Positions 1-64,000 of a stretch of 64,000 nucleotides of DNA are shown here, piece by piece. The DNA lies in IMG/VR virus record IMGVR_UViG_3300012209_000005, positions 51,416-115,415 of that record; one strand, given 5' to 3'. Both the position numbers and the translations under genes were made by a program. The notes beneath the pieces were generated by a model that worked only from the letters and a program-made list of their open reading frames with translations, was not told the DNA's origin and made no database searches. Origin of the DNA: a virus. Position 1 is the first letter of the stretch, and each line of letters opens with the position of its first letter.

Positions 1-2391
1 GTTGGCGAGAATCCCCCCGGTCTGGTCCATCTTCTGGTAGCCGAGGACCAGGCTCGCGACCTGGATGGCGGCCTGGGCGTTCAGCTGGCCGTTCTTCCCC
101 ATCGAGGTGGAAAGCTTGATCCCGGCCATGTCCGCGAGCCCCAGGGCGGTCACGAAGTCCACCTTGTAAGCCTTGGAAATATCGGTCGCGCCCTGGATGA
201 CATTCTTGGAAGTGTCGAAAAGCTTCTTCTGCTCGGCGGTCAGCTCCATGATGTTCTGGGCCGACCCGGAGATCGCCCCGCTGCTCAGCGCCAGGTAACC
301 CGCGCCCGCCTTCACCAGGGCGTTAAACGAGGCCCACTGCTGGTTCTGCTGCTGGACGACCTGCGCGTTCTTCTGCGCGATGACATTCAGCGCACTCATG
401 TTCGACGCGGCGCCGACCGCCTTGTTGATGCCGTCGATGAACTCCTGGGTGGCCGTCTTCTCCCGACCCAGCCAGAAGCCCAGCCCGGCGAGCGCGAGGG
501 CCCCGACGGCGAGCGCCGCCCCCCACGGCCCGAGCAGGAACTTGCTGACGGCCCCCAGCTTCCCCACCACCCCGGAGGCCGCCATCCCTATCCCGTCGGC
601 GGCCTTCGTGAAGCCCATCCCGGAGGCCATCTTCGCGGCGACCCCGCCCAGGTTGGCGATCATCCCGGCGAGCCCGCTGACGACGTTCGCGACCATCGCC
701 GCCACGTTCGCCCCGATCTTCGCGAAAACCGGGATGCCCAGCGTGCCGAGCAGGGCGATCGCCCGTCCCAGCAGCCCGAAGCCCCCGACGAGGATGCCGC
801 TCCAGCGGTACATCTCCTCGAAGATGAAAACGGCGTAGAGCAGCGGCGCGGGCAGCTGGGAGATCCACTTGATGACCTCGCTGATCGCGGTCGCTATGTG
901 CAGCGCCAGTTCCGCGGCCCCGGGCATGGCGGCGGCGAACATCAGGAGCGCGTGCCCGACGTTGCCGAGGATCTGCCCGAACTCCCGCAGGTCCTGGACC
1001 GCCTGCCCGACGAGCTTCTGCAAGGTCGCCCCCATCGGCCCCTGCAGGTCGGCGACCACTTTCGCGCCGAAGGCATCGAGCATGTGGGTGACTTCCAGCC
1101 CGACGCGGGCGAAATTGGACAGCCCGTCAGCGCCGGCGTGGGACTGGGTGCCGATAGCTTTCAGCGCTTCCCCGAAAAGCTCGTAGACCCCGGGGTTCGC
1201 CCTGTCCTGCGCGACCTGCATGGAATGGCCGAGCCCGAGCATATCCCCGGCGGTCTTGCCGACCATCGGGCCGAGGGTCTCGCTGGCGGTGTAAAGCCCG
1301 GTGACCATGTGCGTGACCTGCTGCATGCCCTGGGCCATCGCGTACGCCCCGGCCACGGCGGCGTACATGGCGGGCAGGAACACGGCCAGGAATTCCACGA
1401 CGGCCATGATCACCAGGTGGATCGCCGTGCCCCACCCGGTGATCCCGAATGCCGCCAGCCCGAGGGGTATCCGCGCCGCCGCCGCGGCTGCCGCCAGGGC
1501 CGCCATCCCCCCGCCGGCGTTGTCGGCAGCCGCGCGGAAGGGGAGCAGGACCGCGTTCGCCCGCGCCAGCGCCGCCGCCGCGCCCGCCATGACGGTGCTG
1601 AACTGCGCCACGTCGGGGGTGTTCGCCTTGATCGCGGCGTCAAGCTCGCCGGCGGTCATCGCGCTCTCTTGCTGGGCGCGGGACAGTTTCTGCACCTCGG
1701 CGGCACCCGCGGCGTCCACCGCGAACATCCGCTGCTGCGCCCCGCTGGTCGCGTTCACCTCGGAGATCAACTGGATCATCGAGGCGCTCATGTCACGCCC
1801 GGAGCCCCCCACCCGCCGCCAGGATGCCGCCAGGGTGTCCGCTTCGGCCGCCGCCTCCGCTAGCGGGGCGGCCTGCTCTTTCACGGCATTGGCAGTCCTG
1901 GCGGCCATGTTCGCCTCCATGAACTGCGCGGCGACCACCTCGCGGGTGGCGGCGGCGTACTCCCGGGCGGTGATCGCGCCCTCGGCGAGCTGGCTGTCAA
2001 GCTCGCGCAGGGCGGCGGACTGCGCGTCGATGTGGGACATCTGCGCCCCGAGGTCACCGAAGCTCTCGGTGACGTTCTCGCGGATATTCTGGGTGACCGG
2101 GGGGAGGTTCTCCGGCGCCATTCCGGCCGTGCCGATGTTGATATCCCTGACCGTGCGGGTGACCGTCTCGTTGGTCAGGACATCGGGGCGGCCGATCTCC
2201 TCGTAGCTGATCCGGATGGTGACGTCGCGGGGCAGGGCCTCCAGCGCGGCTTCCAGCTCGGCGACTTTTTCGAGCATCGTGTCGATGCTGTCGATGAAAT
2301 CCCGGTTGGCGGCAACCATCGCCTCGATGCCGGCAAGGTACGGGGCGACATCTGCGTCGAATTCCTGGCTGACTCTCGGAAGCTCCGGCAG
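1..2391 (-). CDS. Tail tape measure protein (C-terminus beyond window)
   Basis: Sets tail length and fills the tail tube. The frame is open from 2391 to the left edge (about 797 codons). It starts with a helical, coiled-coil-like stretch (TMLEKVAELEAALEALP), then Ala-rich helices and several long hydrophobic segments, for example around 1290-1480 and 440-760, as expected of siphovirus tape measures. No ATG, GTG or TTG occurs in this frame before an ATG at 2319. A perfect AGGAGG at 2399-2404 lies 7 nt before a CTG at 2391, so I chose that CTG start. It is the last gene seen of the tail operon, directly after the gp10-like gene. Function is certain in kind; the start is less sure. Confidence 0.88.
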   Translation of the reverse strand, partial: MPELPRVSQEFDADVAPYLAGIEAMVAANRDFIDSIDTMLEKVAELEAALEALPRDVTIRISYEEIGRPDVLTNETVTRTVRDINIGTAGMAPENLPPVTQNIRENVTESFGDLGAQMSHIDAQSAALRELDSQLAEGAITAREYAAATREVVAAQFMEANMAARTANAVKEQAAPLAEAAAEADTLAASWRRVGGSGRDMSASMIQLISEVNATSGAQQRMFAVDAAGAAEVQKLSRAQQESAMTAGELDAAIKANTPDVAQFSTVMAGAAAALARANAVLLPFRAAADNAGGGMAALAAAAAAARIPLGLAAFGITGWGTAIHLVIMAVVEFLAVFLPAMYAAVAGAYAMAQGMQQVTHMVTGLYTASETLGPMVGKTAGDMLGLGHSMQVAQDRANPGVYELFGEALKAIGTQSHAGADGLSNFARVGLEVTHMLDAFGAKVVADLQGPMGATLQKLVGQAVQDLREFGQILGNVGHALLMFAAAMPGAAELALHIATAISEVIKWISQLPAPLLYAVFIFEEMYRWSGILVGGFGLLGRAIALLGTLGIPVFAKIGANVAAMVANVVSGLAGMIANLGGVAAKMASGMGFTKAADGIGMAASGVVGKLGAVSKFLLGPWGAALAVGALALAGLGFWLGREKTATQEFIDGINKAVGAASNMSALNVIAQKNAQVVQQQNQQWASFNALVKAGAGYLALSSGAISGSAQNIMELTAEQKKLFDTSKNVIQGATDISKAYKVDFVTALGLADMAGIKLSTSMGKNGQLNAQAAIQVASLVLGYQKMDQTGGILAN

Positions 2392-2407
2392 ACAGTCACC
2401 TCCTCAC

Positions 2408-2896
2408 TTACCGGACATAAGGGCTCATGCGGGCCATGAAAGCAGAAACGGCCGAACGCTGGAGGGAGCCGTTAGAAATAACAGCTTCCAGCGCCGGCCG
2501 GAAATACGGGTGCTCGGGGACATGGACCCGGCGGAAATACCAGGACCCGCCGGTGTTCACCCAGTGCATCATGCCCTTGTTGCCCCAGGTATCGCCGCCG
2601 AACTCCTGGATAGCCGCGTACCGGGCGTAAGCCCCGACGCTGGCTTCCGCCTGCGTTCCCTTCGAAATCGTCCTGCCCCTTTTCACGCTGCGCGCCAGGG
2701 CGCCGGAGGCATACGCGGGCGGGTGCCCCACTGCCTGCCGCCAGAACATGCGCGGCGGGTGGAACTGCTGCTTCAGCTCCACCGTCGTCACCCGGCGCTG
2801 GAAGGTGTCCGCCATTGCCGTGGCAACGGGACCCGCGGCGCTCGCGACATTCCCGGCCAGCCCCGCCAGGAAAGCAGTGTTCCCCTCCGGGGTCAT
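2408..2896 (-). CDS. HK97 gp10-like tail/neck protein
   Basis: 162 residues. The core pattern ARYAAIQEFGG followed by HPYFRPALEAV is typical of the HK97-gp10-like family of tail-completion or minor tail proteins. ATG start. It begins 4 nt after the stop of the glycosyltransferase gene and ends 17 nt before the tape-measure start. In most siphoviruses this family lies between the connectors and the major tail protein, so its place next to the tape measure is displaced. A structural virion role is likely; the exact position in the tail is inferred. Confidence 0.75.
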   Translation of the reverse strand: MTPEGNTAFLAGLAGNVASAAGPVATAMADTFQRRVTTVELKQQFHPPRMFWRQAVGHPPAYASGALARSVKRGRTISKGTQAEASVGAYARYAAIQEFGGDTWGNKGMMHWVNTGGSWYFRRVHVPEHPYFRPALEAVISNGSLQRSAVSAFMARMSPYVR

Positions 2897-2899
2897 CGG

Positions 2900-4036
2900 T
2901 CACCCTTTCTTCTTCACCCGCTCCGCAAGCTCGGTGACCGCGGGCCCCATGTACTTCTCGGCCACCCGGTCCAGGGCGTAATCCAGGGCGAAGTCGCGCA
3001 GCTTATCCCGGTCGACCGCATCACGGCTCTCGTGCGCCTGCTGAAGGGCGGCGTGAATCTGCCCGATGTAGGGCTTCGTCCACCAGCCCTTGTGCACCCC
3101 GTTCCAGAAAGGCTCGCCGCCCACGTGGAACCCGAGCGGGTTCAGCTCCGTCATCGAGGAGGCATCCGTGGTGATCACCGGGGTACCGCACGCCTGGGCC
3201 TCGACGATCGGCAGGCCGAAGCCCTCGCCGTAGCTGGTGGCCACCAGCACGTCGCATACCCCGTACCAGTCGGCGATATCCTGCGGAGACACCAGCCCGC
3301 AGGAGTACCGGTACTGGTCGACGACGCGGACCTTATCGACGATGCCGAGGTTCTCGGCGACAGCCTCCAGGTCCTGCCCGCCCTCGGTGTGGACCCCGGT
3401 GTGCAGGGACAGGATGGCTTCCGGGTGGTCCTCGCAGAAGCGGGCGAACGCCAGCATGATCTCGGGGATAGCCTTGCGGATCGCGTCATTATTCGCCATG
3501 TTCGCGCCGATGACGAAGTTGCCGTCGACCCCCAGCGACTCGCGAAGTGCCTTGCGGTCCCCTGGCGGGGAAAACAAGTCGGTGTCAATCCCGTGCGGGA
3601 CGTACACCGGGTCGAACCCGGCGTCCCTCATCCGGTCGCGGCCCCACATGCTCATCGCCATCAGCTGCGCCCCGGTGGCATGCAGGACGCTGCGGTCCGC
3701 GAGGGACTGGGGCCGGCAGTCCACCGGGAGCCAGTGGGCTATCGGCAGCTCGCGGATCAGGTTCGGGTCCATTACCCAGATGTCGCCGAGGGTGATGATC
3801 AGGTCCGGCTGGACCATCTGGGCGTGCTGCGACAGCGACGGGGAGCAGTAATTCTGCCCGTACCCGGGCAGGATGGTGATGCCATTCCACAGCGTCGGCG
3901 CGCCTTGCAGCCCCCAGTAGGTGCTGATCGTTACCTCGTGCCCCATGTCCGCGAGCTTCTGCACCCAATTTGCGGTCTGCATGCCGTAGCCGGAGGGGGC
4001 CCAGGGAACGCACGAATGCCATAGCAATTTGCTCAC
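2900..4036 (-). CDS. GT4-type glycosyltransferase
   Basis: 378 residues, GT-B fold. The donor-binding half holds the EX7E-type motif EGFGLPIVEAQACGTPVI (about residues 270-287) typical of retaining GT4 enzymes; the acceptor half starts with a Gly-rich SGYGMQTANW segment. It transfers a sugar from a nucleotide donor to an unknown acceptor. GTG start whose GTGA overlaps a tiny upstream frame. It sits between the tail chaperones and the gp10-like gene, inside the tail operon, which suggests glycosylation of a virion protein (inference). The acceptor could also be DNA or host surface polymer. Confidence 0.85.
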   Translation of the reverse strand: MSKLLWHSCVPWAPSGYGMQTANWVQKLADMGHEVTISTYWGLQGAPTLWNGITILPGYGQNYCSPSLSQHAQMVQPDLIITLGDIWVMDPNLIRELPIAHWLPVDCRPQSLADRSVLHATGAQLMAMSMWGRDRMRDAGFDPVYVPHGIDTDLFSPPGDRKALRESLGVDGNFVIGANMANNDAIRKAIPEIMLAFARFCEDHPEAILSLHTGVHTEGGQDLEAVAENLGIVDKVRVVDQYRYSCGLVSPQDIADWYGVCDVLVATSYGEGFGLPIVEAQACGTPVITTDASSMTELNPLGFHVGGEPFWNGVHKGWWTKPYIGQIHAALQQAHESRDAVDRDKLRDFALDYALDRVAEKYMGPAVTELAERVKKKG

Positions 4037-4072
4037 GCTAGAATTCCGTTCATTCTCATGATTACTCTCCTC

Positions 4073-4162
4073 ATGGACAAGCTCTGTGAGTGCGGCTGCG
4101 GTATGCCATTGGCACCCGTAAAGTACGATCTCGCCGCGGAAAACCGCCGTCGTGCGCAGTGA
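4073..4162 (+). CDS. Possible 29-residue Cys-rich peptide
   Basis: Short plus-strand ORF with the motif LCECGCGMPLAP, similar to the short Cys motifs that precede many phage HNH domains. No clear Shine-Dalgarno site is seen. It lies between the glycosyltransferase and the chaperone stop, 640 nt left of the only other plus gene nearby, an HNH endonuclease, so it may be a remnant of such an element. Coding is uncertain. Confidence 0.25.
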   Translation: MDKLCECGCGMPLAPVKYDLAAENRRRAQ

Positions 4163-4773
4163 TCACTTATCCTGGAGCTGCTCGATAGCCGCGTTCCTCG
4201 CCTGGTCCAGGACGGGCAGCCAGAACACGTGGTCCAGGCTCAGCTCGTCCACCTGGGCAGGCGTCCAGTGATAGGCCTTGGCGAAATAGTCGTAGACGAG
4301 CATCTGCGTCCCGAAACCCTCCGGGTAATCCGGCTGGAATTCAGCGCGGAACCCATTGAACCGGTAGATGAAAATCTGGGTCAGGCGGTAGCCGGCTTTT
4401 TTGGGTCCGGCAGGTTCCGCCCGGATATAAGCTCCATCAGGGGCTCGACTTCCTTCTCCAGGGCCGCGTAATCCTCCAGGTCCATCGCGTCCCCGATCAC
4501 CATGTCGGCGGCCCGGAAGGAATCGTTGGCTGGAATGGGCACCGGGTAGGACCAGTCGGTGATCACCCGGCCCAGCAGGGCATTGCGCATATCGTTCTGC
4601 ATTTCCAGGAACGCGGCCCTGTTCCTGTTCCCGTCGCCGAGTTCCACCGACACCACCGCCTGGACGGCGAAACGGTCACTGGCCTTCAGCTTGTCGCGGT
4701 ATTCCACCCAGCCTCCGCTGGGCAGTGATGCTCGTGCCATGTGCTTCTTCCTTGTCTTTCGCTTATTCGACAC
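4163..4773 (-). CDS. Tail assembly chaperone, -1 frameshift (gpGT-like) product
   Basis: A -1 slip on the slippery run at 4396-4405 joins the short chaperone to a second open frame that continues from GYRLTQIFIYRFNG to a TGA at 4163-4165, adding about 77 residues. The downstream frame has no plausible start of its own and has ordinary protein composition (DELSLDHVFWLPVLDQARN). This is the conserved G/GT arrangement of long-tailed phages. The total product is about 203 residues. Frameshift efficiency cannot be judged from sequence. Confidence 0.82.
4381..4773 (-). CDS. Tail assembly chaperone, short (gpG-like) form
   Basis: 130 residues, the zero-frame product upstream of the tape measure. 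Acidic C-terminal half ending PDPKKPATA. Its last codons cross CCCAAAAAAG (4405-4396), which carries two slippery heptamers, C-CCA-AAA and A-AAA-AAG. Chaperone pairs of this kind hold the tape measure during tail-tube assembly. ATG start at 4773. The GT4 and gp10-like genes are inserted between it and the tape measure, which is unusual. Confidence 0.8.
   Translation of the reverse strand: MSNKRKTRKKHMARASLPSGGWVEYRDKLKASDRFAVQAVVSVELGDGNRNRAAFLEMQNDMRNALLGRVITDWSYPVPIPANDSFRAADMVIGDAMDLEDYAALEKEVEPLMELISGRNLPDPKKPATA
4396..4405 (-). promoter_or_regulatory. Programmed -1 frameshift slippery site
   Basis: Read on the minus strand as CCCAAAAAAG, phased so that both C-CCA-AAA and A-AAA-AAG can slip by -1. 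It lies eight codons before the zero-frame stop, and the -1 frame is open for another 77 codons. Confidence 0.8.
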
Positions 4774-4804
4774 AAGTTAGTATCCCTGGAGTATGATTGA
4801 CCCC

Positions 4805-5413
4805 ATGGAGTCCTGGTTGCCCGTAGTCGGATTCGAGTCCTACTACGAAGTTTCTGACATCGGTCATGTCCGCAGCCTGCGCACGGGAAAGATAATGAGC
4901 CCGAGCACGAGCAATAGCGGCGGCTATCCCCAGTACATATTCACCGTCGACGGCAAGCGCATCCCGAAATACGCACATCACCTGGTGCTTGAGGCATTCG
5001 ACAGTCCCCGCCCTGGAGGGCAGGAGGCACGTCACCTTGACGGCGATGCCGCTAATCCCGCCCTGACGGACCCGGCGGGAAAGCGGCGGCTCACCTGGGG
5101 AACGAGCAGCGAGAACAAGTTCGATGAGGTCCGTCACGGCACGCATTACGAAGCCAGTCGCACGCACTGCGACAACGGGCATGAATGGAGCGAGGAAAAC
5201 ACCCGCATCCGGCGTTACCCGGACGGGACGTTCAAGACCCGCTGGTGCATAGAATGTGCCCGCATTCGCTCAGCCGCCGTCCGTGCGGCACGCATCGAAG
5301 ACGAACGCCGCTGCACGGAGGACGACTGCGGTAAGCCCTACTTCGGCCGGGGGATGTGCTCTATGCACTACGCACGGTGGCAGAAGTCACAGAAGATGCA
5401 GGGTCTTCAGTGA
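4805..5413 (+). CDS. HNH homing endonuclease with NUMOD4 domain
   Basis: 202 residues from ATG 4805 (an in-frame ATG at 4793 is the alternative). The N-terminus WLPVVGFESYYEVSDIGHVR is the NUMOD4 motif; the HNH region follows (YAHHLVLEAF, then HLDGDAANP and NKFDEVRHGTHY). The C-terminal half adds two Cys clusters: CDNGHEW with CIEC, and CTEDDCGKPYFGRGMCSMHY. It cuts DNA to spread itself. It is on the plus strand among minus-strand tail genes, and its end overlaps the end of the major tail gene by 27 nt, so it is a probable later arrival. Confidence 0.9.
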   Translation: MESWLPVVGFESYYEVSDIGHVRSLRTGKIMSPSTSNSGGYPQYIFTVDGKRIPKYAHHLVLEAFDSPRPGGQEARHLDGDAANPALTDPAGKRRLTWGTSSENKFDEVRHGTHYEASRTHCDNGHEWSEENTRIRRYPDGTFKTRWCIECARIRSAAVRAARIEDERRCTEDDCGKPYFGRGMCSMHYARWQKSQKMQGLQ

Positions 5414-6811
5414 CGGAAGGTCATCGTCAGACCACACGGTGTACGTGGGGATGTTATTCACCAGGGTGATGACCCCCGGGCCGAGCCCCCCGGACCCGCC
5501 GTAGTCGATGTTGTTGGCGATCCCCTCGAAGGTGTTCCCGTACCCGATGAGCGCCTTGCTCCGCATGATCTTGCTCTTGATGTTCGCCACCTGGCTCGCG
5601 GTGAAAGTCAGGGTGAACGGGGTGCCGGCGTTCGGGATGCCGGCGTTCGTCAGCGAGATCGACATCGGGGTCTGCGCGTTGAGCAGCATCAGGTCCAGCG
5701 GGGTCTCGGAGTTCGTCGGGTCCCACTGGATGGTCCCGTCCATGCCCAGCGGCCCCCGGGCGATCACGTACGGGACCTGGGTGCCGGCGACGATCCAGTA
5801 GACCTGGGTCTGGCGCTTGAAAGACACGGAGAACTCGCCGATGCCGGCGTAGTTGCCGGTGGACGCCACCGTGTTGCCCGCGAGGGTCACCGTCGCCGCC
5901 CAGTTGGGGATCGGGCGGCTGTTCGTGGTGATATTCGTCACCGCCGTGCCCGCGACCTGCGACAGCCACGAGTCCCCGGCCATCTTCAGGTTGAGCAGCT
6001 GCTCCGCGTTCCCGGAGAAGTCGATGCTCTTCAGCACCGAGCTGGGGTACATGCGGGCGCCGAAAGTGTTCGTGGGCGCGGTGCCGAAGGTGGCGTTGGT
6101 GAACACGTTGACGATGTTCGTCACGTCGGTGAACGTGTGCGTGGGAGGCTGCGCCCCGTAGGCGCCGCCGTACCCGAGCGGGGAGTTGAGCGCCGCGAAC
6201 CGGTGCGTGAACACCGTGCCCGTGGGGGCGACCGTCGACGCGACCGTGGACCCGGCGGCGACCACGCCGTTGATGGACGTCGGGTGCTGGAAGCGCACCG
6301 GGGTGGTGATGAAGTTGACCACGTTGGAGACCGCGGTCGAGGAGACGAGCAGCACCTCATTCGCGTAGCTCGCCGGGGTGTTGCTGGTGGTCGCCGTCCC
6401 CAGCTGGATGTAGCTGCCCGCGCTGAAGCCGGTGGGAGCGGAGGCGAGCGTGAACTGGGTCGCCCCCACCTGGACGGTCCCGCTGACCGTCTGCGCACCG
6501 CCGATGGCGTTGCAGGTGGTGGACATATCCCCGAAAACATTGTCGAAAAAGTACCCGTGGCTGTCCAGGAAGTTGGGACCCCCGAACGAGAACGTGGCGC
6601 TTTCCACGCCGAGCGTCTCGTAGAACAGGTCCGTCATCGCGCCCCTGATCGCGTTGTCCTTCAGGAACTTAGGCGTGTCCTCAGGCTCGAAGGAGCCCTG
6701 CTCCAGGGGGTGCGTGATGACAGGGACAAGGGGGGTCCCCACCGTCAGCTCGCGCGAAAGCCCCAGCCAGCTGAGTACGCCCGGGTAAATGGAAGGTCCG
6801 CCGAGAGCCAC
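5387..6811 (-). CDS. Major tail tube protein
   Basis: 474 residues. It lies between the tail terminator and the tail chaperones, the standard place of the tube subunit. N-terminal and C-terminal parts (SFKRQTQVYWIVAGTQVPYV, ESATFSFGGPNF) fit a tube protein; the middle, about residues 105-215, is Ser/Thr/Gly/Val-rich and looks like an inserted surface beta domain. GTG start preceded by AAAAGGAGCAT, one copy of the start-associated sequence found before several structural genes. A virion protein is very likely; tube assignment is from order and size. Confidence 0.75.
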   Translation of the reverse strand: MALGGPSIYPGVLSWLGLSRELTVGTPLVPVITHPLEQGSFEPEDTPKFLKDNAIRGAMTDLFYETLGVESATFSFGGPNFLDSHGYFFDNVFGDMSTTCNAIGGAQTVSGTVQVGATQFTLASAPTGFSAGSYIQLGTATTSNTPASYANEVLLVSSTAVSNVVNFITTPVRFQHPTSINGVVAAGSTVASTVAPTGTVFTHRFAALNSPLGYGGAYGAQPPTHTFTDVTNIVNVFTNATFGTAPTNTFGARMYPSSVLKSIDFSGNAEQLLNLKMAGDSWLSQVAGTAVTNITTNSRPIPNWAATVTLAGNTVASTGNYAGIGEFSVSFKRQTQVYWIVAGTQVPYVIARGPLGMDGTIQWDPTNSETPLDLMLLNAQTPMSISLTNAGIPNAGTPFTLTFTASQVANIKSKIMRSKALIGYGNTFEGIANNIDYGGSGGLGPGVITLVNNIPTYTVWSDDDLPSLKTLHLL

Positions 6812-6820
6812 ATGCTCCTT

Positions 6821-7336
6821 TTACGCTCTGAAGATTTCCCAGCAACTGACTTTGATAAGGCAGTCGTAACGCTTTTCCCGCTCATCCGCGGTTGACTTGA
6901 GCCCCGTCACGTAGTGCATATTCTCGCCCACGTTGTAAATCTCGGAGACAAGCCCGGAGTTGGGGTCCGTGATCGTGACCGGGTTCGGGTGCGAGAACCG
7001 CAGCGCGTACATCGCCGCGTCCACCATCCCGGGGAAGATGGGGTCCTGCTGGGTCCCGCTCCCGGTGGAAAACCAGGTCAGGTACACGTCCATGAAGTGC
7101 ATCATGCCCTTGGTGCCGGAACTCGTATTCGGCCCGGTGTTCCTCGGGATGGTCCCGCCCAGGTCGCCGGAGCGGTTTTCCTCGCCGTCCGCCGGCCAGA
7201 TGTAAATATGCGGGACTTTAGCCTGGATGTTAGGGTCGGGCGGCGTGATATACGCCCTCGCGTTCGCCTTGCCGTAGGGCATCGGCAGCTGGTCCAGGAT
7301 GCTGAGCAGGAAAGCCTGCGCCGTCACCAGGGGCAC
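6821..7336 (-). CDS. Tail terminator / tail completion protein
   Basis: 171 residues. Contains HIYIWPADGEENR and a late SEIYNVGENMHYVTGLK segment, resembling actinophage neck or tail-terminator proteins that cap the tail and bind the connector. GTG start with GGGAGGAG 7 nt upstream. Located immediately before the major tail gene, the normal position for this function. Assigned from order and general resemblance. Confidence 0.6.
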   Translation of the reverse strand: MPLVTAQAFLLSILDQLPMPYGKANARAYITPPDPNIQAKVPHIYIWPADGEENRSGDLGGTIPRNTGPNTSSGTKGMMHFMDVYLTWFSTGSGTQQDPIFPGMVDAAMYALRFSHPNPVTITDPNSGLVSEIYNVGENMHYVTGLKSTADEREKRYDCLIKVSCWEIFRA

Positions 7337-7381
7337 GGCAGACTCCTCCCTATGCCCATTTTACTGGCTTTGAATTCAAAA

Positions 7382-7906
7382 TCAAGGCCCGTACGAGCGG
7401 ATGCGGGCCTGCTGGGCAGCCAGCTCGCGCAATGCCTGCGCGACCCGCTGGGCCCGCGACGCCCGCTGCGCGGTCAGCGTCACCGCCGATGTGGAGAAGG
7501 TGCTCTTCGGCTGCGTGGAGATGGTGCCGCGCTTATGCAGCTGGCAGGCCCGCCGGTGGGCCGCCGCCGTCCGCCGGGCCGTGGCCCTCGCGGTCGCCGA
7601 GGCATGCGCCCTGGCGGTGGCTTTCGCGTGCGCGCTGGCGGTCGCCCTGGCGTGCGCGCGGGCCGTCGCCCTGGCGTGCGCGCTGGCGGTCGCCCGCGCC
7701 TTCAGGCTCGCCGCGCTGCGGTGCTTCTTCACGGTCCTGGCCACCGGGCGCCGCTTAGGTGCGTGCTTGACGCGGTGGGCGGCCCTGCGGGCTTTCTTCG
7801 CCTTCCGCGCCGTCGTGCGGGTGACCGCCCGCGCCCGCCTGGCATGAGAGGCGACCCGGGTCGCGGTTTTCGCCTGCCGCCGGGTCGTCGTGGTACCGCA
7901 GGACAT
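7382..7906 (-). CDS. Histone-like Ala/Arg/His repeat protein
   Basis: 174 residues, extremely basic. After an N-terminal Arg/Lys-rich half, residues about 66-112 consist of near-tandem 8-residue units of the type ARATARAH/ARATASAH, encoded by repeated GC-rich DNA (7580-7700). The composition resembles H1-like or HU-tail DNA-binding proteins. An ideal GGAGG lies 4 nt before the ATG, and the frame has the same strand as all neighbours, so it is preferred over the long hydrophobic frame opposite. It sits between connector and tail-terminator genes; a packaged DNA-condensing protein or ejection protein is possible. No family recognised. Confidence 0.7.
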   Translation of the reverse strand: MSCGTTTTRRQAKTATRVASHARRARAVTRTTARKAKKARRAAHRVKHAPKRRPVARTVKKHRSAASLKARATASAHARATARAHARATASAHAKATARAHASATARATARRTAAAHRRACQLHKRGTISTQPKSTFSTSAVTLTAQRASRAQRVAQALRELAAQQARIRSYGP

Positions 7907-7930
7907 GCGACCTCCGGTATAGTTGAGTCA

Positions 7931-8015
7931 AGCCCGCCTGCCTGGCGTGAGGACAGGTCACTTTTCACCACGGGATCTCGGAGTTGAACCTTGATCCCCG
8001 CCGGCGCAGGCGGGC
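7931..8015 (-). ncRNA. Candidate folded intergenic RNA (three-way junction)
   Basis: The gap between the connector and histone-like genes can fold on itself. The outer arms at 7932-7940 and 8007-8015 are 9 complementary bases. Inside, 7972-7977 pairs with 7993-7998 (6 bp, 15-nt loop), and a weaker stem forms around 7947-7968. It could be an mRNA processing or stability element or an independent RNA. The loop holds a GGTTCAA sequence but no tRNA can be drawn. Confidence 0.35.
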
Positions 8016-8999
8016 CTAGACTGTCCGCCGGAACGGGTGCAGCAGAAGCTCCGCCTCGGAGTTCAGGGATTCCACGTCGCCCCCGGTGTGCTGGGAGTGC
8101 CCGCTGATGTCGTGGATGGTCGTCGTGGTCGCGCCCCGGACGAGGGCTTCGGCGGTGCAGAAAAGGATGCACGCCTGCTCGATGGTCCCGGGCATGGTGG
8201 TGAAAATGGTGCCCTGCTCATGCGGGTAGACCAGCGGCGAGGACAGGGACACCGTTCCCGGGCCGGCGGTCGTCGTGCTCGCGGTCACGTGCACCGTCTC
8301 CTGCAAACCCGAGTCTTTCACCACCCCGGTGGCCCCCAGCTGCCCGGAGTAGCTGGTTGAGGCCCAGCCGGTGGTATCATCCAGGACGAGGGTCACGGAG
8401 CCCGCCGTGGCATTCTGGGCGATCTCCGCGTGCGGCCAGCCGTTCGTGTAGGTGATCTGCACCGCGAAGCCGTTGCGCCCGTTCCCGCGGGTGACCCACC
8501 CGGGGGCGATGATCACCGCCTGCCCGCCGAAGGCGCTCCCCGAGGGGACGTTGGAGCCGTAAATCCCGATCGGGGGAACCTCGGGCTCGTAATTGCCGGC
8601 GGGAACCGTCTGCCACTGGCGCGGCCAGGCCGCGTTCGGGGACACCTGCACTTGCGAGATGCTCAGGACCGGCCACCGTGCCATAATCGCGCGGGCATTG
8701 TAGACGCCCTGCCCCCAGTAGGGCCCCGCCACCCCGCCGCCGGCGCCAGGGCCCACAGTCAGCCGGTAGTCGGGCCCGTGCAGAAGCTCGGTGTCGGTGG
8801 TGGCGCGGAGGACCTGGTTGCAGTAGGCATCCGCTTTCGCCGTCGCCCGCTGGCACATGTTCCACCACTCGGCGGCATTCTGCGCGGGGGTCACGTCGTC
8901 CCCGGGGGGGATGCTCGCCCAGTCGATGCCCGTGGGCGCGGTGATCAGCGTGACGGGGGAAATGTACGGCGCGCCGATGACGGGCATCGGGGTCGTCAC
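8016..8999 (-). CDS. Head-tail connector / adaptor-like protein
   Basis: 327 residues. The N-terminus (AEWWNMCQRATAKADAYCNQ) and C-terminus (IEQACILFCTAEALVRG) are the helical parts seen in gp6/gp15-type adaptor proteins; the middle is beta-rich with an insertion (SVTLVLDDTTGW). GTG start with GGGAGGTGA upstream. Its place between capsid and tail genes supports a connector that docks under the portal. Exact connector type is inferred. Confidence 0.6.
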   Translation of the reverse strand: MTTPMPVIGAPYISPVTLITAPTGIDWASIPPGDDVTPAQNAAEWWNMCQRATAKADAYCNQVLRATTDTELLHGPDYRLTVGPGAGGGVAGPYWGQGVYNARAIMARWPVLSISQVQVSPNAAWPRQWQTVPAGNYEPEVPPIGIYGSNVPSGSAFGGQAVIIAPGWVTRGNGRNGFAVQITYTNGWPHAEIAQNATAGSVTLVLDDTTGWASTSYSGQLGATGVVKDSGLQETVHVTASTTTAGPGTVSLSSPLVYPHEQGTIFTTMPGTIEQACILFCTAEALVRGATTTTIHDISGHSQHTGGDVESLNSEAELLLHPFRRTV

Positions 9000-9005
9000 C
9001 GGGCA

Positions 9006-9218
9006 TCACCTCCCCTCGGGAGCATTCTGGCGGCGGATGCAGCGGTGGCACAGGTAGCCCCCGCGCCCTTCGTCTTCCTCGGCAATCCAGTCGCTGTGCT
9101 TTGGATAGCACACGTCATCACCGCAGCGCACGCACTGCCCGGCGGGAGCTGCCGTCCTGGCAGCGCGTCCCCTGCGGGGTCCGCCGCAACTCCTGCACAG
9201 TCCGGGCGCTCTGCTCAC
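9006..9218 (-). CDS. Small double zinc-ribbon protein
   Basis: 70 residues with paired Cys motifs: CRSCGG at the N-terminus, CVRCGDDVCY in the middle and CHRCIRRQ near the end. GTG start with AGGAG upstream. It ends 7 nt before the connector start, in the head-tail operon. Role unknown; nucleic-acid or protein binding is only a guess. Confidence 0.65.
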   Translation of the reverse strand: MSRAPGLCRSCGGPRRGRAARTAAPAGQCVRCGDDVCYPKHSDWIAEEDEGRGGYLCHRCIRRQNAPEGR

Positions 9219-9228
9219 GGGGGGGCTC

Positions 9229-9963
9229 CTACATGGTGGTGAGCCTCTCGATGACCTGCGCCTTCGTGCCCTTGTCGGAGACGCCGCGGGTGCGGGCCAT
9301 CTTCTTCAGGGTGGCGATGTGCAGGGTGCCGAGGGGCAGGGGGGGAAGCGCAGCTTCGCTACCCGGGGTCTCGATGACGCCACCCTCGTTTTCAGGAAGG
9401 GGCAGGGACAGGTCTTCGGCAGCGCCGATCGCGGCAGCCGTATCCCGCTGCATCATGGGCATCCCGCATTCGCCGCAGAACTTGACGCCCCCCGGGTTGT
9501 CGTGCCCGTTCGCGCAGATGGTGGTGCCCTTGATGATGCGCTGGTCGAAGTTCTGGCTGAGCAGCCAGAAAGCCTCGTCGGGGATTTTCAGCCCCGCGGA
9601 CTGCAGTGCCGCCAGCGCGGAAAGCTGCTGCAGCTGCTGGGAACCGCGCTCGGCGCGGACCTTGTTGACATGCTGCTCGTCCGGGGTCGCCGGGATGCCC
9701 TCGGGGGTACTCGACCAGTGCGGGTCGGAGTCCGCGACATGCTCCATGCGCGAGGGGATGCCCTGGTCCTTGTCCCCGGGGATCACCTTGATGATCCGGG
9801 GCTTCCCGTCACCGCGCAGGTACGATTCGCAGGGGTCGCAATCCAGTTTCCAGACTTTCGCCGGGGCTCCCCGGGTCACGGGTCGGGAGTGGACATTGCC
9901 ACACCCTCCGCTCCCCCCGGGAATGGAAACGCTCATCAGGTCTGAGCGTGCGTACAGGGACAT
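9229..9963 (-). CDS. Conserved actinophage structural-region protein with SAP-like C-terminus
   Basis: 244 residues. The N-terminus RSDLMSVSIPGGSGGCGNVH is like an actinophage family found near head genes. CDPCESYL and CANGHDN...CGECGMPMM form two Cys clusters. The last 40 residues (LKKMARTRGVSDKGTKAQVI) match a SAP motif, a helix-extended-loop-helix DNA-binding fold. One dispersed palindromic repeat is read in frame as PGSEAALPPL. AAGGAG precedes the ATG. Precise role unknown. Confidence 0.65.
   Translation of the reverse strand: MSLYARSDLMSVSIPGGSGGCGNVHSRPVTRGAPAKVWKLDCDPCESYLRGDGKPRIIKVIPGDKDQGIPSRMEHVADSDPHWSSTPEGIPATPDEQHVNKVRAERGSQQLQQLSALAALQSAGLKIPDEAFWLLSQNFDQRIIKGTTICANGHDNPGGVKFCGECGMPMMQRDTAAAIGAAEDLSLPLPENEGGVIETPGSEAALPPLPLGTLHIATLKKMARTRGVSDKGTKAQVIERLTTM
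9341..9368. repeat. Dispersed palindromic repeat, copy 1
   Basis: Core AAGCGCAGCTTCGCT flanked by G-rich and C-rich arms; in frame within the SAP-like gene, encoding GSEAALP. Same element as the copies at 35-47 kb. Confidence 0.75.
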
Positions 9964-10025
9964 GCGCTTCTCCTTGCTGATTTGCCCCCGGCGACCGCCG
10001 GGAGGTAGACTGGGGAATCCGCTGG

Positions 10026-10082
10026 TTACTCACACTCGCTGGCGGAAAGCCCGGGGTGATCGTTCCGCCACTTTCCGGTCAC
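10026..10082 (-). CDS. 18-residue peptide coupled by GTGA overlap
   Basis: Short frame (MTGKWRNDHPGLSASECE) whose GTG overlaps the stop of the preceding gene as GTGA, the same coupling used throughout this genome. No independent evidence of expression. Downstream to 9964 the spacer holds a small CCGGC-GACC-GCCGG hairpin. Confidence 0.35.
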   Translation of the reverse strand: MTGKWRNDHPGLSASECE

Positions 10083-10429
10083 TCCGGGCTGCTCATCACG
10101 GTGGCGAACTCCGGGAACATGTCCTCCATGGTGACCTGGCGGGATTCCATCTCGGACTCCAGCACGGTCTGCGCTCCGCAGCACTCGCGCTTCCACGGGT
10201 GCCACAGCTTGTTGCAGGTCACGCACCAGCGACCCTGCTTTTTAGGATCGCGGATGAACTGCTTCTCCGGGCCGGCGTCCACAAGCCCCGCGGACGCGTA
10301 CTGCTGTGCCCGCAGCGCGGGAATGTGGCGCTCGTCCACGTCCACGTGCGTTCCCGGCTTCGCCATGTACCGGGTCCCGTCCTGCGCTTTGAAGCCGAGG
10401 CACCCGGGCGGCAGGTTCACTCTGGTCAT
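10079..10429 (-). CDS. Small head-region protein with Cys/His zinc site
   Basis: 116 residues. The first half (CLGFKAQDGTRYMAKPGTHV) resembles short phage beta domains in head operons; the second half has CVTCNKLWHPWKRECCG, a likely zinc site. ATG start at 10429. Located between two paralogous beta-rich proteins and the SAP-like gene. Function unknown. Confidence 0.6.
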   Translation of the reverse strand: MTRVNLPPGCLGFKAQDGTRYMAKPGTHVDVDERHIPALRAQQYASAGLVDAGPEKQFIRDPKKQGRWCVTCNKLWHPWKRECCGAQTVLESEMESRQVTMEDMFPEFATVMSSPE

Positions 10430-10442
10430 CTGTCCCCTATCC

Positions 10443-10724
10443 TCAGTTCGTCGAGCTGACGAAGTAGCAGAAGGTGGCGGCGGTGGCGTTGCCGGTGGTG
10501 GCGTAGTAGGTGACCCCCCCGCTGCCTACCGCTGTTTCAGTGAACACCGGGGTAGCGGTGACAGGCAGCCCGCTGGTCGCGGTCACCCGGGCATTGGTCC
10601 CCACGAACACGGGCTGGGCCTGGCTCGGCTGGTAGAGGGTCACGTTGCAGTAGCCCGGGGGGACAGTGAACCCGGGAACCGTGCTATTGCCCGGGACCGT
10701 CACCGTGCCCATGATGTAGGACAC
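10443..10724 (-). CDS. Small beta-rich virion protein, paralogue 1
   Basis: 93 residues beginning MSYIMGTVTVPGNSTVPGF. It is a close paralogue of the next gene upstream (both have TVTVP/ATVPT, STVP.FTVP, G.CNVT.Y, VFVGT, VSA.SGL). The composition is Val/Thr/Gly-rich without charge, as in decoration or fibre-like surface proteins. GTG start right after the stop of its paralogue. A virion surface role is inferred. Confidence 0.65.
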   Translation of the reverse strand: MSYIMGTVTVPGNSTVPGFTVPPGYCNVTLYQPSQAQPVFVGTNARVTATSGLPVTATPVFTETAVGSGGVTYYATTGNATAATFCYFVSSTN

Positions 10725-10725
10725 A

Positions 10726-11007
10726 TCAGGCCTGGGCGGTGACGATGATGAAGTTGACGGACGCGGGCGTCGCCGCCGTGTTAGCCCCCCAGAAAGTCCC
10801 GCCCGAGCTGGACACGTAATTGACGAAGCTCGTCGGGATCGAATGGCACTGCAGCCCAGAAACCGCGCTCACCTTGTTGCTGGTCCCGACGAAGACGGTC
10901 GGCACGGACAAGCTGTAAAAGGTCACGTTGCACAGCCCCGACGGGACGGTGAACAGCGGCACCGTGCTCGTAGTAGGCACAGTCGCCTGCCCCATCACAT
11001 AAGTCAC
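10726..11007 (-). CDS. Small beta-rich virion protein, paralogue 2
   Basis: 93 residues beginning MTYVMGQATVPTTSTVPLFT, a tandem duplicate of the gene at 10443-10724. GTG start carried by GGAGGCGTGTGAC, a leader also seen before the genes starting at 19935 and 31871. It directly follows the sugar operon. Belongs to a wider set of small beta proteins (also at 14180, 14727 and 20938). Confidence 0.65.
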   Translation of the reverse strand: MTYVMGQATVPTTSTVPLFTVPSGLCNVTFYSLSVPTVFVGTSNKVSAVSGLQCHSIPTSFVNYVSSSGGTFWGANTAATPASVNFIIVTAQA

Positions 11008-11016
11008 ACGCCTCCG

Positions 11017-11730
11017 TTAAAACTGCTCGCGGACCCACCGGGCATCCGCATTGAACTCCCGGCGCAGCCGGGACACCTGCATGGGCATGATCACCTTGTG
11101 CCAGTACTGCCAGGCCTGGTAGTCGGACTGGCCCCAGGTGCTCTCCGCGTACCGGTACGTCTGGTCCCGCTCCACGTTCTTGTTCACCTGGTAGTGCAGG
11201 TGCTCGAAAACCACGTCATCGTAGAAGCGGAAAAGCCCGGGGATGGCGCGCCTGCCCAGCTCCGCCCACACGTTGTCCACGTAATAGTGGTCCATGGTGG
11301 GCTCCATGAAATGCCCGAGCGCGGTGACGATATCGGAGGATATGATGATGCTCTCCGGGATGTCCGTGCGGCGCTTATCGTCCCCGTAGATCATTCCCGT
11401 GCCGCCCATGGCCTCCAGCCGGGAGAGCATGATCGTATCCCAGTGCGGGGTGGTGAACAGGTGGTCGTCCCCGATGTACATGAGCGCGTCGTAAGCCCCG
11501 GCCATCGCCGCCGCCAGGTGGTTGACTTTCTCGCGCACGCACCCCGGGGGGTCGAGCACCGGGTGCAGCGCATCCCCCCAGTCCATGCCCGCGTACGTGT
11601 CCTCGTCATCGGAGTCGAGGATGAAAGCGTGATCCGCCGAGTCCGTGTTCTCGCGGAAAGACTTGGCCATCCGCTCGCAGTTCTCGCGCCGCCACCTCGT
11701 CGGGGTCATGACCAGCAGGGAAAGAGTCAT
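11017..11730 (-). CDS. GT-A-like glycosyltransferase
   Basis: 237 residues. Starts MTLSLLVMTPTRWRRENCER like GT2-type enzymes; acidic metal-site candidates are DSDDED (about residues 39-44) and YIGDDHLF (about 86-93). The C-terminal half is Trp/Tyr/His-rich. The ATG overlaps the stop of the upstream epimerase as ATGA, so it is the last gene of a five-gene sugar operon. Probably attaches the sugar made by the two epimerases; the acceptor is unknown. Confidence 0.7.
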   Translation of the reverse strand: MTLSLLVMTPTRWRRENCERMAKSFRENTDSADHAFILDSDDEDTYAGMDWGDALHPVLDPPGCVREKVNHLAAAMAGAYDALMYIGDDHLFTTPHWDTIMLSRLEAMGGTGMIYGDDKRRTDIPESIIISSDIVTALGHFMEPTMDHYYVDNVWAELGRRAIPGLFRFYDDVVFEHLHYQVNKNVERDQTYRYAESTWGQSDYQAWQYWHKVIMPMQVSRLRREFNADARWVREQF

Positions 11731-12566
11731 TGCAGTTGCAGTCCTTTCCTGATTCCCTCTTCGAGCGTGATCGCGGGAGAGTAGAACTCCCGCAGCCTTC
11801 CCGGGTTCCCCACCCGCCAGGCGAGCCCCTCGGGCCTGCCTTGCAGGCATTCGGTTCCCGGGGAGTAGCCTGCTTCCGCCGCCATCATCGTGATAAGCTC
11901 CCGCAGGCTCACCGGGCGCCCGGTGCACATGTTGACGGGGCCGTCCACGCCCGCGCCTGCCATCGCGAGAATCGCGGCAGCCACGTCATCGACATGGATG
12001 AAGTCGCGCACCTGGCTCCCGGACCCCCAGATGGTCACCGGGTCCCTGCGCTGGCGGACTTGCATCGCGATGTTGGCGAACGGGAACACCAGCTTCTGCC
12101 CCTCCCCGTACACGGTGAAAGGACGGGGAACCGACACCGGGACAGACGACCGTGAGGCCAGCATTTCCCCGGTGAGCTTAGCCCACCCGTAAAGCTCGTC
12201 CGGAGCCCAGGTATCCGTCAGGTCTATATCGTTCTCGCAAAGGGCATACGGGGCTCTCTGGAGCCCTACGGGGTATGCTGCGACCGAGGAGACGTAGACG
12301 ATCCTGCCCGGACGGGTGCGCTCCGCCCAGCCGAAGAGCGCCGCGTCGATTTCCAGGTTCTCCGCGTGAGCCATCGGGGACTCGATGAGGACGCGCCCCC
12401 CGACCACGGCGGCGCAGTGAATCACCAGGTCGAAGCGGGTCCTGTCCTGGCGGAAGAAATCCCGGGCGTCACGGGCATGGTCAACCCCGGTGACGTCGCA
12501 GTCAGCCAGCCGCCCGAGTACCCGGGTGGCGATGAAACCGGCGCTGCCGGTGACGAGGACCCTCAT
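11727..12566 (-). CDS. NAD-dependent epimerase/dehydratase 2
   Basis: 279 residues, extended short-chain dehydrogenase. The Rossmann motif VLVTGSAGFIA is at the N-terminus and the catalytic YGWAK (YxxxK) in the middle. The last Gly of GxxGxxG is Ala here, which is tolerated in some members. Works on a nucleotide-activated sugar. Its ATG overlaps the upstream epimerase stop and its stop overlaps the glycosyltransferase start (both ATGA). Confidence 0.88.
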   Translation of the reverse strand: MRVLVTGSAGFIATRVLGRLADCDVTGVDHARDARDFFRQDRTRFDLVIHCAAVVGGRVLIESPMAHAENLEIDAALFGWAERTRPGRIVYVSSVAAYPVGLQRAPYALCENDIDLTDTWAPDELYGWAKLTGEMLASRSSVPVSVPRPFTVYGEGQKLVFPFANIAMQVRQRRDPVTIWGSGSQVRDFIHVDDVAAAILAMAGAGVDGPVNMCTGRPVSLRELITMMAAEAGYSPGTECLQGRPEGLAWRVGNPGRLREFYSPAITLEEGIRKGLQLQ

Positions 12567-13477
12567 GCCCGAAGCGCAGCTTCAGCGAAAAGCTTGCGGT
12601 AGTAGCCGACGGTGACTGCCAGCCCGTCCTCCAGGCTGCGCATCTCATCCGCCGCGACCCCCGGCACCAGCCGGGCGGTATCAGCGAGCACCTCCGAGCC
12701 CGGGGTCTCACCCGGGCGCATCGGCAGGTACTCGATATCCGGGGTGATCCCGACCTGCCTCATCACCTCCACCCGGACCATGGACGCGATATCAGCGACA
12801 GTGGTGGCGCGTCCCGTGCCCGCGTTATACAGCGTCCCGTCCGCCGGGCCGTTCTCCAGGGCGGTCACCAGGCACCGCGCCACGTCAGCGACGTAGATCA
12901 TGTCCATGACCTGGCTCCCGTCCCCGTACACACCGATGGGCTCGCCGTGCAGGGCCCTGGCGATGAAGGAGGGGATGATCTTGCGCACCCGGGAGGTGCC
13001 CCATGGCTGGGCGACCGACTGGCCCGGACCGTAGGCGTTGAAAGCCCTGACGCTGCAGACTGGGAGGTCCCGGTATCTCGCGTACATGACGGTGAAGCGC
13101 TCGACGCACGTCTTGGAAATCGAGTATGTCGAGTACTCGAAGTGGTTGCCGACCGCGATATTCACCAGCGGCGTCCGGTACCGGGCGCAGGCCTCGCAGA
13201 TGTTCAGCCCGCCGCCGATATTCACCTCCGCCGCGGGGCGGGGGTTGGCGATCGTCTCCTGGGTGCCCAGGACGCCGGCCAGGTGGATCACCGCGTCCAC
13301 GTGGACGACCGCCTCGGTGACGGCGGTGGCATCCCGGATGTCCCCGAGGATAATCTCCTCACCGGAGTCGGGGTCGCGGTGCCTGTCGAATATCACGGCC
13401 CGGTGCCCGCGGGCCCGGAGTTCGCGGACGGTCGCGGACCCTATGAAGCCCGCCCCCCCGGTGACCAGGACTTTCAC
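12563..13477 (-). CDS. NAD-dependent epimerase/dehydratase 1 (GalE/RmlB-like)
   Basis: 304 residues. VLVTGGAGFIGSA is the Rossmann GxxGxxG, YSISK the catalytic YxxxK, with a long substrate-binding C-terminal part (YADVARCLVTALENGPADG type). I start it at GTG 13477, which overlaps the stop of the 40-residue zinc peptide as GTGA and gives the usual N-terminus VKVLVTGG; a GTG at 13537 would add 20 unlikely residues. Second enzyme of the sugar operon. Confidence 0.9.
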   Translation of the reverse strand: MKVLVTGGAGFIGSATVRELRARGHRAVIFDRHRDPDSGEEIILGDIRDATAVTEAVVHVDAVIHLAGVLGTQETIANPRPAAEVNIGGGLNICEACARYRTPLVNIAVGNHFEYSTYSISKTCVERFTVMYARYRDLPVCSVRAFNAYGPGQSVAQPWGTSRVRKIIPSFIARALHGEPIGVYGDGSQVMDMIYVADVARCLVTALENGPADGTLYNAGTGRATTVADIASMVRVEVMRQVGITPDIEYLPMRPGETPGSEVLADTARLVPGVAADEMRSLEDGLAVTVGYYRKLFAEAALRA

Positions 13478-13596
13478 GGGGCATCGTGCTTCGCGCAATA
13501 CGGGAAGTTCTTTCCCGTGCACTTGTACTGGCTGCACGTGTCATCCCTGCGGGCCTTATCGACCCACTCCCGGATTTTCCTCTTCCGTGATTTCAT
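13474..13596 (-). CDS. 40-residue zinc-finger-like peptide
   Basis: Small gene exactly bridging methyltransferase and epimerase: its ATG overlaps the methyltransferase stop (ATGA at 13593-13596) and its stop overlaps the epimerase GTG (GTGA). The N-terminus is very basic (MKSRKRKIREWVDKARR) and the C-terminus holds CSQYKCTGKNFPYCAKHD, a C-x4-C-x7-C-x2-H site. The exact fit between neighbours is the main evidence that it is real. Function unknown. Confidence 0.7.
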   Translation of the reverse strand: MKSRKRKIREWVDKARRDDTCSQYKCTGKNFPYCAKHDAP

Positions 13597-14117
13597 GCCG
13601 CCTTCTTCCGGAGGATAGCCATCCCGTACCGGCAGGTGACGCTCTCGCAGTCGCTGTCATCGGTCAGCAGCGTCAGGAAGTGCTGCACCGTCTCCAGCAT
13701 CACCGGATCGTAGGAGCCGTCGATGTATCGCTCGATCCCGATGAACCAGTCCTCGACGACGTAATAGCCCCCGGGGGCGACGCGGGACCACAGGAGATCA
13801 AAAGTCTCGCGGGTCAGCTTCCCGTCATGAGAAGCATCATCCACGATGAGGTCAAATGGTCCCAGCTCCGCCAGCCGGGGGCTGGTCTGGGACGCGATAA
13901 TCCTCCTCGTCCCTGCCGGAAAGGTGGCATCAGAGCTGATGTCAACCCCGGTGATATCCCCGAGCGGGAACAGGGACTGCCACATCCGCAGCGACTCCCC
14001 GTTTTCCACCCCGATCTCCAGGACCCGGACCCTGGGACCGAGAACTGACGCGAGCTTCACGTACGAGGGGAAGTAACCGTGCCGGTATATCTTGTCCGTG
14101 TTGAAATACGATTTCAC
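13593..14117 (-). CDS. Class I SAM-dependent methyltransferase (TylF-like)
   Basis: 174 residues from GTG 14117; a TTG at 14129 is the alternative. VLEIGVENGESLRMWQ is the SAM-binding loop, ITGVDIS motif II, and DLIVDDASHDG the metal or catalytic segment seen in macrocin O-methyltransferase and cephalosporin-hydroxylase-like enzymes. Likely methylates the sugar made by the operon. First gene of the sugar operon and preceded by a hairpin that separates it from the decoration genes. Confidence 0.82.
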   Translation of the reverse strand: MKSYFNTDKIYRHGYFPSYVKLASVLGPRVRVLEIGVENGESLRMWQSLFPLGDITGVDISSDATFPAGTRRIIASQTSPRLAELGPFDLIVDDASHDGKLTRETFDLLWSRVAPGGYYVVEDWFIGIERYIDGSYDPVMLETVQHFLTLLTDDSDCESVTCRYGMAILRKKAA

Positions 14118-14127
14118 CGCGCCTGCC

Positions 14128-14168
14128 AAGCTGGTTCCCGGTTAAGTGGTAATGCCAGGAACCAGCTT
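14128..14168 (-). terminator. Hairpin between decoration genes and sugar operon
   Basis: Perfect 11-bp inverted repeat, AAGCTGGTTCC at 14128-14138 and its complement at 14158-14168, with a 19-nt loop. No T-run follows, so it may be an RNA-processing or attenuation hairpin rather than a full terminator. It reaches to about 11 nt before the methyltransferase GTG. Confidence 0.5.
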
Positions 14169-14179
14169 ACAGGATTGCA

Positions 14180-14683
14180 TCAGAGCACGCCGGCGGAAAT
14201 CGTCAAAGGGGTTGCGGCCGGCGTCACGGTAGCCACCGTGGCACTTGCCGCGTGATCGTAGACAATCGGGGTCCCGGTGGTAACCACCGTGTTGCTGGCC
14301 ACCGACGAGGCAAGCACGTATTCCACGCCCGTGCTATTGCCGACGCGCAGGTACGTGCCGGCGGTCACCGCGGCTGCCACCGTGAAGCTGGTTGCGCCCG
14401 CCGCGACCGCAGCCGCGGTCAGGGTGGTAGTGGCGATAACGCCGCTGACCCCGGAGCAGGCGTACAGGTTGACATTCGCGGTCTGCAAGTCCACCGGGCG
14501 GTTCCCGGGAGCGAGCGGCAGCCCGTTACCCGGGCTGACGCCAGGGCCGCCGATGTAGGCAGTGCTGGATCCCAGGTTAACGAACCGGCACGATGCGGCA
14601 GCCCCGGGCGTGGGCGTGAACACCAGCAGCGGAGCCGGGGTCGCGACGACATTATTCGGGACGCCAGGGCCAAGGTTGGGCAT
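14180..14683 (-). CDS. Beta-rich virion surface protein
   Basis: 167 residues, almost free of charged residues, rich in Ala/Thr/Val/Gly (for example TTTLTAAAVAAGATSFTVAA). Shares the STAYIGGPGV-type segment with the small protein at 20938-21231 (GTIYLGGSVM). AAGGAG precedes the ATG. It follows the major capsid and another small beta protein, the usual place of decoration or head-fibre proteins. Function inferred. Confidence 0.6.
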   Translation of the reverse strand: MPNLGPGVPNNVVATPAPLLVFTPTPGAAASCRFVNLGSSTAYIGGPGVSPGNGLPLAPGNRPVDLQTANVNLYACSGVSGVIATTTLTAAAVAAGATSFTVAAAVTAGTYLRVGNSTGVEYVLASSVASNTVVTTGTPIVYDHAASATVATVTPAATPLTISAGVL

Positions 14684-14726
14684 AAGTTCTCCTTAAAGTG
14701 AAGAATCTCTTCAGTCGGCGGAGAAC

Positions 14727-15050
14727 TCAGACGTACGCGACGTTGAGCGCGTAGCCGACGGAAGCAGAGCCCGCGACCCCGCCCTGGGTTGCGCCCCAGA
14801 GGATCGCGCCGCCCGGGACCTGGCACTGGGTGAGGATCACCGAGCCGCCGGTCGGGACCACGAAGCTGCTCGTGGTGGCAGCAGAGGTCGCGCCCGTGCC
14901 CAGCGAGAAGAACGCGGTCGCGGTTCCGGAGTTGGTCACGACGAGATCCCTGACGTAGGCATACGTAGCCGAAGTGTTCGCAGGGACCGTGTACAGCGAG
15001 GTGGTGGTGCTGAAAGGCGTGGTGACTACCCACTGGGCGTTAATCGCCAC
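14727..15050 (-). CDS. Small beta-rich virion (decoration-like) protein
   Basis: 107 residues; TTSLYTVPANTSATYAYVRD followed by LVVTNSGTATAFFSLG matches the pattern of the protein at 20938-21231 (TQLYTASTANYTRDVVISN), so the two are paralogues. GTG start in an AAAGGAGACATGTGG start-associated sequence. Next gene after the major capsid protein and its terminator, fitting a capsid decoration role (inference). Confidence 0.65.
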   Translation of the reverse strand: MAINAQWVVTTPFSTTTSLYTVPANTSATYAYVRDLVVTNSGTATAFFSLGTGATSAATTSSFVVPTGGSVILTQCQVPGGAILWGATQGGVAGSASVGYALNVAYV

Positions 15051-15098
15051 ATGTCTCCTTTGTATTTCTTGGTATTTGCGGCGACGCCGCCGTGATCC

Positions 15099-15126
15099 GA
15101 AGGAGGGCCCGGAAGGGCCCTCCTTC
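15099..15126 (-). terminator. Strong hairpin after the major capsid gene
   Basis: Perfect 12-bp stem (15099-15110 with 15115-15126) around a 4-nt loop, starting 7 nt after the capsid stop. Only a short T-rich tail, so partial termination or mRNA 3'-end protection is likely. Confidence 0.75.
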
Positions 15127-15132
15127 GTTCGG

Positions 15133-17049
15133 TCAGCTGAACGGCGTGATGTCGCTGACCTGAAGTCCCTGCAGAATCCCGCTGTACATGGGGGCGTGCG
15201 CCACCATCGCGCCGAGCAGGAAGATGGAGTACCGGAAGGTCGCGTCGATGACCGGCCATGCCACGCTGATGTAGTCCTGCACCACGGTCATCTCCCACGC
15301 GTTGTCCACGTGGCTCCAGGTCTGGGGCAGCTGGTAGCTCATGAGAAGCGCGGTGCCCTGGGACATCCAGGGGTGCACGGTCAGCTTCACGGTGCTGCGG
15401 GTCACCGGGTTGACGAACTCGGCGACAGCGGCACCCGCGCGGATCCCGGAGATCTGGTCCTGCTGGATGTTCAGCAGGTAGTTGAGGCTGTTACCCTGCA
15501 GCAGCATGTCGTTGGCGAGACGCATCAGGTCACCGCCGTCGGCGACGATCTCCGACGGGTCCGCCTTGTACACGCCGGGGGCGACGTTGTTCAGCCCGTT
15601 GTTCTCCCACAGCGCATCGAGCGCGGTGAAAATCGCGTTCGTGCTCAGGTGGGTGCCGACGCCCTGGTTGACGTAGCCGCCCTTCCAGGCGTTGCTCCCG
15701 GTGAAGCCCACGTTCGCGTACGGGCCGGAGCCCTGCGCGGACAGCCCGGCCAGAGTGGGGATCAGGCCTTCCATGCGGTTGCCGCCGCCGGTCCCGGTGT
15801 CAGCGGCAGGCGGGGCGACCGCCGACGCCAGGGGACCCTGGATGGTGAAGCGGATGCCGCCGACCGCGTTCGCGGTCTGCACGCCGGCGCTGGTGACCCC
15901 GGCCTGGACAGTGGTCCCCGCCTGGAGGAAGGCGGTAGCCACGGACACGGTGGCGTTCGTGCTGACGTAGATGTTGTACTGCTGGGCCCCGGGCACCGGG
16001 TTGATGGTGACATCGGCGACAACCCCGCTCGTGCGGGACGTGGTGATATCCGTGGAAATCGCGGAGCCGACGGTCTCGCCGAAGAAGTTCAGCGCGGTCA
16101 CCGACACCGCGAAGTGCCCGGCGGTGCCGCCGCTGATCGCCGTCTCGTTGGAGCCCGGGGTGCGGAAGGCCGCGGTCACCTGGCCGGGAACCGGGAGGTT
16201 CTGGCTGGAGCCGGCCATCATCTGGTACTCCTCGCCGAGCATCATCTCCTGCAGCAGGACCAGGTTGGCAAGCGCGGAAACATCCTCGAACCCCTGCCCC
16301 TCGAACTGCGCGAGCCACGACAGCGACTCGGTGAGGCCGAAGAACCGGTAGGGGACGGAGAGCTTGAACTCGGTCTGCTTGCCCGTCTGGGGCAGCTGCA
16401 GCGGCCAGTTACCCGAGGTGCTCTGGGTGAGGGAGCCGCTGCCGACAAGCTCGGGCATGGAGATGTCCACGATGCCCTGGCCCCCGGTCTGCGACCCGGA
16501 GATCCCCAGCAGCCCGTACACCTGGCGTGCCGCGCCCTGCCCGGCGGGACGGGGGAACTTGTTGCGGAACAGGGTGTACACCGGGTAGATCAGGCGGGAC
16601 GGGGCGAGCAGGTCGAAGGGGACCAGCCCGTAGGGGACCCCGTTGAGCCCCAGGTTGCCGGCGGTGAAGCTCTTGTTCAGCTGGGCGCTCTGGTTCAGCT
16701 GGTAGGACAGCGGCGCGAAGCTGCGGTGCTGCCGGAAGTCGGTGGCCAGCGAGCCGAGCACCGCGTCGGTGTCGCGGACGCCCCGCATGGTGGCGGTGCG
16801 CACGTCAAGCGCCGCCTGGGTCGCCTTCGTCAGGATCTCGCCGGAGTGCTGCCCCTCGGACAGGGGGACGCCGTTGTTGGTCACGTGACCGACGCCCTTC
16901 ACCAGGTCCTTGGCCTTGGTGGTGAAAAGGGCCTCGTAGTCGGACCTGCGCGCTGCCGCCCCCATCTGGGCGTTCACCGCGCCGACAGGCGCGCCCGCGC
17001 CCATCGCCGGAGCGTTAAGCTCCTCGTCGGCAGTCAGAATATCTGCCAT
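15133..17049 (-). CDS. Major capsid protein with inserted Ig-like domain
   Basis: 638 residues. Downstream of protease-scaffold, as in HK97-type phages. N-terminal residues 1-70 look like a removable segment; LPVPGQVTAAF and the long C-terminal part (LMRLANDMLLQGNSLNYLL, FVNPVTRSTVKLTVHPW) fit an HK97-fold major capsid protein. Residues about 300-390 (SVTALNFFGETVGSA, QQYNIYVSTNATVSVATAFL) look like an inserted fibronectin/Ig-like surface domain. ATG start with AAAGGAG. Very likely the most abundant virion protein. Confidence 0.85.
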   Translation of the reverse strand: MADILTADEELNAPAMGAGAPVGAVNAQMGAAARRSDYEALFTTKAKDLVKGVGHVTNNGVPLSEGQHSGEILTKATQAALDVRTATMRGVRDTDAVLGSLATDFRQHRSFAPLSYQLNQSAQLNKSFTAGNLGLNGVPYGLVPFDLLAPSRLIYPVYTLFRNKFPRPAGQGAARQVYGLLGISGSQTGGQGIVDISMPELVGSGSLTQSTSGNWPLQLPQTGKQTEFKLSVPYRFFGLTESLSWLAQFEGQGFEDVSALANLVLLQEMMLGEEYQMMAGSSQNLPVPGQVTAAFRTPGSNETAISGGTAGHFAVSVTALNFFGETVGSAISTDITTSRTSGVVADVTINPVPGAQQYNIYVSTNATVSVATAFLQAGTTVQAGVTSAGVQTANAVGGIRFTIQGPLASAVAPPAADTGTGGGNRMEGLIPTLAGLSAQGSGPYANVGFTGSNAWKGGYVNQGVGTHLSTNAIFTALDALWENNGLNNVAPGVYKADPSEIVADGGDLMRLANDMLLQGNSLNYLLNIQQDQISGIRAGAAVAEFVNPVTRSTVKLTVHPWMSQGTALLMSYQLPQTWSHVDNAWEMTVVQDYISVAWPVIDATFRYSIFLLGAMVAHAPMYSGILQGLQVSDITPFS

Positions 17050-17079
17050 ACATCTCCTTTGCAGGAAAGAAAAGTTCTC

Positions 17080-19935
17080 TTAATCGGAAATAGTTCCCTT
17101 GTACCGAAGAAGAGCGTTGTAGGCAGCTTCCCGCTCCGCAGGATTCTCGCTGGTCCGCCAGGTACGCTCAAGCTGGCGGATCATCATTCCCTGAATGCGC
17201 TCGTGGTGCTCGGCCTGCTTGACGATCCCCGCCGGGGCATTCTTCTGAGCAGGATTACTGAGCGCCAGCCCGGCGAAAGCGGCGGTCGACGGGTCAGGCT
17301 GGTTGGCCAGCGCATCCCAGCGCTGGTCGTTGACCGCGAGCCGCTGCCGGTAATTGTCGATCTCGGTGTTCTGAGCCGCGATTTTCTCCTCGTAGGAAGC
17401 ATTCCGCTCTTCGAGGGCGGTAATCTTCACCTGGAGGGGCTCAAGGATCTCCGACATCATCGTCTTCATGAGGTCGGGAGTCAGTGCGTTAGCCCCCGCC
17501 GCCTTATTGATCTCGGCGGGAGGCTCGGGCATGGCCACCACCGGGGCGGCCGGGGCCGGGGACTCGATGCCGAGCGCCTTGCGGATATCCTCGATGGAGG
17601 TGATGCCCTGCTGGACCTGCTTGTGAAGGTCCATCGCATAGCGCTGGGCGGTCCGCTTCGACAGCTTGGTGCGCGCCTGCGCCTCGGTGATCTCGCCCAG
17701 CCGGACCTTGCGCTCCAGCTTGCGGATGTACTTGTAGACGTCGCTGAGGACCTCGCCGTCGGTAAGGTTCACCTCAGCGGAGCCGTAGGCTGCGCCTTCC
17801 GCAGACTTGCCCACCCCGACGGCGCTGGGGGCACGGGCGCCGGTGCCCTCCTGGCGGTAGGCGTCCTGGTCGAGCATCGGGCAGGAGCTGGGGAACATGT
17901 GGTTCAGGTGGTCGTGGAGCATCGACAGCGCCCGGCGGGCCTTCTCCTTCTCCACCTCCGCGTAGCGGATCGCGATGGGGACGCCCTGCTGCTGCGGGTA
18001 CTCGAAGTCCGCCTTCATGTGGCTGGGGCTCGGGGACTGGTGCCCGGCGCCCAGCGGGGGGCGGCCGAAGCTGTGCGCGTTCGGGCGGGTGTCCGGGACT
18101 TTCGCGGAGCTGTTCGGGGAGCCGTAAGTCCCGTACGCGGAGTGGCCGTCGGTGATCGGCGGGCGGTGGAACTTGCCCGGGCTCATCTCGCCGGGGCTCG
18201 GGAAGGACGAGACCCCGGGGTTGGCGTCCCGGAAGGCCTTGTGCGCCTCGTGCCTATACTGGTTGACCTCCGCCGGGTCCGCCGTCTTCAGCACGGACGC
18301 CGCCTGCCAGGCGTTCTGCGCCTCCATCGCCTCGGTCAGCGACTTGCCGGTGGCGGCGTTCAGCGCCTTGCGCTGCCACAGGTCGGTGTCCAGCAGGGTG
18401 TCCACCCCCGCCAGGGGGAAGATCCGGGCGACATCGGCGGGGTCGTACGCGGGGCAGGTGAAGTCATGGAGCATGCCCATGTCGGTGTCCATGCCGATGG
18501 TCTTGTAGCGCATCAGCACGTCTGTTGCCTGGCCCTTCATGTGGGGCTTGGCAGGAGACTCCATCAGGTCGCCGACCGGGGCCGGGTCCATGTCGGCGGC
18601 CTCCTCCGCGCCGCTCGCCGTCTTCGGGTCGACATGGCACTTGCCGGTGTGCTCGTGCGCCTCCGTGCAGCCGGCGGCCTTGGTGCTGCTGTCGTCGTCC
18701 GCGTCGCCGTCATCACTGCCGGCAGGCTTGTTCAGCCACGGGGGAAGGTTGCCCTTCTTGCCCTTCTTCGGCTTAGGTGCTGCCTTCTCCGAAGACTCCG
18801 CGGACTCGGGCTTCGGGGACTCCTTCGGCTCCTCCTTCAGCGGCTTGCCAGGGGAGGTGTCATCAGCGTCCCCGGGGTCCTTGACCAGCTCGGGAACATC
18901 CGTCTTCTCGGCCTCGGCGACAGGGACGGCAGTCTCCTCGTCAGGGGTTACCGTCTTCTCGTCACTGCTGCTGTCGAGGGGGTTACCCACACCCAGTTCA
19001 CGTGCCCTTCTGGCGATAAGCCGCTTGGCTGCTTCTGCGTTGCCGTGCCCGGAGCGCGCCAGGATCGCGGCCCGGCGCAGCGCGTCGGTATCCGGGATCG
19101 GGTAGGACCCGTCCGGGAGGGCGTTGCCGGCGCTCGCGTGGTGGCGGCGCTGCTCGGCGGAGAACTCCCGGTGGTCCTTGCCGAGAATCTCGTCCTCCGC
19201 CTCGGCGATGGCCTTCGCGGCCAGCTCGTCGTAATGGCGCTTGACGATCTTCTCCTGCATGACGCGCATCAGGTCATCGGGGGTGAAGTCGAGGTTGAAG
19301 TTGTCAGGGACGGAGAACGAGGAAATGTCGTCACTCAGCGCGGTGACATCCTTAATCAGGGTGTCTGCCTTCAGTGCCTTGGCGATTGCCTCTTCCGACC
19401 CGAAAACTTCCCCGGTGTACTCGGCGTGCCCGTCGATGCTCTTCACCAGCTGGAAGCCGCAGGAGGCATTCGCCGGGCGGTCCACCAGGGAAATCTCCAC
19501 GATCTTCCCGGCCTTGATGACGCCGCCGCGCGCCTTCCCGGTCACGTCGCGCTCGATGGTGGGGTTGGCGATGCCCACCGAGTAGGCGCGGAGCACGCCC
19601 TTGGAGACGAGCTTCTTCGCGACAGGCTCCACGATGAGGGACTTCACCCAGGTGGCGCCGTCGCCGTCGGTGCTCGCTTCCATCCCGATGCCGGCCGGGT
19701 CGCGCTGGGGGTTATGCTGGACGCGGACGTTCCCGCCGGTGGCGAGCCATTCCGAGATGGCCTTCGAGCTGAAATCCGGGTGAACGATCTGCTGATCATG
19801 ATCGACAGAGCCGTCTGTGGCGCGCCCGTAGACCATCAGGTCACCGTCAGGAGTGCTCTCTACCTTCTCGATGGCGAACGTTGCGAAGACATCCGCCTTC
19901 AGCAGCTCGCCAGAACTGGTGAGAGTATCTGCCAC
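17080..19935 (-). CDS. Prohead maturation protease fused to scaffold
   Basis: 951 residues. Residues 1-190 are a XkdF/S78-like prohead protease: VDHDQQIVHPDFSSKA, the His in NVRVQHNP (about 67-75), the Ser in LRAYSVGIANP (about 118) and VEISLVDRPANASCGF. The middle is acidic/Pro-rich, and the C-terminus about 760-890 is helical with coiled coil (KITALEERNASYEEKIAAQN), acting as scaffold. GTG start in the leader GGAGGCGTGTGG. A strong promoter and a hairpin lie just upstream. Larger than usual for this family. Confidence 0.85.
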   Translation of the reverse strand: MADTLTSSGELLKADVFATFAIEKVESTPDGDLMVYGRATDGSVDHDQQIVHPDFSSKAISEWLATGGNVRVQHNPQRDPAGIGMEASTDGDGATWVKSLIVEPVAKKLVSKGVLRAYSVGIANPTIERDVTGKARGGVIKAGKIVEISLVDRPANASCGFQLVKSIDGHAEYTGEVFGSEEAIAKALKADTLIKDVTALSDDISSFSVPDNFNLDFTPDDLMRVMQEKIVKRHYDELAAKAIAEAEDEILGKDHREFSAEQRRHHASAGNALPDGSYPIPDTDALRRAAILARSGHGNAEAAKRLIARRARELGVGNPLDSSSDEKTVTPDEETAVPVAEAEKTDVPELVKDPGDADDTSPGKPLKEEPKESPKPESAESSEKAAPKPKKGKKGNLPPWLNKPAGSDDGDADDDSSTKAAGCTEAHEHTGKCHVDPKTASGAEEAADMDPAPVGDLMESPAKPHMKGQATDVLMRYKTIGMDTDMGMLHDFTCPAYDPADVARIFPLAGVDTLLDTDLWQRKALNAATGKSLTEAMEAQNAWQAASVLKTADPAEVNQYRHEAHKAFRDANPGVSSFPSPGEMSPGKFHRPPITDGHSAYGTYGSPNSSAKVPDTRPNAHSFGRPPLGAGHQSPSPSHMKADFEYPQQQGVPIAIRYAEVEKEKARRALSMLHDHLNHMFPSSCPMLDQDAYRQEGTGARAPSAVGVGKSAEGAAYGSAEVNLTDGEVLSDVYKYIRKLERKVRLGEITEAQARTKLSKRTAQRYAMDLHKQVQQGITSIEDIRKALGIESPAPAAPVVAMPEPPAEINKAAGANALTPDLMKTMMSEILEPLQVKITALEERNASYEEKIAAQNTEIDNYRQRLAVNDQRWDALANQPDPSTAAFAGLALSNPAQKNAPAGIVKQAEHHERIQGMMIRQLERTWRTSENPAEREAAYNALLRYKGTISD

Positions 19936-20299
19936 ACGCCTCCATTTTGGTCATGAAAAAAGGCACACCGCCGTAAAAAGGCATAGTGCACCTGCTCGTG
20001 ATTATATATAACATCGGGTCATCATGCAAGAGCCATTCGCGAAGAATGCCGCTGGTGAGCTGCTCCAGGGACCACCCGAAAGGCAGCGATTCCCTTTCCA
20101 CCGCCGCCCCGGGCTGCTCGCCGACAGCTTTCGCGAGGATGCGGTAAGCGTCCCGGCGCATCGACCAGCATTCCGCGGCGAGCTTCTCCTGCGCCTTCGA
20201 CGGCTTGCTCTCCACCGCCTGGAGAAGCTCCAGCTGCTGGACGGTGCCCAGGTAATGGGCACGCATCGAGGGCAGTGAAAGCCAGTCCGCATTCACCAC
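19847..20299 (-). CDS. Helical head-region protein of unknown function
   Basis: 150 residues; GTG start with AAAGGAGG upstream inside the preceding gene. The first about 100 residues are helical (QLELLQAVESKPSKAQEKLA, ECWSMRRDAYRILAKAV). The last 45 residues cross the promoter, attenuator and start of the protease gene, so the true gene may be shorter in evolution or the overlap is functional. Possibly a scaffold accessory; unknown. Confidence 0.55.
   Translation of the reverse strand: MVNADWLSLPSMRAHYLGTVQQLELLQAVESKPSKAQEKLAAECWSMRRDAYRILAKAVGEQPGAAVERESLPFGWSLEQLTSGILREWLLHDDPMLYIITSRCTMPFYGGVPFFMTKMEACGRYSHQFWRAAEGGCLRNVRHREGREHS
19956..19992 (-). terminator. Intrinsic terminator/attenuator in the protease leader
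   Basis: Minus strand: GGTGCAC (19992-19986) can pair with GTGTGCC (19968-19962), 7 bp with two G-U pairs, followed at once by TTTTTT. It lies only about 10-40 nt after the predicted transcription start of the promoter at 20001-20029 and before the protease start, so it would act as an attenuator. Confidence 0.6.
20001..20029 (-). promoter_or_regulatory. Late-region promoter, sigma-70 type
   Basis: Minus strand TTGCAT, 17-nt spacer, TATAAT: near-consensus -35 and -10 boxes. It lies inside the 3' part of the upstream frame and points at the protease-scaffold and capsid genes. Confidence 0.75.
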
Positions 20300-20439
20300 G
20301 TTCCTCCTTTAAGCGGCCGGGCGACCCACTTGCCTTTCAGGTCAAGGACATAGCCCGCGTCGGTGAAAATGATCCCGTGCTTCAGCTGCGGGTTAATTCC
20401 CGCCTTCTCGCAGTGGTTAAGCGCCCTTGCCAGGACCAT
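20293..20439 (-). CDS. 48-residue protein of unknown function
   Basis: From ATG 20439: LKHGIIFTDAGYVLDLKGKW is protein-like and resembles short actinophage head-operon products. No strong ribosome site is seen; its end supplies the AAAGGAGG of the next gene and overlaps it. An upstream start cannot be excluded. Confidence 0.5.
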   Translation of the reverse strand: MVLARALNHCEKAGINPQLKHGIIFTDAGYVLDLKGKWVARPLKGGTW

Positions 20440-20779
20440 GAGAAGGATTACCGGGTCCTGAATGGCTCTGCTTGAGCTTCTCCCATTCGGCGAGCGCCCT
20501 TTGCGACGCCGCCCGGACTTCGGGGGTGACATGTCCCCTCCCCCAGTGAAGGTTGCCTTTCGCCCACCGCTTGAGGGCGTTGATGGCCGTGGCGATAGCC
20601 TGGGACTCGGGCATGCCATGGTCCCTGATCAGGGCGCGGGCGATATTCTGGACGTACGCGGGAAGCTGCTGCCTCTCCGGGGTGTGCTTATCCGGGGTGT
20701 GCCAGAGGCCCTCGCGGCCGAGGGGGTGATGCTCGGTGCTAACCCGGGGGGTCTCTGCGGACTTGTCCACCTGAGGCAC
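20417..20779 (-). CDS. Small helical actinophage head-operon protein
   Basis: 120 residues. LPAYVQNIARALIRDHGMPE then AIATAINALKRWAKG and VRAASQRALAEWEKLK form a helical domain often found beside portal genes of actinophages. Overlaps the upstream zinc peptide by 41 nt in a different frame. Function unknown. Confidence 0.65.
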   Translation of the reverse strand: MPQVDKSAETPRVSTEHHPLGREGLWHTPDKHTPERQQLPAYVQNIARALIRDHGMPESQAIATAINALKRWAKGNLHWGRGHVTPEVRAASQRALAEWEKLKQSHSGPGNPSHGPGKGA

Positions 20780-20921
20780 TTTCCGCCGCCGCGGGCTTTG
20801 TGACTACCGGGGGAGAGGCATTCAGCGCCTCGAAGCACTCTGGGCAGATATTCCCGTCCCGGTACGCTTCCCAGCCCCCGTAGCCCCCGTCCCCGGTCTT
20901 CTCGCACTTAACGCACTGCAT
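20739..20921 (-). CDS. 60-residue zinc-ribbon peptide
   Basis: MQCVKCEKTG and ICPECFEAL give a CxxC...CxxC ribbon in the first 33 residues, followed by a Pro/Ala/Arg tail that overlaps the next gene. AAAGGAGCAT directly precedes the ATG, a member of the start-associated sequence family. Function unknown. Confidence 0.6.
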   Translation of the reverse strand: MQCVKCEKTGDGGYGGWEAYRDGNICPECFEALNASPPVVTKPAAAESASGGQVRRDPPG

Positions 20922-20937
20922 ATGCTCCTTTGCCGGC

Positions 20938-21231
20938 TCATGTCACCAGGACGTTCGTGGCATTGCCCACGTATGCCGTCGCCGTCCCCGCGGCGGTAAT
21001 CGCGAAAATCGACTCAGACTGCCCGCCCAGCAGGATCGACTCGTTCACCGGCAGCGCCAGGTACTGGGTGGCGGTCGTCGCCATGACAGAGCCGCCCAGG
21101 TAGATGGTCCCCGGTCCCGCGTTCGAGATCACCACATCCCGGGTGTAGTTGGCGGTCGACGCGGTGTACAGCTGGGTAGCGGAACTGGTCACCGTCACCG
21201 GGGTAGCCGCATTCAGCAGCGAGAATCCCAC
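20938..21231 (-). CDS. Small beta-rich virion protein
   Basis: 97 residues, paralogue of the protein at 14727-15050 (shared TQLYTASTANYTRDVVISN-like N-terminus and GG..ESIFAITAAGTATAYV C-terminus). GTG start in AAAAGGAGCATGTGG. Placed between portal and protease genes. Probably a surface or decoration protein; inferred from composition and paralogy. Confidence 0.6.
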   Translation of the reverse strand: MGFSLLNAATPVTVTSSATQLYTASTANYTRDVVISNAGPGTIYLGGSVMATTATQYLALPVNESILLGGQSESIFAITAAGTATAYVGNATNVLVT

Positions 21232-21243
21232 ATGCTCCTTTTG

Positions 21244-21594
21244 TTACGCGGGGACCTGGATCCCCAGTTCCGCGGCCTTGCCCGGGTCCAGGAAGCGGGT
21301 CTCGAAATGCCCGTCGCCGTACCAGACATCCGCCACGTCCGTGTCCCTGGCCAGCCGCATCTTCACCACGGTGCGGGTGTACGGGTTGACAAGGACGCTC
21401 ACCTGGACGCCGGCCGCCTTGCCGGCGACAGCGTTCTCGTCCAGGTAGATGTCCAGCGTCTCCGTCTGCCGGTACGCCGCGGCGTCCTCGCTCAGCTCGC
21501 GGTAGGAATCCTCGCACAGCCACACCTGGCGGACATCGCCCTTGCGGGCATCCCACTCATCGCGGCAGAGATCCTGGAATGCCTTAAGCTTCAT
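21244..21594 (-). CDS. Small protein coupled to the portal fusion
   Basis: 116 residues, ATG overlapping the portal stop as ATGA. Contains VSVLVNPYTRTVVKMRLARD and DVWYGDGHFETRFLDPGKAA. Acidic at the N-terminus. Not recognised. Translational coupling to the portal-MuF fusion suggests a partner or immunity-like role for that protein, which is inference only. Confidence 0.6.
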   Translation of the reverse strand: MKLKAFQDLCRDEWDARKGDVRQVWLCEDSYRELSEDAAAYRQTETLDIYLDENAVAGKAAGVQVSVLVNPYTRTVVKMRLARDTDVADVWYGDGHFETRFLDPGKAAELGIQVPA

Positions 21595-24500
21595 CGTGCC
21601 TCCTGTTTCGGGCTCGCGGAATTTTCCGAGACCATCTTGTTTTCCGGGCTGGAACCGGAATGGACCTGGTGGGTGTGAGTCTGCTCAGCTGCCTCCCGGT
21701 CCTTCTCGTCGATGTAACCGACGTACCCGAGAACGTCCTGCCCAAGGTTTTTCCTCGCCAGGGCACGGTGGTGCCCGTCGACAATAAATGCCTTGCTGCT
21801 CGTGGGTTCCTGGACGAGCACCGAGGGGGCGACATGCCCGCTGTGGGCCTTGATCTGGGCCTCGAATTCCTTCGTCTTCTCCGGCTGGTGCGAGGCTGCC
21901 CACTTGTCGATGTCGTCGGTGTCCACCCGGTTCCACGGGATGAAGACGGGGCCCGTCCACCGGGCCCGCCTGATCCAGGCGATAGCCTCCGGCGGGAAGT
22001 TTTTCGCCATCTGCACGTAAACGTGCTCGGCGTCCACCGGGTTCGGGTCATGGTAGTCAGACGGCCCGCCGGCATCAGCGGGGTGACTGGGGAAGCCCTT
22101 CACCTTCTTCGGGGAAGGCAGGTCTACGATAAAGTTTCCCTCGCCCGGGACATCGTGCCCTGTTGCCTCGGCGGGGTCCGCGGGCCGGGGGGCCTCTGGA
22201 TGCCCCGCACCCGGTCTGCCAGCCATTGGAGGGCGCACACCCACAACGGGATGCGGCGCCCCCTTCTTGTTGCCGCCCGGAACAGATTGGGCTCCGACGC
22301 CCGGGTCACCCGTGGTTCCGCCCTGCGGGTACATGCCGTCCGGGTCCCCATCGGGGAGCCGTCGCGCGGGAGTACCCTTACCCGGCCGCTTCTTAGGATA
22401 ATCCTCGTCATCAGAGCCTCTCGGGTAGATGCGCGCTTCCTCTTCATCCGACCTGTCATCGCCGACTGGCCAGTGCGGGGGCTCGGTCGCGCCCATCTCG
22501 CCATCTGCCTGGCCGCCGCCCGGGGGCTTATTCGACGGGTAGCCATTCGATGCCGCCGGGCTCGGGTACGGCCACCGGGAACCGCCGCCGGCCGCGGAAT
22601 TGTCATCGGCCCGCAGCCATTCCCCGTTCTCGGTGCGGATATTCTGGAGCTTGGCGATGTCCTTGAAGTCAATGGCATCCCACTGCTCCCGGAACGGGGG
22701 GTGCAGCTTCAGCTTGCCCACTTCCTTGTACGTGAACCAGCCGGTGCCCATCGTCTCGTCGGGGGTCTTCCCGTTCATCTTCACGGGGAACACCCGGCCG
22801 GCCTCGCACACGTAGATGAAGCAGCTCCTATCCTCGTCGTAGCGCTCGTGGGCGACCTTCGGGGTCACCGGGGGGATATCCCCGATTTCCTCGGTAGTCT
22901 CCCGGACCGCGGCGTCGAAAGACGGCTCCCCCATGTGGGCCATGCCCCCCGGCAGGCCCCACGTGTTATCGGTACGCTTCTGCAGCAGGTACCGGGTCCT
23001 CCCGTCCGCGTCCTGTCCGGTGATCATCAGGAAGCACACCCGGGACGGGTCTTCCTGCTTCCTGATATGCGCCTGCGGGGGCTCGGCGGTCACCCCGGCG
23101 GGGGCGGACACGCACCGGCACTGGACGTGCAGGGGGGCGTCGCCCCCGGCATAGATGGCATCGAGGGGGATGACGCCGGCGGCTGCCGCGCCCTTGCACG
23201 CCGCGCAGGTGCGCTCATCCGGCGCGAGCAGCAGGTGCTTATGGGTCACCCCGCGGTCCCTGTACGCCTGCAGCACGCCCGCGTTCATGGCGCGGGCCAC
23301 CTCGGTGCGGGCGATCACCTCGCTGCGGGCATTGCTGTTGCCCAGCCCGGTGCGGGAGATCTGGTCCACCCAGTGCCGGGTCTCCTTGGTCACCCACGCT
23401 TCACGGTTGTAGTCGTCGTGCGCAGAGGTGAAGTCGGCCTTCCCGCCGCTGGCGAGCGCGGCGCCGCCCTCGTACCCCAGGTCCCACGCCTTCTCGTACA
23501 GCGGGGTGAGCACCGGAGTGAACACGCTGGCGATCGAGTCGGAGATCATCGAGTTGAGCACGCCGACGGTCACGTACTCCCCGGCCGCCTGCTTCTGGCG
23601 GATCTCCCGGCCCTGGGCCTCGGCGTCGGCGAACGCGGAGGAGATCTCCTCCTTGTACCTCCCCACCAGGCCCAGGTCGTGCTCCCACCCGGGGAACTGC
23701 TGCTCCGCAGGGGCCTCGCCCCCGGTGATATAGCGCTTCTCCCCGTCCTGCGGGGGAGGTTCCCCGCCGTAGGTGTCCTTGATGTACTCCAGCCCAGCCG
23801 AGACCTGCACCTTGCCGATCTCGCGGCCCACCGCGACGTCCACGCCCGTGCCCGCGTCCAGGTCCTCGGCGATCCTCGCCAGGGTGATCGTGTCGATGTG
23901 GCGGGGCTGCCAGGACCAGATGACATCACGGTCCTTGCGCAGGAAGCGCTTCAGGCTCTCCAGCTCGGACAGGGCCGCCTTGTTGCGGGCCCGCCCCTGG
24001 GTGGGGGTGCGCCCCTCGCCGCGCTTGCGGGAGCCTGCTTGCGGGCTGCGGCCGGCGCTGCCCCCGGTCTTCCCCCGCTGGGGACGCTGCAGCGCGCCCG
24101 CCGCCGCCGCGTGCGCGGGGGTGCTCGGGCTGGCGCGCGGCGGGGACTTGGGCGCCGGGTGGCTCCCGTTCGGCTTCGTGGTGCCGCCGCTGGAGCGCGC
24201 CTTCGGCTTCTTCGGCGAGGAGGAAGGCGACTTCTTCTTGCCGCCGGAGGATGAAGAGCTGCTGCTGCCCTGCTGTCCCTGCATCGCCATTATCATCAGC
24301 TTCTCGGCGTCGGAGAACGGGACCGGGCCCTGCTGGGTCATGACGATAGGCTCGGAGGTCTCCTTCATCCCCCACGGGGGCAGGTCCAGGCGCTCGCGGA
24401 TCTCGTCGACCGAGGAAATCCCGTTCTGCAGCTGGTCCACGCCCAGCTGGGTGATCGCCTGCTTATCCTCGTCGTCGGTCATGCCCTCGAACTGGAATTG

Positions 24501-25916
24501 CGTGTCCGGGCAGTCGCAGATGACCTGGATGACATGGTTGAAGATATCCTGGATGAAGCTCAGCAGGGGCTTGGTGGACGTGCGCGACTTGATGTTCCGC
24601 GTCTCCTGGCCCATGAACCGTATCCCCGACGCGGACGGGCCCTGCTGGGTGCCGCCCACGTTGGGGATGATGCCCAGCTCGATCGGCTGGATGTCGAAGG
24701 CCATCACTACCTGGTTCATCACCAGGTAGTCGAAAGAATCGCTCAGGTCCACCGGGCGCTGCGGGTCCACCTTGCTCCCCGGGGGCAGGACGATGACCTT
24801 CAGGTGGTAGGCCGGGTCGCCCGCCAGGGCATTCAGCGCGTTCTGGAGTTCCCCCACCTGCGTCGGCGTGATGTTATTGTCGCCAGGCGAGATATATACG
24901 GCCGGAACCGTGCCCTCAGTGAAGTAATCAAGCTGGAACTCCTGCTTCTGAAGTCCCGAGATGATCGGCAGAAGCGCTCTTTCAATCGGGGGGAATCCAT
25001 ACGGGGTCTCCCGTCGTGGCCAGTAAGGGGCGTAGAGCATGGTGTCGGCGCTGAACTGGTTGACCTGGGCGCCCTCAAGCCCCGCCTCCTCGATGTCAGT
25101 ACCCATCGCGATCGTCATGTAATCGCTGCGGGGCACCCCGTACAGGTACTGCTGGTACGCGGGGGCGGGAGGGGCCGGCTTGCCCCCGAAAACATCGATC
25201 AGGGGCCGCACGGTCGGTCCGGCTATCAAGCGGATGCTATCCAGGTTGCTGCCCAGGAGCCCCCGGCCGCCCATTCCCATCCGCGCGCCGTATTTCGGCC
25301 GGAAAATGATGCTCAGGGCGTCGAAGACGAAGATTTCCTCCAGCAGCGCGGCCAGGAAGGAGTCGAAATTCCAGAAATCCGGGTCAGGGCGGCGGAAAAA
25401 GCGGGTGAGCTGCTTCTTGCGCTCCCCGAAGTCCCGCATCGCGCCCTGGTCTTTCTGGTAGACCTTCGCGGCGTCGGTGGTGAGCGCGATATTCCAGTCC
25501 AGGCCCCGGATCTCCTCGATCCGCAGCTCGATGGCAGCCCGCGCCACAGAGTATTTTTCGGCGAGGACGCGGAGATTCTCGAAAGAGCTGAGCTTCAGCC
25601 CCTCCGTGCCCGGGGGGGTGGGCAGGTTCCAGCTGGGACGAGGCTCCCAGTACCGGGGGCCCGGGTACTGCCCGCCGAACGGGGGGTTGTTGACGGGGGT
25701 CGGCTGGATGGGCGCGGCGGGGGCGAACGCGCCGTCGGTGAAAACCTCGGCGGGACGGTCCAGGAAAGGACCGTAAGCAGCGTTATAGGAACCGCCCGCC
25801 ATCGCGTTTGCCATGGCGGGGCTGATCCTGCCCATGCCCGCGGCATTCGCCGGGGAGTAACGCCCCCCGGCCGGCAGGGCTTTCACGGCTGCCACGATCG
25901 CACCCGGACGCGCCAT
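21591..25916 (-). CDS. Portal-MuF-Nudix-ParB-like fusion protein
   Basis: 1441 residues with four parts. About 80-545 is a portal (YSVARAAIELRIEEIRGLDW, PVDLSDSFDYLVMNQVVMAF). About 558-690 is a Ser/Lys/Pro linker. About 820-940 is a MuF head-morphogenesis domain (VIARTEVARAMNAGVLQAYR, DERTCAACKG, HVQCRC). About 960-1100 is a Nudix hydrolase with GGMAHMGEPSFDAAVRETTE around residue 985-1010. After a Pro/Gly-rich linker, about 1300-1410 is a ParB/Srx-like module with FIVDGHHRALARK. Portal and MuF are often adjacent genes; here they are one chain with two extra catalytic-type domains that would be carried in the virion. Confidence 0.88.
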   Translation of the reverse strand: MARPGAIVAAVKALPAGGRYSPANAAGMGRISPAMANAMAGGSYNAAYGPFLDRPAEVFTDGAFAPAAPIQPTPVNNPPFGGQYPGPRYWEPRPSWNLPTPPGTEGLKLSSFENLRVLAEKYSVARAAIELRIEEIRGLDWNIALTTDAAKVYQKDQGAMRDFGERKKQLTRFFRRPDPDFWNFDSFLAALLEEIFVFDALSIIFRPKYGARMGMGGRGLLGSNLDSIRLIAGPTVRPLIDVFGGKPAPPAPAYQQYLYGVPRSDYMTIAMGTDIEEAGLEGAQVNQFSADTMLYAPYWPRRETPYGFPPIERALLPIISGLQKQEFQLDYFTEGTVPAVYISPGDNNITPTQVGELQNALNALAGDPAYHLKVIVLPPGSKVDPQRPVDLSDSFDYLVMNQVVMAFDIQPIELGIIPNVGGTQQGPSASGIRFMGQETRNIKSRTSTKPLLSFIQDIFNHVIQVICDCPDTQFQFEGMTDDEDKQAITQLGVDQLQNGISSVDEIRERLDLPPWGMKETSEPIVMTQQGPVPFSDAEKLMIMAMQGQQGSSSSSSSGGKKKSPSSSPKKPKARSSGGTTKPNGSHPAPKSPPRASPSTPAHAAAAGALQRPQRGKTGGSAGRSPQAGSRKRGEGRTPTQGRARNKAALSELESLKRFLRKDRDVIWSWQPRHIDTITLARIAEDLDAGTGVDVAVGREIGKVQVSAGLEYIKDTYGGEPPPQDGEKRYITGGEAPAEQQFPGWEHDLGLVGRYKEEISSAFADAEAQGREIRQKQAAGEYVTVGVLNSMISDSIASVFTPVLTPLYEKAWDLGYEGGAALASGGKADFTSAHDDYNREAWVTKETRHWVDQISRTGLGNSNARSEVIARTEVARAMNAGVLQAYRDRGVTHKHLLLAPDERTCAACKGAAAAGVIPLDAIYAGGDAPLHVQCRCVSAPAGVTAEPPQAHIRKQEDPSRVCFLMITGQDADGRTRYLLQKRTDNTWGLPGGMAHMGEPSFDAAVRETTEEIGDIPPVTPKVAHERYDEDRSCFIYVCEAGRVFPVKMNGKTPDETMGTGWFTYKEVGKLKLHPPFREQWDAIDFKDIAKLQNIRTENGEWLRADDNSAAGGGSRWPYPSPAASNGYPSNKPPGGGQADGEMGATEPPHWPVGDDRSDEEEARIYPRGSDDEDYPKKRPGKGTPARRLPDGDPDGMYPQGGTTGDPGVGAQSVPGGNKKGAPHPVVGVRPPMAGRPGAGHPEAPRPADPAEATGHDVPGEGNFIVDLPSPKKVKGFPSHPADAGGPSDYHDPNPVDAEHVYVQMAKNFPPEAIAWIRRARWTGPVFIPWNRVDTDDIDKWAASHQPEKTKEFEAQIKAHSGHVAPSVLVQEPTSSKAFIVDGHHRALARKNLGQDVLGYVGYIDEKDREAAEQTHTHQVHSGSSPENKMVSENSASPKQEAR

Positions 25917-25922
25917 AATGTC

Positions 25923-26261
25923 CTAACTGATCGTGAGCTGCCCGACGATATCCGCCGGGATCTCCGGGCTGTCGGTGATCTTCAGCCAGATGGTGTAGGT
26001 CCCCGGGATCAGGGCGATAGCCCCCCCGGGGCCCACCAGGCATTTCGCCCGGTACGGGTAGATGGGGTCGACCGCGCTGTAGTTATCCCACGAGCTGGCC
26101 TGCCAGTCCGAGGACTGCGGGACCTGGGTGGGGGTGGGCATGAAAGCCATCTGCACAGTGCCGGCGGTCGGGTTATAGGAGACGCCCAGCTTCTCGGCAG
26201 CCACGGGGATCAGGACATACTTCAGCGCCAGCCGGGTCTGGCTGATTACCGAAAGTCCCAT
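25923..26261 (-). CDS. Beta-sandwich structural protein
   Basis: 112 residues ending in an Ig-like strand pattern (IPGTYTIWLKITDSPEIPAD). ATG start right after the long repeat protein and 7 nt before the portal start. Probably a small virion component linked to the repeat protein; not assigned to a family. Confidence 0.55.
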   Translation of the reverse strand: MGLSVISQTRLALKYVLIPVAAEKLGVSYNPTAGTVQMAFMPTPTQVPQSSDWQASSWDNYSAVDPIYPYRAKCLVGPGGAIALIPGTYTIWLKITDSPEIPADIVGQLTIS

Positions 26262-29200
26262 TTACCTCGCCCATTCGCTTGACGGCACCCCGTACTCCCA
26301 CCGCTGCTCCGGGTCCGCGTAACCCCAGCGCCCGTCGTCAGTCCCGTACTTCCACTGCCCTCCCGGGCTGCCCTCCGCCCACTGGTGGTGCGGCACCCCG
26401 GTCCTGGTCGCCAGTGCCCCGGCTGTCTCAGCGGGAGCCTGGAAGGGGACCAGCTGGATGATCATCCCCCGGCGGGCCTTGTCCGCCCGGGTGAAGTTCA
26501 CCCTCCGTGTCGTCTTGAACTCCGGGGGGTAAGCCGGGATGACCGCGGTCTTCGGGATGCCGGTGAACTTCCCGCGTCGCGGCGGGGACAGTTTCGGACG
26601 GCGCGGCGACAGCCAGCCCGGGACCGCGGGCGGCGCGGGGAAGGCGATGACGCTGAAATACTGCCCGTGGCTTTCGCGGACCAGGCTCCGCTTATCCTGG
26701 CGCGTGAACTGCGGCAGGCCCGGGTTCGCGGACAGGCTGAACTGCCCGGGGTTGAAGAACCTGCCCTGGCTCCGGCGCAGCGTCAGCCGCTTCGGCTGCG
26801 CCTGCCGGGTGAACCCCGGGTAGGCGTTCCCGTTAAGGCTGAACTGCCCCGGGCTGGAGAACTTCCCGCGCGGGTACCGGACGACCCTGCGGGAATCCTG
26901 CCGGGTGAACGAGGGGTAGGCGTTCCCGTCCAGGTTGAACTGCCCCGGGGTGAAGAACCTGCCCCTCGGCGGGCGGATGATCCTCCTGCTGTCCTGCCGG
27001 GTGAACAGCGGGAAGGTAACGCCCTGGTTGCCCTGCCCCCATGCCTGCCCGGGGAACTTCCCCTGGCTGCGGCGCAGGGTAACCCGGGAAAGCCCCGCCT
27101 GCCGCAGGTACAGCGGGAACTGGACCGGAGTCCCCCCGGGCGGCGGGGGCGCCTCGGCGAAGAAGAACCTGCCCCTCGGAGCGCGCAGCGTGAACCGCGA
27201 CGCGTTCCCGGACTGCCGGGTAAACAGCGGGAAGGCGGCACCCTGGTTCCCCTGCCCGAGACCCGGGACGCCGAACCGCCCGTGCGGGATACGTGCCGGG
27301 ACTGCCCGTTCCTGCCGCGTGATAAACTGCGGCGGCGGGATAACCTTCCCTGCGACCGGGACCCCGAAGACCCTGCCGCGCGGGTTCCGCAGCGTCAGCC
27401 TGGACGCGACCCCCGCCTGGCGCTCGTACAGCGGGAAGACTATGCCCTGGTTACCCTGCCCCAGCCCGGGGAACTGGTAGCGCCCCCGCGAGATGCGCAG
27501 CGAGATCGCGCGCACCTGGCGGCCGGCGAACTGGGGCGGGGGAACGACCTTCCCGGCAGCGGGAGTCCCGAAGAACCTGCCCCGCGGGCTGCGCACCGTG
27601 AACCGGGACGCATTCCCGGACTGCCGCTCGTACAGGGGGAGCCGGGTACCGGTGTTCCCCTGTCCCCACTCCTGGCCGAAGAATATCCCGCGGGTCCTGC
27701 GGGCGGCGGCGATGAGCCGCTGCGTCCCCTGCGCCTGCCGGGCGTACAGGGGGAACTGGATCCCCTGGTTGCCCTGGCCCCAGCCTGGACTGAGCCAGTG
27801 CCCCCGGGAGATGCGCGGGGCCCACCTGGGCGCGGAGCCCGCGATGCGGGTGAACGAGGGGAACGCCTGGTTGACCAAGCCGAACTGGCCGGGACTGAAG
27901 TACTGCCCTTCGCTGCGCCGCAGGGTCAGGCGCTTCGACTGGGCCTGCCTGGCGTACAGCGGGAAGGCGGTTCCCTGGTTACCCTGTCCGAAGCCGGGAA
28001 CCTGGTAGCGCCCGCGTGCGACCCGCACGGGCGGGACCGCGCGCAGCCGGCTGGCGAACTGGGGCGGCGGGGCAGTCGCCACGACAGCCGGGACACCGGA
28101 GAACCTGCCCCTGGGGTTCCGCAGCGCCTGCCGGGAAGACTGTGCCTGGCGGGTGAACAGCGGGAAGGCTACGCCCTGGTTGCCCTGCCCCAGCCCCCAG
28201 CCGAAGAACCGCCCCTGGGACTGCGACCAGCGCAGCATCAGCCGCTGAGCCGAGGTTCCCGGGCGCAGGAACGCCGGGACCGCGGGAACCGCGGCGACCG
28301 TGGTAAAGGAGACGGTCAGCGTCCCCGCCGGGTGCGCCGAACCCAGCGTCCACGTGACGCTGTAGGACGCGGGCGGCGCGCCAGCGCGGACCGCACCCCG
28401 GCCGGAACCCGCTATCCCGTCATCGAAGTCGGAGAGCGCGGTGAACCCGGCGGTCGCCGTGACCCCGGTCGCCTGAGCGTAGTGAACCGCCGCGACAACC
28501 AGGTCCGCCGGGCCCGTCGTCGCGATAGACGGGGTGGCGATCGTCGTCGAGCTGGCCGCGGCGGACCCGTCGGGGCTGGCCGAGTCCAGTCCCAGGTACG
28601 CCGGGGGGCTCTTGTACTCCTGGATGTTCCAGGCCCAGGTCTGGGACGTGCCGCTGTTGCCCTGCACCCACACGACGGACGCGGCATTCAGCGCGTACCA
28701 GCATTCGACCCGGGTGTTGCTCTGCCCGGATACGGCCCCGCGAGTGGCGAGCCGCCAGGTGTTGCCCGCGGAGTCGGTGACCGACGTCAGCGCCCCGGTG
28801 GCCAGCCCCCCGGAGCGGGTGAAAATCCCGACGAGCAGGGAGCCCTGCCCGGTGGTGATGGTGATCTGCGGCGTGTTATTCGCCGCCGCGGCCGACCCCG
28901 TGACCTGCAGGATCGTCAGGAAGCCGGGGAAGAACCTGCCCTGGCTGCGGCGCAGGGTGAGGTGCTGCGACCCGGAGGAGGACTGGCGGGCGAACGGCGG
29001 CGGGAACCCCGGGACAACCGGGGTGACCGGGGCGGTGAACTTCCCCTGGCCGCGGCGCAGGGTGGGCCTGGGCTGGGCCTGGCGGAGGTACAGGGGGAAC
29101 CGGGTTCCCTGGTTACCCTGTCCCCACGCCTGGTTGAAAAACTGCCCGCGCGCCGGGCGGACGGTACGCAGGCTCAGCCGCCGCGACTGTGCCTGCTGCG

Positions 29201-30746
29201 CGAACAGCGGAAACGCGGTGCCCTGGTTGCCCTGGCCCCACGCCTGGAAAACCCTGCCACGCGGCGGAGTGCGCAGCGCGAGCCGGGAGGGGGCGCCGCG
29301 CTGGATGAACGCGGGAACCCCGGTGACGGCGGCAGGCGCGGGACCCGCGTCCGCCCGCCACGGCGGCCACGGCGCGAACGGGGTCCCCCCGGGCATCCCC
29401 GGACCCCGGGCCGGGGCGGACCACGGGGCGTGGAGGTCCGCCCCGGCGCTGTCCCCGGCGATGCTCCCGGCCAGCTTGAACGCGACGAAAACCGTGGCCC
29501 AGGCAGTGGCAACCCCGGCGCCGGTGATCGCAGAACTCGCCGTCTCCGCGGCCCCGGTGCTGCTGCCGTATGACGGCACGCAGTTGAAGATGACCGTGGC
29601 GTTTCTCGCGTTGGCGTCCCGCGTATACGTCGTGCTGCCGGTCGGGGCGGCCCAGGTGAGCGTGGAATTCTCGGAGTCACCGCCGACCGCGACCAGGTAT
29701 TCGCCCGCCGCCGTGGTCGAGTACGCGCCGCAGGCGATGGGGCCGTTCGCGGAAATGCTCCCCGTGCTGGTCACGGCGGTGCCGTCGGCCATCGCGGTCG
29801 TGTTGCCGGCGAGCAGCCCGGAGACTTCCTGGATGACGAACCCGAACGACTGGTTACCGCCGGCCTGCGTAGCCGTGAGAGTCGGCTTAGTGCCGACATC
29901 AGCGGCGGGCGTGTCCATCGCCCAGACGCTCAGCTCGCCGCTCGCGGCGGCGTTATTCAAGAACGCCGACCCGATCTTCGTCATCGCGTTGAGCGCGGCG
30001 TCCTTGACCGCCGTAACCTGCGGGTTACCGCCGCCCCCGGTGGTGATGAACGCGATCAGCTTACTGCCGGACACCACGTTGTTCGGGTACGTGACAGCGG
30101 CGGCACCCGGGTCAAGGCCAGTGCTGGCCGACTGCAGAACCCGCCAGGCCGGCCCGACCAGCACCATGATGCCGAAGGCCTGGCCGGTGTCACCCCACAC
30201 CGGGGCAGTCGCGGTACCCGCGGCGCAGCTCAGGTTGTACGCCCGGCCGTTGCCGGCGCCGTCGCCCTGCGCGGTGTAAACATACCCGCTGGTGGACCCG
30301 GCGGTAGCCGCGCCGACGTCAAGCGCGTACCCCCAGTAAAGCTCCCCGGAGGTCGCCGGGGTCAGCGACGCCCAGGTGGTGTTGCCGAGAGTAGTGTCGA
30401 TGTGCCCCTGCACGTCGAGCACCGGGGTCCCGGTGGTGGAGGAAAACTCCTGCCCGGCGATACTCTGCCCGGAGACCGTGCCCGCGCCGAATGTCGCGGT
30501 CACCGTGGCCGTGCTCGTGGAGGTGACCGTCCCGAGGAACACCTGGGCGGTAAAAAGGTTCGCGGTGCCCGCGAACGACGTCCCCAGCAGCGACCAGGTG
30601 ACATTCGTGCTGGCCAGCGACGTGCATACCGCCGAAGCCTGGTTGATGACACTGCACAGGATGAAGTTGCCCACCCCGCCGGGGGTCAGCGAGATCGTCG
30701 AGGCACCCTGCTCCCCGAACCCGGTCCCGACCGCGGTGAAGGTCAC
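26262..30746 (-). CDS. Giant repeat-containing virion protein
   Basis: 1494 residues. Residues about 1-430 and 645-830 are Ser/Thr/Gly-rich beta domains (VTDSAGNTWRLATRG type). The rest is about 20 degenerate repeats of roughly 25-45 residues built on WGQGNQGTAFPLFxRQA followed by a RLTLRxxRGRFF stretch. The C-terminus changes to W/Y/G repeats (GGQWKYGTDDGRWGYADPE). GTG start with GGGAGGAGG. No Cys and strongly basic repeats. Probably a fibre, whisker or spike-like surface protein; no known repeat family recognised. Confidence 0.7.
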   Translation of the reverse strand: MTFTAVGTGFGEQGASTISLTPGGVGNFILCSVINQASAVCTSLASTNVTWSLLGTSFAGTANLFTAQVFLGTVTSTSTATVTATFGAGTVSGQSIAGQEFSSTTGTPVLDVQGHIDTTLGNTTWASLTPATSGELYWGYALDVGAATAGSTSGYVYTAQGDGAGNGRAYNLSCAAGTATAPVWGDTGQAFGIMVLVGPAWRVLQSASTGLDPGAAAVTYPNNVVSGSKLIAFITTGGGGNPQVTAVKDAALNAMTKIGSAFLNNAAASGELSVWAMDTPAADVGTKPTLTATQAGGNQSFGFVIQEVSGLLAGNTTAMADGTAVTSTGSISANGPIACGAYSTTAAGEYLVAVGGDSENSTLTWAAPTGSTTYTRDANARNATVIFNCVPSYGSSTGAAETASSAITGAGVATAWATVFVAFKLAGSIAGDSAGADLHAPWSAPARGPGMPGGTPFAPWPPWRADAGPAPAAVTGVPAFIQRGAPSRLALRTPPRGRVFQAWGQGNQGTAFPLFAQQAQSRRLSLRTVRPARGQFFNQAWGQGNQGTRFPLYLRQAQPRPTLRRGQGKFTAPVTPVVPGFPPPFARQSSSGSQHLTLRRSQGRFFPGFLTILQVTGSAAAANNTPQITITTGQGSLLVGIFTRSGGLATGALTSVTDSAGNTWRLATRGAVSGQSNTRVECWYALNAASVVWVQGNSGTSQTWAWNIQEYKSPPAYLGLDSASPDGSAAASSTTIATPSIATTGPADLVVAAVHYAQATGVTATAGFTALSDFDDGIAGSGRGAVRAGAPPASYSVTWTLGSAHPAGTLTVSFTTVAAVPAVPAFLRPGTSAQRLMLRWSQSQGRFFGWGLGQGNQGVAFPLFTRQAQSSRQALRNPRGRFSGVPAVVATAPPPQFASRLRAVPPVRVARGRYQVPGFGQGNQGTAFPLYARQAQSKRLTLRRSEGQYFSPGQFGLVNQAFPSFTRIAGSAPRWAPRISRGHWLSPGWGQGNQGIQFPLYARQAQGTQRLIAAARRTRGIFFGQEWGQGNTGTRLPLYERQSGNASRFTVRSPRGRFFGTPAAGKVVPPPQFAGRQVRAISLRISRGRYQFPGLGQGNQGIVFPLYERQAGVASRLTLRNPRGRVFGVPVAGKVIPPPQFITRQERAVPARIPHGRFGVPGLGQGNQGAAFPLFTRQSGNASRFTLRAPRGRFFFAEAPPPPGGTPVQFPLYLRQAGLSRVTLRRSQGKFPGQAWGQGNQGVTFPLFTRQDSRRIIRPPRGRFFTPGQFNLDGNAYPSFTRQDSRRVVRYPRGKFSSPGQFSLNGNAYPGFTRQAQPKRLTLRRSQGRFFNPGQFSLSANPGLPQFTRQDKRSLVRESHGQYFSVIAFPAPPAVPGWLSPRRPKLSPPRRGKFTGIPKTAVIPAYPPEFKTTRRVNFTRADKARRGMIIQLVPFQAPAETAGALATRTGVPHHQWAEGSPGGQWKYGTDDGRWGYADPEQRWEYGVPSSEWAR
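26660..29290 (-). repeat. Degenerate repeat array within the giant virion gene
   Basis: About 20 coding repeats, interrupted by a unique beta domain at about 28270-28920. The DNA phrase CCCTGGTTGCCCTG (reading GQGNQG on the minus strand) recurs with small changes about every 100-250 nt, for example near 27023, 27242, 27445, 27650, 27768, 27980, 28178, 29110 and 29221. Confidence 0.8.
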
Positions 30747-30774
30747 CGGGACCTCCTCCCGTTACGGACAGGGC

Positions 30775-31335
30775 TCAGCCCAGGATCTCCACACTCAGGC
30801 TGTAGCAGGTCAGGGTGGGCGCCCCGGTGGTCGCCGACCAGGCAGCCCCCACCGTGACCACCTTGGCCAGGCTGGTGTCGATGGTCACCGTCCGCGCAGC
30901 CGCGGTCTGCGGGATCGGGTACACGGTCTGCGCGGTGGCCAGGCCCGTGGTCGCGCCCGGGAGGTGGATGAGCCCGGAGCCCTTGATCGTCCCGGCGGTG
31001 CCGGTGGTGCGGATCTCCCCCTCGTATTCCATCCACCACGGGACCGCGGTCTCCGAGACCACGACGGCGAGCGCCGCGCCGGCGGCGATGGCAGCCCCGG
31101 CGATCCCCCCGTAGTAGAACCCGAGGGTGAGGGTGTCGGCGGTGGAGCCGATGGTCAGCTCACCGCGGGCGCGCAGGCGGAGCACGCTGCCCTGCTCCAG
31201 CATCCCGGCGGGGATCGTCTTCCCGAGGAAGAGGACGTTGGAGGTGGCGTCGGTGAGGGTGGCGGCGGTGACCGGGGTGCCGTCAGCGGCGGTGAGGGGC
31301 CCGACCGGGGCGGACCAGTAGGTGCGCGCAGCCAC
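30775..31335 (-). CDS. Beta-rich virion protein
   Basis: 186 residues, few charges; VLRLRARGELTIGSTADTLT, FYYGGIAGAAIAAGAAL and WMEYEGEIRTTG fit a beta-sandwich surface protein. The family pattern (long-chain SVLRLRARGEL...GFYYGG) is seen in phage head-operon hypothetical proteins. GTG start in AAGGAGCCCATGTGG, a start-associated sequence. Lies between another beta protein and the giant repeat protein. Confidence 0.6.
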   Translation of the reverse strand: MAARTYWSAPVGPLTAADGTPVTAATLTDATSNVLFLGKTIPAGMLEQGSVLRLRARGELTIGSTADTLTLGFYYGGIAGAAIAAGAALAVVVSETAVPWWMEYEGEIRTTGTAGTIKGSGLIHLPGATTGLATAQTVYPIPQTAAARTVTIDTSLAKVVTVGAAWSATTGAPTLTCYSLSVEILG

Positions 31336-31367
31336 ATGGGCTCCTTAGATCGAGTTGAAGTAGGCCG

Positions 31368-31871
31368 TCACTCCTCGATCTCGAACGAGACCACGTAGAG
31401 GTGCGCGCTCGGGAGCGCGTTGCCGATGTTGAAGAACGCGATCCCGTTCCCGGACGCCCCGGAGACGTACAGCTCCTCCAGCAGCTCCCACGGCAGGTCC
31501 ACCCCGGACTGGGTGTTGAAGGAGACCTCGAAGGAGTAGTTCGCCAGCGCGGTGCCCGCGAGAGTCGGGGTGGTAGACCACGCCGAGTCCAGTGCCACCG
31601 AGGTGGCGAAGCTGTTCGGGTCCAGCTTGTTCAGCGCCGCCGTGGTCGTCTGGGTGCCTCTCACGCTGCACCGGATCGCGGCGACGGACACCTGCTGCGA
31701 GGTGGGCGCGCCGGTGCCGGCGCGGACCCCGAGAGTGAGCCGCCTGACCTTGAACGAGGAGCCCGCGGTCAGGACAAGCGCCGCGAACAGGCCGCCGGTC
31801 GTGGCGGATGCCGAGTTGATACCGGTACCGAGAGCAGCCGCGCTTTCCACGACTCCGTTAAAACGTGCCAC
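31368..31871 (-). CDS. Beta-rich virion protein, first gene after a late promoter
   Basis: 167 residues from GTG 31871, carried by the leader GGAGGCGTGTGGC. SFKVRRLTLGVRAGTGAPTS, NYSFEVSFNTQSGVDLPWEL and GIAFFNIGNALPSAHLYVVS are jelly-roll-like strands. A promoter (31945-31974) and an intrinsic terminator (31897-31921) lie just upstream, mirroring the protease gene. Probably decoration or fibre protein. Confidence 0.6.
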   Translation of the reverse strand: MARFNGVVESAAALGTGINSASATTGGLFAALVLTAGSSFKVRRLTLGVRAGTGAPTSQQVSVAAIRCSVRGTQTTTAALNKLDPNSFATSVALDSAWSTTPTLAGTALANYSFEVSFNTQSGVDLPWELLEELYVSGASGNGIAFFNIGNALPSAHLYVVSFEIEE

Positions 31872-32169
31872 ACGCCTCCATGACGTTGTTTCCGGGCATA
31901 AAAAAAGCCCCATTCCGGGGCATGGGCATAAAGATCCAGTTCCCACTATATATGAGACTGGAACTGCAGCGCAATAATAACGGCTTGTTCTGCTGTGCCG
32001 CGATACTCGCGTTGATCATCGAGGACGTGACGCGGATCATCCATTCCATCGCCTGCGCCTCGGTGAACCCGGCGAGAACAGCCGCCTCGAACATCCTGCG
32101 GGCATTTTTCGCCATCGGGAAGAAGTCATCCTCGTCACCGCTGAACGGGTCCTGGGGTAGTCCGTCCAT
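31858..32169 (-). CDS. Small protein downstream of terminase; frame crosses promoter and terminator
   Basis: 103 residues. The N-terminal 60 residues (MFEAAVLAGFTEAQAMEWMI) look real and helical. The remaining part runs through the promoter, terminator and start of the next gene and ends MEACGTF, the same MEACG phrase created at 19920-19935 by the shared leader. The last third may be fortuitous. Function unknown. Confidence 0.5.
   Translation of the reverse strand: MDGLPQDPFSGDEDDFFPMAKNARRMFEAAVLAGFTEAQAMEWMIRVTSSMINASIAAQQNKPLLLRCSSSLIYSGNWIFMPMPRNGAFFMPGNNVMEACGTF
31897..31921 (-). terminator. Intrinsic terminator between promoter and structural gene
   Basis: Minus strand GCCCCGGAATGGGGC followed by TTTTTT: a 5-bp GC stem, 5-nt loop and T-run. 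It lies about 20 nt after the expected start of transcripts from 31945-31974 and 26 nt before the GTG of the next gene, so it looks like an attenuator. Confidence 0.8.
31945..31974 (-). promoter_or_regulatory. Late-region promoter
   Basis: Minus strand TTGCGC, 18-nt spacer, TATAGT (with TATATA just before). Same layout as the promoter at 20001-20029: promoter, short leader with terminator, GGAGGCGT, GTG. Confidence 0.65.
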
Positions 32170-32172
32170 TAC

Positions 32173-32409
32173 TTACTCCTCATCGAAAACATCCTCGGGA
32201 TAGATGGTCTCCGAGTCGTCATAGGCCTGGTCAGGCCAGTATTCCACCTTGACGCGGGTCCCGGCCCCCGGGCCCTGGCCCAGCCACTCCTGCAATTTCA
32301 CCCGCGGGCAGGCGCGCAGATGGTAACCCCCGCAGTCGTAACATGCGCTGTCGGGGCGCTCGGGGAAAACAGCGCGAAGATCCCTCTTCTCCTCAGCGGT
32401 CAGTTTCAC
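32173..32409 (-). CDS. Small zinc-knuckle protein near terminase
   Basis: 78 residues. ACYDCGGYHLRACPRVK is a CxxC-x6-C Cys/His cluster; the C-terminus is very acidic (DDSETIYPEDVFDEE). ATG at 32409, overlapping the upstream gene by 17 nt. Function unknown. Confidence 0.6.
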   Translation of the reverse strand: MKLTAEEKRDLRAVFPERPDSACYDCGGYHLRACPRVKLQEWLGQGPGAGTRVKVEYWPDQAYDDSETIYPEDVFDEE

Positions 32410-32605
32410 CGGTCTTCTCGAACTCCTTCCAGGGTATGCAGAACGCGTCGTCGTAATGCCGGCCGTTATGCCCTTTCCTCAGCGTGCAGATCAGCCACGT
32501 CCCGCCCCCGTCGAGGAACGCGCGCACCCTCCTGCCGCAAAGGGTCTGCCCAATGGGGTCAGAGCTTTCGCCCGGCGAACCAGTTTTTCTTTCCGGAGTA
32601 CTCAT
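32393..32605 (-). CDS. Small protein overlapping the terminase end
   Basis: 70 residues; CGRRVRAFLDGGGTWLICTLRKGHNGRHY resembles short actinophage proteins with a Cys/His knuckle (split here: LICTLRKGHNGRH). ATG with GGGAG upstream; overlaps terminase by 47 nt. Function unknown. Confidence 0.6.
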   Translation of the reverse strand: MSTPERKTGSPGESSDPIGQTLCGRRVRAFLDGGGTWLICTLRKGHNGRHYDDAFCIPWKEFEKTGETDR

Positions 32606-34283
32606 GAGAAGCTCCCGGTGCCATCGTCCTGGCTACCTGCGCCATATAGGCCATCGGGTCGATATGGCATTCGGGGCAGTGATCTTTGCTGATCGGGTAC
32701 TTGCCCCCGCAGGTATCGCACTGGGTGAGGTAGCCTTTCCACCAGCGTGTCGCGGCCTTCTCCTCGTTGCGCCTCTCCGCGTACCTGTCGCGCCTGTCCC
32801 AGTTAGCCTCCGTCCCGCAGGCGGGGCAATGCGGCTTCAGCTTGTGCACGAGCACGCCGCACTTGGAGCACGGCTGGAAGGAATACGCCTGGAACCAGTT
32901 GATATCCATGCCTTTCACCAGCTGGAACATCGCCCAGACGAAGGCGTCGGCATGGTCGTCGGCCAGCTTCTTGCGGTCCTGCTCGGGCCTCATCCGGGCC
33001 AGCTGCAGCTCAAGCTCGTCGTGGTACCCGACCATGTGGATGCGGCCCACCTCGTTGAGCCTGGCGATCTGCAAGGCGCGGATTTCCTTCGTCTTCATGG
33101 CCCGCACCGTGAAAATGTCGATGGACGAATCCCGGGACCGGATCGCGTCGGGCACGTAGTCGCCGCCCTGGTTGACTTCCAGGATGACCAGGGACGCGCC
33201 GTGCTTAAACCACATCGTCTGGACGATCTGGGTGAGCCCGTCCGGGGTGTACTTCCCGGAGGCATCCTCAAGCACATAGGAGTGGTATTCCCCGTTCACC
33301 TGCCCCTTGCCGACAACCACGATGCCGCTCTCGTCACTGCGGGCGTTCGTCGTCATCGCCGGGTCCACCCCGATCATCACCTCGTCAAGCTGGGGGATCT
33401 CGGACTCGGTGACCCGGAAGCGGTCGAAGTCGCGGCGCTTGAAGAAGGACATGGCCGACTCAAGGCCCAGCTCGGCCTCAAGCTCCTGCAGGATTTCCTC
33501 CGGGGACAGGGCGGCGTACATATCCTTGACCGCCTGCTCGGACAGCCAGTGCGCTTCCTTCGTCTTCGCCCGGGTCAGGTGGTAGTGCACGGGATCGGCC
33601 CTGCACTGCTTGATGAGGAAGTCCATGAGCTTGTTGCCCTCGCGGGGCGTGGCGGTGATCACCACGCGGGGCTCGCCGCCGTCCGCCCGCTTGATGCGCA
33701 GCGCGGGGCGCAGGACCTCGGTGTAAAACTTGTCGTCGGAGTACGACGCCAGCTCATCCAGCCAGGCGAACGTCAGGTTGGACCCGCGGATGGTGTCCGG
33801 GTTCTCGGCGGAGAAGCCCTGGATGCTCGACCCGTTGTGAAGCTCGATTTTCAGGTTGTTCTTGTTGTAGGAGCGCTCCTCGCCCCCGGCGAACCTGTCC
33901 AGCACCTTGCGGATCCCCGAGGGGCCCTCGAAGCAGACCTCACGGACCCCCTGGAAGGTGGGGGCGACCACCGCGATCTGGCACCCGGGGTTGGTGAGCG
34001 CCATGTGAACCACCCACTTGGCCCCGGACTGCGTTTTGCCGTACCCGCGGCCGGCGACGAAAACCCAGTACACCCAGTCCTTGCTCACCCCGGTGCAGCC
34101 GCAGGCGCGTTCCGACCCGTCAGGGTCGGTGTACGGCTTATGATGACGCGGGTGGTCGGGGGGCAGCTGCTTGTTGGTGGCCTCGTGCTCCCAGCGGCGC
34201 TCGTCGCGGAGCTTCTCGGAGCGGATCTTATCCAGGAGCTGCTGGAGCTGCCCGGGGGTCAGCTTGCTGTAATCTCGCGGCAC
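32559..34283 (-). CDS. terL: Terminase large subunit with C-terminal zinc ribbons
   Basis: 574 residues from GTG 34283. The packaging ATPase has Walker A AGRGYGKTQSGAKW (about residue 78), Walker B FAWLDELAS (about 172) and RVVITATPREGNK. The nuclease part starts near IGVDPAMTTNARSDESG (about 303). Two Cys clusters follow: CSKCGVLVHKLKPHCPAC (about 472) and CDTCGGKYPISKDHCPEC (about 525), an unusual C-terminal addition. A terminator at 34313-34348 separates it from the lysin. It translocates DNA into proheads and cuts concatemers. Confidence 0.93.
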   Translation of the reverse strand: MPRDYSKLTPGQLQQLLDKIRSEKLRDERRWEHEATNKQLPPDHPRHHKPYTDPDGSERACGCTGVSKDWVYWVFVAGRGYGKTQSGAKWVVHMALTNPGCQIAVVAPTFQGVREVCFEGPSGIRKVLDRFAGGEERSYNKNNLKIELHNGSSIQGFSAENPDTIRGSNLTFAWLDELASYSDDKFYTEVLRPALRIKRADGGEPRVVITATPREGNKLMDFLIKQCRADPVHYHLTRAKTKEAHWLSEQAVKDMYAALSPEEILQELEAELGLESAMSFFKRRDFDRFRVTESEIPQLDEVMIGVDPAMTTNARSDESGIVVVGKGQVNGEYHSYVLEDASGKYTPDGLTQIVQTMWFKHGASLVILEVNQGGDYVPDAIRSRDSSIDIFTVRAMKTKEIRALQIARLNEVGRIHMVGYHDELELQLARMRPEQDRKKLADDHADAFVWAMFQLVKGMDINWFQAYSFQPCSKCGVLVHKLKPHCPACGTEANWDRRDRYAERRNEEKAATRWWKGYLTQCDTCGGKYPISKDHCPECHIDPMAYMAQVARTMAPGASHEYSGKKNWFAGRKL

Positions 34284-34312
34284 ACACCTCCCTGCTCCTC
34301 CCGGGCATGGCA

Positions 34313-34348
34313 AAGCCCCCGGGGGTTCCCGCTTTTCCCCGGGGGCTT
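34313..34348 (-). terminator. Terminator between lysin and terminase
   Basis: Inverted repeat of 12 bp: AAGCCCCCGGGG at 34313-34324 with its complement at 34337-34348, followed on the minus strand by a short T-run. Ends the lysin transcript just before the terminase gene. Confidence 0.8.
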
Positions 34349-34361
34349 CACTCGCGCATAG

Positions 34362-35204
34362 TTACGGCTTACAGACCCACTGCGCCCAGGTGTCCCCGCT
34401 GGCCCTGAACTTGGACACGGCGTTCTCCGCGTTCACGTACGGGTTGTTCAAGTCGCCCCCGACGACCGCGCCGAGGATCTGCCAGAGCCCGGTCGCGCCG
34501 CTCGGGTTGTAGGCGCTCACCCGGCCCCCCGACTCGCACTCGGCGACGGAAGCCGCGGCGGACTCAGCCCACGCGGGACCGCCCGCGGACACCCACAGCC
34601 TCTCCAGCCCCGCGAACGAGTACATCCCGCTGGCATTGTAGGCGGCCACCCTCACCGACGCGTGATGCCGCCGGAGTGCGTGACGCTGCGGCGCGGAGCA
34701 GGCTGTGTCCCACCCGTCGCCGTCCCCGTCACCGCACTTGTACGGGTGGCCGTAGGTCCCGGCCTTCGGGGGGTCCGCCTTCGGGGCCGCCTTCGGGGGG
34801 TCCGCCACGGCAGCGGCGGAGCAGGACAGGACGAGACGCTCCCTCGGGAAGATCAGGTTCGGGTCTTTCACCTGGCTCTTGTTCGCCGCCGCGATCCCCG
34901 TCCAGTCGCCGGCGTCATGGCAGCGGCCTGCCGCGATCCCCGACAGGGTGTCGCCCGCGCGCACGGTGACGAAGCTCAGCGCGACGGCCCTGGCGACGGA
35001 GGCGCCGAGGGAAGCGGAGCTTCGCTCCCCGACGGAAGGCTTGTAGACGGCATCCGGGGCAGGGGCGGTGACCGCCGGGCCCTGGTGAGGGGTGACAACC
35101 TGCGCGTGCGCGGCAGGTACGATGAACATGGCGCTCGCGGCGACAGCTGCAGGACCTGCTGCAAGCGAGGCTGCCTTGATGAGGGGACGGCTATGCCTGC
35201 CCAT
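34362..35204 (-). CDS. Secreted LysM lytic transglycosylase (endolysin)
   Basis: 280 residues from ATG 35204. Signal peptide with basic start MGRHSRPLIK, hydrophobic core and AHA-Q cleavage site near residue 34. A LysM domain follows (VRAGDTLSGIAAG to LIFPRERLVLS), then a Pro/Lys linker and a C-terminal SLT/Rpf-like domain with ECESGG (catalytic Glu candidate) and NPSGATGLWQIL. It hydrolyses peptidoglycan and reaches the wall by Sec export, not a holin alone. One dispersed palindromic repeat lies in the N-terminal linker. Confidence 0.85.
   Translation of the reverse strand: MGRHSRPLIKAASLAAGPAAVAASAMFIVPAAHAQVVTPHQGPAVTAPAPDAVYKPSVGERSSASLGASVARAVALSFVTVRAGDTLSGIAAGRCHDAGDWTGIAAANKSQVKDPNLIFPRERLVLSCSAAAVADPPKAAPKADPPKAGTYGHPYKCGDGDGDGWDTACSAPQRHALRRHHASVRVAAYNASGMYSFAGLERLWVSAGGPAWAESAAASVAECESGGRVSAYNPSGATGLWQILGAVVGGDLNNPYVNAENAVSKFRASGDTWAQWVCKP
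35009..35030. repeat. Dispersed palindromic repeat, copy 2
   Basis: GGGAAGCGGAGCTTCGCTCC inside the lysin gene, read as ERSSASLG, a different frame from most copies. Confidence 0.75.
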
Positions 35205-35319
35205 ATGAAAGCTGACTCCCTGGATGAGGGTTATGCCCTTATTCCCCAGCCGGAAGGACAAGCAAGAAGTCCGGGGTCCGGGGACATCAAGGCCTGGTAA
35301 AATCCGCACCAGGGCGCAA

Positions 35320-35348
35320 TTGTCCTTGGTCCAGATATACGGTATCCT
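35320..35348 (+). promoter_or_regulatory. Possible plus-strand promoter
   Basis: TTGTCC, 17-nt spacer, TATCCT; the expected start falls 1-3 nt before ATG 35357, so the transcript would be nearly leaderless. Confidence 0.4.
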
Positions 35349-35356
35349 TGCATCCG

Positions 35357-35701
35357 ATGTCAACAGCTGTCAGGCGAAACGGGAAAAAGGTCACGGAAGC
35401 ATCTCCAGGAGAAGCGGAGCTTCACTCCCCGGGTGACTGGCTCCTGCAGCAATACGAGAAAACCCTCGCCGCTGACTTCTTCTTCCCGGGGACGGCTGTC
35501 GTGCGGCCGGTCATCCAGGTGCTCGCTGACCACCCGTCGCGCTGCGCGCTGTGCGGGACCTCTGACTGGGACGAAGACTCCTGGACTATGCGCTGGCAAG
35601 CTCCTCGCACAGATCAGCCAGGCCTTCTACCAGCATCAGGAGCTTGCTCCCCGGGTACGCCCTCGGGTGCCTTCCCTGCCGGCGGAAGGCCGCCATCCTG
35701 A
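35357..35701 (+). CDS. Isolated plus-strand small protein
   Basis: 114 residues; the first 70 look natural (LLQQYEKTLAADFFFPGTAV, CALCGTSDWDEDSW), the last 40 run antisense to the neighbouring minus gene (116-nt tail-to-tail overlap). No ribosome site but a promoter fits a nearly leaderless mRNA. It carries one dispersed palindromic repeat (GEAELHSPG). Function unknown. Confidence 0.45.
   Translation: MSTAVRRNGKKVTEASPGEAELHSPGDWLLQQYEKTLAADFFFPGTAVVRPVIQVLADHPSRCALCGTSDWDEDSWTMRWQAPRTDQPGLLPASGACSPGTPSGAFPAGGRPPS
35411..35433. repeat. Dispersed palindromic repeat, copy 3
   Basis: GAAGCGGAGCTTCACTCCCC within the isolated plus-strand gene. Confidence 0.7.
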
Positions 35702-36008
35702 TCGTCCCCGAAGGCTCCAGCGCCCCCGGGTGCATATGCCCGACGATGCGCACCAGGTCCCGCAAGTCCCTCTCCGGCAGCTGCAGGAGCTTAGCCGCGA
35801 AATCCAGCGGCCAGTGATCCCCGTTACTCTCGACCAGCTCCCGGCCCTTCCAGCCCCGCGAGGGAGGTGGCGGCGGGGTGACGGGCCTGGACATGATCTC
35901 ATCCGCCTGCTGCTGGAGAAGCTCCATCTCCCACGGGGCAAGCGGAGCTTCGCTCCCCTGGGGGATATCCTCCGGGAGCGGCGGGAGCGGGTGCGATCCC
36001 TCAGGCAT
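35586..36008 (-). CDS. Hypothetical protein
   Basis: 140 residues from ATG 36008 with GGAG upstream. Pro-rich N-terminus (HPLPPLPEDIPQGSEAPLAP, which includes one dispersed palindromic repeat), helical middle (MELLQQQADEIMSRP) and C-terminus LMLVEGLADLCEELA. Two nt after the hydrolase stop. Not recognised. Confidence 0.55.
   Translation of the reverse strand: MPEGSHPLPPLPEDIPQGSEAPLAPWEMELLQQQADEIMSRPVTPPPPPSRGWKGRELVESNGDHWPLDFAAKLLQLPERDLRDLVRIVGHMHPGALEPSGTIRMAAFRRQGRHPRAYPGSKLLMLVEGLADLCEELASA
35935..35963. repeat. Dispersed palindromic repeat, copy 4
   Basis: AAGCGGAGCTTCGCTCCCC with GGGG arms; read GSEAPLAP in the 35586-36008 gene. Confidence 0.75.
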
Positions 36009-36010
36009 TT

Positions 36011-36544
36011 TCAGGCTCCGATCAGGCCGGCGAGATCGGCGGGGGTGACATACCCCGGCCACCGGCCATCCGTGAACAAGCGGACCCCGGCCTGGGCGTA
36101 GCACCAGTCCACCAGCTGGGAGCAGATCAGGCGCCCGCTGGAGGCGATGTAATCTTTCAGCCCGGGGACGGGGACATGAAACCTGCGGGCGGCGAGGGCG
36201 AAATAATCGGCGGCTGAGTAGCCGATGCCCTTGCACGCGAGCGCGTTCCGGATGATGAGCTGATACTGGGCGTCCGTCATCGCCGCGATCCGGCCCGTGG
36301 ACCAGATCCAGTTCCTGTCCTCGCCCGTGACCTGGGCGTGCCGCAGCGGGCTCAGGCGGGCCCCCCGGGGCTGCGCGCCCATCACGTACCCGTAAGGGGC
36401 GTTCTTGTCAGGCTGCCCGACGTAGACGCAGGCGTGGTCGTACCAGGACGAGGCTGACCCGTTCATGTATTCCGCGACGGTGATCAGCGTGCCCGTATTG
36501 CCCCTGGTGTGGACGCAGGCGAAATCTCCTGCCTGCGGGCTCAA
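36011..36544 (-). CDS. Permuted papain-like (YiiX/NlpC-type) hydrolase
   Basis: 177 residues. His candidate in SWYDHACVYVG (about residue 36) precedes the Cys candidate in GRLICSQLVDWCYAQ (about 140); this His-before-Cys order marks permuted NlpC/P60-like amidases. It may cut peptidoglycan or a lipid/peptide bond. TTG start overlapping the upstream stop (TTGA). Near the lysin, so a role in lysis or entry is likely, but unproven. Confidence 0.65.
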   Translation of the reverse strand: MSPQAGDFACVHTRGNTGTLITVAEYMNGSASSWYDHACVYVGQPDKNAPYGYVMGAQPRGARLSPLRHAQVTGEDRNWIWSTGRIAAMTDAQYQLIIRNALACKGIGYSAADYFALAARRFHVPVPGLKDYIASSGRLICSQLVDWCYAQAGVRLFTDGRWPGYVTPADLAGLIGA

Positions 36545-37170
36545 GGGAGGCCCACCACGTTGTCCTGCCAGATGAGGACCATGTTGTCAGCGTACGAGCT
36601 GTACTCCATGCGGGCCCGGGGCCTGTTGCCGTCCCCGTCCTTGCAGGTCGTGTCTATGCAGAGGACCTCCCCGGTCAGCGCCCTGGAGCGCAGCGTGCGG
36701 CGCTTGCAGAACGGGCACCGGGGCTCAGTGCCCCCGGGGCTGCGGGGGAGCCTCCTCGGGATTTCCGTCATGCCCAGGGCAATCGACGCGTTGCGGGACC
36801 ACCGTTCCAGTTCCCTCGTATTCACCCGGACCGCGAAATCGTCCGCCTTCTCGCAGAGGCTGACCACGGCTTCCAGCGCGATCTTCGTATTAGCGTCCGA
36901 GCAGCCCCGGTACCTCGCGGGAAGGCCCAGCTCGAAGCGCAGGTCCCGCTCGATTTTCCTGCTCAGGGCGTGGAAGTCCAGGTAGGCGTTGGCGACGGGG
37001 GCATGCCAGGGCGGCTGGGAGAAGTCCACTTTCCCATGGAAAACCCCGGAAGGCTGGCGGGGCCTGACCGCGAGCAGTCCCCCCAGCTTATGGTTGAGGG
37101 TCAGCGCGCGGCCGGCGGAATCACGCAGGCGCGTCCGGATGGCAATATGAGCAGGAATTTCCCTGGGCAC
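36541..37170 (-). CDS. Actinophage protein with zinc ribbon (DUF7341-like)
   Basis: 209 residues. Pattern WHAPVANAYLDFHALSRKIE, then CPFCKRRTLR with CIDTTCKDGDGNRP, then DNMVLIWQDN, as in an uncharacterised actinophage family that I believe is DUF7341. GTG start; a TATAGT -10 box lies 7 nt upstream and no ribosome site is seen, so the mRNA may be leaderless. Function unknown. Confidence 0.7.
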   Translation of the reverse strand: MPREIPAHIAIRTRLRDSAGRALTLNHKLGGLLAVRPRQPSGVFHGKVDFSQPPWHAPVANAYLDFHALSRKIERDLRFELGLPARYRGCSDANTKIALEAVVSLCEKADDFAVRVNTRELERWSRNASIALGMTEIPRRLPRSPGGTEPRCPFCKRRTLRSRALTGEVLCIDTTCKDGDGNRPRARMEYSSYADNMVLIWQDNVVGLP

Positions 37171-37177
37171 ATATTTT

Positions 37178-37183
37178 ACTATA
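37178..37183 (-). promoter_or_regulatory. -10 box for a leaderless transcript
   Basis: Minus-strand TATAGT seven nt before the GTG at 37170; a clear -35 box is not seen. Confidence 0.4.
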
Positions 37184-37215
37184 CCTAAAACTGCAGGCGT
37201 TATCCCGTTACGGGG

Positions 37216-37410
37216 TTACGCGGGCCCGATTCCGGGGTCGAGGTCGATCCCCCCTCGCCCGGAAGGGGGCTCCCGGAGCTTATCGAAGTAATCATAAGCA
37301 GCCTCGCTGACCAGCCGGGCTATTTCCTCTTCTTTCATGCCGAAATCGGAGTGCAGGAACTCGACGACCATCTGCACGACGATCGCGGCACGGTCTTGCG
37401 GGGTGCTCAG
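37216..37410 (-). CDS. 64-residue acidic protein with CTG start
   Basis: The frame contains AAIVVQMVVEFLHSDFGMKE and EEIARLVSEAAYDYFDKL. Its best start is CTG 37410, which overlaps the stop of the upstream gene and has GAGGA 7 nt before it. No ATG lies before the middle of the protein. Helical, acidic; function unknown. Confidence 0.55.
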   Translation of the reverse strand: MSTPQDRAAIVVQMVVEFLHSDFGMKEEEIARLVSEAAYDYFDKLREPPSGRGGIDLDPGIGPA

Positions 37411-37691
37411 GGTATCATCCTCAGGTCTTTCGCCCGCGCGGCCTCCCTGGCGGCCCGGCGGTGCACGGGACGCTGCTGCTCGGCGGCCATGCCCAGCCTC
37501 CAGAACACGGACAGTACCACGACGGCCCCCGTCACCGGCCACATAAGCCCGGCCCAGAGCCAGCACGGGGGGTCATCCCACTGCCCGCACCTGTACTGAT
37601 TATGGCCGGGACTCGTATGGGCGAAATTCCGGGCGTAGCCCGCGATGGCCAGGTACCCCGGCAGGCATACCGCGAGCCATATCCAGGTCAC
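37407..37691 (-). CDS. Small two-span membrane protein (holin candidate)
   Basis: 94 residues. Hydrophobic spans WIWLAVCLPGYLAIAGYA and LWAGLMWPVTGAVVVLSVFW, then a basic tail (HRRAAREAARAKDLR). GTG start overlaps the RyR gene stop (GTGA). Topology and place between lysis-type genes would fit a holin, but small membrane proteins are common here. Confidence 0.6.
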   Translation of the reverse strand: MTWIWLAVCLPGYLAIAGYARNFAHTSPGHNQYRCGQWDDPPCWLWAGLMWPVTGAVVVLSVFWRLGMAAEQQRPVHRRAAREAARAKDLRMIP

Positions 37692-38044
37692 CACTTCGCC
37701 ATCTCGGTCACGATGGCGATCGCCAGGTACACTTTCAGCTGCTGGGCGGGCTCCAGCTCGTTCAGCGGGCGCAAGTTCGGGTGCTCCTTCCTGATCGGGT
37801 CCTTCGCCTCGCCGAGCTTCCACTTGCGCTTAGTCATCCAGCGCACCCAGTGGGCCTGGATGTCGGAGGGGGAGGCCCCCCTGACGATGAGCCTGACCCG
37901 GGCGCGGATGAAATCCTGCTGCTCCCCCGGCAGGGTGATCCAGGGGCCGTCAGGGGCATTGTCACCCAGGCGGGCGTTCAGCCTGCAGTGCGCCCCGTGG
38001 ACGACCTCGGCCATGTCGTCGACGCTGAAATCCAGGTCAGTCAC
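37688..38044 (-). CDS. RyR-domain protein
   Basis: 118 residues from GTG 38044, preceded by GGAGG. MAEVVHGAHCRLNARLGDN, SPSDIQAHWVRWMTKRKWKL and KEHPNLRPLNELEPAQQ follow the RyR domain plan (paired Trp, HP.L.P...L). RyR domains bind small ligands in ryanodine receptors and are reported in bacterial conflict systems. The GTG overlaps the SWIM gene stop. In one operon with TROVE and SWIM proteins. Confidence 0.75.
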   Translation of the reverse strand: MTDLDFSVDDMAEVVHGAHCRLNARLGDNAPDGPWITLPGEQQDFIRARVRLIVRGASPSDIQAHWVRWMTKRKWKLGEAKDPIRKEHPNLRPLNELEPAQQLKVYLAIAIVTEMAKW

Positions 38045-38244
38045 AGGTATTCCTCCGATACGTCCAGCCACTCGGCATGCCGGAATGCTCGCGCGTGCCG
38101 GCATTTCCCCTCCCTGCGGTAATCCGGGCACAGGCACGTCCACTCGCTCGTCCGGTAGTCCCACCGTGCCGCGTAGCGGACCGGCCGGGGGTCCTGCTCA
38201 TACGGCTGGATATCGTCATCGTCGTCCCACCACATGACCCTCAT
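38041..38244 (-). CDS. SWIM zinc-finger protein
   Basis: 67 residues. WTCLCPDYRREGKCRHARAF is a SWIM finger (CxC-x8-CxH), a small zinc fold for DNA, RNA or protein contacts. Overlaps the TROVE gene end by 29 nt (by 20 nt if the second ATG at 38235 is used), implying coupling. In larger proteins SWIM fingers often sit next to ATPases or vWA proteins. Confidence 0.75.
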   Translation of the reverse strand: MRVMWWDDDDDIQPYEQDPRPVRYAARWDYRTSEWTCLCPDYRREGKCRHARAFRHAEWLDVSEEYL

Positions 38245-40162
38245 TCTCCCATGGCCATTTCGCGCTGTACCCGGACTCGATCCGCTGCATGACCGAGAAA
38301 GACGCGTCGGTCAGCCCCGCCAGGGCATACCGCCGGGCCCCCGTCGGGAAGGCGCCGTGGCTGTACCCGGACAGGTTCCAGGCGTACACGGGGACGCTCT
38401 CGGGCAGGCACGCGGTGATATCCCCGATCTGGGACGCCCACTGCGCGTTCCACCCGGGGCCCCCGGGGATCGTCTGCTCGTCGGAGAAGATCGCCACCCG
38501 GGTATGCACCGAGGAGTCGAAGCACTGGCGGAGGTTCTGCTCGATGGCCGTGCCGTACCCGCAGACCCCGATAGCCCCGGTGACCACCTCCATCAGGCGC
38601 AGCAGCGAGGCCCCCGGCTCGATGCCCTCGAAGTAGACGTGCCCGTCATAGCTTTTCTCGCGGCTCCCCCTCCCCCACGGGTCACTCGCCCTCCCGGGGG
38701 GGTCCGCGAACCCGAACACGTCCACGCGGCCGGCGTTGCGCACCGCGAGAGCCATCGCGAAAAGGGCAGCCGCCTGCAGGCGGGTCGGCCGCCTGGTGTC
38801 ATCAGGCTTCCCGCCGCCCCTCCTGTCCTTACGGGGAGGCTGAGACAGCGGATTCGCCATCGACCCGGACATGTCGATCATGATGAGCGTGCGCCCCCCG
38901 TCCAGGTGCGGCACGTTCCGGATAGACGCCTGCAGGGCCTGCTCCAGGGACGCCAGCCAGTGCACCGAGCGGGTGTTCATATGCGCGGCCAGGAACCGGA
39001 ACGGCAGCTGCCGGGACTCCGCTACCTCCCCCGGGTCCGCCAGCCGGTCCTGGATTTCGCGGATCATCGGCGGCTTGATGCCCGCTAGCTCGAAGTTCCG
39101 CAGGTTGCGCAACACCGCCATATACCCCATCCAGGGCAGGACCAGCTCCCAGCGCTCTCTCTCGGACAGCGCCCCGGGGAGGTTACCCGCCCCCTCCCCC
39201 AGCCAGGAGGTCACCCACTCCCACTGGCCGGCGGCAGCCCGCTTGATGCCGCGGCCGGCGAAGCTGTCGCGGTCGGCCAGGGCCTGGGCGGCGAAAGCGT
39301 GGCGGTCCTTAGGCGGCAGCCTGCCCAGGTGCCGGCGCTGGTCGATCGCCGGCAGCCCCGCCGGGTTCCCGTCGCCGTGATGGCGCTCGTCCAGGAGGTA
39401 CCGGAAGAGCTTCTCCCGGTGCTGCGCCTGGCGGTGCAGCCAGGCGAGAACGTAAAGCTCGCGCGCATAGCGCGGGTCATCCCGGAAAAGCTCGCGGAGC
39501 GAGTCCCGTTCCTCGGCCGAGGAGGAGTCGTCCGCCCACCTCCCGAAGTACTCATCGGTGACGGCGAAATCCTCGGGCAGGGTGACCAGGCGGGGACGCG
39601 GGTGGACAAGCTCGATGGCGTCCGCGAACCGCAGCGGGCGCCCCGGCTTATCCCAGCGGATCACCGACCGCTCGTTCCACATCCGCAGCATCGCCTTCTC
39701 CGCGCCCAGCTTCACCGCTTTCGGCAGCTTGCCGAAGGTGCGCAGGCAGTACTGGATGATCTCGGTGACCTCATCGCCGCGCTGCAGCACCTTATCCACC
39801 AGGTCCGCGACGACGGCGGTCGAGTTGGGGGTCCCGTTCAGCGACCAGGCGGTTTCCGCGGCGAGCATCACCGCCGAGGTGCGGATGAAAGCGTCGCTGC
39901 GCAGCCAGGGCAGGAAGCCCCGCAGCCAGCCGAAGTCATCCCTTGCCAGCTGGCGGGTCAGCTCGACAGCCCTGGCATCGGCGGTCCGGGCGTCCTCGTA
40001 GAAGCTGCCCTCGCCCGCGAAGACGGTGGTCGCGCGCATGAAAAGCTCGGTGCGAGGGTCGCAGGCGAAGCCGGCGCCGCCCTCGTGGGTCTTTCCGGAC
40101 GGGGTGGCCTCCGTCTGCAAGGGCGCGGTGAGCAGGCGGGACCCCGTGTTGAGCTTCGTCAT
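38216..40162 (-). CDS. TROVE-vWA protein (Ro60/Rsr-like)
   Basis: 648 residues from ATG 40162. The N-terminal 400 residues are a helical TROVE ring (TELFMRATTVFAGEGSFYED, AVELTRQLARDDFGWLRGFL, EVTEIIQYCLRTFGKLPKAV). The C-terminal vWA domain has an intact metal site DMSGSMANPLS (about residue 430). Ro60 proteins bind the ends of misfolded RNAs and Y RNAs; bacterial Rsr works with ribonucleases. About 110 residues longer than Ro60. Followed by SWIM and RyR genes. Probably RNA quality control or host-RNA handling during infection. Confidence 0.92.
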   Translation of the reverse strand: MTKLNTGSRLLTAPLQTEATPSGKTHEGGAGFACDPRTELFMRATTVFAGEGSFYEDARTADARAVELTRQLARDDFGWLRGFLPWLRSDAFIRTSAVMLAAETAWSLNGTPNSTAVVADLVDKVLQRGDEVTEIIQYCLRTFGKLPKAVKLGAEKAMLRMWNERSVIRWDKPGRPLRFADAIELVHPRPRLVTLPEDFAVTDEYFGRWADDSSSAEERDSLRELFRDDPRYARELYVLAWLHRQAQHREKLFRYLLDERHHGDGNPAGLPAIDQRRHLGRLPPKDRHAFAAQALADRDSFAGRGIKRAAAGQWEWVTSWLGEGAGNLPGALSERERWELVLPWMGYMAVLRNLRNFELAGIKPPMIREIQDRLADPGEVAESRQLPFRFLAAHMNTRSVHWLASLEQALQASIRNVPHLDGGRTLIMIDMSGSMANPLSQPPRKDRRGGGKPDDTRRPTRLQAAALFAMALAVRNAGRVDVFGFADPPGRASDPWGRGSREKSYDGHVYFEGIEPGASLLRLMEVVTGAIGVCGYGTAIEQNLRQCFDSSVHTRVAIFSDEQTIPGGPGWNAQWASQIGDITACLPESVPVYAWNLSGYSHGAFPTGARRYALAGLTDASFSVMQRIESGYSAKWPWENEGHVVGRR

Positions 40163-40188
40163 ATCAGGCCTTTCGGAGCAGGGACGTA

Positions 40189-40518
40189 TCAGGCGTCTGC
40201 GGCCACGGGCTCGTCCTTGCGGTGAGCCAGGGTCCACTCCCGCACGGACTTCTCGCGGGCGGCGGCATCCCCCGGATGCCAGGGACTCGCATGCCAGGCG
40301 GCAGCCAGGATGACGCGCCTGGCCGCGCGTGCCAGCTCGGATAGCTGCCAGGGGGTCAGGCCCCCGGCAGCCACATTAGCGGCGTGACGCCTCTCCTGGG
40401 CCGCGTGCAGGGCCCCGTGGCGGACCTCGGCCCGCCGGCGGCAGGCGGCGCGGGCATTCTTCTTGCGCTCGCTCTGGGGCCGCTTGCTCTTCCCGCTCTT
40501 CTGCGCCTTCCCTGCCAC
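40189..40518 (-). CDS. Basic helical protein upstream of TROVE
   Basis: 109 residues from GTG 40518 with GAGGAG upstream. The N-terminus is strongly basic (KSKRPQSERKKNARAACRRR), then Ala-rich helices (LTPWQLSELARAARRVILAA). It ends 26 nt before the TROVE start and is likely its operon leader. RNA binding is plausible from charge only. Confidence 0.6.
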   Translation of the reverse strand: MAGKAQKSGKSKRPQSERKKNARAACRRRAEVRHGALHAAQERRHAANVAAGGLTPWQLSELARAARRVILAAAWHASPWHPGDAAAREKSVREWTLAHRKDEPVAADA

Positions 40519-40554
40519 TTTCGTTCCCTCCTCGAAGACGCACCCGTAACCAGT

Positions 40555-40681
40555 CTGGCCAGGCGCGGCTCTTTCAGCATACCAGGCCCCGGAGGGGCGC
40601 TGGCCAGCAACAAGCGGGGCGGCCCGCACGGGCGCAGGGATTCCGCGGGCCGCCCCTGTTCCGTTGCCAAGGGGAACAGGG
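40555..40681. ncRNA. Hairpin-rich divergent spacer (candidate RNA)
   Basis: Three stems in a row: CTGGCCA at 40555-40561 with 40601-40607; a perfect 12-bp stem 40616-40627 with 40645-40656; and a 9-bp stem 40654-40662 with 40673-40681, which competes with the end of the second. It lies between divergent gene starts, where terminators are not expected, directly upstream of the TROVE operon. It could be a Y-RNA-like partner or a regulatory leader. The rest of the gap 40519-40809 holds a promoter and one palindromic repeat. Confidence 0.35.
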
Positions 40682-40697
40682 CGCACAGTACACCCGA

Positions 40698-40727
40698 TTC
40701 GACACGAGGGCAAGCCCGCTGTAGAGT
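40698..40727 (+). promoter_or_regulatory. Promoter for the ParB-like operon
   Basis: TTCGAC, 18-nt spacer, TAGAGT, followed by TGCGAGGG as in the promoter at 60917-60944. Confidence 0.5.
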
Positions 40728-40752
40728 GCGAGGGTCACCAGGACTGTGAAGG

Positions 40753-40785
40753 TCCCAGGGGAGCGAAGCTCTGCTTCCCAGGGGA
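40753..40785. repeat. Dispersed palindromic repeat, copy 5 (intergenic)
   Basis: Core GAGCGAAGCTCTGCTTCCC with AGGGGA arms, in the 5' leader of the ParB-like gene; the only clear copies outside genes are this one and the one at 47060. Confidence 0.7.
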
Positions 40786-40809
40786 CTCAACGAAAGGAAG
40801 AAATCCTCC

Positions 40810-41778
40810 ATGGGAGAACGCATGGGCGTAGACGAGTTGGGGGAACCCACCTACGCGAATGAGACGATCACCCCCGAGATGGCGCAGCGCTACCTCGACA
40901 TGTACCTGCGCAACCGCAGCGTGCGCAAGGGCAAGGTCACGGAATACTCCGAGGCCATGGAAGCGGGGGCGGGCAGCGCGGACAACCCGGGCGGCTGGTT
41001 CCTGAACGGGGAGGGCATCGCCTTCGACTGGGACGGGAACCCGGTGAACGGCGCGCACCGCTTCCGCGCGTGCATCAAGTCGGGGGCGGAATTCCGCACG
41101 CTCGTCGCGCGGGGCATCGACCCGGCGGGCTTCATGGTCACCGACTCCACCGCCAGCCGGCAGTTCCGCGACGACCTGGCCATCCGGGGGATCACCTGGG
41201 CCGGGCAGTCCGGGGGGCTGCTGCGCAAGATCGCCTGGTGGAACCAGGTGGCGGAAAAGGACGCGGTTACCCGCAACACGGACTCCGGGCGCGGGGGGCT
41301 GGCGGGGCTGGGCAGCTTCCACGTCGGGAGGCAGGACCTGCACCAGATGTGGGATGCCCCCGATCCGGTCACCGGGGTCACCTACGGCAAGGAGGTCACC
41401 GAGACCGTCCAGGAATGCGCGAAGTGGAACAACGACTTCCCCGGGGACCGGGGGGCGCTGCTCTTCGCGCACTGGCTGCTCACCCGGGAGGGCAACAACC
41501 CGGAGACGATCCGGCGGTTTTTCGCCATCCTCACCTACGGCTCCGAGGATGAGCACGCCAACCACGTGCTCCTGAAGGTGCGCAGGATGCTCGACGGCAG
41601 CGACGTGTCCCGCGAGCGCGAGCTGAAGATGAAAGGCAAGCGCCAGGAGACGCACGCCTACTGGCTGCTCGCCAACTGGAACCGCTGGGTGGCGATGGCC
41701 CGCCTGCCCAGCTTCAACCTGCCCGGGGACGACGGGACGGTCGACAACCCGTTCCCGGTCCCGCGCCGCGTCAGGTAA
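40810..41778 (+). CDS. ParB/Srx-like phage protein
   Basis: 322 residues. WDGNPVNGAHRFRACIKSG is the DGxHRxxA-type core of ParB/Srx-fold proteins, preceded by helices that list invariant positions (TPEMAQRYLDMYLRNRSVRK) and followed by a helical C-terminal domain. Such stand-alone phage members are of unknown function; some relatives are nucleases or CTP-binding switches. AAAGGAAG lies upstream. First gene of the plus operon divergent from TROVE. Confidence 0.7.
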   Translation: MGERMGVDELGEPTYANETITPEMAQRYLDMYLRNRSVRKGKVTEYSEAMEAGAGSADNPGGWFLNGEGIAFDWDGNPVNGAHRFRACIKSGAEFRTLVARGIDPAGFMVTDSTASRQFRDDLAIRGITWAGQSGGLLRKIAWWNQVAEKDAVTRNTDSGRGGLAGLGSFHVGRQDLHQMWDAPDPVTGVTYGKEVTETVQECAKWNNDFPGDRGALLFAHWLLTREGNNPETIRRFFAILTYGSEDEHANHVLLKVRRMLDGSDVSRERELKMKGKRQETHAYWLLANWNRWVAMARLPSFNLPGDDGTVDNPFPVPRRVR

Positions 41779-41817
41779 GCTGCCTGGCGACGGACCGCGA
41801 GGGCTGCTGTAGCGTAA

Positions 41818-41847
41818 GGGACGTGTCCTCCTGCGGGGGCACGTCCC
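41818..41847 (+). other. Hairpin between operon genes
   Basis: GGGACGTG (41818-41825) pairs with CACGTCCC (41840-41847), 8 bp. Just upstream is GCTGTAGCGTAAGG, similar to the -10 region before 40728. Terminator-like or regulatory; no T-run. Confidence 0.45.
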
Positions 41848-41869
41848 CTGCCTGCCTGGAAGGTGCCTG

Positions 41870-42094
41870 ATGGAGAACCCCGCCACCTGGGGCAAGGCCG
41901 AGCATATCGTCAACAAGGTGATCGAGGATCATTTCGACCATCACCACAAGGTCACCGCGGGCGAGGAAGAGCCCATCGCGGGGCTGTCGCTGGTCAGGAA
42001 GATCACGGACGCATTGCGCGAGGCGGGCCTGCTGTCCCGGTCCCGCGAGGACCCGTACGAAAGCTGCCCCTGGTGCCACCCGGAGTCATCATGA
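41870..42094 (+). CDS. Hypothetical protein ending in CPWC
   Basis: 74 residues; helical (AEHIVNKVIEDHFDHHHKVT, LVRKITDALREAGLL) with a CPWCHPESS tail. GGAAGG precedes the ATG; its stop overlaps the SLOG start (ATGA). Unknown. Confidence 0.65.
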   Translation: MENPATWGKAEHIVNKVIEDHFDHHHKVTAGEEEPIAGLSLVRKITDALREAGLLSRSREDPYESCPWCHPESS

Positions 42095-42456
42095 TCCTGG
42101 CTATCGTGGGCACCCGGAGTTTCGGGAACCCGAAAGGGCTCGCCTACGCGAGAATACTGATTTCCAGCGAGGTCTGGAGCACCCGGTGGGCCGGGTTCGT
42201 CACCGGGGACGCCCCCGGGGTGGACACCCTGGTCAGGGAAATCTGCGAGGAAGCGGACTGCCCGTGCGAGGTGCTCAGGCCCGAGCACCGCCGCTGGGAG
42301 CCCGACGGGTATAAAGCACGCAATGCCGCGATCGCGGCGACCGCGGACGAGATGCTGTGCATCCGGGACCCCGGGTCAGCCACCTACGGGTCCGGGTGGA
42401 CAGCCGACCACATGGAGACGCTGGGGAAACCCGTGACGAGGGTGCTGATCTCTTGA
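42091..42456 (+). CDS. SLOG-family (YspA/DUF2493-like) protein
   Basis: 121 residues. ILAIVGTRSFGNP, FVTGDAPGVDTLVREICEEA and DEMLCIRDP are the phosphate-binding loops of the SLOG Rossmannoid fold, which binds nucleotide-derived ligands and occurs in bacterial conflict systems. ATGA overlap with both the preceding and, as TTGA, the following gene. Ligand unknown. Confidence 0.85.
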   Translation: MILAIVGTRSFGNPKGLAYARILISSEVWSTRWAGFVTGDAPGVDTLVREICEEADCPCEVLRPEHRRWEPDGYKARNAAIAATADEMLCIRDPGSATYGSGWTADHMETLGKPVTRVLIS

Positions 42457-42593
42457 ACAACTACGGTTCATGTCGGTGCCCCGGCTGCCGGTACGAGCCC
42501 ACCCCGGTACCACTGACAGGCGGCCTGTGCGGGATGTGCGCCGAAGACGGCTGCACCCCTATGCGAGAAGAGGCTGACATTGAACATGGATGA
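42453..42593 (+). CDS. 46-residue zinc peptide
   Basis: TTG start overlapping the SLOG stop (TTGA). CRCPGCRYEP and GLCGMCAEDGC give two Cys pairs. Its end overlaps the phosphoesterase start by 8 nt. Unknown function; chained overlaps support coding. Confidence 0.6.
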   Translation: MNNYGSCRCPGCRYEPTPVPLTGGLCGMCAEDGCTPMREEADIEHG

Positions 42594-43347
42594 GCTGTCC
42601 CCGGCGAAGGTGATGATCGCCGGCGACTGGCACGCCAACGCCCGCTGGGCGGCGCACGCCATCCGCGAGGGCTGTGACCAGGTGAAAACCGTGCTGCAGC
42701 TGGGGGACTTCGGGCTGTGGCGCACCGAGGCCGCTTTCCTGAAGAAGGTCAGCGGGGCGCTGGAGGAGAAGGACGCGGTGCTCTACTTCATCGACGGTAA
42801 CCACGAGGACCACGCCTACCTGGGGGAACTGGTGAAAGGGCTCCGGGGGCTCCAGGTACCGCTGGAGGTTGCCCCCAGGATCTGGTACCTGCCCCGGGGG
42901 TCGCGGTGGACGTGGCACGGGCGGCAGTGGCTGGCGCTCGGCGGGGCCGCGTCGGTGGACCGGGCCTTCCGCATCGAAGGGCACTCCTGGTTCCGCGAGG
43001 AGGAGATCAGCCTCATCCAGGCGGGGCTGGTGGCACTGCGCGGTCCCGCCGAGGTGATGATCACCCACGAGTGCCCCCGGAAGGTAACGGCGCACCTGCC
43101 GCTGGGGACGCCCTGCCCCGGGTGGGACCTGGAGGTGTCCCAGTTGCACCAGGAACTCCTCGACCGGGTTATCATGCACGTCGAGCCCTCGTACCTGTTC
43201 CACGGGCACATGCACACCGCCCACGCCGGCACGTTCACCTACCCGCACGGGAAAGTGCAGGTCCGGGGTCTGGACTGCGACGGGCGGAAGGGCAACTGGG
43301 CGATCCTGGATACGAAGCTGATGGCGTGGCAGGAGGAGCCGTCGTGA
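42586..43347 (+). CDS. Calcineurin-like metallophosphoesterase
   Basis: 253 residues from ATG 42586 (TTG 42580 possible). Metal motifs in order: GDWHAN, LQLGDFG, IDGNHED, ITHECP and FHGHMHTA, all typical of the family, so the di-metal site appears complete. It cleaves phosphoester bonds, perhaps in nucleotides or cyclic nucleotides. Coupled by GTGA to the next gene and close to the SLOG gene. Confidence 0.9.
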   Translation: MDELSPAKVMIAGDWHANARWAAHAIREGCDQVKTVLQLGDFGLWRTEAAFLKKVSGALEEKDAVLYFIDGNHEDHAYLGELVKGLRGLQVPLEVAPRIWYLPRGSRWTWHGRQWLALGGAASVDRAFRIEGHSWFREEEISLIQAGLVALRGPAEVMITHECPRKVTAHLPLGTPCPGWDLEVSQLHQELLDRVIMHVEPSYLFHGHMHTAHAGTFTYPHGKVQVRGLDCDGRKGNWAILDTKLMAWQEEPS

Positions 43348-44057
43348 GGATAGCCATCATCGGGATGGGCACGCTCGGGCAGGCGCAGAAGCGCTGGCTG
43401 GGCGAGGACATCTACGTCACCTATGACCCGGAATACGACGGCGAGTACCCGGGGGGCGCTATCGCCGAATGCGACTTCGCCATCGTGTGCGTGCCCCCTG
43501 ATCAGGCAGAGGCGGCGGCGGAGGCTATTCCGGTGCCGGTGCCGGTGCTCCTGCGGTCCACCGTGCCCCCGGGGACGACGGAGAAACTCGGGACCCGGGC
43601 AGTGTACTGCCCGGAGTTCATCACCGACCCCGCCACGGGCAACTGGCGCGACCCGGACGACGTGCCCTTCCTGATCCTCGGCGGGGAAGGGTCGGTGATC
43701 GCGAAATTCCGCGGGTGGCTGGCCCCGGTGTTCCCCGGGATGATCATCCGGTGCAGCTCGCGGGTCGCGGAGCTGGCCAAGTACACCGATAGCGCCTTCC
43801 TGGCGGCGAAGGTGACGCTCGCCAACGAGATGGCGCGGATCGCCGCCTGCTACGGGGTGGACTGGCGGGACGTGGAACAGGCGTGGCTGGCAGACCCCCG
43901 GACAGGGTACACGCATACCTCGGTCACCGAGGCCGGGGGCTTCGGGGACGGATTCGCCAGGGACCTGGCGGATATCGTGCACGCGGCCTTCCTGGGTGAC
44001 TACGACGCGCAGTTCCTGATGGCGATCGAGGAGGCTAACGCGAGGTTCCGGCAGTGA
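43344..44057 (+). CDS. Truncated UDP-sugar dehydrogenase-like protein, Cys lost
   Basis: 237 residues. Rossmann loop IAIIGMGTLGQ, then STVPPGTTEKL and ELAKYTDSAFLAAKVTLANE, as in UDP-glucose/GDP-mannose dehydrogenases. The segment equivalent to the active-site GxGGxCFPKD reads GGFGDGFARDL, so the catalytic Cys and Lys are absent, and the C-terminal domain is missing (usual length about 400). It may bind a nucleotide sugar or NAD without oxidising to the acid, or do another reduction. GTG start (GTGA). Confidence 0.7.
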   Translation: MRIAIIGMGTLGQAQKRWLGEDIYVTYDPEYDGEYPGGAIAECDFAIVCVPPDQAEAAAEAIPVPVPVLLRSTVPPGTTEKLGTRAVYCPEFITDPATGNWRDPDDVPFLILGGEGSVIAKFRGWLAPVFPGMIIRCSSRVAELAKYTDSAFLAAKVTLANEMARIAACYGVDWRDVEQAWLADPRTGYTHTSVTEAGGFGDGFARDLADIVHAAFLGDYDAQFLMAIEEANARFRQ

Positions 44058-44110
44058 CCAGCGACGAGGATGAGGCGAAATCCCTGATCAGGGAGGCGCT
44101 CGTCCTGTGA
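44054..44110 (+). CDS. 18-residue peptide in the coupling chain
   Basis: MTSDEDEAKSLIREALVL; GTG overlaps the upstream stop and its stop overlaps the next GTG, both as GTGA. Such exact fit suggests a translated gene or a coupling device. Confidence 0.45.
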   Translation: MTSDEDEAKSLIREALVL

Positions 44111-44442
44111 GGACGATCTGCCACCCGGGGACCGCGCACCCGGGGCGGGTTTACTCCGACTGGATCGACCCTGCCACCGGGCACGCGGTCACGGCGGCAT
44201 ACCAGATCGCCCGGGGGTTCGCGCGGGGGGTTTACACGGTGACGGAGGGGCGCCAGCGCGTCACCTTCGGGGTGCTCACCCCGACCCCGGGGTGCAGAGC
44301 ACTTCCCTCCTCCGGGGGCTCTGGCTCCTTCGGGAAAATCCTCACCCTGATCATCATCCTGGCCGTACTCTGGGGAGGGTACAGCCTGTACCGGCATTAC
44401 CGGCCGAAGCGCTTCCCGGGGCGGAGCACGAGCAGAGGATAG
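44107..44442 (+). CDS. Single-span membrane protein
   Basis: 111 residues; soluble N-terminus (HPGRVYSDWIDPATGHAVTA), then a membrane span (ILTLIIILAVLWGGYSLY) and a basic tail. GTG start (GTGA). Likely membrane-anchored with the tail inside. Function unknown. Confidence 0.6.
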   Translation: MRTICHPGTAHPGRVYSDWIDPATGHAVTAAYQIARGFARGVYTVTEGRQRVTFGVLTPTPGCRALPSSGGSGSFGKILTLIIILAVLWGGYSLYRHYRPKRFPGRSTSRG

Positions 44443-44446
44443 GAAC

Positions 44447-44731
44447 ATGAAAGTAATCGTGGAGCAGCGGCACATCGACGCGGGCAGCCCGTGCACGGAG
44501 GCGTGTCCGGTGGCGCTGGCGATCCTGGCGGCGGTCAGCATCGTCCCCTCCGGACAGGACGGGGGGTGGCTGATGCGCCCGCTGCCCCGGGTTTACGTGT
44601 GCTCCAGCAACGCGATCATCGTCTGGCCCGACGGCACCGAGAAGAACATCGCCCTGCCGGCGGCGGTTTCCGCGATCATCGACGCCTACGACGACGGCGG
44701 GACCATGTACCCGTTCGGGTTCGAGCTGTAA
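44447..44731 (+). CDS. Hypothetical phage protein
   Basis: 94 residues. KVIVEQRHIDAGSPCTEACP then IIVWPDGTEKNIALPAAVSA; resembles short phage proteins with a conserved CPVALAI segment near the start. AGGAAC precedes the ATG; its TAATG overlaps the next start. Confidence 0.6.
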   Translation: MKVIVEQRHIDAGSPCTEACPVALAILAAVSIVPSGQDGGWLMRPLPRVYVCSSNAIIVWPDGTEKNIALPAAVSAIIDAYDDGGTMYPFGFEL

Positions 44732-44898
44732 TGCTCGCGGCTTACCGGTGCTCGGCGTGCGAGGTCACCGCGAGGGCCCCGGTGAAACGCAAGGGGGGGA
44801 TCCCGCGGTGCTGGTCATGCGGGAGTCCGCGCCATGTCACGGTGACCGAGTACGTGGCGGAGCTGGCTGACAGGGTGCTCAGGCCCGGGTGGTGGTGA
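44731..44898 (+). CDS. 55-residue zinc ribbon
   Basis: YRCSACEVTARAPVK and PRCWSCGSPRH give a CxxC-x14-CxxC ribbon. TAATG coupling to the upstream gene. Unknown role. Confidence 0.6.
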   Translation: MLAAYRCSACEVTARAPVKRKGGIPRCWSCGSPRHVTVTEYVAELADRVLRPGWW

Positions 44899-44905
44899 GC
44901 GGGAC

Positions 44906-45157
44906 ATGGGGAAATGGCTTACCAGTATCGTGCTGGGCACCGCCGAGTCCGTGGCCGCGCTGGCGTGGCTATCCGGGGGAAGCGCAGCTTCGCTGCCCGG
45001 GGGGTTCCCCCCACCGCGTGACTGGCGGGATATGATCGGGTACCCGCTGGGCAGCCCGTGGCTGACGCTCGGGCTGATGTGGGTGCTTTACACGGGGACC
45101 CTCATCGCTGTTTTCTCCGTGTCATGGGCCTGCCGGAAGATGTTCCGACGGCATTAG
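44906..45157 (+). CDS. Two-span membrane protein carrying a palindromic repeat
   Basis: 83 residues. LTSIVLGTAESVAALAWL and LGLMWVLYTGTLIAVFSV are membrane spans; the loop between them carries the dispersed repeat, read GGSAASLPGG. Ends tail-to-tail with the minus gene at 45154. Function unknown. Confidence 0.6.
   Translation: MGKWLTSIVLGTAESVAALAWLSGGSAASLPGGFPPPRDWRDMIGYPLGSPWLTLGLMWVLYTGTLIAVFSVSWACRKMFRRH
44974..45004. repeat. Dispersed palindromic repeat, copy 6
   Basis: GGAAGCGCAGCTTCGCTGCC with G/C arms; read GSAASLPG. Confidence 0.8.
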
Positions 45158-45321
45158 ATCGTAGGGGACGGGCCGGGATGCGGGTGGCCGTGCACCAGGT
45201 TGCGGATGGCATCGACCAGCAACAGGGCGTCGTGGACGGCGAGGCCGGGATTCCTGACCGCCCACAGGACGAAGATGACGAAGGCGGCGAGGAGAACAAG
45301 CTTGACCGCGAATACGAGCAC
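45154..45321 (-). CDS. 55-residue single-span membrane protein
   Basis: From GTG 45321: LVFAVKLVLLAAFVIFVLW is a membrane span, then HDALLLVDAIRNLVHGHPHP. GGAGG lies about 9 nt upstream. Minus strand within a plus operon, its stop overlapping that of the preceding plus gene. Function unknown. Confidence 0.6.
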   Translation of the reverse strand: MLVFAVKLVLLAAFVIFVLWAVRNPGLAVHDALLLVDAIRNLVHGHPHPGPSPTI

Positions 45322-45404
45322 ACATGGTCGCCTCCTCTCCCTCGTAGCGGACTAGCGCATATACAGTCTTCCCGGGAGCGGGGAGGGGTTAAACAATGCC
45401 CAGC

Positions 45405-45683
45405 TCACGCCGGCGTGCCGGCCTCCCGGAGCGCGGTCCCCGGAGCTTCGCTCCCCCGCGGCGCGGCCTGCGAGCACCACCACAGGTGATGGTCGGTCTC
45501 GCAGAGCACCGCCCCGCAGTGCGGGCAGTGGCCCTCTCCGGGGCCGAGGACCACCCACTGCCGCAGCGCTGCCGTCAGCGCCTGGCAGGTGTCCAGGCCC
45601 ATCCGGGCGGCCTGCGCGGTGAACGAGTCCCACGCGGAGTCGGTGACGCTCACCTGCCTCTCACGGGTCAGGTCAAGCATCAT
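45405..45683 (-). CDS. Small protein with helix domain and zinc ribbon
   Basis: 92 residues. The N-terminus MLDLTRERQVSVTDSAWDSF could be a ribbon-helix-helix-like regulator; then CPHCGAVLCETDHHLWWC is a zinc ribbon; the C-terminal tail carries a palindromic repeat (RGSEAPGT). Two ATGs follow GGAGGACA. Divergent from 45807; a TATAGT -10 box for it lies at about 45725-45730. Possible transcription regulator. Confidence 0.55.
   Translation of the reverse strand: MMLDLTRERQVSVTDSAWDSFTAQAARMGLDTCQALTAALRQWVVLGPGEGHCPHCGAVLCETDHHLWWCSQAAPRGSEAPGTALREAGTPA
45435..45457. repeat. Dispersed palindromic repeat, copy 7 (shortened)
   Basis: CCCCGGAGCTTCGCTCCCCC; half of the AGCG arm is lost. Read GSEAPG. 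Confidence 0.65.
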
Positions 45684-45806
45684 TGTCCTCCACCAGGGTC
45701 CGGAGCAGAAGTGTTCAGCCAGTGTGACTATACCCGCCTTGCCCCCCGGCGCGCGCCCGTAGTAAAGTCGGACCCCGGAAGGCGTCACGGAAAGAGGAAC
45801 GAGAAG

Positions 45807-46106
45807 ATGATCACGACCCTGGATGAGCTGCGCCAGTACTTCGAGCACCTGGACACGCTGCCCCCGAGCGAAGGCCGGCAGGACGCGGAAGCGGCGCTGA
45901 GGCCCGTCCTGGAAGCCTTCGGCGGGTGGGAGGACGGGCACCTGGGCGCGTTGCTCCTGCACCTGGGGATGACCCTGGCGACGCAGCGCGGGCAGCAGGG
46001 CACGGTCGCGCTGCAGGAGACGCTCGCCGAGATGCTGCGCATCCTGCACCGGCGGGCAGTGATCTGGGGCAGCGAAGCTGCGCCCTCCTGGGGGAGCGTC
46101 AATTGA
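45807..46106 (+). CDS. Hypothetical helical protein
   Basis: 99 residues; LDELRQYFEHLDTLPPSEGR, HLGALLLHLGMTLATQRGQQ and a C-terminal repeat insertion (WGSEAAPSWG). AAAGAGGAAC upstream. Its stop overlaps the next start (TTGA). Unknown. Confidence 0.6.
   Translation: MITTLDELRQYFEHLDTLPPSEGRQDAEAALRPVLEAFGGWEDGHLGALLLHLGMTLATQRGQQGTVALQETLAEMLRILHRRAVIWGSEAAPSWGSVN
46065..46093. repeat. Dispersed palindromic repeat, copy 8
   Basis: GGGGCAGCGAAGCTGCGCCC, read GSEAAPS at the end of the 45807 gene. Confidence 0.7.
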
Positions 46107-46300
46107 GGGCGGTCCTGATCATCGCGGCCGGGGCGCTCATCCTCTTCGGGTCGGTCACCCTGGCGGCGGCCAGCGAGGGGCGCCCGCTGACCGTAGCGGG
46201 AACCTGGGCCGCGGGCGCGATCATATGCGCCGGCGGCATCATATGCGCGGGGCTGGCGGGGAGACCGGGGAAGGGGAACCGCCGTGACCGGAGAGGGTAG
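46103..46300 (+). CDS. 65-residue two-span membrane protein
   Basis: TTG start (TTGA). Spans VLIIAAGALILFGSVTLAAA and WAAGAIICAGGIICAGLAG with a basic C-terminus. Function unknown. Confidence 0.55.
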   Translation: MRAVLIIAAGALILFGSVTLAAASEGRPLTVAGTWAAGAIICAGGIICAGLAGRPGKGNRRDRRG

Positions 46301-46523
46301 GGGGCGGGTGCGGGTCTCGGAGCGGGGGCACACGAACCTGTCGGCGGTGCGCACCCAGAAGCACGAGTTCTACATCGGGTACGAGGACCCGGACGGGACC
46401 ATCCACCTGGTGCCGGCGGTCCTCGTGCCCGCCACCCTGGTGAAGGTGCCCACGGCGGGACGGGCGACCCTGAGCAGGGAACGGGGGACGCCCCCGGGGG
46501 AAGACGACGAGGAGAAGCCGTGA
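46284..46523 (+). CDS. Hypothetical protein
   Basis: 79 residues; HEFYIGYEDPDGTIHLVPAV is a small beta domain, with an acidic C-terminus. GTG start within the end of the membrane gene; its stop overlaps the next GTG (GTGA). Confidence 0.55.
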   Translation: MTGEGRGRVRVSERGHTNLSAVRTQKHEFYIGYEDPDGTIHLVPAVLVPATLVKVPTAGRATLSRERGTPPGEDDEEKP

Positions 46524-46795
46524 ACGAGGAGCAGGCGGCCGGGGCTAGCGGAGCTGCGCTCCCCGGGGCTAGCGGAGCTGCGCTCCCCGGGGGCGAAGGT
46601 ATGGTCCCCTTCGACGAGGGCGGCTACGTCACCTCGGCAGTGAGCATGAGCGCGCCCTGGGAGCTGTTCTTCTCCCGCCCCCCGGATGCGCTCACTATCA
46701 CCGAGCGCATGGTCGGGGAATGGCTGGAAGCCAACTGGGAGGTGGCCGCGATGCACTGGGACCCGGACGGGTGCGAAGGCGAGGCGCCCTTCTAG
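46520..46795 (+). CDS. Hypothetical protein with tandem repeat insertion
   Basis: 91 residues. Near the N-terminus two exact tandem copies of the 24-bp palindromic repeat are read GASGAALPGASGAALPG. Then LFFSRPPDALTITERMVGEW and NWEVAAMHWDPDG. GTG start (GTGA). Tail-to-tail overlap of 4 nt with the next minus gene. Confidence 0.6.
   Translation: MNEEQAAGASGAALPGASGAALPGGEGMVPFDEGGYVTSAVSMSAPWELFFSRPPDALTITERMVGEWLEANWEVAAMHWDPDGCEGEAPF
46541..46588. repeat. Dispersed palindromic repeat, copies 9 and 10 (exact tandem pair)
   Basis: Two identical 24-bp units, 46541-46564 and 46565-46588, core CTAGCGGAGCTGCGCTCCCC. Shows that the element duplicates in frame. Confidence 0.9.
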
Positions 46796-46980
46796 CCGGC
46801 TTCGGCCTCCTGCGCCACGATGAAGCTCAGGGCGGGAACGCGGTAGGGTATCTCGTAGGAGACGGAGAGCACCTCCCAGCGCTCCCCCCCAACCATCAGG
46901 TAGTCTCCCGGGCGGGGCGGGTGCCTCATCTGCAGCATCCTGGTTTCCGACCCGTTGCCGATCTTCACCTCTGAATCCAT
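46792..46980 (-). CDS. Small beta protein
   Basis: 62 residues; GDYLMVGGERWEVLSVSYEI is a short beta domain. AAAGGACGAG precedes the ATG. One of three minus-strand small genes leaving the control region leftwards. Unknown. Confidence 0.6.
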   Translation of the reverse strand: MDSEVKIGNGSETRMLQMRHPPRPGDYLMVGGERWEVLSVSYEIPYRVPALSFIVAQEAEAG

Positions 46981-47059
46981 GATCTCGTCCTTTACGCTTG
47001 ACTGCCTGTCCCTTCATGTGCTACCCCCTTCCTACCCCTGTTCCCCTCCGATGTCACAG

Positions 47060-47082
47060 AGAAGCGCACTTTCGCTGCCCTG
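47060..47082. repeat. Dispersed palindromic repeat, degenerate intergenic copy
   Basis: GAAGCGCACTTTCGCTGCCC, with changes in the centre. Confidence 0.5.
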
Positions 47083-47096
47083 AGATCACGGAAAGA

Positions 47097-47270
47097 TCAC
47101 ACGCGGGGGATCGTGCGCACCAGGACCTGGCGGGGGCTGTGCTTATGCCTGGGGGTCACGCACTTCTCCACCCTGACGACCTGGATGCCGTCCCTGGTGC
47201 TCTGGTAGACCTCATGGCTGAACACCCAGGTGTGACCCTTCGGCTGCCTCTGGCCTTTCCTCCCGGTCAT
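47097..47270 (-). CDS. 57-residue basic protein
   Basis: From ATG 47270 (ATG 47297 possible): GHTWVFSHEVYQSTRDGIQV then KCVTPRHKHSPRQVLVRTIP. Overlaps the next gene upstream. Unknown. Confidence 0.5.
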   Translation of the reverse strand: MTGRKGQRQPKGHTWVFSHEVYQSTRDGIQVVRVEKCVTPRHKHSPRQVLVRTIPRV

Positions 47271-47421
47271 AAGCGCACCCCCGGTCCCCGTCATCATCTC
47301 GTCCCGCCGGCAGCGAAGCTGCGCTTCCCGCCAGGTGCCGGCAGCGCAGGCACACCCCCAGGTCCAGGAGGATGAGCGTCCCGCACTTCGAGCAGCGGTG
47401 GTGCTTGCGGGGGCTACCCAT
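47212..47421 (-). CDS. Zinc-ribbon protein with palindromic repeat
   Basis: 69 residues; HHRCSKCGTLILLDLGVCLR with CRH gives a compact zinc ribbon, followed by the repeat peptide AGSAASLPAG and an acidic/Arg tail that overlaps the 47097 gene. First gene left of the control region. Unknown role. Confidence 0.55.
   Translation of the reverse strand: MGSPRKHHRCSKCGTLILLDLGVCLRCRHLAGSAASLPAGRDDDGDRGCAYDREERPEAAEGSHLGVQP
47306..47334. repeat. Dispersed palindromic repeat, copy 11
   Basis: GGCAGCGAAGCTGCGCTTCC, read GSAASLPA on the minus strand. Confidence 0.75.
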
Positions 47422-47515
47422 GGTGGCTCACCGAAGCGAGCCTACCCGGGAGAAGCGGGTGCCCGGGTTCCGCTGCCCGGTCACCGCCGCTCATGCAAGT
47501 CAGCCTAACAAAAAA

Positions 47516-47531
47516 TGTGAGCCAGGTCACC
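47516..47531. promoter_or_regulatory. CRP-type palindrome 1
   Basis: TGTGAGCCAGGTCACC: TGTGA-N6-TCAC with one end mismatch, next to the AT-rich patch. Confidence 0.5.
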
Positions 47532-47829
47532 ATCCTCTACGCGTGCGTGCATGTGCATTATTAAAATTTGGTAACAATATACCCGCGACACGCCCATTAC
47601 TTTTTGAAATTGCAGGTCACAGTGCTTGTCCGATTTGCAAGCGTATGATAACTTGGTGATTGTGGTTTCGGTCGCAAGAAACTCCCGACCTTAGCACGGA
47701 GCACAACGGCTTCCCGGGAAAGTTTCCGGCCTCGCACCTGGTTTTCTCAAAAATACATGCCGACGCTTGCCGGCATGCCCCCGGCACCGAAAGCGAGCTC
47801 GAATCATCGAGCTGGTGTTCTAGCGCACT

Positions 47830-48190
47830 CGCACATGTGTTCGAGGCTCGCACATGCGTTCGCTTCGCGCGCATGTCCGGACATGCGCACATGCTCCATG
47901 CTGGGTGTGAGTATGTCCTGACATGAGTACATGCGCATGTGAGCACATGCGCCCATGGGTCGCGCATAGGAAGGGCGAACCGGCGTACCTGGTGCCAGGC
48001 GTGGTCGTTTAGGCCTGGACTGTGAACGCTCGAATGCGCGTTCGAGGGGGGCTACTTAGGGCACTGCCTGCCCGATGGTGTGTGCTGGTGCATGCGCGCG
48101 CATGGGCGAGTACATGTGGAGGAGCGCTAGTGAAGCGCGCGGGCGTACATGCATGTGCATGCATGTTCTGTGAGCTGTCCTGTTGGGGTG
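47830..48190. repeat. ACATG/CATGT repeat cluster
   Basis: More than ten copies of RCATG words such as GCACATGCG and GTACATG in both directions, in two groups (47830-47960 and 48090-48170). Could be iterons of an origin or sites for a phage DNA-binding protein. Confidence 0.55.
47869..47888. repeat. Perfect 20-bp palindrome
   Basis: GCGCATGTCCGGACATGCGC, perfectly symmetrical, in the centre of the ACATG cluster; a likely binding site for a dimeric protein. Confidence 0.85.
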
Positions 48191-48399
48191 AGCCTAAGTT
48201 TGGGGTTGACTCGGTGGTTCCCCTGCAGGGCGCCGGCCCTGGGTGCATGGGTGCAGGCCAGGGCCAGCCTGGTGGTGCCCCTTGCGGAGCCTGCGAGCGT
48301 CGCTCCGGGGAGCACGGGGGCGCGCCCCCCCTGGAGCATGGGTGCCCCCCGTGCTTGCCCGCCTGGAGCGCTGTGAGCGCCGCCTGAGTTGTCCGCATG

Positions 48400-49480
48400 G
48401 CCTTTGACCTGCCATGTTCGACCGCTTCGAACGGTTAGCCTCGCTAATGGACACGCTTTCGCTTTCTTGCGGGCCTTACTACAGCCGGTAGTTTGTCCTG
48501 ACATACCACCTGGTCTTTTGCGCATCTCGCCCCGTCAGGTGCCCCCAGGGACCCCCTGTAGCCTGCGGAAACACCTGTAGGCGCCTCTCAGGGCCCCTAG
48601 GGGTAGCTAGGTATGGGTCCATCGAACAGAGCCGTCTGAGACCGTCTGGGCAAAGGCTATCGAACTAGTAGGCTTCCCCGGTTCGAATACGGGAGCAATA
48701 TCTTCCCGTGACCAGGCGTTACGGGTAATGTGACGCAGGTCACACACTCTCGGATCAGGTATCTTGACCTGCAAGTACGCGCATCGTGCCAGGTCACGCC
48801 CCAGTTGCGCTTTCCCCCCGGGGGACCGACTCTGCAATTAGTTCGTTTTTCGCCCGGCAACGAGGACCGGGAGGCCCGCCTCACGCGGAGGTCGATGGCC
48901 AGGTAAACCCCGTCTTCTCTGGGGCGACAAAATTCCACCTGGTTCTCTCCTGGGCATGGTTTCACATGCCCGTAGGTCTGCACCGTCAAGTCTAGAACTT
49001 GGCCATATGCCGGCGCGCTCGGGATACGTCTTAGGCAGGGCCTTAGCTGGCCCGTAAGTCCTCCGTAATGGTTGCCGTATCTCCTGGAACTGCTCACGTT
49101 ACTTACTTAACCGTGAGGTTGTGTCCCGGTAGCTGTCGCGAGACAGCTAGGCTCCGTGATCCGTAAGGGTCCCGTAGCTAATGTTCACCAACGGTGCAGG
49201 TAAAAACGGCCCATGAGTGATAACCGGTCCAAGGCCCGCCCAACGATCTAGTTGGTAACGTGTGGTGAAAACACGGAAGGGTACAGCCGGCGAAAGTCAC
49301 GTTCGGGAGGGATAACCACGGTGCGATTCATAGCGGAGGATAGCGACAATAGCGACGCTATGCCTAAAACGGACATGCGCTGGATGTGGCGCAAGCGCCG
49401 GGCGCCTCTCAGGTGCCCGGCTTCTAGAGGTTCCGTGCTGGCAAGCTGACTCGTAAGAGCGCTACATTGCTCCGCAAACG
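48400..49480 (+). ncRNA. Candidate large structured RNA region
   Basis: Many short perfect stems in series: 48952-48958 with 48965-48971; 49130-49137 with 49142-49149 closed by a GCGA (GNRA) loop; 49329-49335 with 49356-49362; 49397-49403 with 49415-49421; plus CACC-AAC-GGTG near 49187 and CGTGT-N7-ACACG near 49259. GC-rich hairpins without coding suggest a long folded transcript, as in large ornate phage RNAs, but no known class is recognised. Strand chosen from the following plus genes. Confidence 0.4.
48729..48744. promoter_or_regulatory. CRP-type palindrome 2
   Basis: TGTGACGCAGGTCACA, a perfect TGTGA-N6-TCACA site as recognised by CRP/GlxR-family regulators. Confidence 0.6.
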
Positions 49481-49526
49481 CTGTATGTGTGCCCTACCGG
49501 GCAGGTAGGTGGAGATTGAGACTGCC

Positions 49527-49745
49527 ATGAAAAACAGCAAGTTCAAGCCTCTCGCATCCCCCGTTTACCAGCCCAAGCCGCTCACCTATGAGCAGGCCCG
49601 CACGTGCTCCTCGGCTAGTGCCTGGCTGAAGTCGCAAGGCTTCTCCGCTATTGACGGTTCGCCCGTCACGGCGGCAACCAGGACCCGCCGGCCGCGGCTC
49701 GCGCGCATCGCCCGTGATTCGTCCAAGCTGACGCTGGATATCTGA
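49527..49745 (+). CDS. 72-residue basic protein (cassette A)
   Basis: MKNSKFKPLASPVYQPKPLT, then EQARTCSSASAWLKSQGFSA. ATG 49527, with GGTGGAG upstream; GTG 49509 is an alternative. The stop overlaps the next ATG by one base. Function unknown. Confidence 0.6.
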   Translation: MKNSKFKPLASPVYQPKPLTYEQARTCSSASAWLKSQGFSAIDGSPVTAATRTRRPRLARIARDSSKLTLDI

Positions 49746-49867
49746 TGAAGGGGCAACCCCGGAAGGACACGATTGTGAAGGCAATCGACGCGACGCACCC
49801 GATCCTGGGGATCCCCTGGATCTCCCCCCCGACGCGAACCCCCTGCCCGGCCGACAGTCAGAAGTGA
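49745..49867 (+). CDS. 40-residue peptide (cassette A)
   Basis: MKGQPRKDTIVKAIDATHPI followed by a Pro-rich tail. TGATG coupling to the upstream gene. Unknown. Confidence 0.5.
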   Translation: MKGQPRKDTIVKAIDATHPILGIPWISPPTRTPCPADSQK

Positions 49868-49868
49868 C

Positions 49869-49976
49869 ATGCACTACGAGAATTGCGGCAACCCCGCGAC
49901 TCACGATCATCACCTCTGGTGCGCCGGCGGAACATGGAAGGAATGCGCCGGCATTCCGTCCCGCACGGAAGACTGA
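49869..49976 (+). CDS. 35-residue Cys/His peptide (cassette A)
   Basis: MHYENCGNPATHDHHLWCAG then WKECAG: a likely small zinc site. One nt after the upstream stop. Unknown. Confidence 0.5.
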   Translation: MHYENCGNPATHDHHLWCAGGTWKECAGIPSRTED

Positions 49977-50312
49977 TCACGCACCACAAAACACCACTGC
50001 CTGCCCGGTAGGGCACACATACGGCAACGCGATACGCCCGCTGGCGGTTCGGAGATTACCTCTGCGCCACTGGCAACGCTAAACGCTTCACAGATACTGC
50101 GGGATGGATGTGCTCCCGGATGACCTTAACGGTCTGGGGCAACTAAGGCCCCTATAAGATCCGCACCTCAGATTACGAGGGTAAAAGTCGCATGCTCTGT
50201 GTCGGCTGCAGGTTGCATGCTAGCCCGGAAAATACCGGTGCCGGCGGGCGTATCGCGTATCACCTGCTATACCGTATGTCCTTTTAGCCGGCCGGGGATC
50301 GGGGGAGTCGTC
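49977..50312 (+). other. Spacer between cassettes A and B
   Basis: Contains the right arm of cassette A and the left arm of cassette B. The middle has GCATGC repeats that can pair (50193-50198 with 50214-50219) and a GGGG...CCCC stem near 50136-50156. A frame with protein-like composition (RWRFGDYLCATGNAKRFTDT) lacks a start and follows a TAG, so I do not call a gene. Confidence 0.5.
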
Positions 50313-50513
50313 ATGGACGCTCTCATGAATTCCCAGGTCGTTATCGCGCTTGTCACCCATCATGACGGCGCCACGGAAACACGCATACAGAACAAAGCGC
50401 ACATTTTGAGCACGCTGGAATCCGATGTGATCAGCGTGTCTTTCCCCGTGCTCTTGCACAACGCCAACTAGCCGCATAAGTTCCGGCCGGCTAAATGGGC
50501 ATACGGGTAGCAG
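50264..50513 (+). repeat. ORF cassette B with flanking inverted repeat
   Basis: Arms 50264-50295 and 50483-50513 pair over about 30 bases. The inner part (left CCTTTTAGCCGGCC, right GGCCGGCTAAATGGG) is shared with cassette C. The outer part (CCGTATG with CATACGG) differs from C but stays complementary. One ORF inside. Confidence 0.8.
50313..50471 (+). CDS. 52-residue protein (cassette B)
   Basis: MDALMNSQVVIALVTHHDGA, then ILSTLESDVISVSFPVLLHN. Excellent ribosome site GGGGGAG 5 nt before the ATG, just inside the left arm. Function unknown. Confidence 0.65.
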   Translation: MDALMNSQVVIALVTHHDGATETRIQNKAHILSTLESDVISVSFPVLLHNAN

Positions 50514-50563
50514 GCCCATTACCGCGTGTCCTTTTAGCCGGCCAGCCGGATTGTGAGTATCAC

Positions 50564-50692
50564 ATGACCAATCCTGTCTGCGGGCGTTGCCGGGAGCGTC
50601 TCACCCGTCACTGCCCGGAATGTAGCGCATGCCCGGGGCAGGAATGCCCCTACTGGTGTGCGCTCAATGACAACCCAGTCCGGAGGAGGTGA
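50564..50692 (+). CDS. 42-residue Cys-rich zinc protein (cassette C)
   Basis: PVCGRCRERLTRHCPECSAC then CPYWC: seven Cys in a ribbon-like order. ATG 50564. Its last codons carry GGAGGAGG used by the next gene. Confidence 0.65.
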   Translation: MTNPVCGRCRERLTRHCPECSACPGQECPYWCALNDNPVRRR

Positions 50693-50697
50693 ACACT

Positions 50698-50868
50698 ATG
50701 ATCACCGTGACCCGCCGTTATTTCAACGGGAACACCTACGTCACCGTTCACAGCAAGACACGCCGCAACCCGTGGCGCGCCATCGGTACCAACCAGGGTA
50801 CCCGCGGCATTCGAGCGGGACTCAAAGTCAACCTGTACCCGTCGGCGAACTGGCGTTACAGCCACTGA
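50698..50868 (+). CDS. 56-residue basic beta protein (cassette C)
   Basis: MITVTRRYFNGNTYVTVHSK then GLKVNLYPSANWRYSH. Very strong GGAGGAGGTG 6 nt before the ATG. Basic, Asn/Arg/Tyr-rich; may bind nucleic acid. Unknown. Confidence 0.7.
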   Translation: MITVTRRYFNGNTYVTVHSKTRRNPWRAIGTNQGTRGIRAGLKVNLYPSANWRYSH

Positions 50869-50910
50869 TACCAGCCGGCCGGCTAAATGGGCACGCGGTA
50901 ATGGCATTCA

Positions 50911-51185
50911 CCCTAGCGCGTCACCTTGCGCCGGCGGAAACGAGGCATCAATGGCTCTTAACACCAGCGTCAAGATCGTGCAAGTTTCGCTAAGCGCTAA
51001 CGACGCTGCCACCGTGCAAGCGTTGCTAGACCACGTTCGCACTTTCCCCGGCTGGGAAAGCGACAACGCGAACGTGACGGAAGACACGCGGCGAGGCGGG
51101 TACACCGTCCGTTACGCCGCAGCATCAATTCACCCCCCCGAGTAGACACTCTCCATGTCTGCCGGCACATGGTGGCACGCTAGGG
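50911..51185 (+). repeat. ORF cassette D with flanking inverted repeat
   Basis: Arms 50911-50938 and 51158-51185: 23 of 28 positions are complementary and two more are G-U, ending CCCTAGCG / CGCTAGGG. Encloses ORF 50951-51145. Arm sequence differs from B and C. Confidence 0.75.
50951..51145 (+). CDS. 64-residue protein (cassette D)
   Basis: MALNTSVKIVQVSLSANDAA, then VQALLDHVRTFPGWE and GGYTVRYAAASIH: a compact alpha/beta fold. GAGG 5 nt before the ATG. Function unknown. Confidence 0.7.
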   Translation: MALNTSVKIVQVSLSANDAATVQALLDHVRTFPGWESDNANVTEDTRRGGYTVRYAAASIHPPE

Positions 51186-51611
51186 AAACGGGAAAGTCAT
51201 CACTGGGTAACTCCCCTAACAGTCGGATAGGCCGCTTCGTTACAGCGCACATGCCTATGAGCCTGATGAGGCTATAAACACTGTGCTCTGGCTTTCCTGT
51301 CATGCGATATGGTCACCGCCTGGTAAGTAGAGGCATCCGGAACATAGGCGGTAGGCCGGCTCTCACCATATCGCTATCGATCATGCCCAATGGTCCTAGT
51401 CAGTTCTTGACGCAAGGATAGGGATCTAGTCCTAAGCACCATCGCCATTAACTCATGATCGTGTGTTTACGGTGCGGCACGGCGAATACGCAAGCCGCGC
51501 ACTTCCGGCACGTCAAAATGCTAAACCAGTTACGGTACGGCTAACCGGCGTGTCTTACGTGCGTGCATTAATCTCCGCGCCCATCCGCAAGCGCAAGGAA
51601 AGGAAAAGCAC
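51186..51611 (+). other. Non-coding spacer with strong hairpins
   Basis: No convincing ORF. A nested stem lies at 51304-51374 (listed separately). GGGAAAG near 51190 can pair with CTTTCC near 51292, enclosing an AGCC-N5-GGCT hairpin. Possible small RNA region or leader of the 51.6-kb operon. Confidence 0.45.
51304..51374 (+). ncRNA. Two-tier perfect hairpin
   Basis: GCGATATGGT (51304-51313) pairs perfectly with ACCATATCGC (51365-51374), and just inside ACCGCCT (51315-51321) pairs with AGGCGGT (51346-51352): 17 bp in two stems. Candidate small RNA or processing site. Confidence 0.5.
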
Positions 51612-51710
51612 ATGTGGCCTATCATCCCGCTGATCATTCCCGCCATCGAGTTCGTTCCCGGCTGGATATGGACGATTATCCAGTGCCCCTGGATCGAATA
51701 CCTACTGTGA
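51612..51710 (+). CDS. 32-residue hydrophobic peptide
   Basis: MWPIIPLIIPAIEFVPGWIW and a Trp/Ile-rich tail; probably membrane-associated. AAGGAAAGGAAA upstream. Its end carries GAGGAG used by the lipoprotein gene. Confidence 0.5.
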   Translation: MWPIIPLIIPAIEFVPGWIWTIIQCPWIEYLL

Positions 51711-51723
51711 GGAGAAAGAACAC

Positions 51724-52149
51724 ATGAAACGACAGCTCCTGGCCGGCGGCGTCATCGCCCTGGCCGCCCTATCCGGGTGCGCATCGCACCAGGCAACCCC
51801 GCACGCGCCGACGATGGCGCAGCGGGTCACCGCCTGGTATGCCGGGCCCGGCGGGAACAACTTCCAGACGGTCCGTGCCGATATCGACGTGCTTGCTCTC
51901 GACGCGGACAACAATGACGTGACCGGGGTTGAAGCGGACGCGGGCCAGCTCACCTATGACGCTACCCTCGCCGCCAGCACGCCGCCCCCGGTCACCCCGG
52001 ACCTCTACTCCCGGGCGATGACCGACTACGCGCACGCGGGCCAGCTCGCCTCCGGGGGGGACTTCACAGACTCCGCCGCGGACCTGGCAGCAGGTACGGC
52101 CCTGATCCGTCAGGTGACCGACGCGCTGCCGGCGTTCGCCCAGGAATAG
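51724..52149 (+). CDS. Phage lipoprotein
   Basis: 141 residues. Signal MKRQLLAGGVIALAALSGC with lipobox LSGC, so it is lipidated and anchored outside the membrane. The mature part is helical and acidic (ADIDVLALDADNNDVTGVEA, AGTALIRQVTDALPAF). GAGGAGA upstream. Surface lipoproteins in phages often block superinfection; that role is inferred. Confidence 0.75.
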   Translation: MKRQLLAGGVIALAALSGCASHQATPHAPTMAQRVTAWYAGPGGNNFQTVRADIDVLALDADNNDVTGVEADAGQLTYDATLAASTPPPVTPDLYSRAMTDYAHAGQLASGGDFTDSAADLAAGTALIRQVTDALPAFAQE

Positions 52150-52158
52150 GAGAGCAAA

Positions 52159-52467
52159 ATGCCAGACGACATCCTCACCATCGAACAGGCTGGCTACCTA
52201 GCGGACCTGATCAGGGGGGTCGAACACGACGAGAAACTGTGCTGGTACCCGCTGGGTGCCGATACGGTCGTGTCTGCCACCGTGGTCCTCCGGGCGTTCA
52301 CCAACGCAGACGGCTCGCTGTATCCGCATAACGCGGATATCAGGGACGCGCACGTGTGGACGTCGGGCATGTTCGAGCGCTGGTTCCCGGTCCGCGACGT
52401 CCTGGCCGCGCTGGCCAACGCCATCTACGGCACCGTCCCGGACGAGCCCATGGCGTGGATCAAGTGA
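52159..52467 (+). CDS. Hypothetical protein
   Basis: 102 residues; ILTIEQAGYLADLIRGVEHD, WTSGMFERWFPVRDVLAALA. GGAGAG precedes the ATG; stop overlaps the next ATG. Not recognised. Confidence 0.65.
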   Translation: MPDDILTIEQAGYLADLIRGVEHDEKLCWYPLGADTVVSATVVLRAFTNADGSLYPHNADIRDAHVWTSGMFERWFPVRDVLAALANAIYGTVPDEPMAWIK

Positions 52468-52619
52468 TGATCATGTGGCGAATGCTCGCGTGCAAGAACG
52501 CGCTGGCCGGCGTGTTCCGCGACCGACGGGACTTGCGTCTCCTCATCAATCACCACCTAGGACTCACATGTGACTGTGAGTGGAGAAAGTGGTACACGTA
52601 CCCGTACGTCCCTCACTAA
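52467..52619 (+). CDS. 50-residue basic protein
   Basis: MIMWRMLACKNALAGVFRDR, ending in Trp/Tyr-rich CDCEWRKWYTYPYVPH. TGATG coupling. Unknown. Confidence 0.55.
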   Translation: MIMWRMLACKNALAGVFRDRRDLRLLINHHLGLTCDCEWRKWYTYPYVPH

Positions 52620-52672
52620 GACCTCCCGCACGCGGCAGCCGGGGGGGAGCATGTCCCCTCCTCGCGTGCGAG

Positions 52673-52688
52673 TGTGAGCTAGATCACA
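52673..52688. promoter_or_regulatory. CRP-type palindrome 3
   Basis: TGTGAGCTAGATCACA, a perfect TGTGA-N6-TCACA site, 75 nt upstream of the gene starting at 52763. Confidence 0.65.
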
Positions 52689-52762
52689 TGCCGGCTATCC
52701 CGGATCTAGCTATCCAATCCGATACGATCCGAACACCAGCAGTACCAGTGAAAGGAAAGGCC

Positions 52763-52972
52763 ATGATGGCATCGATGGAGACGGTCGGGACCTATGTCGC
52801 GAGCGTCGAGACAACCGAGTACCGCGAGTACGTCGACGTGCAGCTCGCGCTCGACGAGGCCCTGATCACGGGAGCGGGGAACGCCCCGTGGCTGCAGGAG
52901 CGCGCCACGGCGATGCGCAAGCGCGCCGCGGATGCCGCCGCCAGCTCCCCGCGTCCCCCCCGGGTCCAGTGA
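52763..52972 (+). CDS. Hypothetical helical protein
   Basis: 69 residues; YREYVDVQLALDEALITGAG and basic-Ala tail. AAAGGAAAGG precedes two ATGs. First gene after the CRP-type site. Unknown. Confidence 0.6.
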   Translation: MMASMETVGTYVASVETTEYREYVDVQLALDEALITGAGNAPWLQERATAMRKRAADAAASSPRPPRVQ

Positions 52973-53178
52973 TGGATACCGCGACGGCGCACCGTATCGC
53001 GCACGACATCTCCACGCTGCAAGCTGCGATCCGCCTCGACGTGACCAGCGACGAGGCGACGGAGATCGCCATCCTGGCCGCCGCGACGCCGGCGATCATG
53101 AGCTGGCACGCGCCGCGTGTCTTCCACCGTGACGGATGCCTTGGCATCGTCGTGGACCAGTACGGAAACGAGGAGTGA
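52972..53178 (+). CDS. Hypothetical protein
   Basis: 68 residues; TAHRIAHDISTLQAAIRLDV then CLGIVVDQYGNEE. TGATG coupling to the upstream gene. Unknown. Confidence 0.6.
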   Translation: MDTATAHRIAHDISTLQAAIRLDVTSDEATEIAILAAATPAIMSWHAPRVFHRDGCLGIVVDQYGNEE

Positions 53179-53179
53179 C

Positions 53180-53548
53180 ATGTTCTACGCCCCGGGCACG
53201 CATTCGCCCGCACCCATGCGCTACACCTACGAGGAGCTGAAAGCGCTGGCGGTCCCCGCCCCGGGCCCGCACCCGCACGGCGACGAGCCGGGGAGCTACG
53301 TCGGCTCGCCGCTCGGCGTGCACGTCGGACTGCACACCCATCCGGGACTGACGAGCGTGCACGTCATCGTCGGCGATCCCGCTTCCGCGGATATCCCGCA
53401 TCGCAAGCTGGCGGTCGTGGAACCGGACAGGACCGATATCCTCCTCGACGCCGGCGCGCGCACGCCGCACCAGGAAAGCGTGCTGTCGACCCTGCCCGGC
53501 CCGTTCTTCTACATGGGTGACGATCCCCGTTACCTGTACCACGTGTGA
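53180..53548 (+). CDS. Hypothetical His-rich protein
   Basis: 122 residues; GPHPHGDEPGSYVGSPLGVH, HTHPGLTSVHVIV. The His pattern could bind metal, but no family is recognised. GAGGAG upstream. Confidence 0.6.
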   Translation: MFYAPGTHSPAPMRYTYEELKALAVPAPGPHPHGDEPGSYVGSPLGVHVGLHTHPGLTSVHVIVGDPASADIPHRKLAVVEPDRTDILLDAGARTPHQESVLSTLPGPFFYMGDDPRYLYHV

Positions 53549-53558
53549 GGCGATCAGG

Positions 53559-53849
53559 ATGACCCGCCAGTACGAGATGCGCGACGGTACCGTGGTCACG
53601 GCCGACCTGAAACCGGGGCAGGGTATCTGCCTTACCTGCGGCTCCGTGTACGCCTACGGATATCCCGCACCCCAGCATAAATGTGCTCTTTGCCAGTGCG
53701 AGGGAACACTTCCCCGGCACATGCAATCCCCGCACTATGCCTCGCACTATGCGGAATCGAAGCTGCCGGACTTGCGGGTAATCGCAATGCGCGAATACCC
53801 GGAGCTACGCGGCGCCGACGGAAGGCAACCCTGGAAAGGTTCATCGTGA
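53559..53849 (+). CDS. Zinc-ribbon protein
   Basis: 96 residues; GICLTCGSVYAYG and KCALCQCEGTLPRHMQ form two Cys pairs with His. Stop overlaps the next GTG. Unknown. Confidence 0.6.
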   Translation: MTRQYEMRDGTVVTADLKPGQGICLTCGSVYAYGYPAPQHKCALCQCEGTLPRHMQSPHYASHYAESKLPDLRVIAMREYPELRGADGRQPWKGSS

Positions 53850-53968
53850 CTGACTGCCTGATCGTCTACATGTGCGTGACGGGCGCGCTACTCGCCGCCC
53901 TGGCCGTGCTCCTGATCTGGAATCCCCGTCACAAGACGGCGGATGATCTGTGGGATGACATGGGATGA
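53846..53968 (+). CDS. 40-residue single-span membrane peptide
   Basis: LIVYMCVTGALLAALAVLLI is a membrane span; the cytoplasmic tail is KTADDLWDDMG. GTGA and ATGA overlaps on both sides. Confidence 0.6.
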   Translation: MTDCLIVYMCVTGALLAALAVLLIWNPRHKTADDLWDDMG

Positions 53969-54069
53969 ACACGATCGCGCAAGTCGTTGCGGCTGTCCTC
54001 ATGACGGCATGGGGAACTTGCCTCACCTACCTGATCATCTCCTCGACCACCTACCCGAAAGGCAAGTGA
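53965..54069 (+). CDS. 34-residue membrane peptide
   Basis: IAQVVAAVLMTAWGTCLTYL is a membrane span. ATG overlaps the upstream stop (ATGA). It and its neighbour form a pair of tiny membrane proteins. Unknown. Confidence 0.55.
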   Translation: MNTIAQVVAAVLMTAWGTCLTYLIISSTTYPKGK

Positions 54070-54072
54070 ACC

Positions 54073-54504
54073 ATGGAACCTCCAGACACCGTGCCCGAGA
54101 AAGTCGTCGCATTCGACTGGGATGGCACGCTCAATAACACCCCGGTCACTCACGGCAATGACCCGGCGATCATGCGCGGGCAGGTGTGCGACCTGACGCC
54201 ACTGCACGCCGTCATGGCATCCGGGCACCGCGTCGCCATCATGACCGCCGGCGATCCCCTGTTCGTGCTCGGCAGGCTGCTGGACCGCAAGGTCCCCGCT
54301 TTCGCGGATACCGCGATGGAACACAAAGTCCCCCCGTCCGCGGGCATGGTGATGGTCACCAACCGGAAGGTCCTCGCGGATGTGTACGTGGACGACCGCG
54401 CGCTCCGCTGGCGGTTCGGGATGGACGCCAGCGTCATCGAGCGCACCATGCGCGACATCACGCCCGTGCGCCGCACGTGGCGCCGGCTGTGGAGGCACAG
54501 ATGA
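54073..54504 (+). CDS. HAD-superfamily phosphatase-like protein
   Basis: 143 residues. VVAFDWDGTLNN is the DxDGT nucleophile motif; SGHRVAIMTAGDP holds the Thr of motif II; LADVYVDDRALRW is the acidic motif IV. A small HAD without a large cap, acting on a phosphorylated small molecule. ATGA overlap with the next gene. Confidence 0.8.
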   Translation: MEPPDTVPEKVVAFDWDGTLNNTPVTHGNDPAIMRGQVCDLTPLHAVMASGHRVAIMTAGDPLFVLGRLLDRKVPAFADTAMEHKVPPSAGMVMVTNRKVLADVYVDDRALRWRFGMDASVIERTMRDITPVRRTWRRLWRHR

Positions 54505-54656
54505 GTACCCTGCCCGACTTCCCGCACCTGCCCCCCGACGAGGCATCGCCGATCGCCGCCTACGACGCCGCGCTTGCCGACGGCACGCTCGTCATCGCCG
54601 ACTTCCCGCACGACCAGCCCGTCATGAACGGGGTGAACCCCTATGAGGCCGGCTGA
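54501..54656 (+). CDS. 51-residue acidic protein
   Basis: LPDFPHLPPDEASPIAAYDA, ending MNGVNPYEAG. Coupled on both sides (overlaps the next start by 14 nt). Unknown. Confidence 0.5.
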   Translation: MSTLPDFPHLPPDEASPIAAYDAALADGTLVIADFPHDQPVMNGVNPYEAG

Positions 54657-55407
54657 CGTCACACTGTCCATGCTCTCGCTGCGAGGCGCGCGCTTCGACC
54701 AGCCTGCGAGGTTCACGGTGCTGGAACGCGCCAAGGCCGCGCGCGCATCCGGGCTCACCTCCCTGGGCCTGGAATACTACGACCCCAGCATGACGCCGGC
54801 GGTCCTCGACTACGTGACCGTCCCCGAGCTGGAATGGGTGGACGTGGACCGGGAGGTGCCGGCCGCCACCGTCGAGCACCTGCTCACCGTCGCGGGCATG
54901 CTCGGGTCCACGCGCATCAACGCCGGCGTAGGCATCGGCACCAAGTCACCTGTTCCGCTGGAGGAGGTGACCGGGTACGTGTCCCTATTCGCCGCCGCGG
55001 TCGCGCCCCTGACAGTGGCGCTGGAGCCCATCGCGTTCGGCTGGCTGCCCCATGCCCGCGACGTGGCCAAGATCGTCACCGACGTGAATATGCCCAACCT
55101 GGGTTTCCTGCTGGATATGTGGCATATCTCGGCGGACGCGGAACCCTACGTGCTCGACGTGGCGTCAATCGCTGAGGTGCAGCTAGCCGGGATACCCGCT
55201 ACGTACGGCGCCGACATGTTCGCCGGTGCCATGGACCGGCCGCTGATCACCGATTCCAGCGTGGATATCGGCGCCTGGATGACTCACCTGGAAAGTGCAG
55301 GCTACGCGGGTCCCGTCTCCTATGAGGCGCCGCACGCCCGCAACGCGAGCATGAGACTCAGCATGATCGCGCGCAATGTCGCCGACGATATCGCCAGCAT
55401 CGCCTGA
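54643..55407 (+). CDS. Xylose-isomerase-like TIM-barrel protein
   Basis: 254 residues. Repeated beta/alpha pattern with VALEPIAFGWLP and LGFLLDMWHISADAEP, the metal-binding Glu/Asp-His positions of the AP-endonuclease-2/xylose-isomerase superfamily; VSYEAPHARNAS near the end holds the last Glu. Could isomerise a sugar or act as a phosphodiesterase. Near the HAD phosphatase, suggesting shared carbohydrate metabolism. Confidence 0.75.
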   Translation: MRPADVTLSMLSLRGARFDQPARFTVLERAKAARASGLTSLGLEYYDPSMTPAVLDYVTVPELEWVDVDREVPAATVEHLLTVAGMLGSTRINAGVGIGTKSPVPLEEVTGYVSLFAAAVAPLTVALEPIAFGWLPHARDVAKIVTDVNMPNLGFLLDMWHISADAEPYVLDVASIAEVQLAGIPATYGADMFAGAMDRPLITDSSVDIGAWMTHLESAGYAGPVSYEAPHARNASMRLSMIARNVADDIASIA

Positions 55408-55420
55408 GAGGGGCCATGAC

Positions 55421-55687
55421 ATGGACGAGGGAAGCACAGACGGCAAAGGATCGGAAACGATCACGATCACGCTCGACGAGCTCGACAAGCGCATCCAGCA
55501 CGACCTGCTCGTCCACGAAAGCCACCGTCACGCCGACGAGACGACGCGGGAGAAGGTGGAAGGGTACCTGTACCTGGCCTGCCTGGTGCTGTCCGCCGTC
55601 TTCCTGCTGATGGACACGCTCACCGACTGGATCCCGCTGATGGTGGGCATCCCCTCAGCCCGCGTTATCCTCACCCGGTTTCTGTGA
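55421..55687 (+). CDS. Membrane protein with cytoplasmic helix
   Basis: 88 residues; acidic helix ITITLDELDKRIQHDLLVHE then a span YLYLACLVLSAVFLLMDTLT and a second hydrophobic stretch. Unknown. Confidence 0.6.
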   Translation: MDEGSTDGKGSETITITLDELDKRIQHDLLVHESHRHADETTREKVEGYLYLACLVLSAVFLLMDTLTDWIPLMVGIPSARVILTRFL

Positions 55688-55694
55688 GGCAGCC

Positions 55695-56285
55695 ATGATC
55701 CCGACTAAACCCTCGGCTTTCGAGCTGCAGGCGATGGCAGACCGCATCGTCACCGTGTACCGCTCCGCGGATGCCTCCCAGGTGGCACGGGGGGATGCCT
55801 GGTACCCTGTCGCGCACGACCTGGCCGAGCAGATCGGTCACGGGAACGTGCGCAAAGGCGCGGGCATCCTCGCTGTGCTATCCGCTAACAAGCGCTGGGA
55901 AATATCCGTCGACCTCGCATTCGACGCCGCCGCCGGGAATATCCGCGGCCATACCGGGCGGATGCTTGCCAAGGTGCGCGCCATCCTCGACGGGGCCGAC
56001 CCGGAGAGCATGCTTCCGATGGACCTGAAAACAGGCAACTTCTACCGGTGCATCCTTAACCCGGAGGACCCGGAGCCCGTCGTCATCGACAGGTGGGCGT
56101 ACCGCACGGCAACCGGGGACTACGCGCATAGCCCAGTGGGACCGAAGTCATTCGGCTTGTCCAATAAAAACCGCTATGCCTCGCTGGCCCAGGCATTCGG
56201 CCTGGCAGCCGATAACGTCAACGATATCCGCCAGCGCGTACAGGCACGGTGCTGGGTTATCGAGAAAGACAGGGAAGGATCATGA
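55695..56285 (+). CDS. Actinophage protein (DUF7178-like)
   Basis: 196 residues. WYPVAHDLAEQIGHGNVRKG, GILAVLSANKRWEISVDLAF, PMDLKTGNFYRCIL and VVIDRWAYRTATGDY match an actinophage family I believe is DUF7178. The pattern of helices and Lys/Asp resembles helix-hairpin-helix glycosylases but activity is unproven. Stop overlaps the next ATG. Confidence 0.65.
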   Translation: MIPTKPSAFELQAMADRIVTVYRSADASQVARGDAWYPVAHDLAEQIGHGNVRKGAGILAVLSANKRWEISVDLAFDAAAGNIRGHTGRMLAKVRAILDGADPESMLPMDLKTGNFYRCILNPEDPEPVVIDRWAYRTATGDYAHSPVGPKSFGLSNKNRYASLAQAFGLAADNVNDIRQRVQARCWVIEKDREGS

Positions 56286-56440
56286 GTAGCGAATACTACG
56301 AGTACACAGACGAGGGCACCGTGAACGGCGTGCGATTTGTCACGGTGCTAGATGACCACGATAACCCCGTCGCGTACCACATGCCGTTTGACGACGCATA
56401 TGCCGAGTATGGCGACGTCTCCTGGGAGTCATCATCATGA
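56282..56440 (+). CDS. 52-residue acidic protein
   Basis: EYYEYTDEGTVNGVRFVTVL; small beta fold, acidic. ATGA overlaps on both sides. Could mimic DNA by charge, but nothing more supports that. Confidence 0.55.
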   Translation: MSSEYYEYTDEGTVNGVRFVTVLDDHDNPVAYHMPFDDAYAEYGDVSWESSS

Positions 56441-56763
56441 CAACGCGATTGAGCACACCCGGGTACAGGTTGCTCCGCGATGCGTACAACGCAACTTTCG
56501 ACGGCCACGACCCATGGGGCAGCAACATCGCATGGCTGTTCGCGGTCGCGGAGTTCCTCACTCACGAGGGCAACGGCGCCCCGGAGGGCTGGGACTTCCG
56601 CGACTCACCGCTTCACCAGGGATGGGCCCCGGAGGGCTACCCGGATGAGATACTGGCCGAACTGGCCGAGGACCGTTTGTTCACCGTCGCGGACGCGGAA
56701 CTATTCGGCGAGGTGCTCTCCCGGTATGACGCCATCCTCCGGTCCGCCGGCCGGGACTACTGA
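56437..56763 (+). CDS. Hypothetical protein
   Basis: 108 residues; NIAWLFAVAEFLTHEGNGAP and LAELAEDRLFTVADAELFGE; acidic helical. Unknown. Confidence 0.6.
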   Translation: MTTRLSTPGYRLLRDAYNATFDGHDPWGSNIAWLFAVAEFLTHEGNGAPEGWDFRDSPLHQGWAPEGYPDEILAELAEDRLFTVADAELFGEVLSRYDAILRSAGRDY

Positions 56764-56776
56764 GAAAGGGGGCACC

Positions 56777-57019
56777 ATGAAACAGTGGTGCGATCTATGC
56801 GAGGACTATATGCCCGCGGACATGCGGCAGCACGCTCTCGCCCTATTCCCCGTGGACGGGAAAGCGATCACGTGCGGGAAGCGCACGGATATGCCGAGAA
56901 AGCAGCGCCGGCACGATTACATCCCGATGGGCGATGACTTCACGAATAAGGCGGAGGAGGGAATCGTGCAGGTGCCTGTCTGGGCGTGCGGCCGGTGCGG
57001 CAGGGACAAGCGGGAATAA
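56777..57019 (+). CDS. 80-residue zinc protein
   Basis: MKQWCDLCEDYMPADMRQHA and VWACGRCGRDKRE: Cys pairs at both ends. AAAGGGGGC upstream. The 94-nt gap after it holds a GCATGTGCGCATGT repeat like the control-region words. Confidence 0.6.
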   Translation: MKQWCDLCEDYMPADMRQHALALFPVDGKAITCGKRTDMPRKQRRHDYIPMGDDFTNKAEEGIVQVPVWACGRCGRDKRE

Positions 57020-57113
57020 GTAAGCATGTGCGCATGTTACACGATGCGCACGGCGGACCTCCCGGAAGAAAGACCAGCTCACGGCATGTGAGTTAAGTGA
57101 ACGGACACGAAAA

Positions 57114-57512
57114 ATGCTCCTCAGCGAACGCATCAAGCGCGACAAGATCACCATCGAGCACACCTACGACGACGCTCCCGCGCACATCGACTACGCATCG
57201 GCCCTGAATTCAGTGTGGTATAGCATCAAGCTGAAGATGGGCACCCGCCGCATGACCGTCCCTTTCGGGATGGGCCAGGGCCTGGAACGCTACCCGGACG
57301 CTCACGACGTCCTGTCGTGCCTGATCATGGACGCTTCGACCGTCGAGGGCATCGGGGGATACTACGAGTGGTGCCACGACCTGGGGTTCGACTCAGGCGA
57401 GTCGCGTAACCGCGAGATCTACGGCGCCGTGCTCGGCGAGACGCGCAAGCTTCGGAGGTTTCTCGGTGACAAGTACAACGCCTACCTTTACGACACGGAG
57501 GATGATGACTGA
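57114..57512 (+). CDS. Hypothetical protein
   Basis: 132 residues; LNSVWYSIKLKMGTRRMTVP, DVLSCLIMDASTVEG, YGAVLGETRKLRRFLG. The pattern resembles small proteins found in phage and plasmid antirestriction regions, without firm identity. Confidence 0.6.
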   Translation: MLLSERIKRDKITIEHTYDDAPAHIDYASALNSVWYSIKLKMGTRRMTVPFGMGQGLERYPDAHDVLSCLIMDASTVEGIGGYYEWCHDLGFDSGESRNREIYGAVLGETRKLRRFLGDKYNAYLYDTEDDD

Positions 57513-57700
57513 TGATCGAGGCTGTCAGCAGGACATACAGGTGCCGATGCCAGCGGTGCGGCCGGAGATTCAAGATCGTATCCGCGGTCGGGATATCCAT
57601 TATCTGCGATGACTGCGCGGATATCCTCCTGGGGATTATCTGGGGGGGGACCGTGACCGGGAGGGACATGTTCGGATGCGTAACAGTCAGGAGGAACTGA
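57512..57700 (+). CDS. Zinc-ribbon protein
   Basis: 62 residues; YRCRCQRCGRRFKI and IICDDCADILLG form two Cys pairs. TGATG coupling. Unknown. Confidence 0.6.
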   Translation: MIEAVSRTYRCRCQRCGRRFKIVSAVGISIICDDCADILLGIIWGGTVTGRDMFGCVTVRRN

Positions 57701-57701
57701 C

Positions 57702-57878
57702 ATGAAGATGACCGAGTACGGGCGCGACGGGAAAGAGGTCCGCGAGGTGACGCTCACCGTCGACGTGATGCGGAGCGCGACATTCCTACACCTGGACAAC
57801 AGGCAGTTCGACGTGTCCCGGGAGGACTGGGATATGTTCATCGCCGATGCAGTCGCCACCCGGGAGAAGCATCTATGA
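57702..57878 (+). CDS. 58-residue protein
   Basis: MKMTEYGRDGKEVREVTLTV then LDNRQFDVSREDWDMFIADA. GGAGGAACTGAC precedes the ATG; stop overlaps the next ATG. Unknown. Confidence 0.65.
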   Translation: MKMTEYGRDGKEVREVTLTVDVMRSATFLHLDNRQFDVSREDWDMFIADAVATREKHL

Positions 57879-58105
57879 GCAAGTCGGTGACGATGATCAC
57901 CGCCGGCGGATACAAGGTCCAGACGGTGAGCACCGTCGACCGGGGGCAGTGGTTCCGGGTGACCGGGCCGCACGGATTCGAGGTGACGCTCAACCCGTAT
58001 GACCCCGCGCACAGTCCGCCCATCCGCACGATAGACCAGCTCACCGAAGTCCTCGCCCGGGAGGGGGAGGACCTCTCGACACTGAAAGAGGTGAACCATG
58101 TGTGA
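57875..58105 (+). CDS. Hypothetical protein
   Basis: 76 residues; SVTMITAGGYKVQTVSTVDR, IRTIDQLTEVLAREGEDLST. ATGA overlap upstream. Unknown. Confidence 0.6.
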   Translation: MSKSVTMITAGGYKVQTVSTVDRGQWFRVTGPHGFEVTLNPYDPAHSPPIRTIDQLTEVLAREGEDLSTLKEVNHV

Positions 58106-58184
58106 CCACGAAGGACAGCAGTGCCCGGGGCGGTCGTGCCTATGCGAGTGCATGAACTGCCAGTTCCCGGAGGATGACCAGTGA
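58098..58184 (+). CDS. 28-residue Cys-rich peptide
   Basis: MCDHEGQQCPGRSCLCECMN has six Cys and one His in 21 residues. GAGGTGAACC precedes the ATG; overlaps both neighbours. Probable zinc peptide; unknown role. Confidence 0.55.
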   Translation: MCDHEGQQCPGRSCLCECMNCQFPEDDQ

Positions 58185-58393
58185 CTGCCAGGACGAGGAC
58201 ATACCCGGTCAATCCCACCTACGACTACACCTCCAAGCCCTGCCAGTACTGCTACGGAAAGCAGGCGAAGGGGAGTGAGCACGCAACCTGGGAAGACTGC
58301 CAGGCCGCGCTGCTCGCCGAGGACCTCCGCAGCCCGGCCCGCCGGTACCGCCCGCGGTCCAGCGGCCTCGCGGCAACAAGCTGGTCCAGGTAG
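58181..58393 (+). CDS. 70-residue protein with zinc site
   Basis: PCQYCYGKQAKGSEHATWED with a following Cys suggests a CxxC-H-C site; basic tail. GTGA overlap. Unknown. Confidence 0.6.
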   Translation: MTARTRTYPVNPTYDYTSKPCQYCYGKQAKGSEHATWEDCQAALLAEDLRSPARRYRPRSSGLAATSWSR

Positions 58394-58405
58394 GGGAACA
58401 TACCC

Positions 58406-58432
58406 CCGCGTAGGGTTGTTATACAGTGCAGG
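58406..58432 (+). promoter_or_regulatory. Early promoter 1 (extended -10)
   Basis: CCGCGTAGGGTTGTTATACA followed by GTGCAGG, nearly the same 27-nt sequence as at 60917-60944. TGT-TATACA is an extended -10; no consensus -35. Confidence 0.65.
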
Positions 58433-58452
58433 TGAACGGAAAGGAACCGGAA

Positions 58453-58665
58453 GTGAACACGCAGAGAGCACGGGTAGCCAAGGACCGGGGCGGGCGCGCC
58501 CCGTCCGGACTGGACCGCTACCTGCCCGCTAACTATCACATAGCTGGCGAGGATGAGCGGTACGTGTACATCGAGGGCGCCGACAGCCACGGCTGGACGC
58601 TACTCGGCTATGTCATCCCGCGCCTTGCGTCAGGTCTTATCTGGGCGGAAGAGGTCGTGTCATGA
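58453..58665 (+). CDS. Hypothetical protein
   Basis: 70 residues from GTG 58453 (AAAGGAACCGGAA upstream). YHIAGEDERYVYIEGADSHG, LLGYVIPRLASGLIWAEEV: a small beta domain. First gene after early promoter 1; ATGA overlap with the next. Confidence 0.65.
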   Translation: MNTQRARVAKDRGGRAPSGLDRYLPANYHIAGEDERYVYIEGADSHGWTLLGYVIPRLASGLIWAEEVVS

Positions 58666-58799
58666 AGGTAATGGTCGGCCCGCTCTGTCAGGTAGCCGAC
58701 TTCTATGCCAGGTACGCACTAGTACCCGGCAAGGCTACTTGCGACCACGGTAGCTGTCACCGCATAGAAAAGGAAAGGTCTTGTCATGAAAGTCAGTGA
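58662..58799 (+). CDS. 45-residue protein
   Basis: MKVMVGPLCQVADFYARYAL then CDHGSCHRIEKERSCHE. Overlaps the ArdC-like start by 14 nt. Unknown; Cys/His pattern could bind zinc. Confidence 0.5.
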   Translation: MKVMVGPLCQVADFYARYALVPGKATCDHGSCHRIEKERSCHESQ

Positions 58800-59772
58800 A
58801 GTCAACGAGGTCGTCACCGCGAAAGTGCTGGAGGCGCTCGGCAACGGCGTGCTCCCGTGGTCCCAGCCCTGGCATTCGGGACTGCCCACCAGCCTGAGCA
58901 CGGGCAAGCCCTACCGGGGCATCAACACCATGCTCCTGGGCCTGACCGCGATGGCGAAAGGCTACTCCTCGCCCTACTGGGGCACGTTCGGGCAGATCGC
59001 CAAGCTGTCCGGGTTCACCGAGACACCGCGCGCCAGCGGCAAGGGCGCCTGGTGGGCGCCGCCGCTGGATGACCCGGAGCGCCGTATCCTGCTCCCCGAG
59101 CAGAACGGGACGAAGGTCTACCTGTGGAAGCTATCCAAGCGCGCCGACCCCGACTCGCCGCACGACCGGGATAAGGATCACGTCTACCTGTTCGCCCGCG
59201 TCTACACGGTGTTCAACTACGACCAGTGCGCGTCCCTCCCGGACAAGTACGCCGGCGGGCTGACTGGCGCTCACGCGGAGGCCATCCCCGAAGCGCAGGC
59301 CGTCTTCGACGCCTATATCGCGGAACGCGGTCCCGAGCTGCGGTTCGGGTCGATGGCTTACTACGAGCACAGCAAGACGGCGGGAGTGGACCGGATCACC
59401 ATCCCCCCGCTGGAAGCCTACCCGGGCAAGCTGACGGGCGAGTACGAGTCGACGAACTTCCACGAGGCCGCGCACTCGACCGGGCACTCCAAGCGGCTGA
59501 ACCGCCCCGGGTTCGATGAGTACACCTCACGTAGCCCGGACACGTACGCCCGTGAGGAACTCATCGCGGAGATGACCTCGGCGATGCTCTGCGCGTACCT
59601 GGGCATCGACGCCCCGTTCGATAACAGCGCCGCCTACCTGGCCGGGTGGGCACGCAAGATCGCCAGCGAGGATGAGAAGAACCTGATCACGACCGCGGCC
59701 AGGCAGGCGCAGAAAGCGTTCGACTACATCCTGGGGACCACCTACGACAACGATGGAGACGATGACAAGTGA
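58786..59772 (+). CDS. ArdC-like antirestriction protein
   Basis: 328 residues. The N-terminal ssDNA-binding domain has VLPWSQPWHSGLPTSLSTGK, PYRGINTMLL and PYWGTFGQIAKLSGF. The C-terminal zincin domain has NFHEAAHSTGH (HExxH-like: HEAAH) and a downstream Glu in REELIAEMTSAML. ArdC proteins protect incoming DNA from restriction. AAAGGAAAGG upstream. Likely early gene that shields the phage genome. Confidence 0.92.
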   Translation: MKVSEVNEVVTAKVLEALGNGVLPWSQPWHSGLPTSLSTGKPYRGINTMLLGLTAMAKGYSSPYWGTFGQIAKLSGFTETPRASGKGAWWAPPLDDPERRILLPEQNGTKVYLWKLSKRADPDSPHDRDKDHVYLFARVYTVFNYDQCASLPDKYAGGLTGAHAEAIPEAQAVFDAYIAERGPELRFGSMAYYEHSKTAGVDRITIPPLEAYPGKLTGEYESTNFHEAAHSTGHSKRLNRPGFDEYTSRSPDTYAREELIAEMTSAMLCAYLGIDAPFDNSAAYLAGWARKIASEDEKNLITTAARQAQKAFDYILGTTYDNDGDDDK

Positions 59773-60083
59773 ACATGTGGCGGGACGCGACGCTCGACGA
59801 GATGCGGCAGTGGCCGACGCTGGCCATGCTGCAAAAGCACTTCGCGGACGCGCGTGTCGTGCGCGACCACGGCGTGTACATGAAATACCAGGTGCTAACC
59901 GCATCCCGGGAACGGACCGAGGTCCCGGACACGGTGACGATCCGCCGCACCCCTTACGGCTGGTCGTCGTACGAGCATGATAACCAGCTCATCACATCGG
60001 CGGACGACATCGCCAAGCTGGTGAAGTACATCCTCACCCTGCAGCCCGGCCAGATCGTCATCGAGAACGGAGAAGACGCATGA
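59769..60083 (+). CDS. Hypothetical protein
   Basis: 104 residues; MRQWPTLAMLQKHFADARVV, then SADDIAKLVKYILTLQPGQI. GTG 59769 overlaps the ArdC stop; ATG 59775 possible. ATGA overlap with the next gene. Unknown. Confidence 0.6.
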   Translation: MNMWRDATLDEMRQWPTLAMLQKHFADARVVRDHGVYMKYQVLTASRERTEVPDTVTIRRTPYGWSSYEHDNQLITSADDIAKLVKYILTLQPGQIVIENGEDA

Positions 60084-60913
60084 GCGGCTACGAGATCAGC
60101 AAGACCACGGTGAACGGTTTCACCGTGACCATCGGGTACGAGCTGGACGCACAATCCCCGCATGACGACTGCGCCCGCGGTGCCGACATGGTGCTCAGCC
60201 TGGAAGGCTACGACCTGCCCGACGACGCGGGCGTGGACACCAGCTCCGAGGGCATGAACCTGCAGGAGCTGACCGAGTACCTGTACCTGCCTTTCGCCGT
60301 CATCGATGAAGACGACGGCGGCGTGCTCAGGCGTTTCGCGACCGAGCAGCAGGCGGCGGAGTTCATCGGCACCAAGCCGCTCCCGGAGAACAAGGACGGC
60401 TACGGGATCGACAGTGACGGCCACCAGCCGGCGCTGCTGGTGCTCCCCGTCTACGGGTACATCCACTCGGTCGTCGCCCTGCGCGCGGGGGATCGTCCCG
60501 GGCAGTTCGCGGACCCGTGGGATTCCGGGGTCGCCGGCGTGGCCTACGTCACCCCGAAGATCTGGGAGTATCTCTCGGCAACCCCGTGGACGGGCAGCGA
60601 GGAGGACATCGCCCGCGCCACCCAGGCGATCGCCTCGCACGTGTCCGACTACGGGCACTACCTGAACGGCGACGTGTACTGCTACCTGGTCGAGGACTGG
60701 GACGGCGAGTACATCGACTCGCGCGGCGGGTTCTACGACTTCGACGAGTGCGAGCAGGCGGCGGCCGAGGCAGCGAACGACAGCGAGCACGAGCGCAAGT
60801 GCACGGGCACGCTTGAGCGCACCTCGGGCACGATCGCGCACGAGGGCGACTGCCCGGTCCACGGCCCGGGGGACGGGAACAGCCCGCGGACCGGGTTCGC
60901 CTACACGGAATAA
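60080..60913 (+). CDS. Hypothetical acidic protein
   Basis: 277 residues, very acidic, with AALLVLPVYGYIHSVVAL-like core (LLVLPVYGYIHSVVALRAGD), GQFADPWDSGVAGVAYVTPK and DFDECEQAAAEAANDSEHER. The family occurs in actinophage and plasmid genomes near antirestriction genes, to my recollection. The CTGTL...HEGDCPVHG tail may bind zinc. Unknown role. Confidence 0.6.
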   Translation: MSGYEISKTTVNGFTVTIGYELDAQSPHDDCARGADMVLSLEGYDLPDDAGVDTSSEGMNLQELTEYLYLPFAVIDEDDGGVLRRFATEQQAAEFIGTKPLPENKDGYGIDSDGHQPALLVLPVYGYIHSVVALRAGDRPGQFADPWDSGVAGVAYVTPKIWEYLSATPWTGSEEDIARATQAIASHVSDYGHYLNGDVYCYLVEDWDGEYIDSRGGFYDFDECEQAAAEAANDSEHERKCTGTLERTSGTIAHEGDCPVHGPGDGNSPRTGFAYTE

Positions 60914-60916
60914 TAT

Positions 60917-60944
60917 CCGCGTGCAGTTGTTATACTGTGCGAGG
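60917..60944 (+). promoter_or_regulatory. Early promoter 2 (extended -10)
   Basis: CCGCGTGCAGTTGTTATACT then GTGCGAGG; shared with 58406-58432. Drives the 464-residue gene at 60965. Confidence 0.65.
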
Positions 60945-60964
60945 GATCTGAAAGGGAAACGAAA

Positions 60965-62359
60965 GTGGCACACAGTACAGACAGCATCATCCGCCGGTGG
61001 GCGGCAGAAGCCGGGAAGGACGACCCCCGGTTCCTGAACGACAACCACACGCATATCGCCCAGGACCGGACCACGCTCTACAGCTACGGCACGCACTTCC
61101 CGCTATCCGTCCTGATGACCGGGGACAGCGGCACGCGCGACGAGGACTCCTGGTTCCTGGTCAACGGGGACACCTACTCGCATACCACCAGCCAGCACCA
61201 GGCGGACACCCGGGGCGCCATCCGCGCGACCGGGCTGCCGTCGATGATCGTGCCTTTCTCCGCGATGCGCTCCGCGGGCATCGTCATGTCCTCGGTGAAG
61301 CGCGTCCACGTCGCCGCGGATACCCGCGAGACGGTGTACCACGAGACCGGTGACTGGGGCAAGCTGCCCCGGCACATGAGGTACGTGACTCAGACGAGCA
61401 CCGAGGTCAGGTACCGGACGGAGCCCTGCAAGAACGGCCCCCGGGGATCGCTGGAGCCCTATTATTTCGAGGGCGGACAGCTTCTGCGGAGGAACATCGG
61501 CGAGGATGACTGCCCGGGGACCGATCACTTCACCCCGTACACCGCGTACGACTACGACCAGGTGCGCCGCTCACCTGACGAGGACGGCATCTACCGCTGG
61601 AAAACGACCGTGCACCACCTGGGCGCGTCGGTGTTCACCGCCACCTACCAGGCCGGGACCAGGCCCGAGCGCCACTGGCGGACGGGCCACGACCGCGAGG
61701 CGATGTATAAGCGCTTCGAGGACACGGGCAGCTACGACTGGGAGAACCCCGTCACGAGGCGCTACTACTACACGGAGAACACCCCCGTGTACGCGGAGGC
61801 TTACTTCCTGTCCGCGTTCGACGAGCAGGAGTCGCCGCCGCTGTACTTCCTGGCACAGCTCCCCGACGGCATCAGCGAGCCGCGCTCTGTCGGCGAGGCC
61901 TTCGAGGCGCTGAAGCCCGAGATGGTCAGGCGCGCCGAGGCCGACGGCAAGGCCATCACCCGGCAGGGCGACGTGTTCGCCGTGGAGGTGGGCATGAGCA
62001 CCCGCGAGCTGAGCGCGTTGGGCGCGACCGCGGTCATCACCCCGCCGGAAGAGGTGAGCACGGCGGACCCGGAGCGCTACCGGCGCTGGCGCAAGCAGCA
62101 CAACCTGGGCGGCACCGAGAGCTGGGTGCTCGGGGTCAACCACACCGCCAGCGAGACGATGACCGCCGGTGACGGGCACTTCACCTACGCCCGGGGCACG
62201 CTGAGGCACCGCCGGGTAGTCCACGGCGTGATCACCCGCGGCGAGCACCGCCGGCAGCGGATGGGCGACGGGAAAACCTGGCACCTGCTGGTGAAAAACA
62301 CCGTCCCCTACGTGCACGGGCAGTCCCGGGCGTGGACCGTAGGAGGGGGGGTTGACTGA
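60965..62359 (+). CDS. Large hypothetical phage protein
   Basis: 464 residues; GTG start with AAAGGGAAACGAAA. Well-formed protein with many Tyr/Trp/His (GKLPRHMRYVTQTSTEVRYR, NPVTRRYYYTENTPVYAEAY) and a conserved-looking end (NLGGTESWVLGVNHTASETM, HRRQRMGDGKTWHLLVKNTV). One gene downstream of its own promoter. I recognise no domain; a nucleic-acid role is possible. Confidence 0.7.
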   Translation: MAHSTDSIIRRWAAEAGKDDPRFLNDNHTHIAQDRTTLYSYGTHFPLSVLMTGDSGTRDEDSWFLVNGDTYSHTTSQHQADTRGAIRATGLPSMIVPFSAMRSAGIVMSSVKRVHVAADTRETVYHETGDWGKLPRHMRYVTQTSTEVRYRTEPCKNGPRGSLEPYYFEGGQLLRRNIGEDDCPGTDHFTPYTAYDYDQVRRSPDEDGIYRWKTTVHHLGASVFTATYQAGTRPERHWRTGHDREAMYKRFEDTGSYDWENPVTRRYYYTENTPVYAEAYFLSAFDEQESPPLYFLAQLPDGISEPRSVGEAFEALKPEMVRRAEADGKAITRQGDVFAVEVGMSTRELSALGATAVITPPEEVSTADPERYRRWRKQHNLGGTESWVLGVNHTASETMTAGDGHFTYARGTLRHRRVVHGVITRGEHRRQRMGDGKTWHLLVKNTVPYVHGQSRAWTVGGGVD

Positions 62360-62412
62360 CGAATCCCTGGGGAACAGTGGAAAACCCGGAAATACCCGTT
62401 GGAGGGGAAAAA

Positions 62413-62601
62413 GTGAACAAGCAAGTACGCGACGCGACGGTCAGGAACCAGCGACATCACCGGGGCGAGTCGGCCATGACGCCGCACCAGGCGATCCGCA
62501 TCACGGAGCGCGCAGTATCGGGCGACACCGAGGGACTGAAAGCCGCGCAGATCAGCGAGGCTATCGAGCGACTCTGGCAGATGGTCCTGACCGGGAAGTG
62601 A
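62413..62601 (+). CDS. 62-residue basic protein
   Basis: VNKQVRDATVRNQRHHRGES then QISEAIERLWQMVLTG. GTG with GGAGGGGAAAAA upstream. Helical, may bind nucleic acid. Unknown. Confidence 0.6.
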   Translation: MNKQVRDATVRNQRHHRGESAMTPHQAIRITERAVSGDTEGLKAAQISEAIERLWQMVLTGK

Positions 62602-62613
62602 GGAGACTGGATT

Positions 62614-62715
62614 ATGAGGCACAGTGAGCGCTGGTATCACGACCTGGCGGCGAACCTCGGGCACCGCGGGTTCGTGACGCTAGCCGAGATCAGGAAAGCT
62701 GAGACCCGTGGATGA
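62614..62715 (+). CDS. 33-residue basic peptide
   Basis: MRHSERWYHDLAANLGHRGF. GAGGAGACTGG upstream; overlaps the next GTG by 8 nt. Unknown. Confidence 0.5.
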   Translation: MRHSERWYHDLAANLGHRGFVTLAEIRKAETRG

Positions 62716-62884
62716 GAGCGAGGTCCTCGACACCATGTGGACCGCGCTGGACTGCGCCGCGGACGGGATGGTGACCAGCCTGCTGCCGGCCGGGGCGCTG
62801 GGCGAGCTGGAGGAGAAGGTGCTTGAGCACATCCGCGAGGCTCAGCGCCTCGTCGAGAACTTCGGGAAGGATCACGCGATATGA
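62708..62884 (+). CDS. 58-residue acidic helical protein
   Basis: MDESEVLDTMWTALDCAADG, LGELEEKVLEHIREAQRLVE. Overlaps its neighbours. Unknown. Confidence 0.55.
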   Translation: MDESEVLDTMWTALDCAADGMVTSLLPAGALGELEEKVLEHIREAQRLVENFGKDHAI

Positions 62885-62985
62885 CAACCACCTGCAGCGC
62901 GTGCGGGCAGCCGTGCGCCGACGAGGACCAGTACAGCGACTGCTGCAACGAGCCGGTGGTCATCTCGATGCCGGTCACGGAATGA
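62881..62985 (+). CDS. 34-residue zinc peptide
   Basis: MTTTCSACGQPCADEDQYSD then CCNEPVV: CxxC-x3-C...CC. ATGA overlap. Unknown. Confidence 0.55.
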   Translation: MTTTCSACGQPCADEDQYSDCCNEPVVISMPVTE

Positions 62986-63001
62986 GGGAACGAGGGAAAC
63001 G

Positions 63002-63352
63002 ATGAACGTACACCGTCACGAGAGCGAGGCCCGACGCCTCATCGAGGACATGAGCAGCCTGGATAACAGCGGAATAGACCGGCAAGCCTACGAGCCGCCG
63101 AACTGCTGGAGCACCAGACCGCACGACCAGCATTTCCACTCACCCATCGGCGGGCTGACCCTCAACTGCCCAGGCGTTGCAGAGAACCACCCGGGAGACG
63201 CCAGCATCAGCCGCGCCGAGGTGCTGCGCATCCTGACCGAGGCCCGCGCTCGCTGGGCACCCGGGTCACCCGGCACCGCGAAACGGCACGCTGAGGTCGC
63301 GGCCATCGTGATCAGCGAGATCGAGCGCGACCTGGCCGGGGGGGAACGGTGA
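63002..63352 (+). CDS. Hypothetical protein
   Basis: 116 residues; EARRLIEDMSSLDNSGIDRQ, ISRAEVLRILTEARARW. Stop overlaps the next GTG. Unknown. Confidence 0.6.
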   Translation: MNVHRHESEARRLIEDMSSLDNSGIDRQAYEPPNCWSTRPHDQHFHSPIGGLTLNCPGVAENHPGDASISRAEVLRILTEARARWAPGSPGTAKRHAEVAAIVISEIERDLAGGER

Positions 63353-63681
63353 AGCTGACAGGGCAGGCAACCTACCCGGACACCGAGGCCGGCTACCGCG
63401 ACGCGGAGGATCACGCCAACGCGTGGGCCGGGGACAACGACGGCTACGCGGTGGTCATCGCGAACACGGAGAACAACCTGATCCACGTCATGGACCACGG
63501 CGACGCAGAGGGCTTCCTCGCCGAATGGGAGGGCATGATCATCTACCACGCCGACCACCGCGGCTGGTGCCGCACCTGCGAGAATCTCATCACGGGCCAG
63601 CGCATCCGCTCCCGTGATCACGACTACTGCAGTTTCACCTGCCTGGCTGGTGCGGGAGGGAGCGAATATGACATCCGCTGA
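63349..63681 (+). CDS. Protein with C-terminal zinc site
   Basis: 110 residues; GDNDGYAVVIANTENNLIHV, then GWCRTCENLITGQRIRSRDH and YCSFTCLAG, a CxxC...CxxxC ribbon. GTG start (GTGA). Unknown. Confidence 0.6.
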   Translation: MKLTGQATYPDTEAGYRDAEDHANAWAGDNDGYAVVIANTENNLIHVMDHGDAEGFLAEWEGMIIYHADHRGWCRTCENLITGQRIRSRDHDYCSFTCLAGAGGSEYDIR

Positions 63682-63922
63682 ACTACTGGAACTTGCGGCC
63701 GAAGCGCTGGATGACGGGCGCGACCCGCTGACCAACCCGTTCCTGTCTGACAACGGCGTAACCCTGGACCAGTGCTTCAGCATGGCCCGGCAGCTAGCCA
63801 TCGGCGCCCGCATCATGGCTGCCGGGATCAGGAAGCCCAAGAGCACGCAGGGCATGGCCATGCTCCTGACGATGGCCGCCGGCGAGCAGGCGTTTCCCAG
63901 CGAGGACCAGGAGTCATCGTGA
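63668..63922 (+). CDS. Hypothetical helical protein
   Basis: 84 residues; TSAELLELAAEALDDGRDPL, CFSMARQLAIGARIMAAGIR. GGGAGCG upstream; overlaps both neighbours. Unknown. Confidence 0.6.
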   Translation: MTSAELLELAAEALDDGRDPLTNPFLSDNGVTLDQCFSMARQLAIGARIMAAGIRKPKSTQGMAMLLTMAAGEQAFPSEDQESS

Positions 63923-64000
63923 ACCCGTATGTCCACGATGACGAGTGCACCGGGCTGGCCGCGCAGACGGCGTTCGGCGTGATAGCCATCCCGTACTGCA
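63919..64000 (+). CDS. Partial protein at the right edge
   Basis: GTG overlaps the upstream stop (GTGA); only 27 codons visible (VNPYVHDDECTGLAAQTAFG). Cut by the window. Confidence 0.5.
   Translation, partial: MNPYVHDDECTGLAAQTAFGVIAIPYC

What the first reader, a model, noticed from the sequence alone, without database searches (positions are those of the whole stretch)
49483..51185. Four consecutive small-ORF cassettes, each enclosed by its own long inverted repeat
A: 23-bp perfect arms around three ORFs. B: about 30-nt arms around one ORF. C: about 36-nt arms around two ORFs. D: 28-nt arms around one ORF. B and C share the inner arm but differ in the outer arm (CCGTATG/CATACGG versus CCGCGTG/CACGCGG) while keeping pairing, which is compensatory change. 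Each left arm is followed by a ribosome site and each right arm follows a stop, like a processing stalk around a pre-rRNA. They could be RNase III-processed, end-protected mini-mRNAs, or mobile gene cassettes. I know of no such described phage system.
Basis: seen in the sequence. Interest (0 to 1): 0.88.

Follow-up and report, generated by a model that had tools for sequence, protein, structure and literature searches.

The report
Phage genes individually wrapped in RNA stems
In an uncultured, probably actinobacterial phage, a row of tiny genes each sits inside its own long RNA stem, and a related phage keeps the stem around the same gene although both strands of the stem have changed sequence, pointing to an undescribed way of packaging short messenger RNAs.

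Summary
Five gene-sized segments (not four) tile 49480-51185, each closed by its own 19-32 bp stem, with linkers of only 1-6 nt. They are the five best long-range stems in the 64-kb window; random sequence gives about 0.4 such stems per 64 kb. Four segments hold small ORFs with coding-like GC bias; the fifth (A', 50027-50258) has no convincing ORF and was missed.

I found a related phage (portal about 65% identical; IMG/VR contig of 135 kb) with the same architecture: seven such segments, five with ORFs and two without. It carries an orthologue of cassette B (62% amino-acid identity; codon-position identity 33/45/17 of 53). Its closing stem is intact (29-34 bp), yet the arms no longer cross-pair with those of the window (-17 versus -60 kcal/mol), with about 18 double changes in 32 pairs.

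Start codons lie mostly 12-18 nt inside the left arm, and right arms begin 2-20 nt after the stop. Best explanation: mini-mRNAs cut out or end-protected by their stems, probably by host RNase III. Cutting itself is inferred. Mobile-cassette and single-ncRNA readings fit worse. No precedent was found.

The parts
49480..49508 (+). Cassette A left arm
   Evidence: 29 pairs incl. 2 G-U, -62.5 kcal/mol
49527..49745 (+). ORF A1, 72 aa
   Evidence: GC3 0.78 vs GC1 0.53; starts 18 nt after arm
49745..49867 (+). ORF A2, 40 aa, TGATG overlap with A1
   Evidence: GC3 0.85
49869..49976 (+). ORF A3, 35 aa
   Evidence: GC3 0.72
49997..50025 (+). Cassette A right arm
50027..50045 (+).
   Evidence: 19 pairs, one G-U, -41.2 kcal/mol
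50046..50239 (+). Interior of A', no convincing ORF; like the ORF-less units in relative G009
50240..50258 (+). Unit A' right arm
50263..50296 (+). Cassette B left arm
   Evidence: 32 pairs, -60 kcal/mol
50313..50471 (+). ORF B, 52 aa; orthologue in relative G009 (L290:943-1101), 62% identical
   Evidence: codon-position identity 33/45/17 of 53
50482..50514 (+). Cassette B right arm
50516..50549 (+). Cassette C left arm; shares GTCCTTTTAGCCGGCC with B
50564..50692 (+). ORF C1, 42 aa, cysteine-rich (zinc-ribbon-like by eye)
50698..50868 (+). ORF C2, 56 aa, strong SD GGAGGAGG
   Evidence: GC3 0.79
50871..50904 (+). Cassette C right arm; shares GGCCGGCTAAATGGGC with B
50911..50938 (+). Cassette D left arm
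   Evidence: 25 of 28 paired, -48.7 kcal/mol
50951..51145 (+). ORF D, 64 aa
   Evidence: GC3 0.71
51158..51185 (+). Cassette D right arm
51188..51300 (+). Weaker trailing stem-closed segment (10 closing pairs), ORF-less
48972..49446 (+). ORF-poor, rod-like folded segment just upstream of the cassettes, possibly part of the same transcript
   Evidence: helices 48998-49017/49376-49395, 49027-49037/49361-49371 and others; folding z about -3 at 49000 on both strands; no Rfam family

Best explanation
The 1.7-kb region is a string of RNA beads read from the + strand. Each bead carries one short mRNA (one to three small ORFs) or, less often, a non-coding segment, and its two ends pair into a 19-32 bp stem that nearly abuts the next bead. 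Shown: the stems, their specificity, their tiling, protein coding of B by comparison (of the others by base composition), and selection for pairing across phages. Inferred: the beads are transcribed together; the stems form in the RNA; host RNase III or a similar nuclease cuts within each stem, or exonucleases stop at it. Each small gene would then become a separate, end-paired, stable mini-mRNA whose expression does not depend on its neighbours, much as pre-rRNA stalks release 16S and 23S rRNA. Confidence applies to RNA-level gene-enclosing units that define or protect separate short mRNAs; RNase III as the actual cutter I put at about 0.45.
For: Five tiled stems are far above chance. Own-arm pairing dominates in 12 beads of two phages. 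The orthologous B cassette has arms that do not cross-pair (-17 and -16 vs -60 and -56 kcal/mol) while both stems are intact, with about 18 double changes in 32 pairs when anchored at the inner end. The ORF is conserved as protein: position-3 identity 17/53 vs position-2 45/53. Geometry is constant: start codon 12-18 nt after the arm in 8 of 9 coding beads (45 in one), right arm 2-20 nt after the stop, linkers 0-7 nt except one of 33. Stems exceed a typical RNase III substrate length of about 20 bp (general knowledge). G-U pairs possible in + strand RNA outnumber A-C mismatches 26:7 as drawn and about 2:1 in a strand-neutral alignment. In other actinophages, abutting stem-closed RNAs matching YrlA below the curated score sit beside Ro genes, so such packing of RNA units has a parallel.
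Against: There are no transcript or end-mapping data. Only one orthologous cassette pair exists; the other cassettes have no homologue. The strand-neutral G-U test is only suggestive (p 0.06-0.14). Most related phages examined lack the tiling, so it is not essential to the lineage. No phage-encoded RNase III was found. A stem so close to the RBS and stop could instead mainly affect translation.
Confidence: 0.68

Rival explanations
1. Translation control: the closing stem keeps the 3' end next to the ribosome site, so that ribosomes recycle or are gated by the stem; processing is incidental or absent.
For: Start codons lie 12-18 nt inside the left arm and right arms start 2-20 nt after the stop, so initiating and terminating ribosomes would touch the stem.
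Against: ORF-less beads with equally strong closing stems exist in both phages (A'; G009 1174-1306 and 2133-2279), which a purely translational role does not explain.
Confidence: 0.17
2. DNA-level mobile cassettes: the arms are terminal inverted repeats or recombination sites that let small genes move or be swapped.
For: B and C share arm sequence around unrelated ORFs; cassette content differs between phages.
Against: Each unit has its own arm pair; arms of orthologous B are different sequences in the two phages; no other copies of the B/C arm in IMG/VR apart from one unrelated chance hit; no transposase or integrase was seen among the genes examined, though none was searched for specifically; arms are placed relative to start and stop codons.
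Confidence: 0.1
3. One large structured non-coding RNA (of the GOLLD or ROOL kind) in which the ORFs are accidental.
For: The neighbouring 47.5-49.4 kb are ORF-poor, lower in GC and strongly folded.
Against: No Rfam family matches. ORF B evolves as protein. All ORFs have coding-type GC3.
Confidence: 0.04
4. Arms are ordinary intergenic elements (terminators, operators, start-associated repeats) whose long-range complementarity is a by-product of repeat similarity.
For: B-right and C-left can also form a local hairpin (I6).
Against: No T-tracts; terminator-like hits are at the shuffle level. Arms of A, A' and D are unrelated in sequence to those of B and C, and all left arms pair best with their own right arm.
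Confidence: 0.01

Closest known systems
Bacterial and archaeal pre-rRNA processing stalks (RNase III or splicing endonuclease)
   Same: Long stem formed by sequences flanking a functional RNA of hundreds of nt; its cutting would release the RNA.
   Different: Here the enclosed RNA is a tiny mRNA (or unknown RNA), many units abut, and cutting is not demonstrated.
RNase III-processed T7 early mRNAs (from general knowledge)
   Same: Phage polycistronic RNA divided into single mRNAs at double-stranded sites.
   Different: T7 sites are local hairpins between genes; here the two strands flank each gene and adjacent genes mostly have unrelated stems.
YrlA / Y RNAs beside Ro60 genes in actinophages (Satis, L148)
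   Same: Stem-closed RNA units, abutting in tandem, in phages that encode Ro (as this phage does).
   Different: They hold a tRNA-like core and the Ro motif, no ORF; no YrlA match in the window; relative G009 has the cassettes but no detectable TROVE gene.
Cluster K mycobacteriophage ESAS (PMC3203893)
   Same: Phage inverted repeats tied to small-gene starts.
   Different: ESAS are 17-bp imperfect repeats separated by a variable spacer, upstream of the start, with a genome-wide consensus; here arms enclose the gene and each unit has its own sequence.
Integron or transposon gene cassettes
   Same: Small gene modules bounded by inverted sequence.
   Different: No shared recombination site and no constant end; arms are placed by start and stop codons.

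Membership tests
RNase III-type processing stalk | Flanking sequences form a long (about 20 bp or more) near-perfect stem around the product RNA | tested here: met
   19-34 pairs in 12 units
RNase III-type processing stalk | Pairing conserved by compensatory change in homologues | tested here: met
   for the one orthologous unit available
RNase III-type processing stalk | Staggered cleavage within the stem in vivo | not testable with these tools
   needs end mapping
YrlA / Y RNA | YrlA covariance model match or tRNA-like core with Ro-binding stem motif | tested here: not met
   no match in the window; positive controls L007 and L148 score below gathering but E down to 1e-6
ESAS (Cluster K) | Short-spacer inverted repeat with common consensus upstream of starts | tested here: not met
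   arms flank ORFs; arm sequences differ between units
Mobile cassette / transposon | Same terminal or recombination site reused at other positions or phages | tested here: not met
   shared only by B and C in this genome
Intrinsic terminators | GC hairpin followed by a T run | tested here: not met
   4 hits vs 4.0 expected, none at the arms
Known structured phage RNA (GOLLD, ROOL, introns and others in Rfam) | Covariance model match | tested here: not met

The most novel reading that the evidence does not exclude
A gene organisation in which a phage issues its small early or accessory genes as individually stem-closed mini-mRNAs: modular RNA shells whose cargo ORF can be exchanged, and which are cut apart into separately stable (possibly end-joined) messages, interspersed with non-coding beads of the same build.
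Probability: 0.45. Interest if true: 0.92.

Novelty: categorically new. Interest (0 to 1): 0.85.

Why it matters
Bacterial and phage mRNAs are normally defined by promoters, terminators and nuclease sites between genes. Here the unit seems to be a gene sealed in its own double-stranded shell, with the shell, not its sequence, conserved. If confirmed it would be a new principle for separating and stabilising very short messages, would show that mRNAs can be released like rRNAs, and would offer a portable way to set the expression of each gene in a compact operon.

Tried and rejected
Direct searches for the cassettes found nothing: blastn of the region in 50,697 phages, tblastn of C2 and D and of two G009 cassette proteins, PHROGs and Pfam for C1 and A3; the arm 16-mer in IMG/VR gave one unrelated chance hit. 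Terminase as a query found no relatives; relatives came through the Ro protein and then the portal. A Y RNA origin of the beads was considered because the phage encodes a Ro60-like protein, and dropped: no YrlA match, and G009 lacks a detectable TROVE gene. A phage-encoded RNase III was sought and not found. A family scan for B gave no loci although G009 holds the gene, so that scan is not evidence of absence; a direct search of 50 contigs found B only in G009. The strand test with symmetric scoring did not reach significance, so the stronger 26:7 count is treated as biased. The predicted fold of B (pLDDT 82) has no significant relative; D did not model well. The syntenic region of G008 has only weaker ORF-less stems.

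Full report
What was checked. The window is bases 51416-115415 of a 115-kb uncultured virus record. Its proteins point to a large phage of Actinobacteria: terminase about 31% identical to Gordonia phages, Ro-like protein like those of Streptomyces, Gordonia and Arthrobacter phages. The host itself is not known.

The stems are real. Repeat finding, folding and an ungapped stem scan agree on five closing stems: A 49480-50025, A' 50027-50258, B 50263-50514, C 50516-50904, D 50911-51185. Linkers are 1, 4, 1 and 6 nt. These are the five best non-redundant helices within 700 nt in 64 kb; 40 Markov-simulated windows gave 15 helices of comparable score in total. Folding of 20 simulated 1.9-kb sequences never produced a row of long closing helices.

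The ORFs look coding. All have GC3 of 0.70-0.85, above GC1 and GC2, and most have plausible ribosome sites. ORF B is proven by comparison: see below.

A relative with the same architecture. Relatives were reached in steps: Ro protein alignment, portal alignment, then long contigs. Among about 6 Mb scanned (with some overlap) only one other record has the tiling: G009, IMGVR_UViG_3300025912_000012, 135 kb, portal about 65% identical. Its first 3 kb hold seven stem-closed units: 899-1140, 1174-1306, 1310-1649, 1652-2132, 2133-2279, 2283-2618, 2626-2962. Linkers are 33, 3, 2, 0, 3 and 7 nt. Five hold one ORF each, two hold none. Genes to the right are syntenic with the window.

Covariation. G009 unit 899-1140 encodes MDALANSQVV..., 62% identical over 52 aa to ORF B. 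Codon-position identities are 33, 45 and 17 of 53, the mark of protein selection with saturated third positions. The closing stems have 32 pairs in the window and 29-34 in G009. Cross-pairing of arms between the phages gives only -17 and -16 kcal/mol against -60 and -56 for own pairs. Anchored at the inner end, about 18 of 32 pairs differ on both sides; the exact number depends on how the arms are aligned. Within the window, B and C share the inner arm and differ at 8 pairs on both sides, around unrelated ORFs, as if a shell had been duplicated and its cargo replaced.

Which molecule pairs. Distances are set by translation signals: start codon 12-18 nt after the left arm in eight of nine coding units (45 in one), right arm 2-20 nt after the stop. 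That points to RNA. G-U pairs (tolerated in + strand RNA) exceed A-C mismatches 26 to 7, but arm ends were chosen with G-U allowed; a symmetric alignment gives 12-22 versus 5-12 and p 0.06-0.14. So the strand argument is suggestive only.

Mechanism. Shown: gene-enclosing, unit-specific, selected pairing in two phages. Inferred: co-transcription from the + strand, stem formation in RNA, and use of the stems to cut out or protect separate short mRNAs. RNase III is the natural candidate because the stems are long near-perfect duplexes and because pre-rRNA is released in the same geometry; no phage RNase III was found, so the host enzyme would act. The ORF-less units argue that the shell serves RNA units in general rather than translation alone. 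In Satis and in L148, abutting stem-closed RNAs upstream of Ro genes match YrlA below the curated score, an independent example of tightly packed stem-closed RNAs in actinophages; they are not members of the same kind, since the window has no YrlA match and G009 has no detectable TROVE gene.

Known systems. Rfam gave nothing. Literature searches in an open-access library found no description of genes individually enclosed in stems; subscription papers were not searchable. ESAS of Cluster K mycobacteriophages are different in layout and consensus (PMC3203893).

Limits. One orthologous cassette, two genomes, both metagenomic, no RNA data. The proteins have no known function.

Noticed in passing
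38216-40237 (-): Ro60/TROVE-like RNA-binding protein (PF05731, E 5e-11), about 9 kb from the cassettes; no YrlA RNA found in the window.
   Followed up: partly
47500-49450: About 2 kb without clear genes, lower GC, folding z of -2 to -4 over much of it, a rod-like segment 48972-49446 and a tRNA T-arm-like GGTTCGAAT at 48680; no Rfam family. Related contig G008 has a similar ORF-poor stretch at 91.0-93.5 kb.
   Followed up: partly
L007:2599-2942 (Streptomyces phage Satis) and L148:9290-9850: Tandem, abutting stem-closed RNAs upstream of Ro genes, matching YrlA below Rfam's gathering score; not annotated in the Satis record.
   Followed up: partly
45441-47327: Recurring GC-rich hairpin words such as AGCGAAGCTGCGC and a 24-nt tandem repeat at 46539-46592.
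   Followed up: no
21591-25916 (-): 1441-aa ORF that joins portal, MuF-like head morphogenesis and NUDIX domains.
   Followed up: no
58786-59772 (+): ArdC-like anti-restriction protein (phrog_7245).
   Followed up: no
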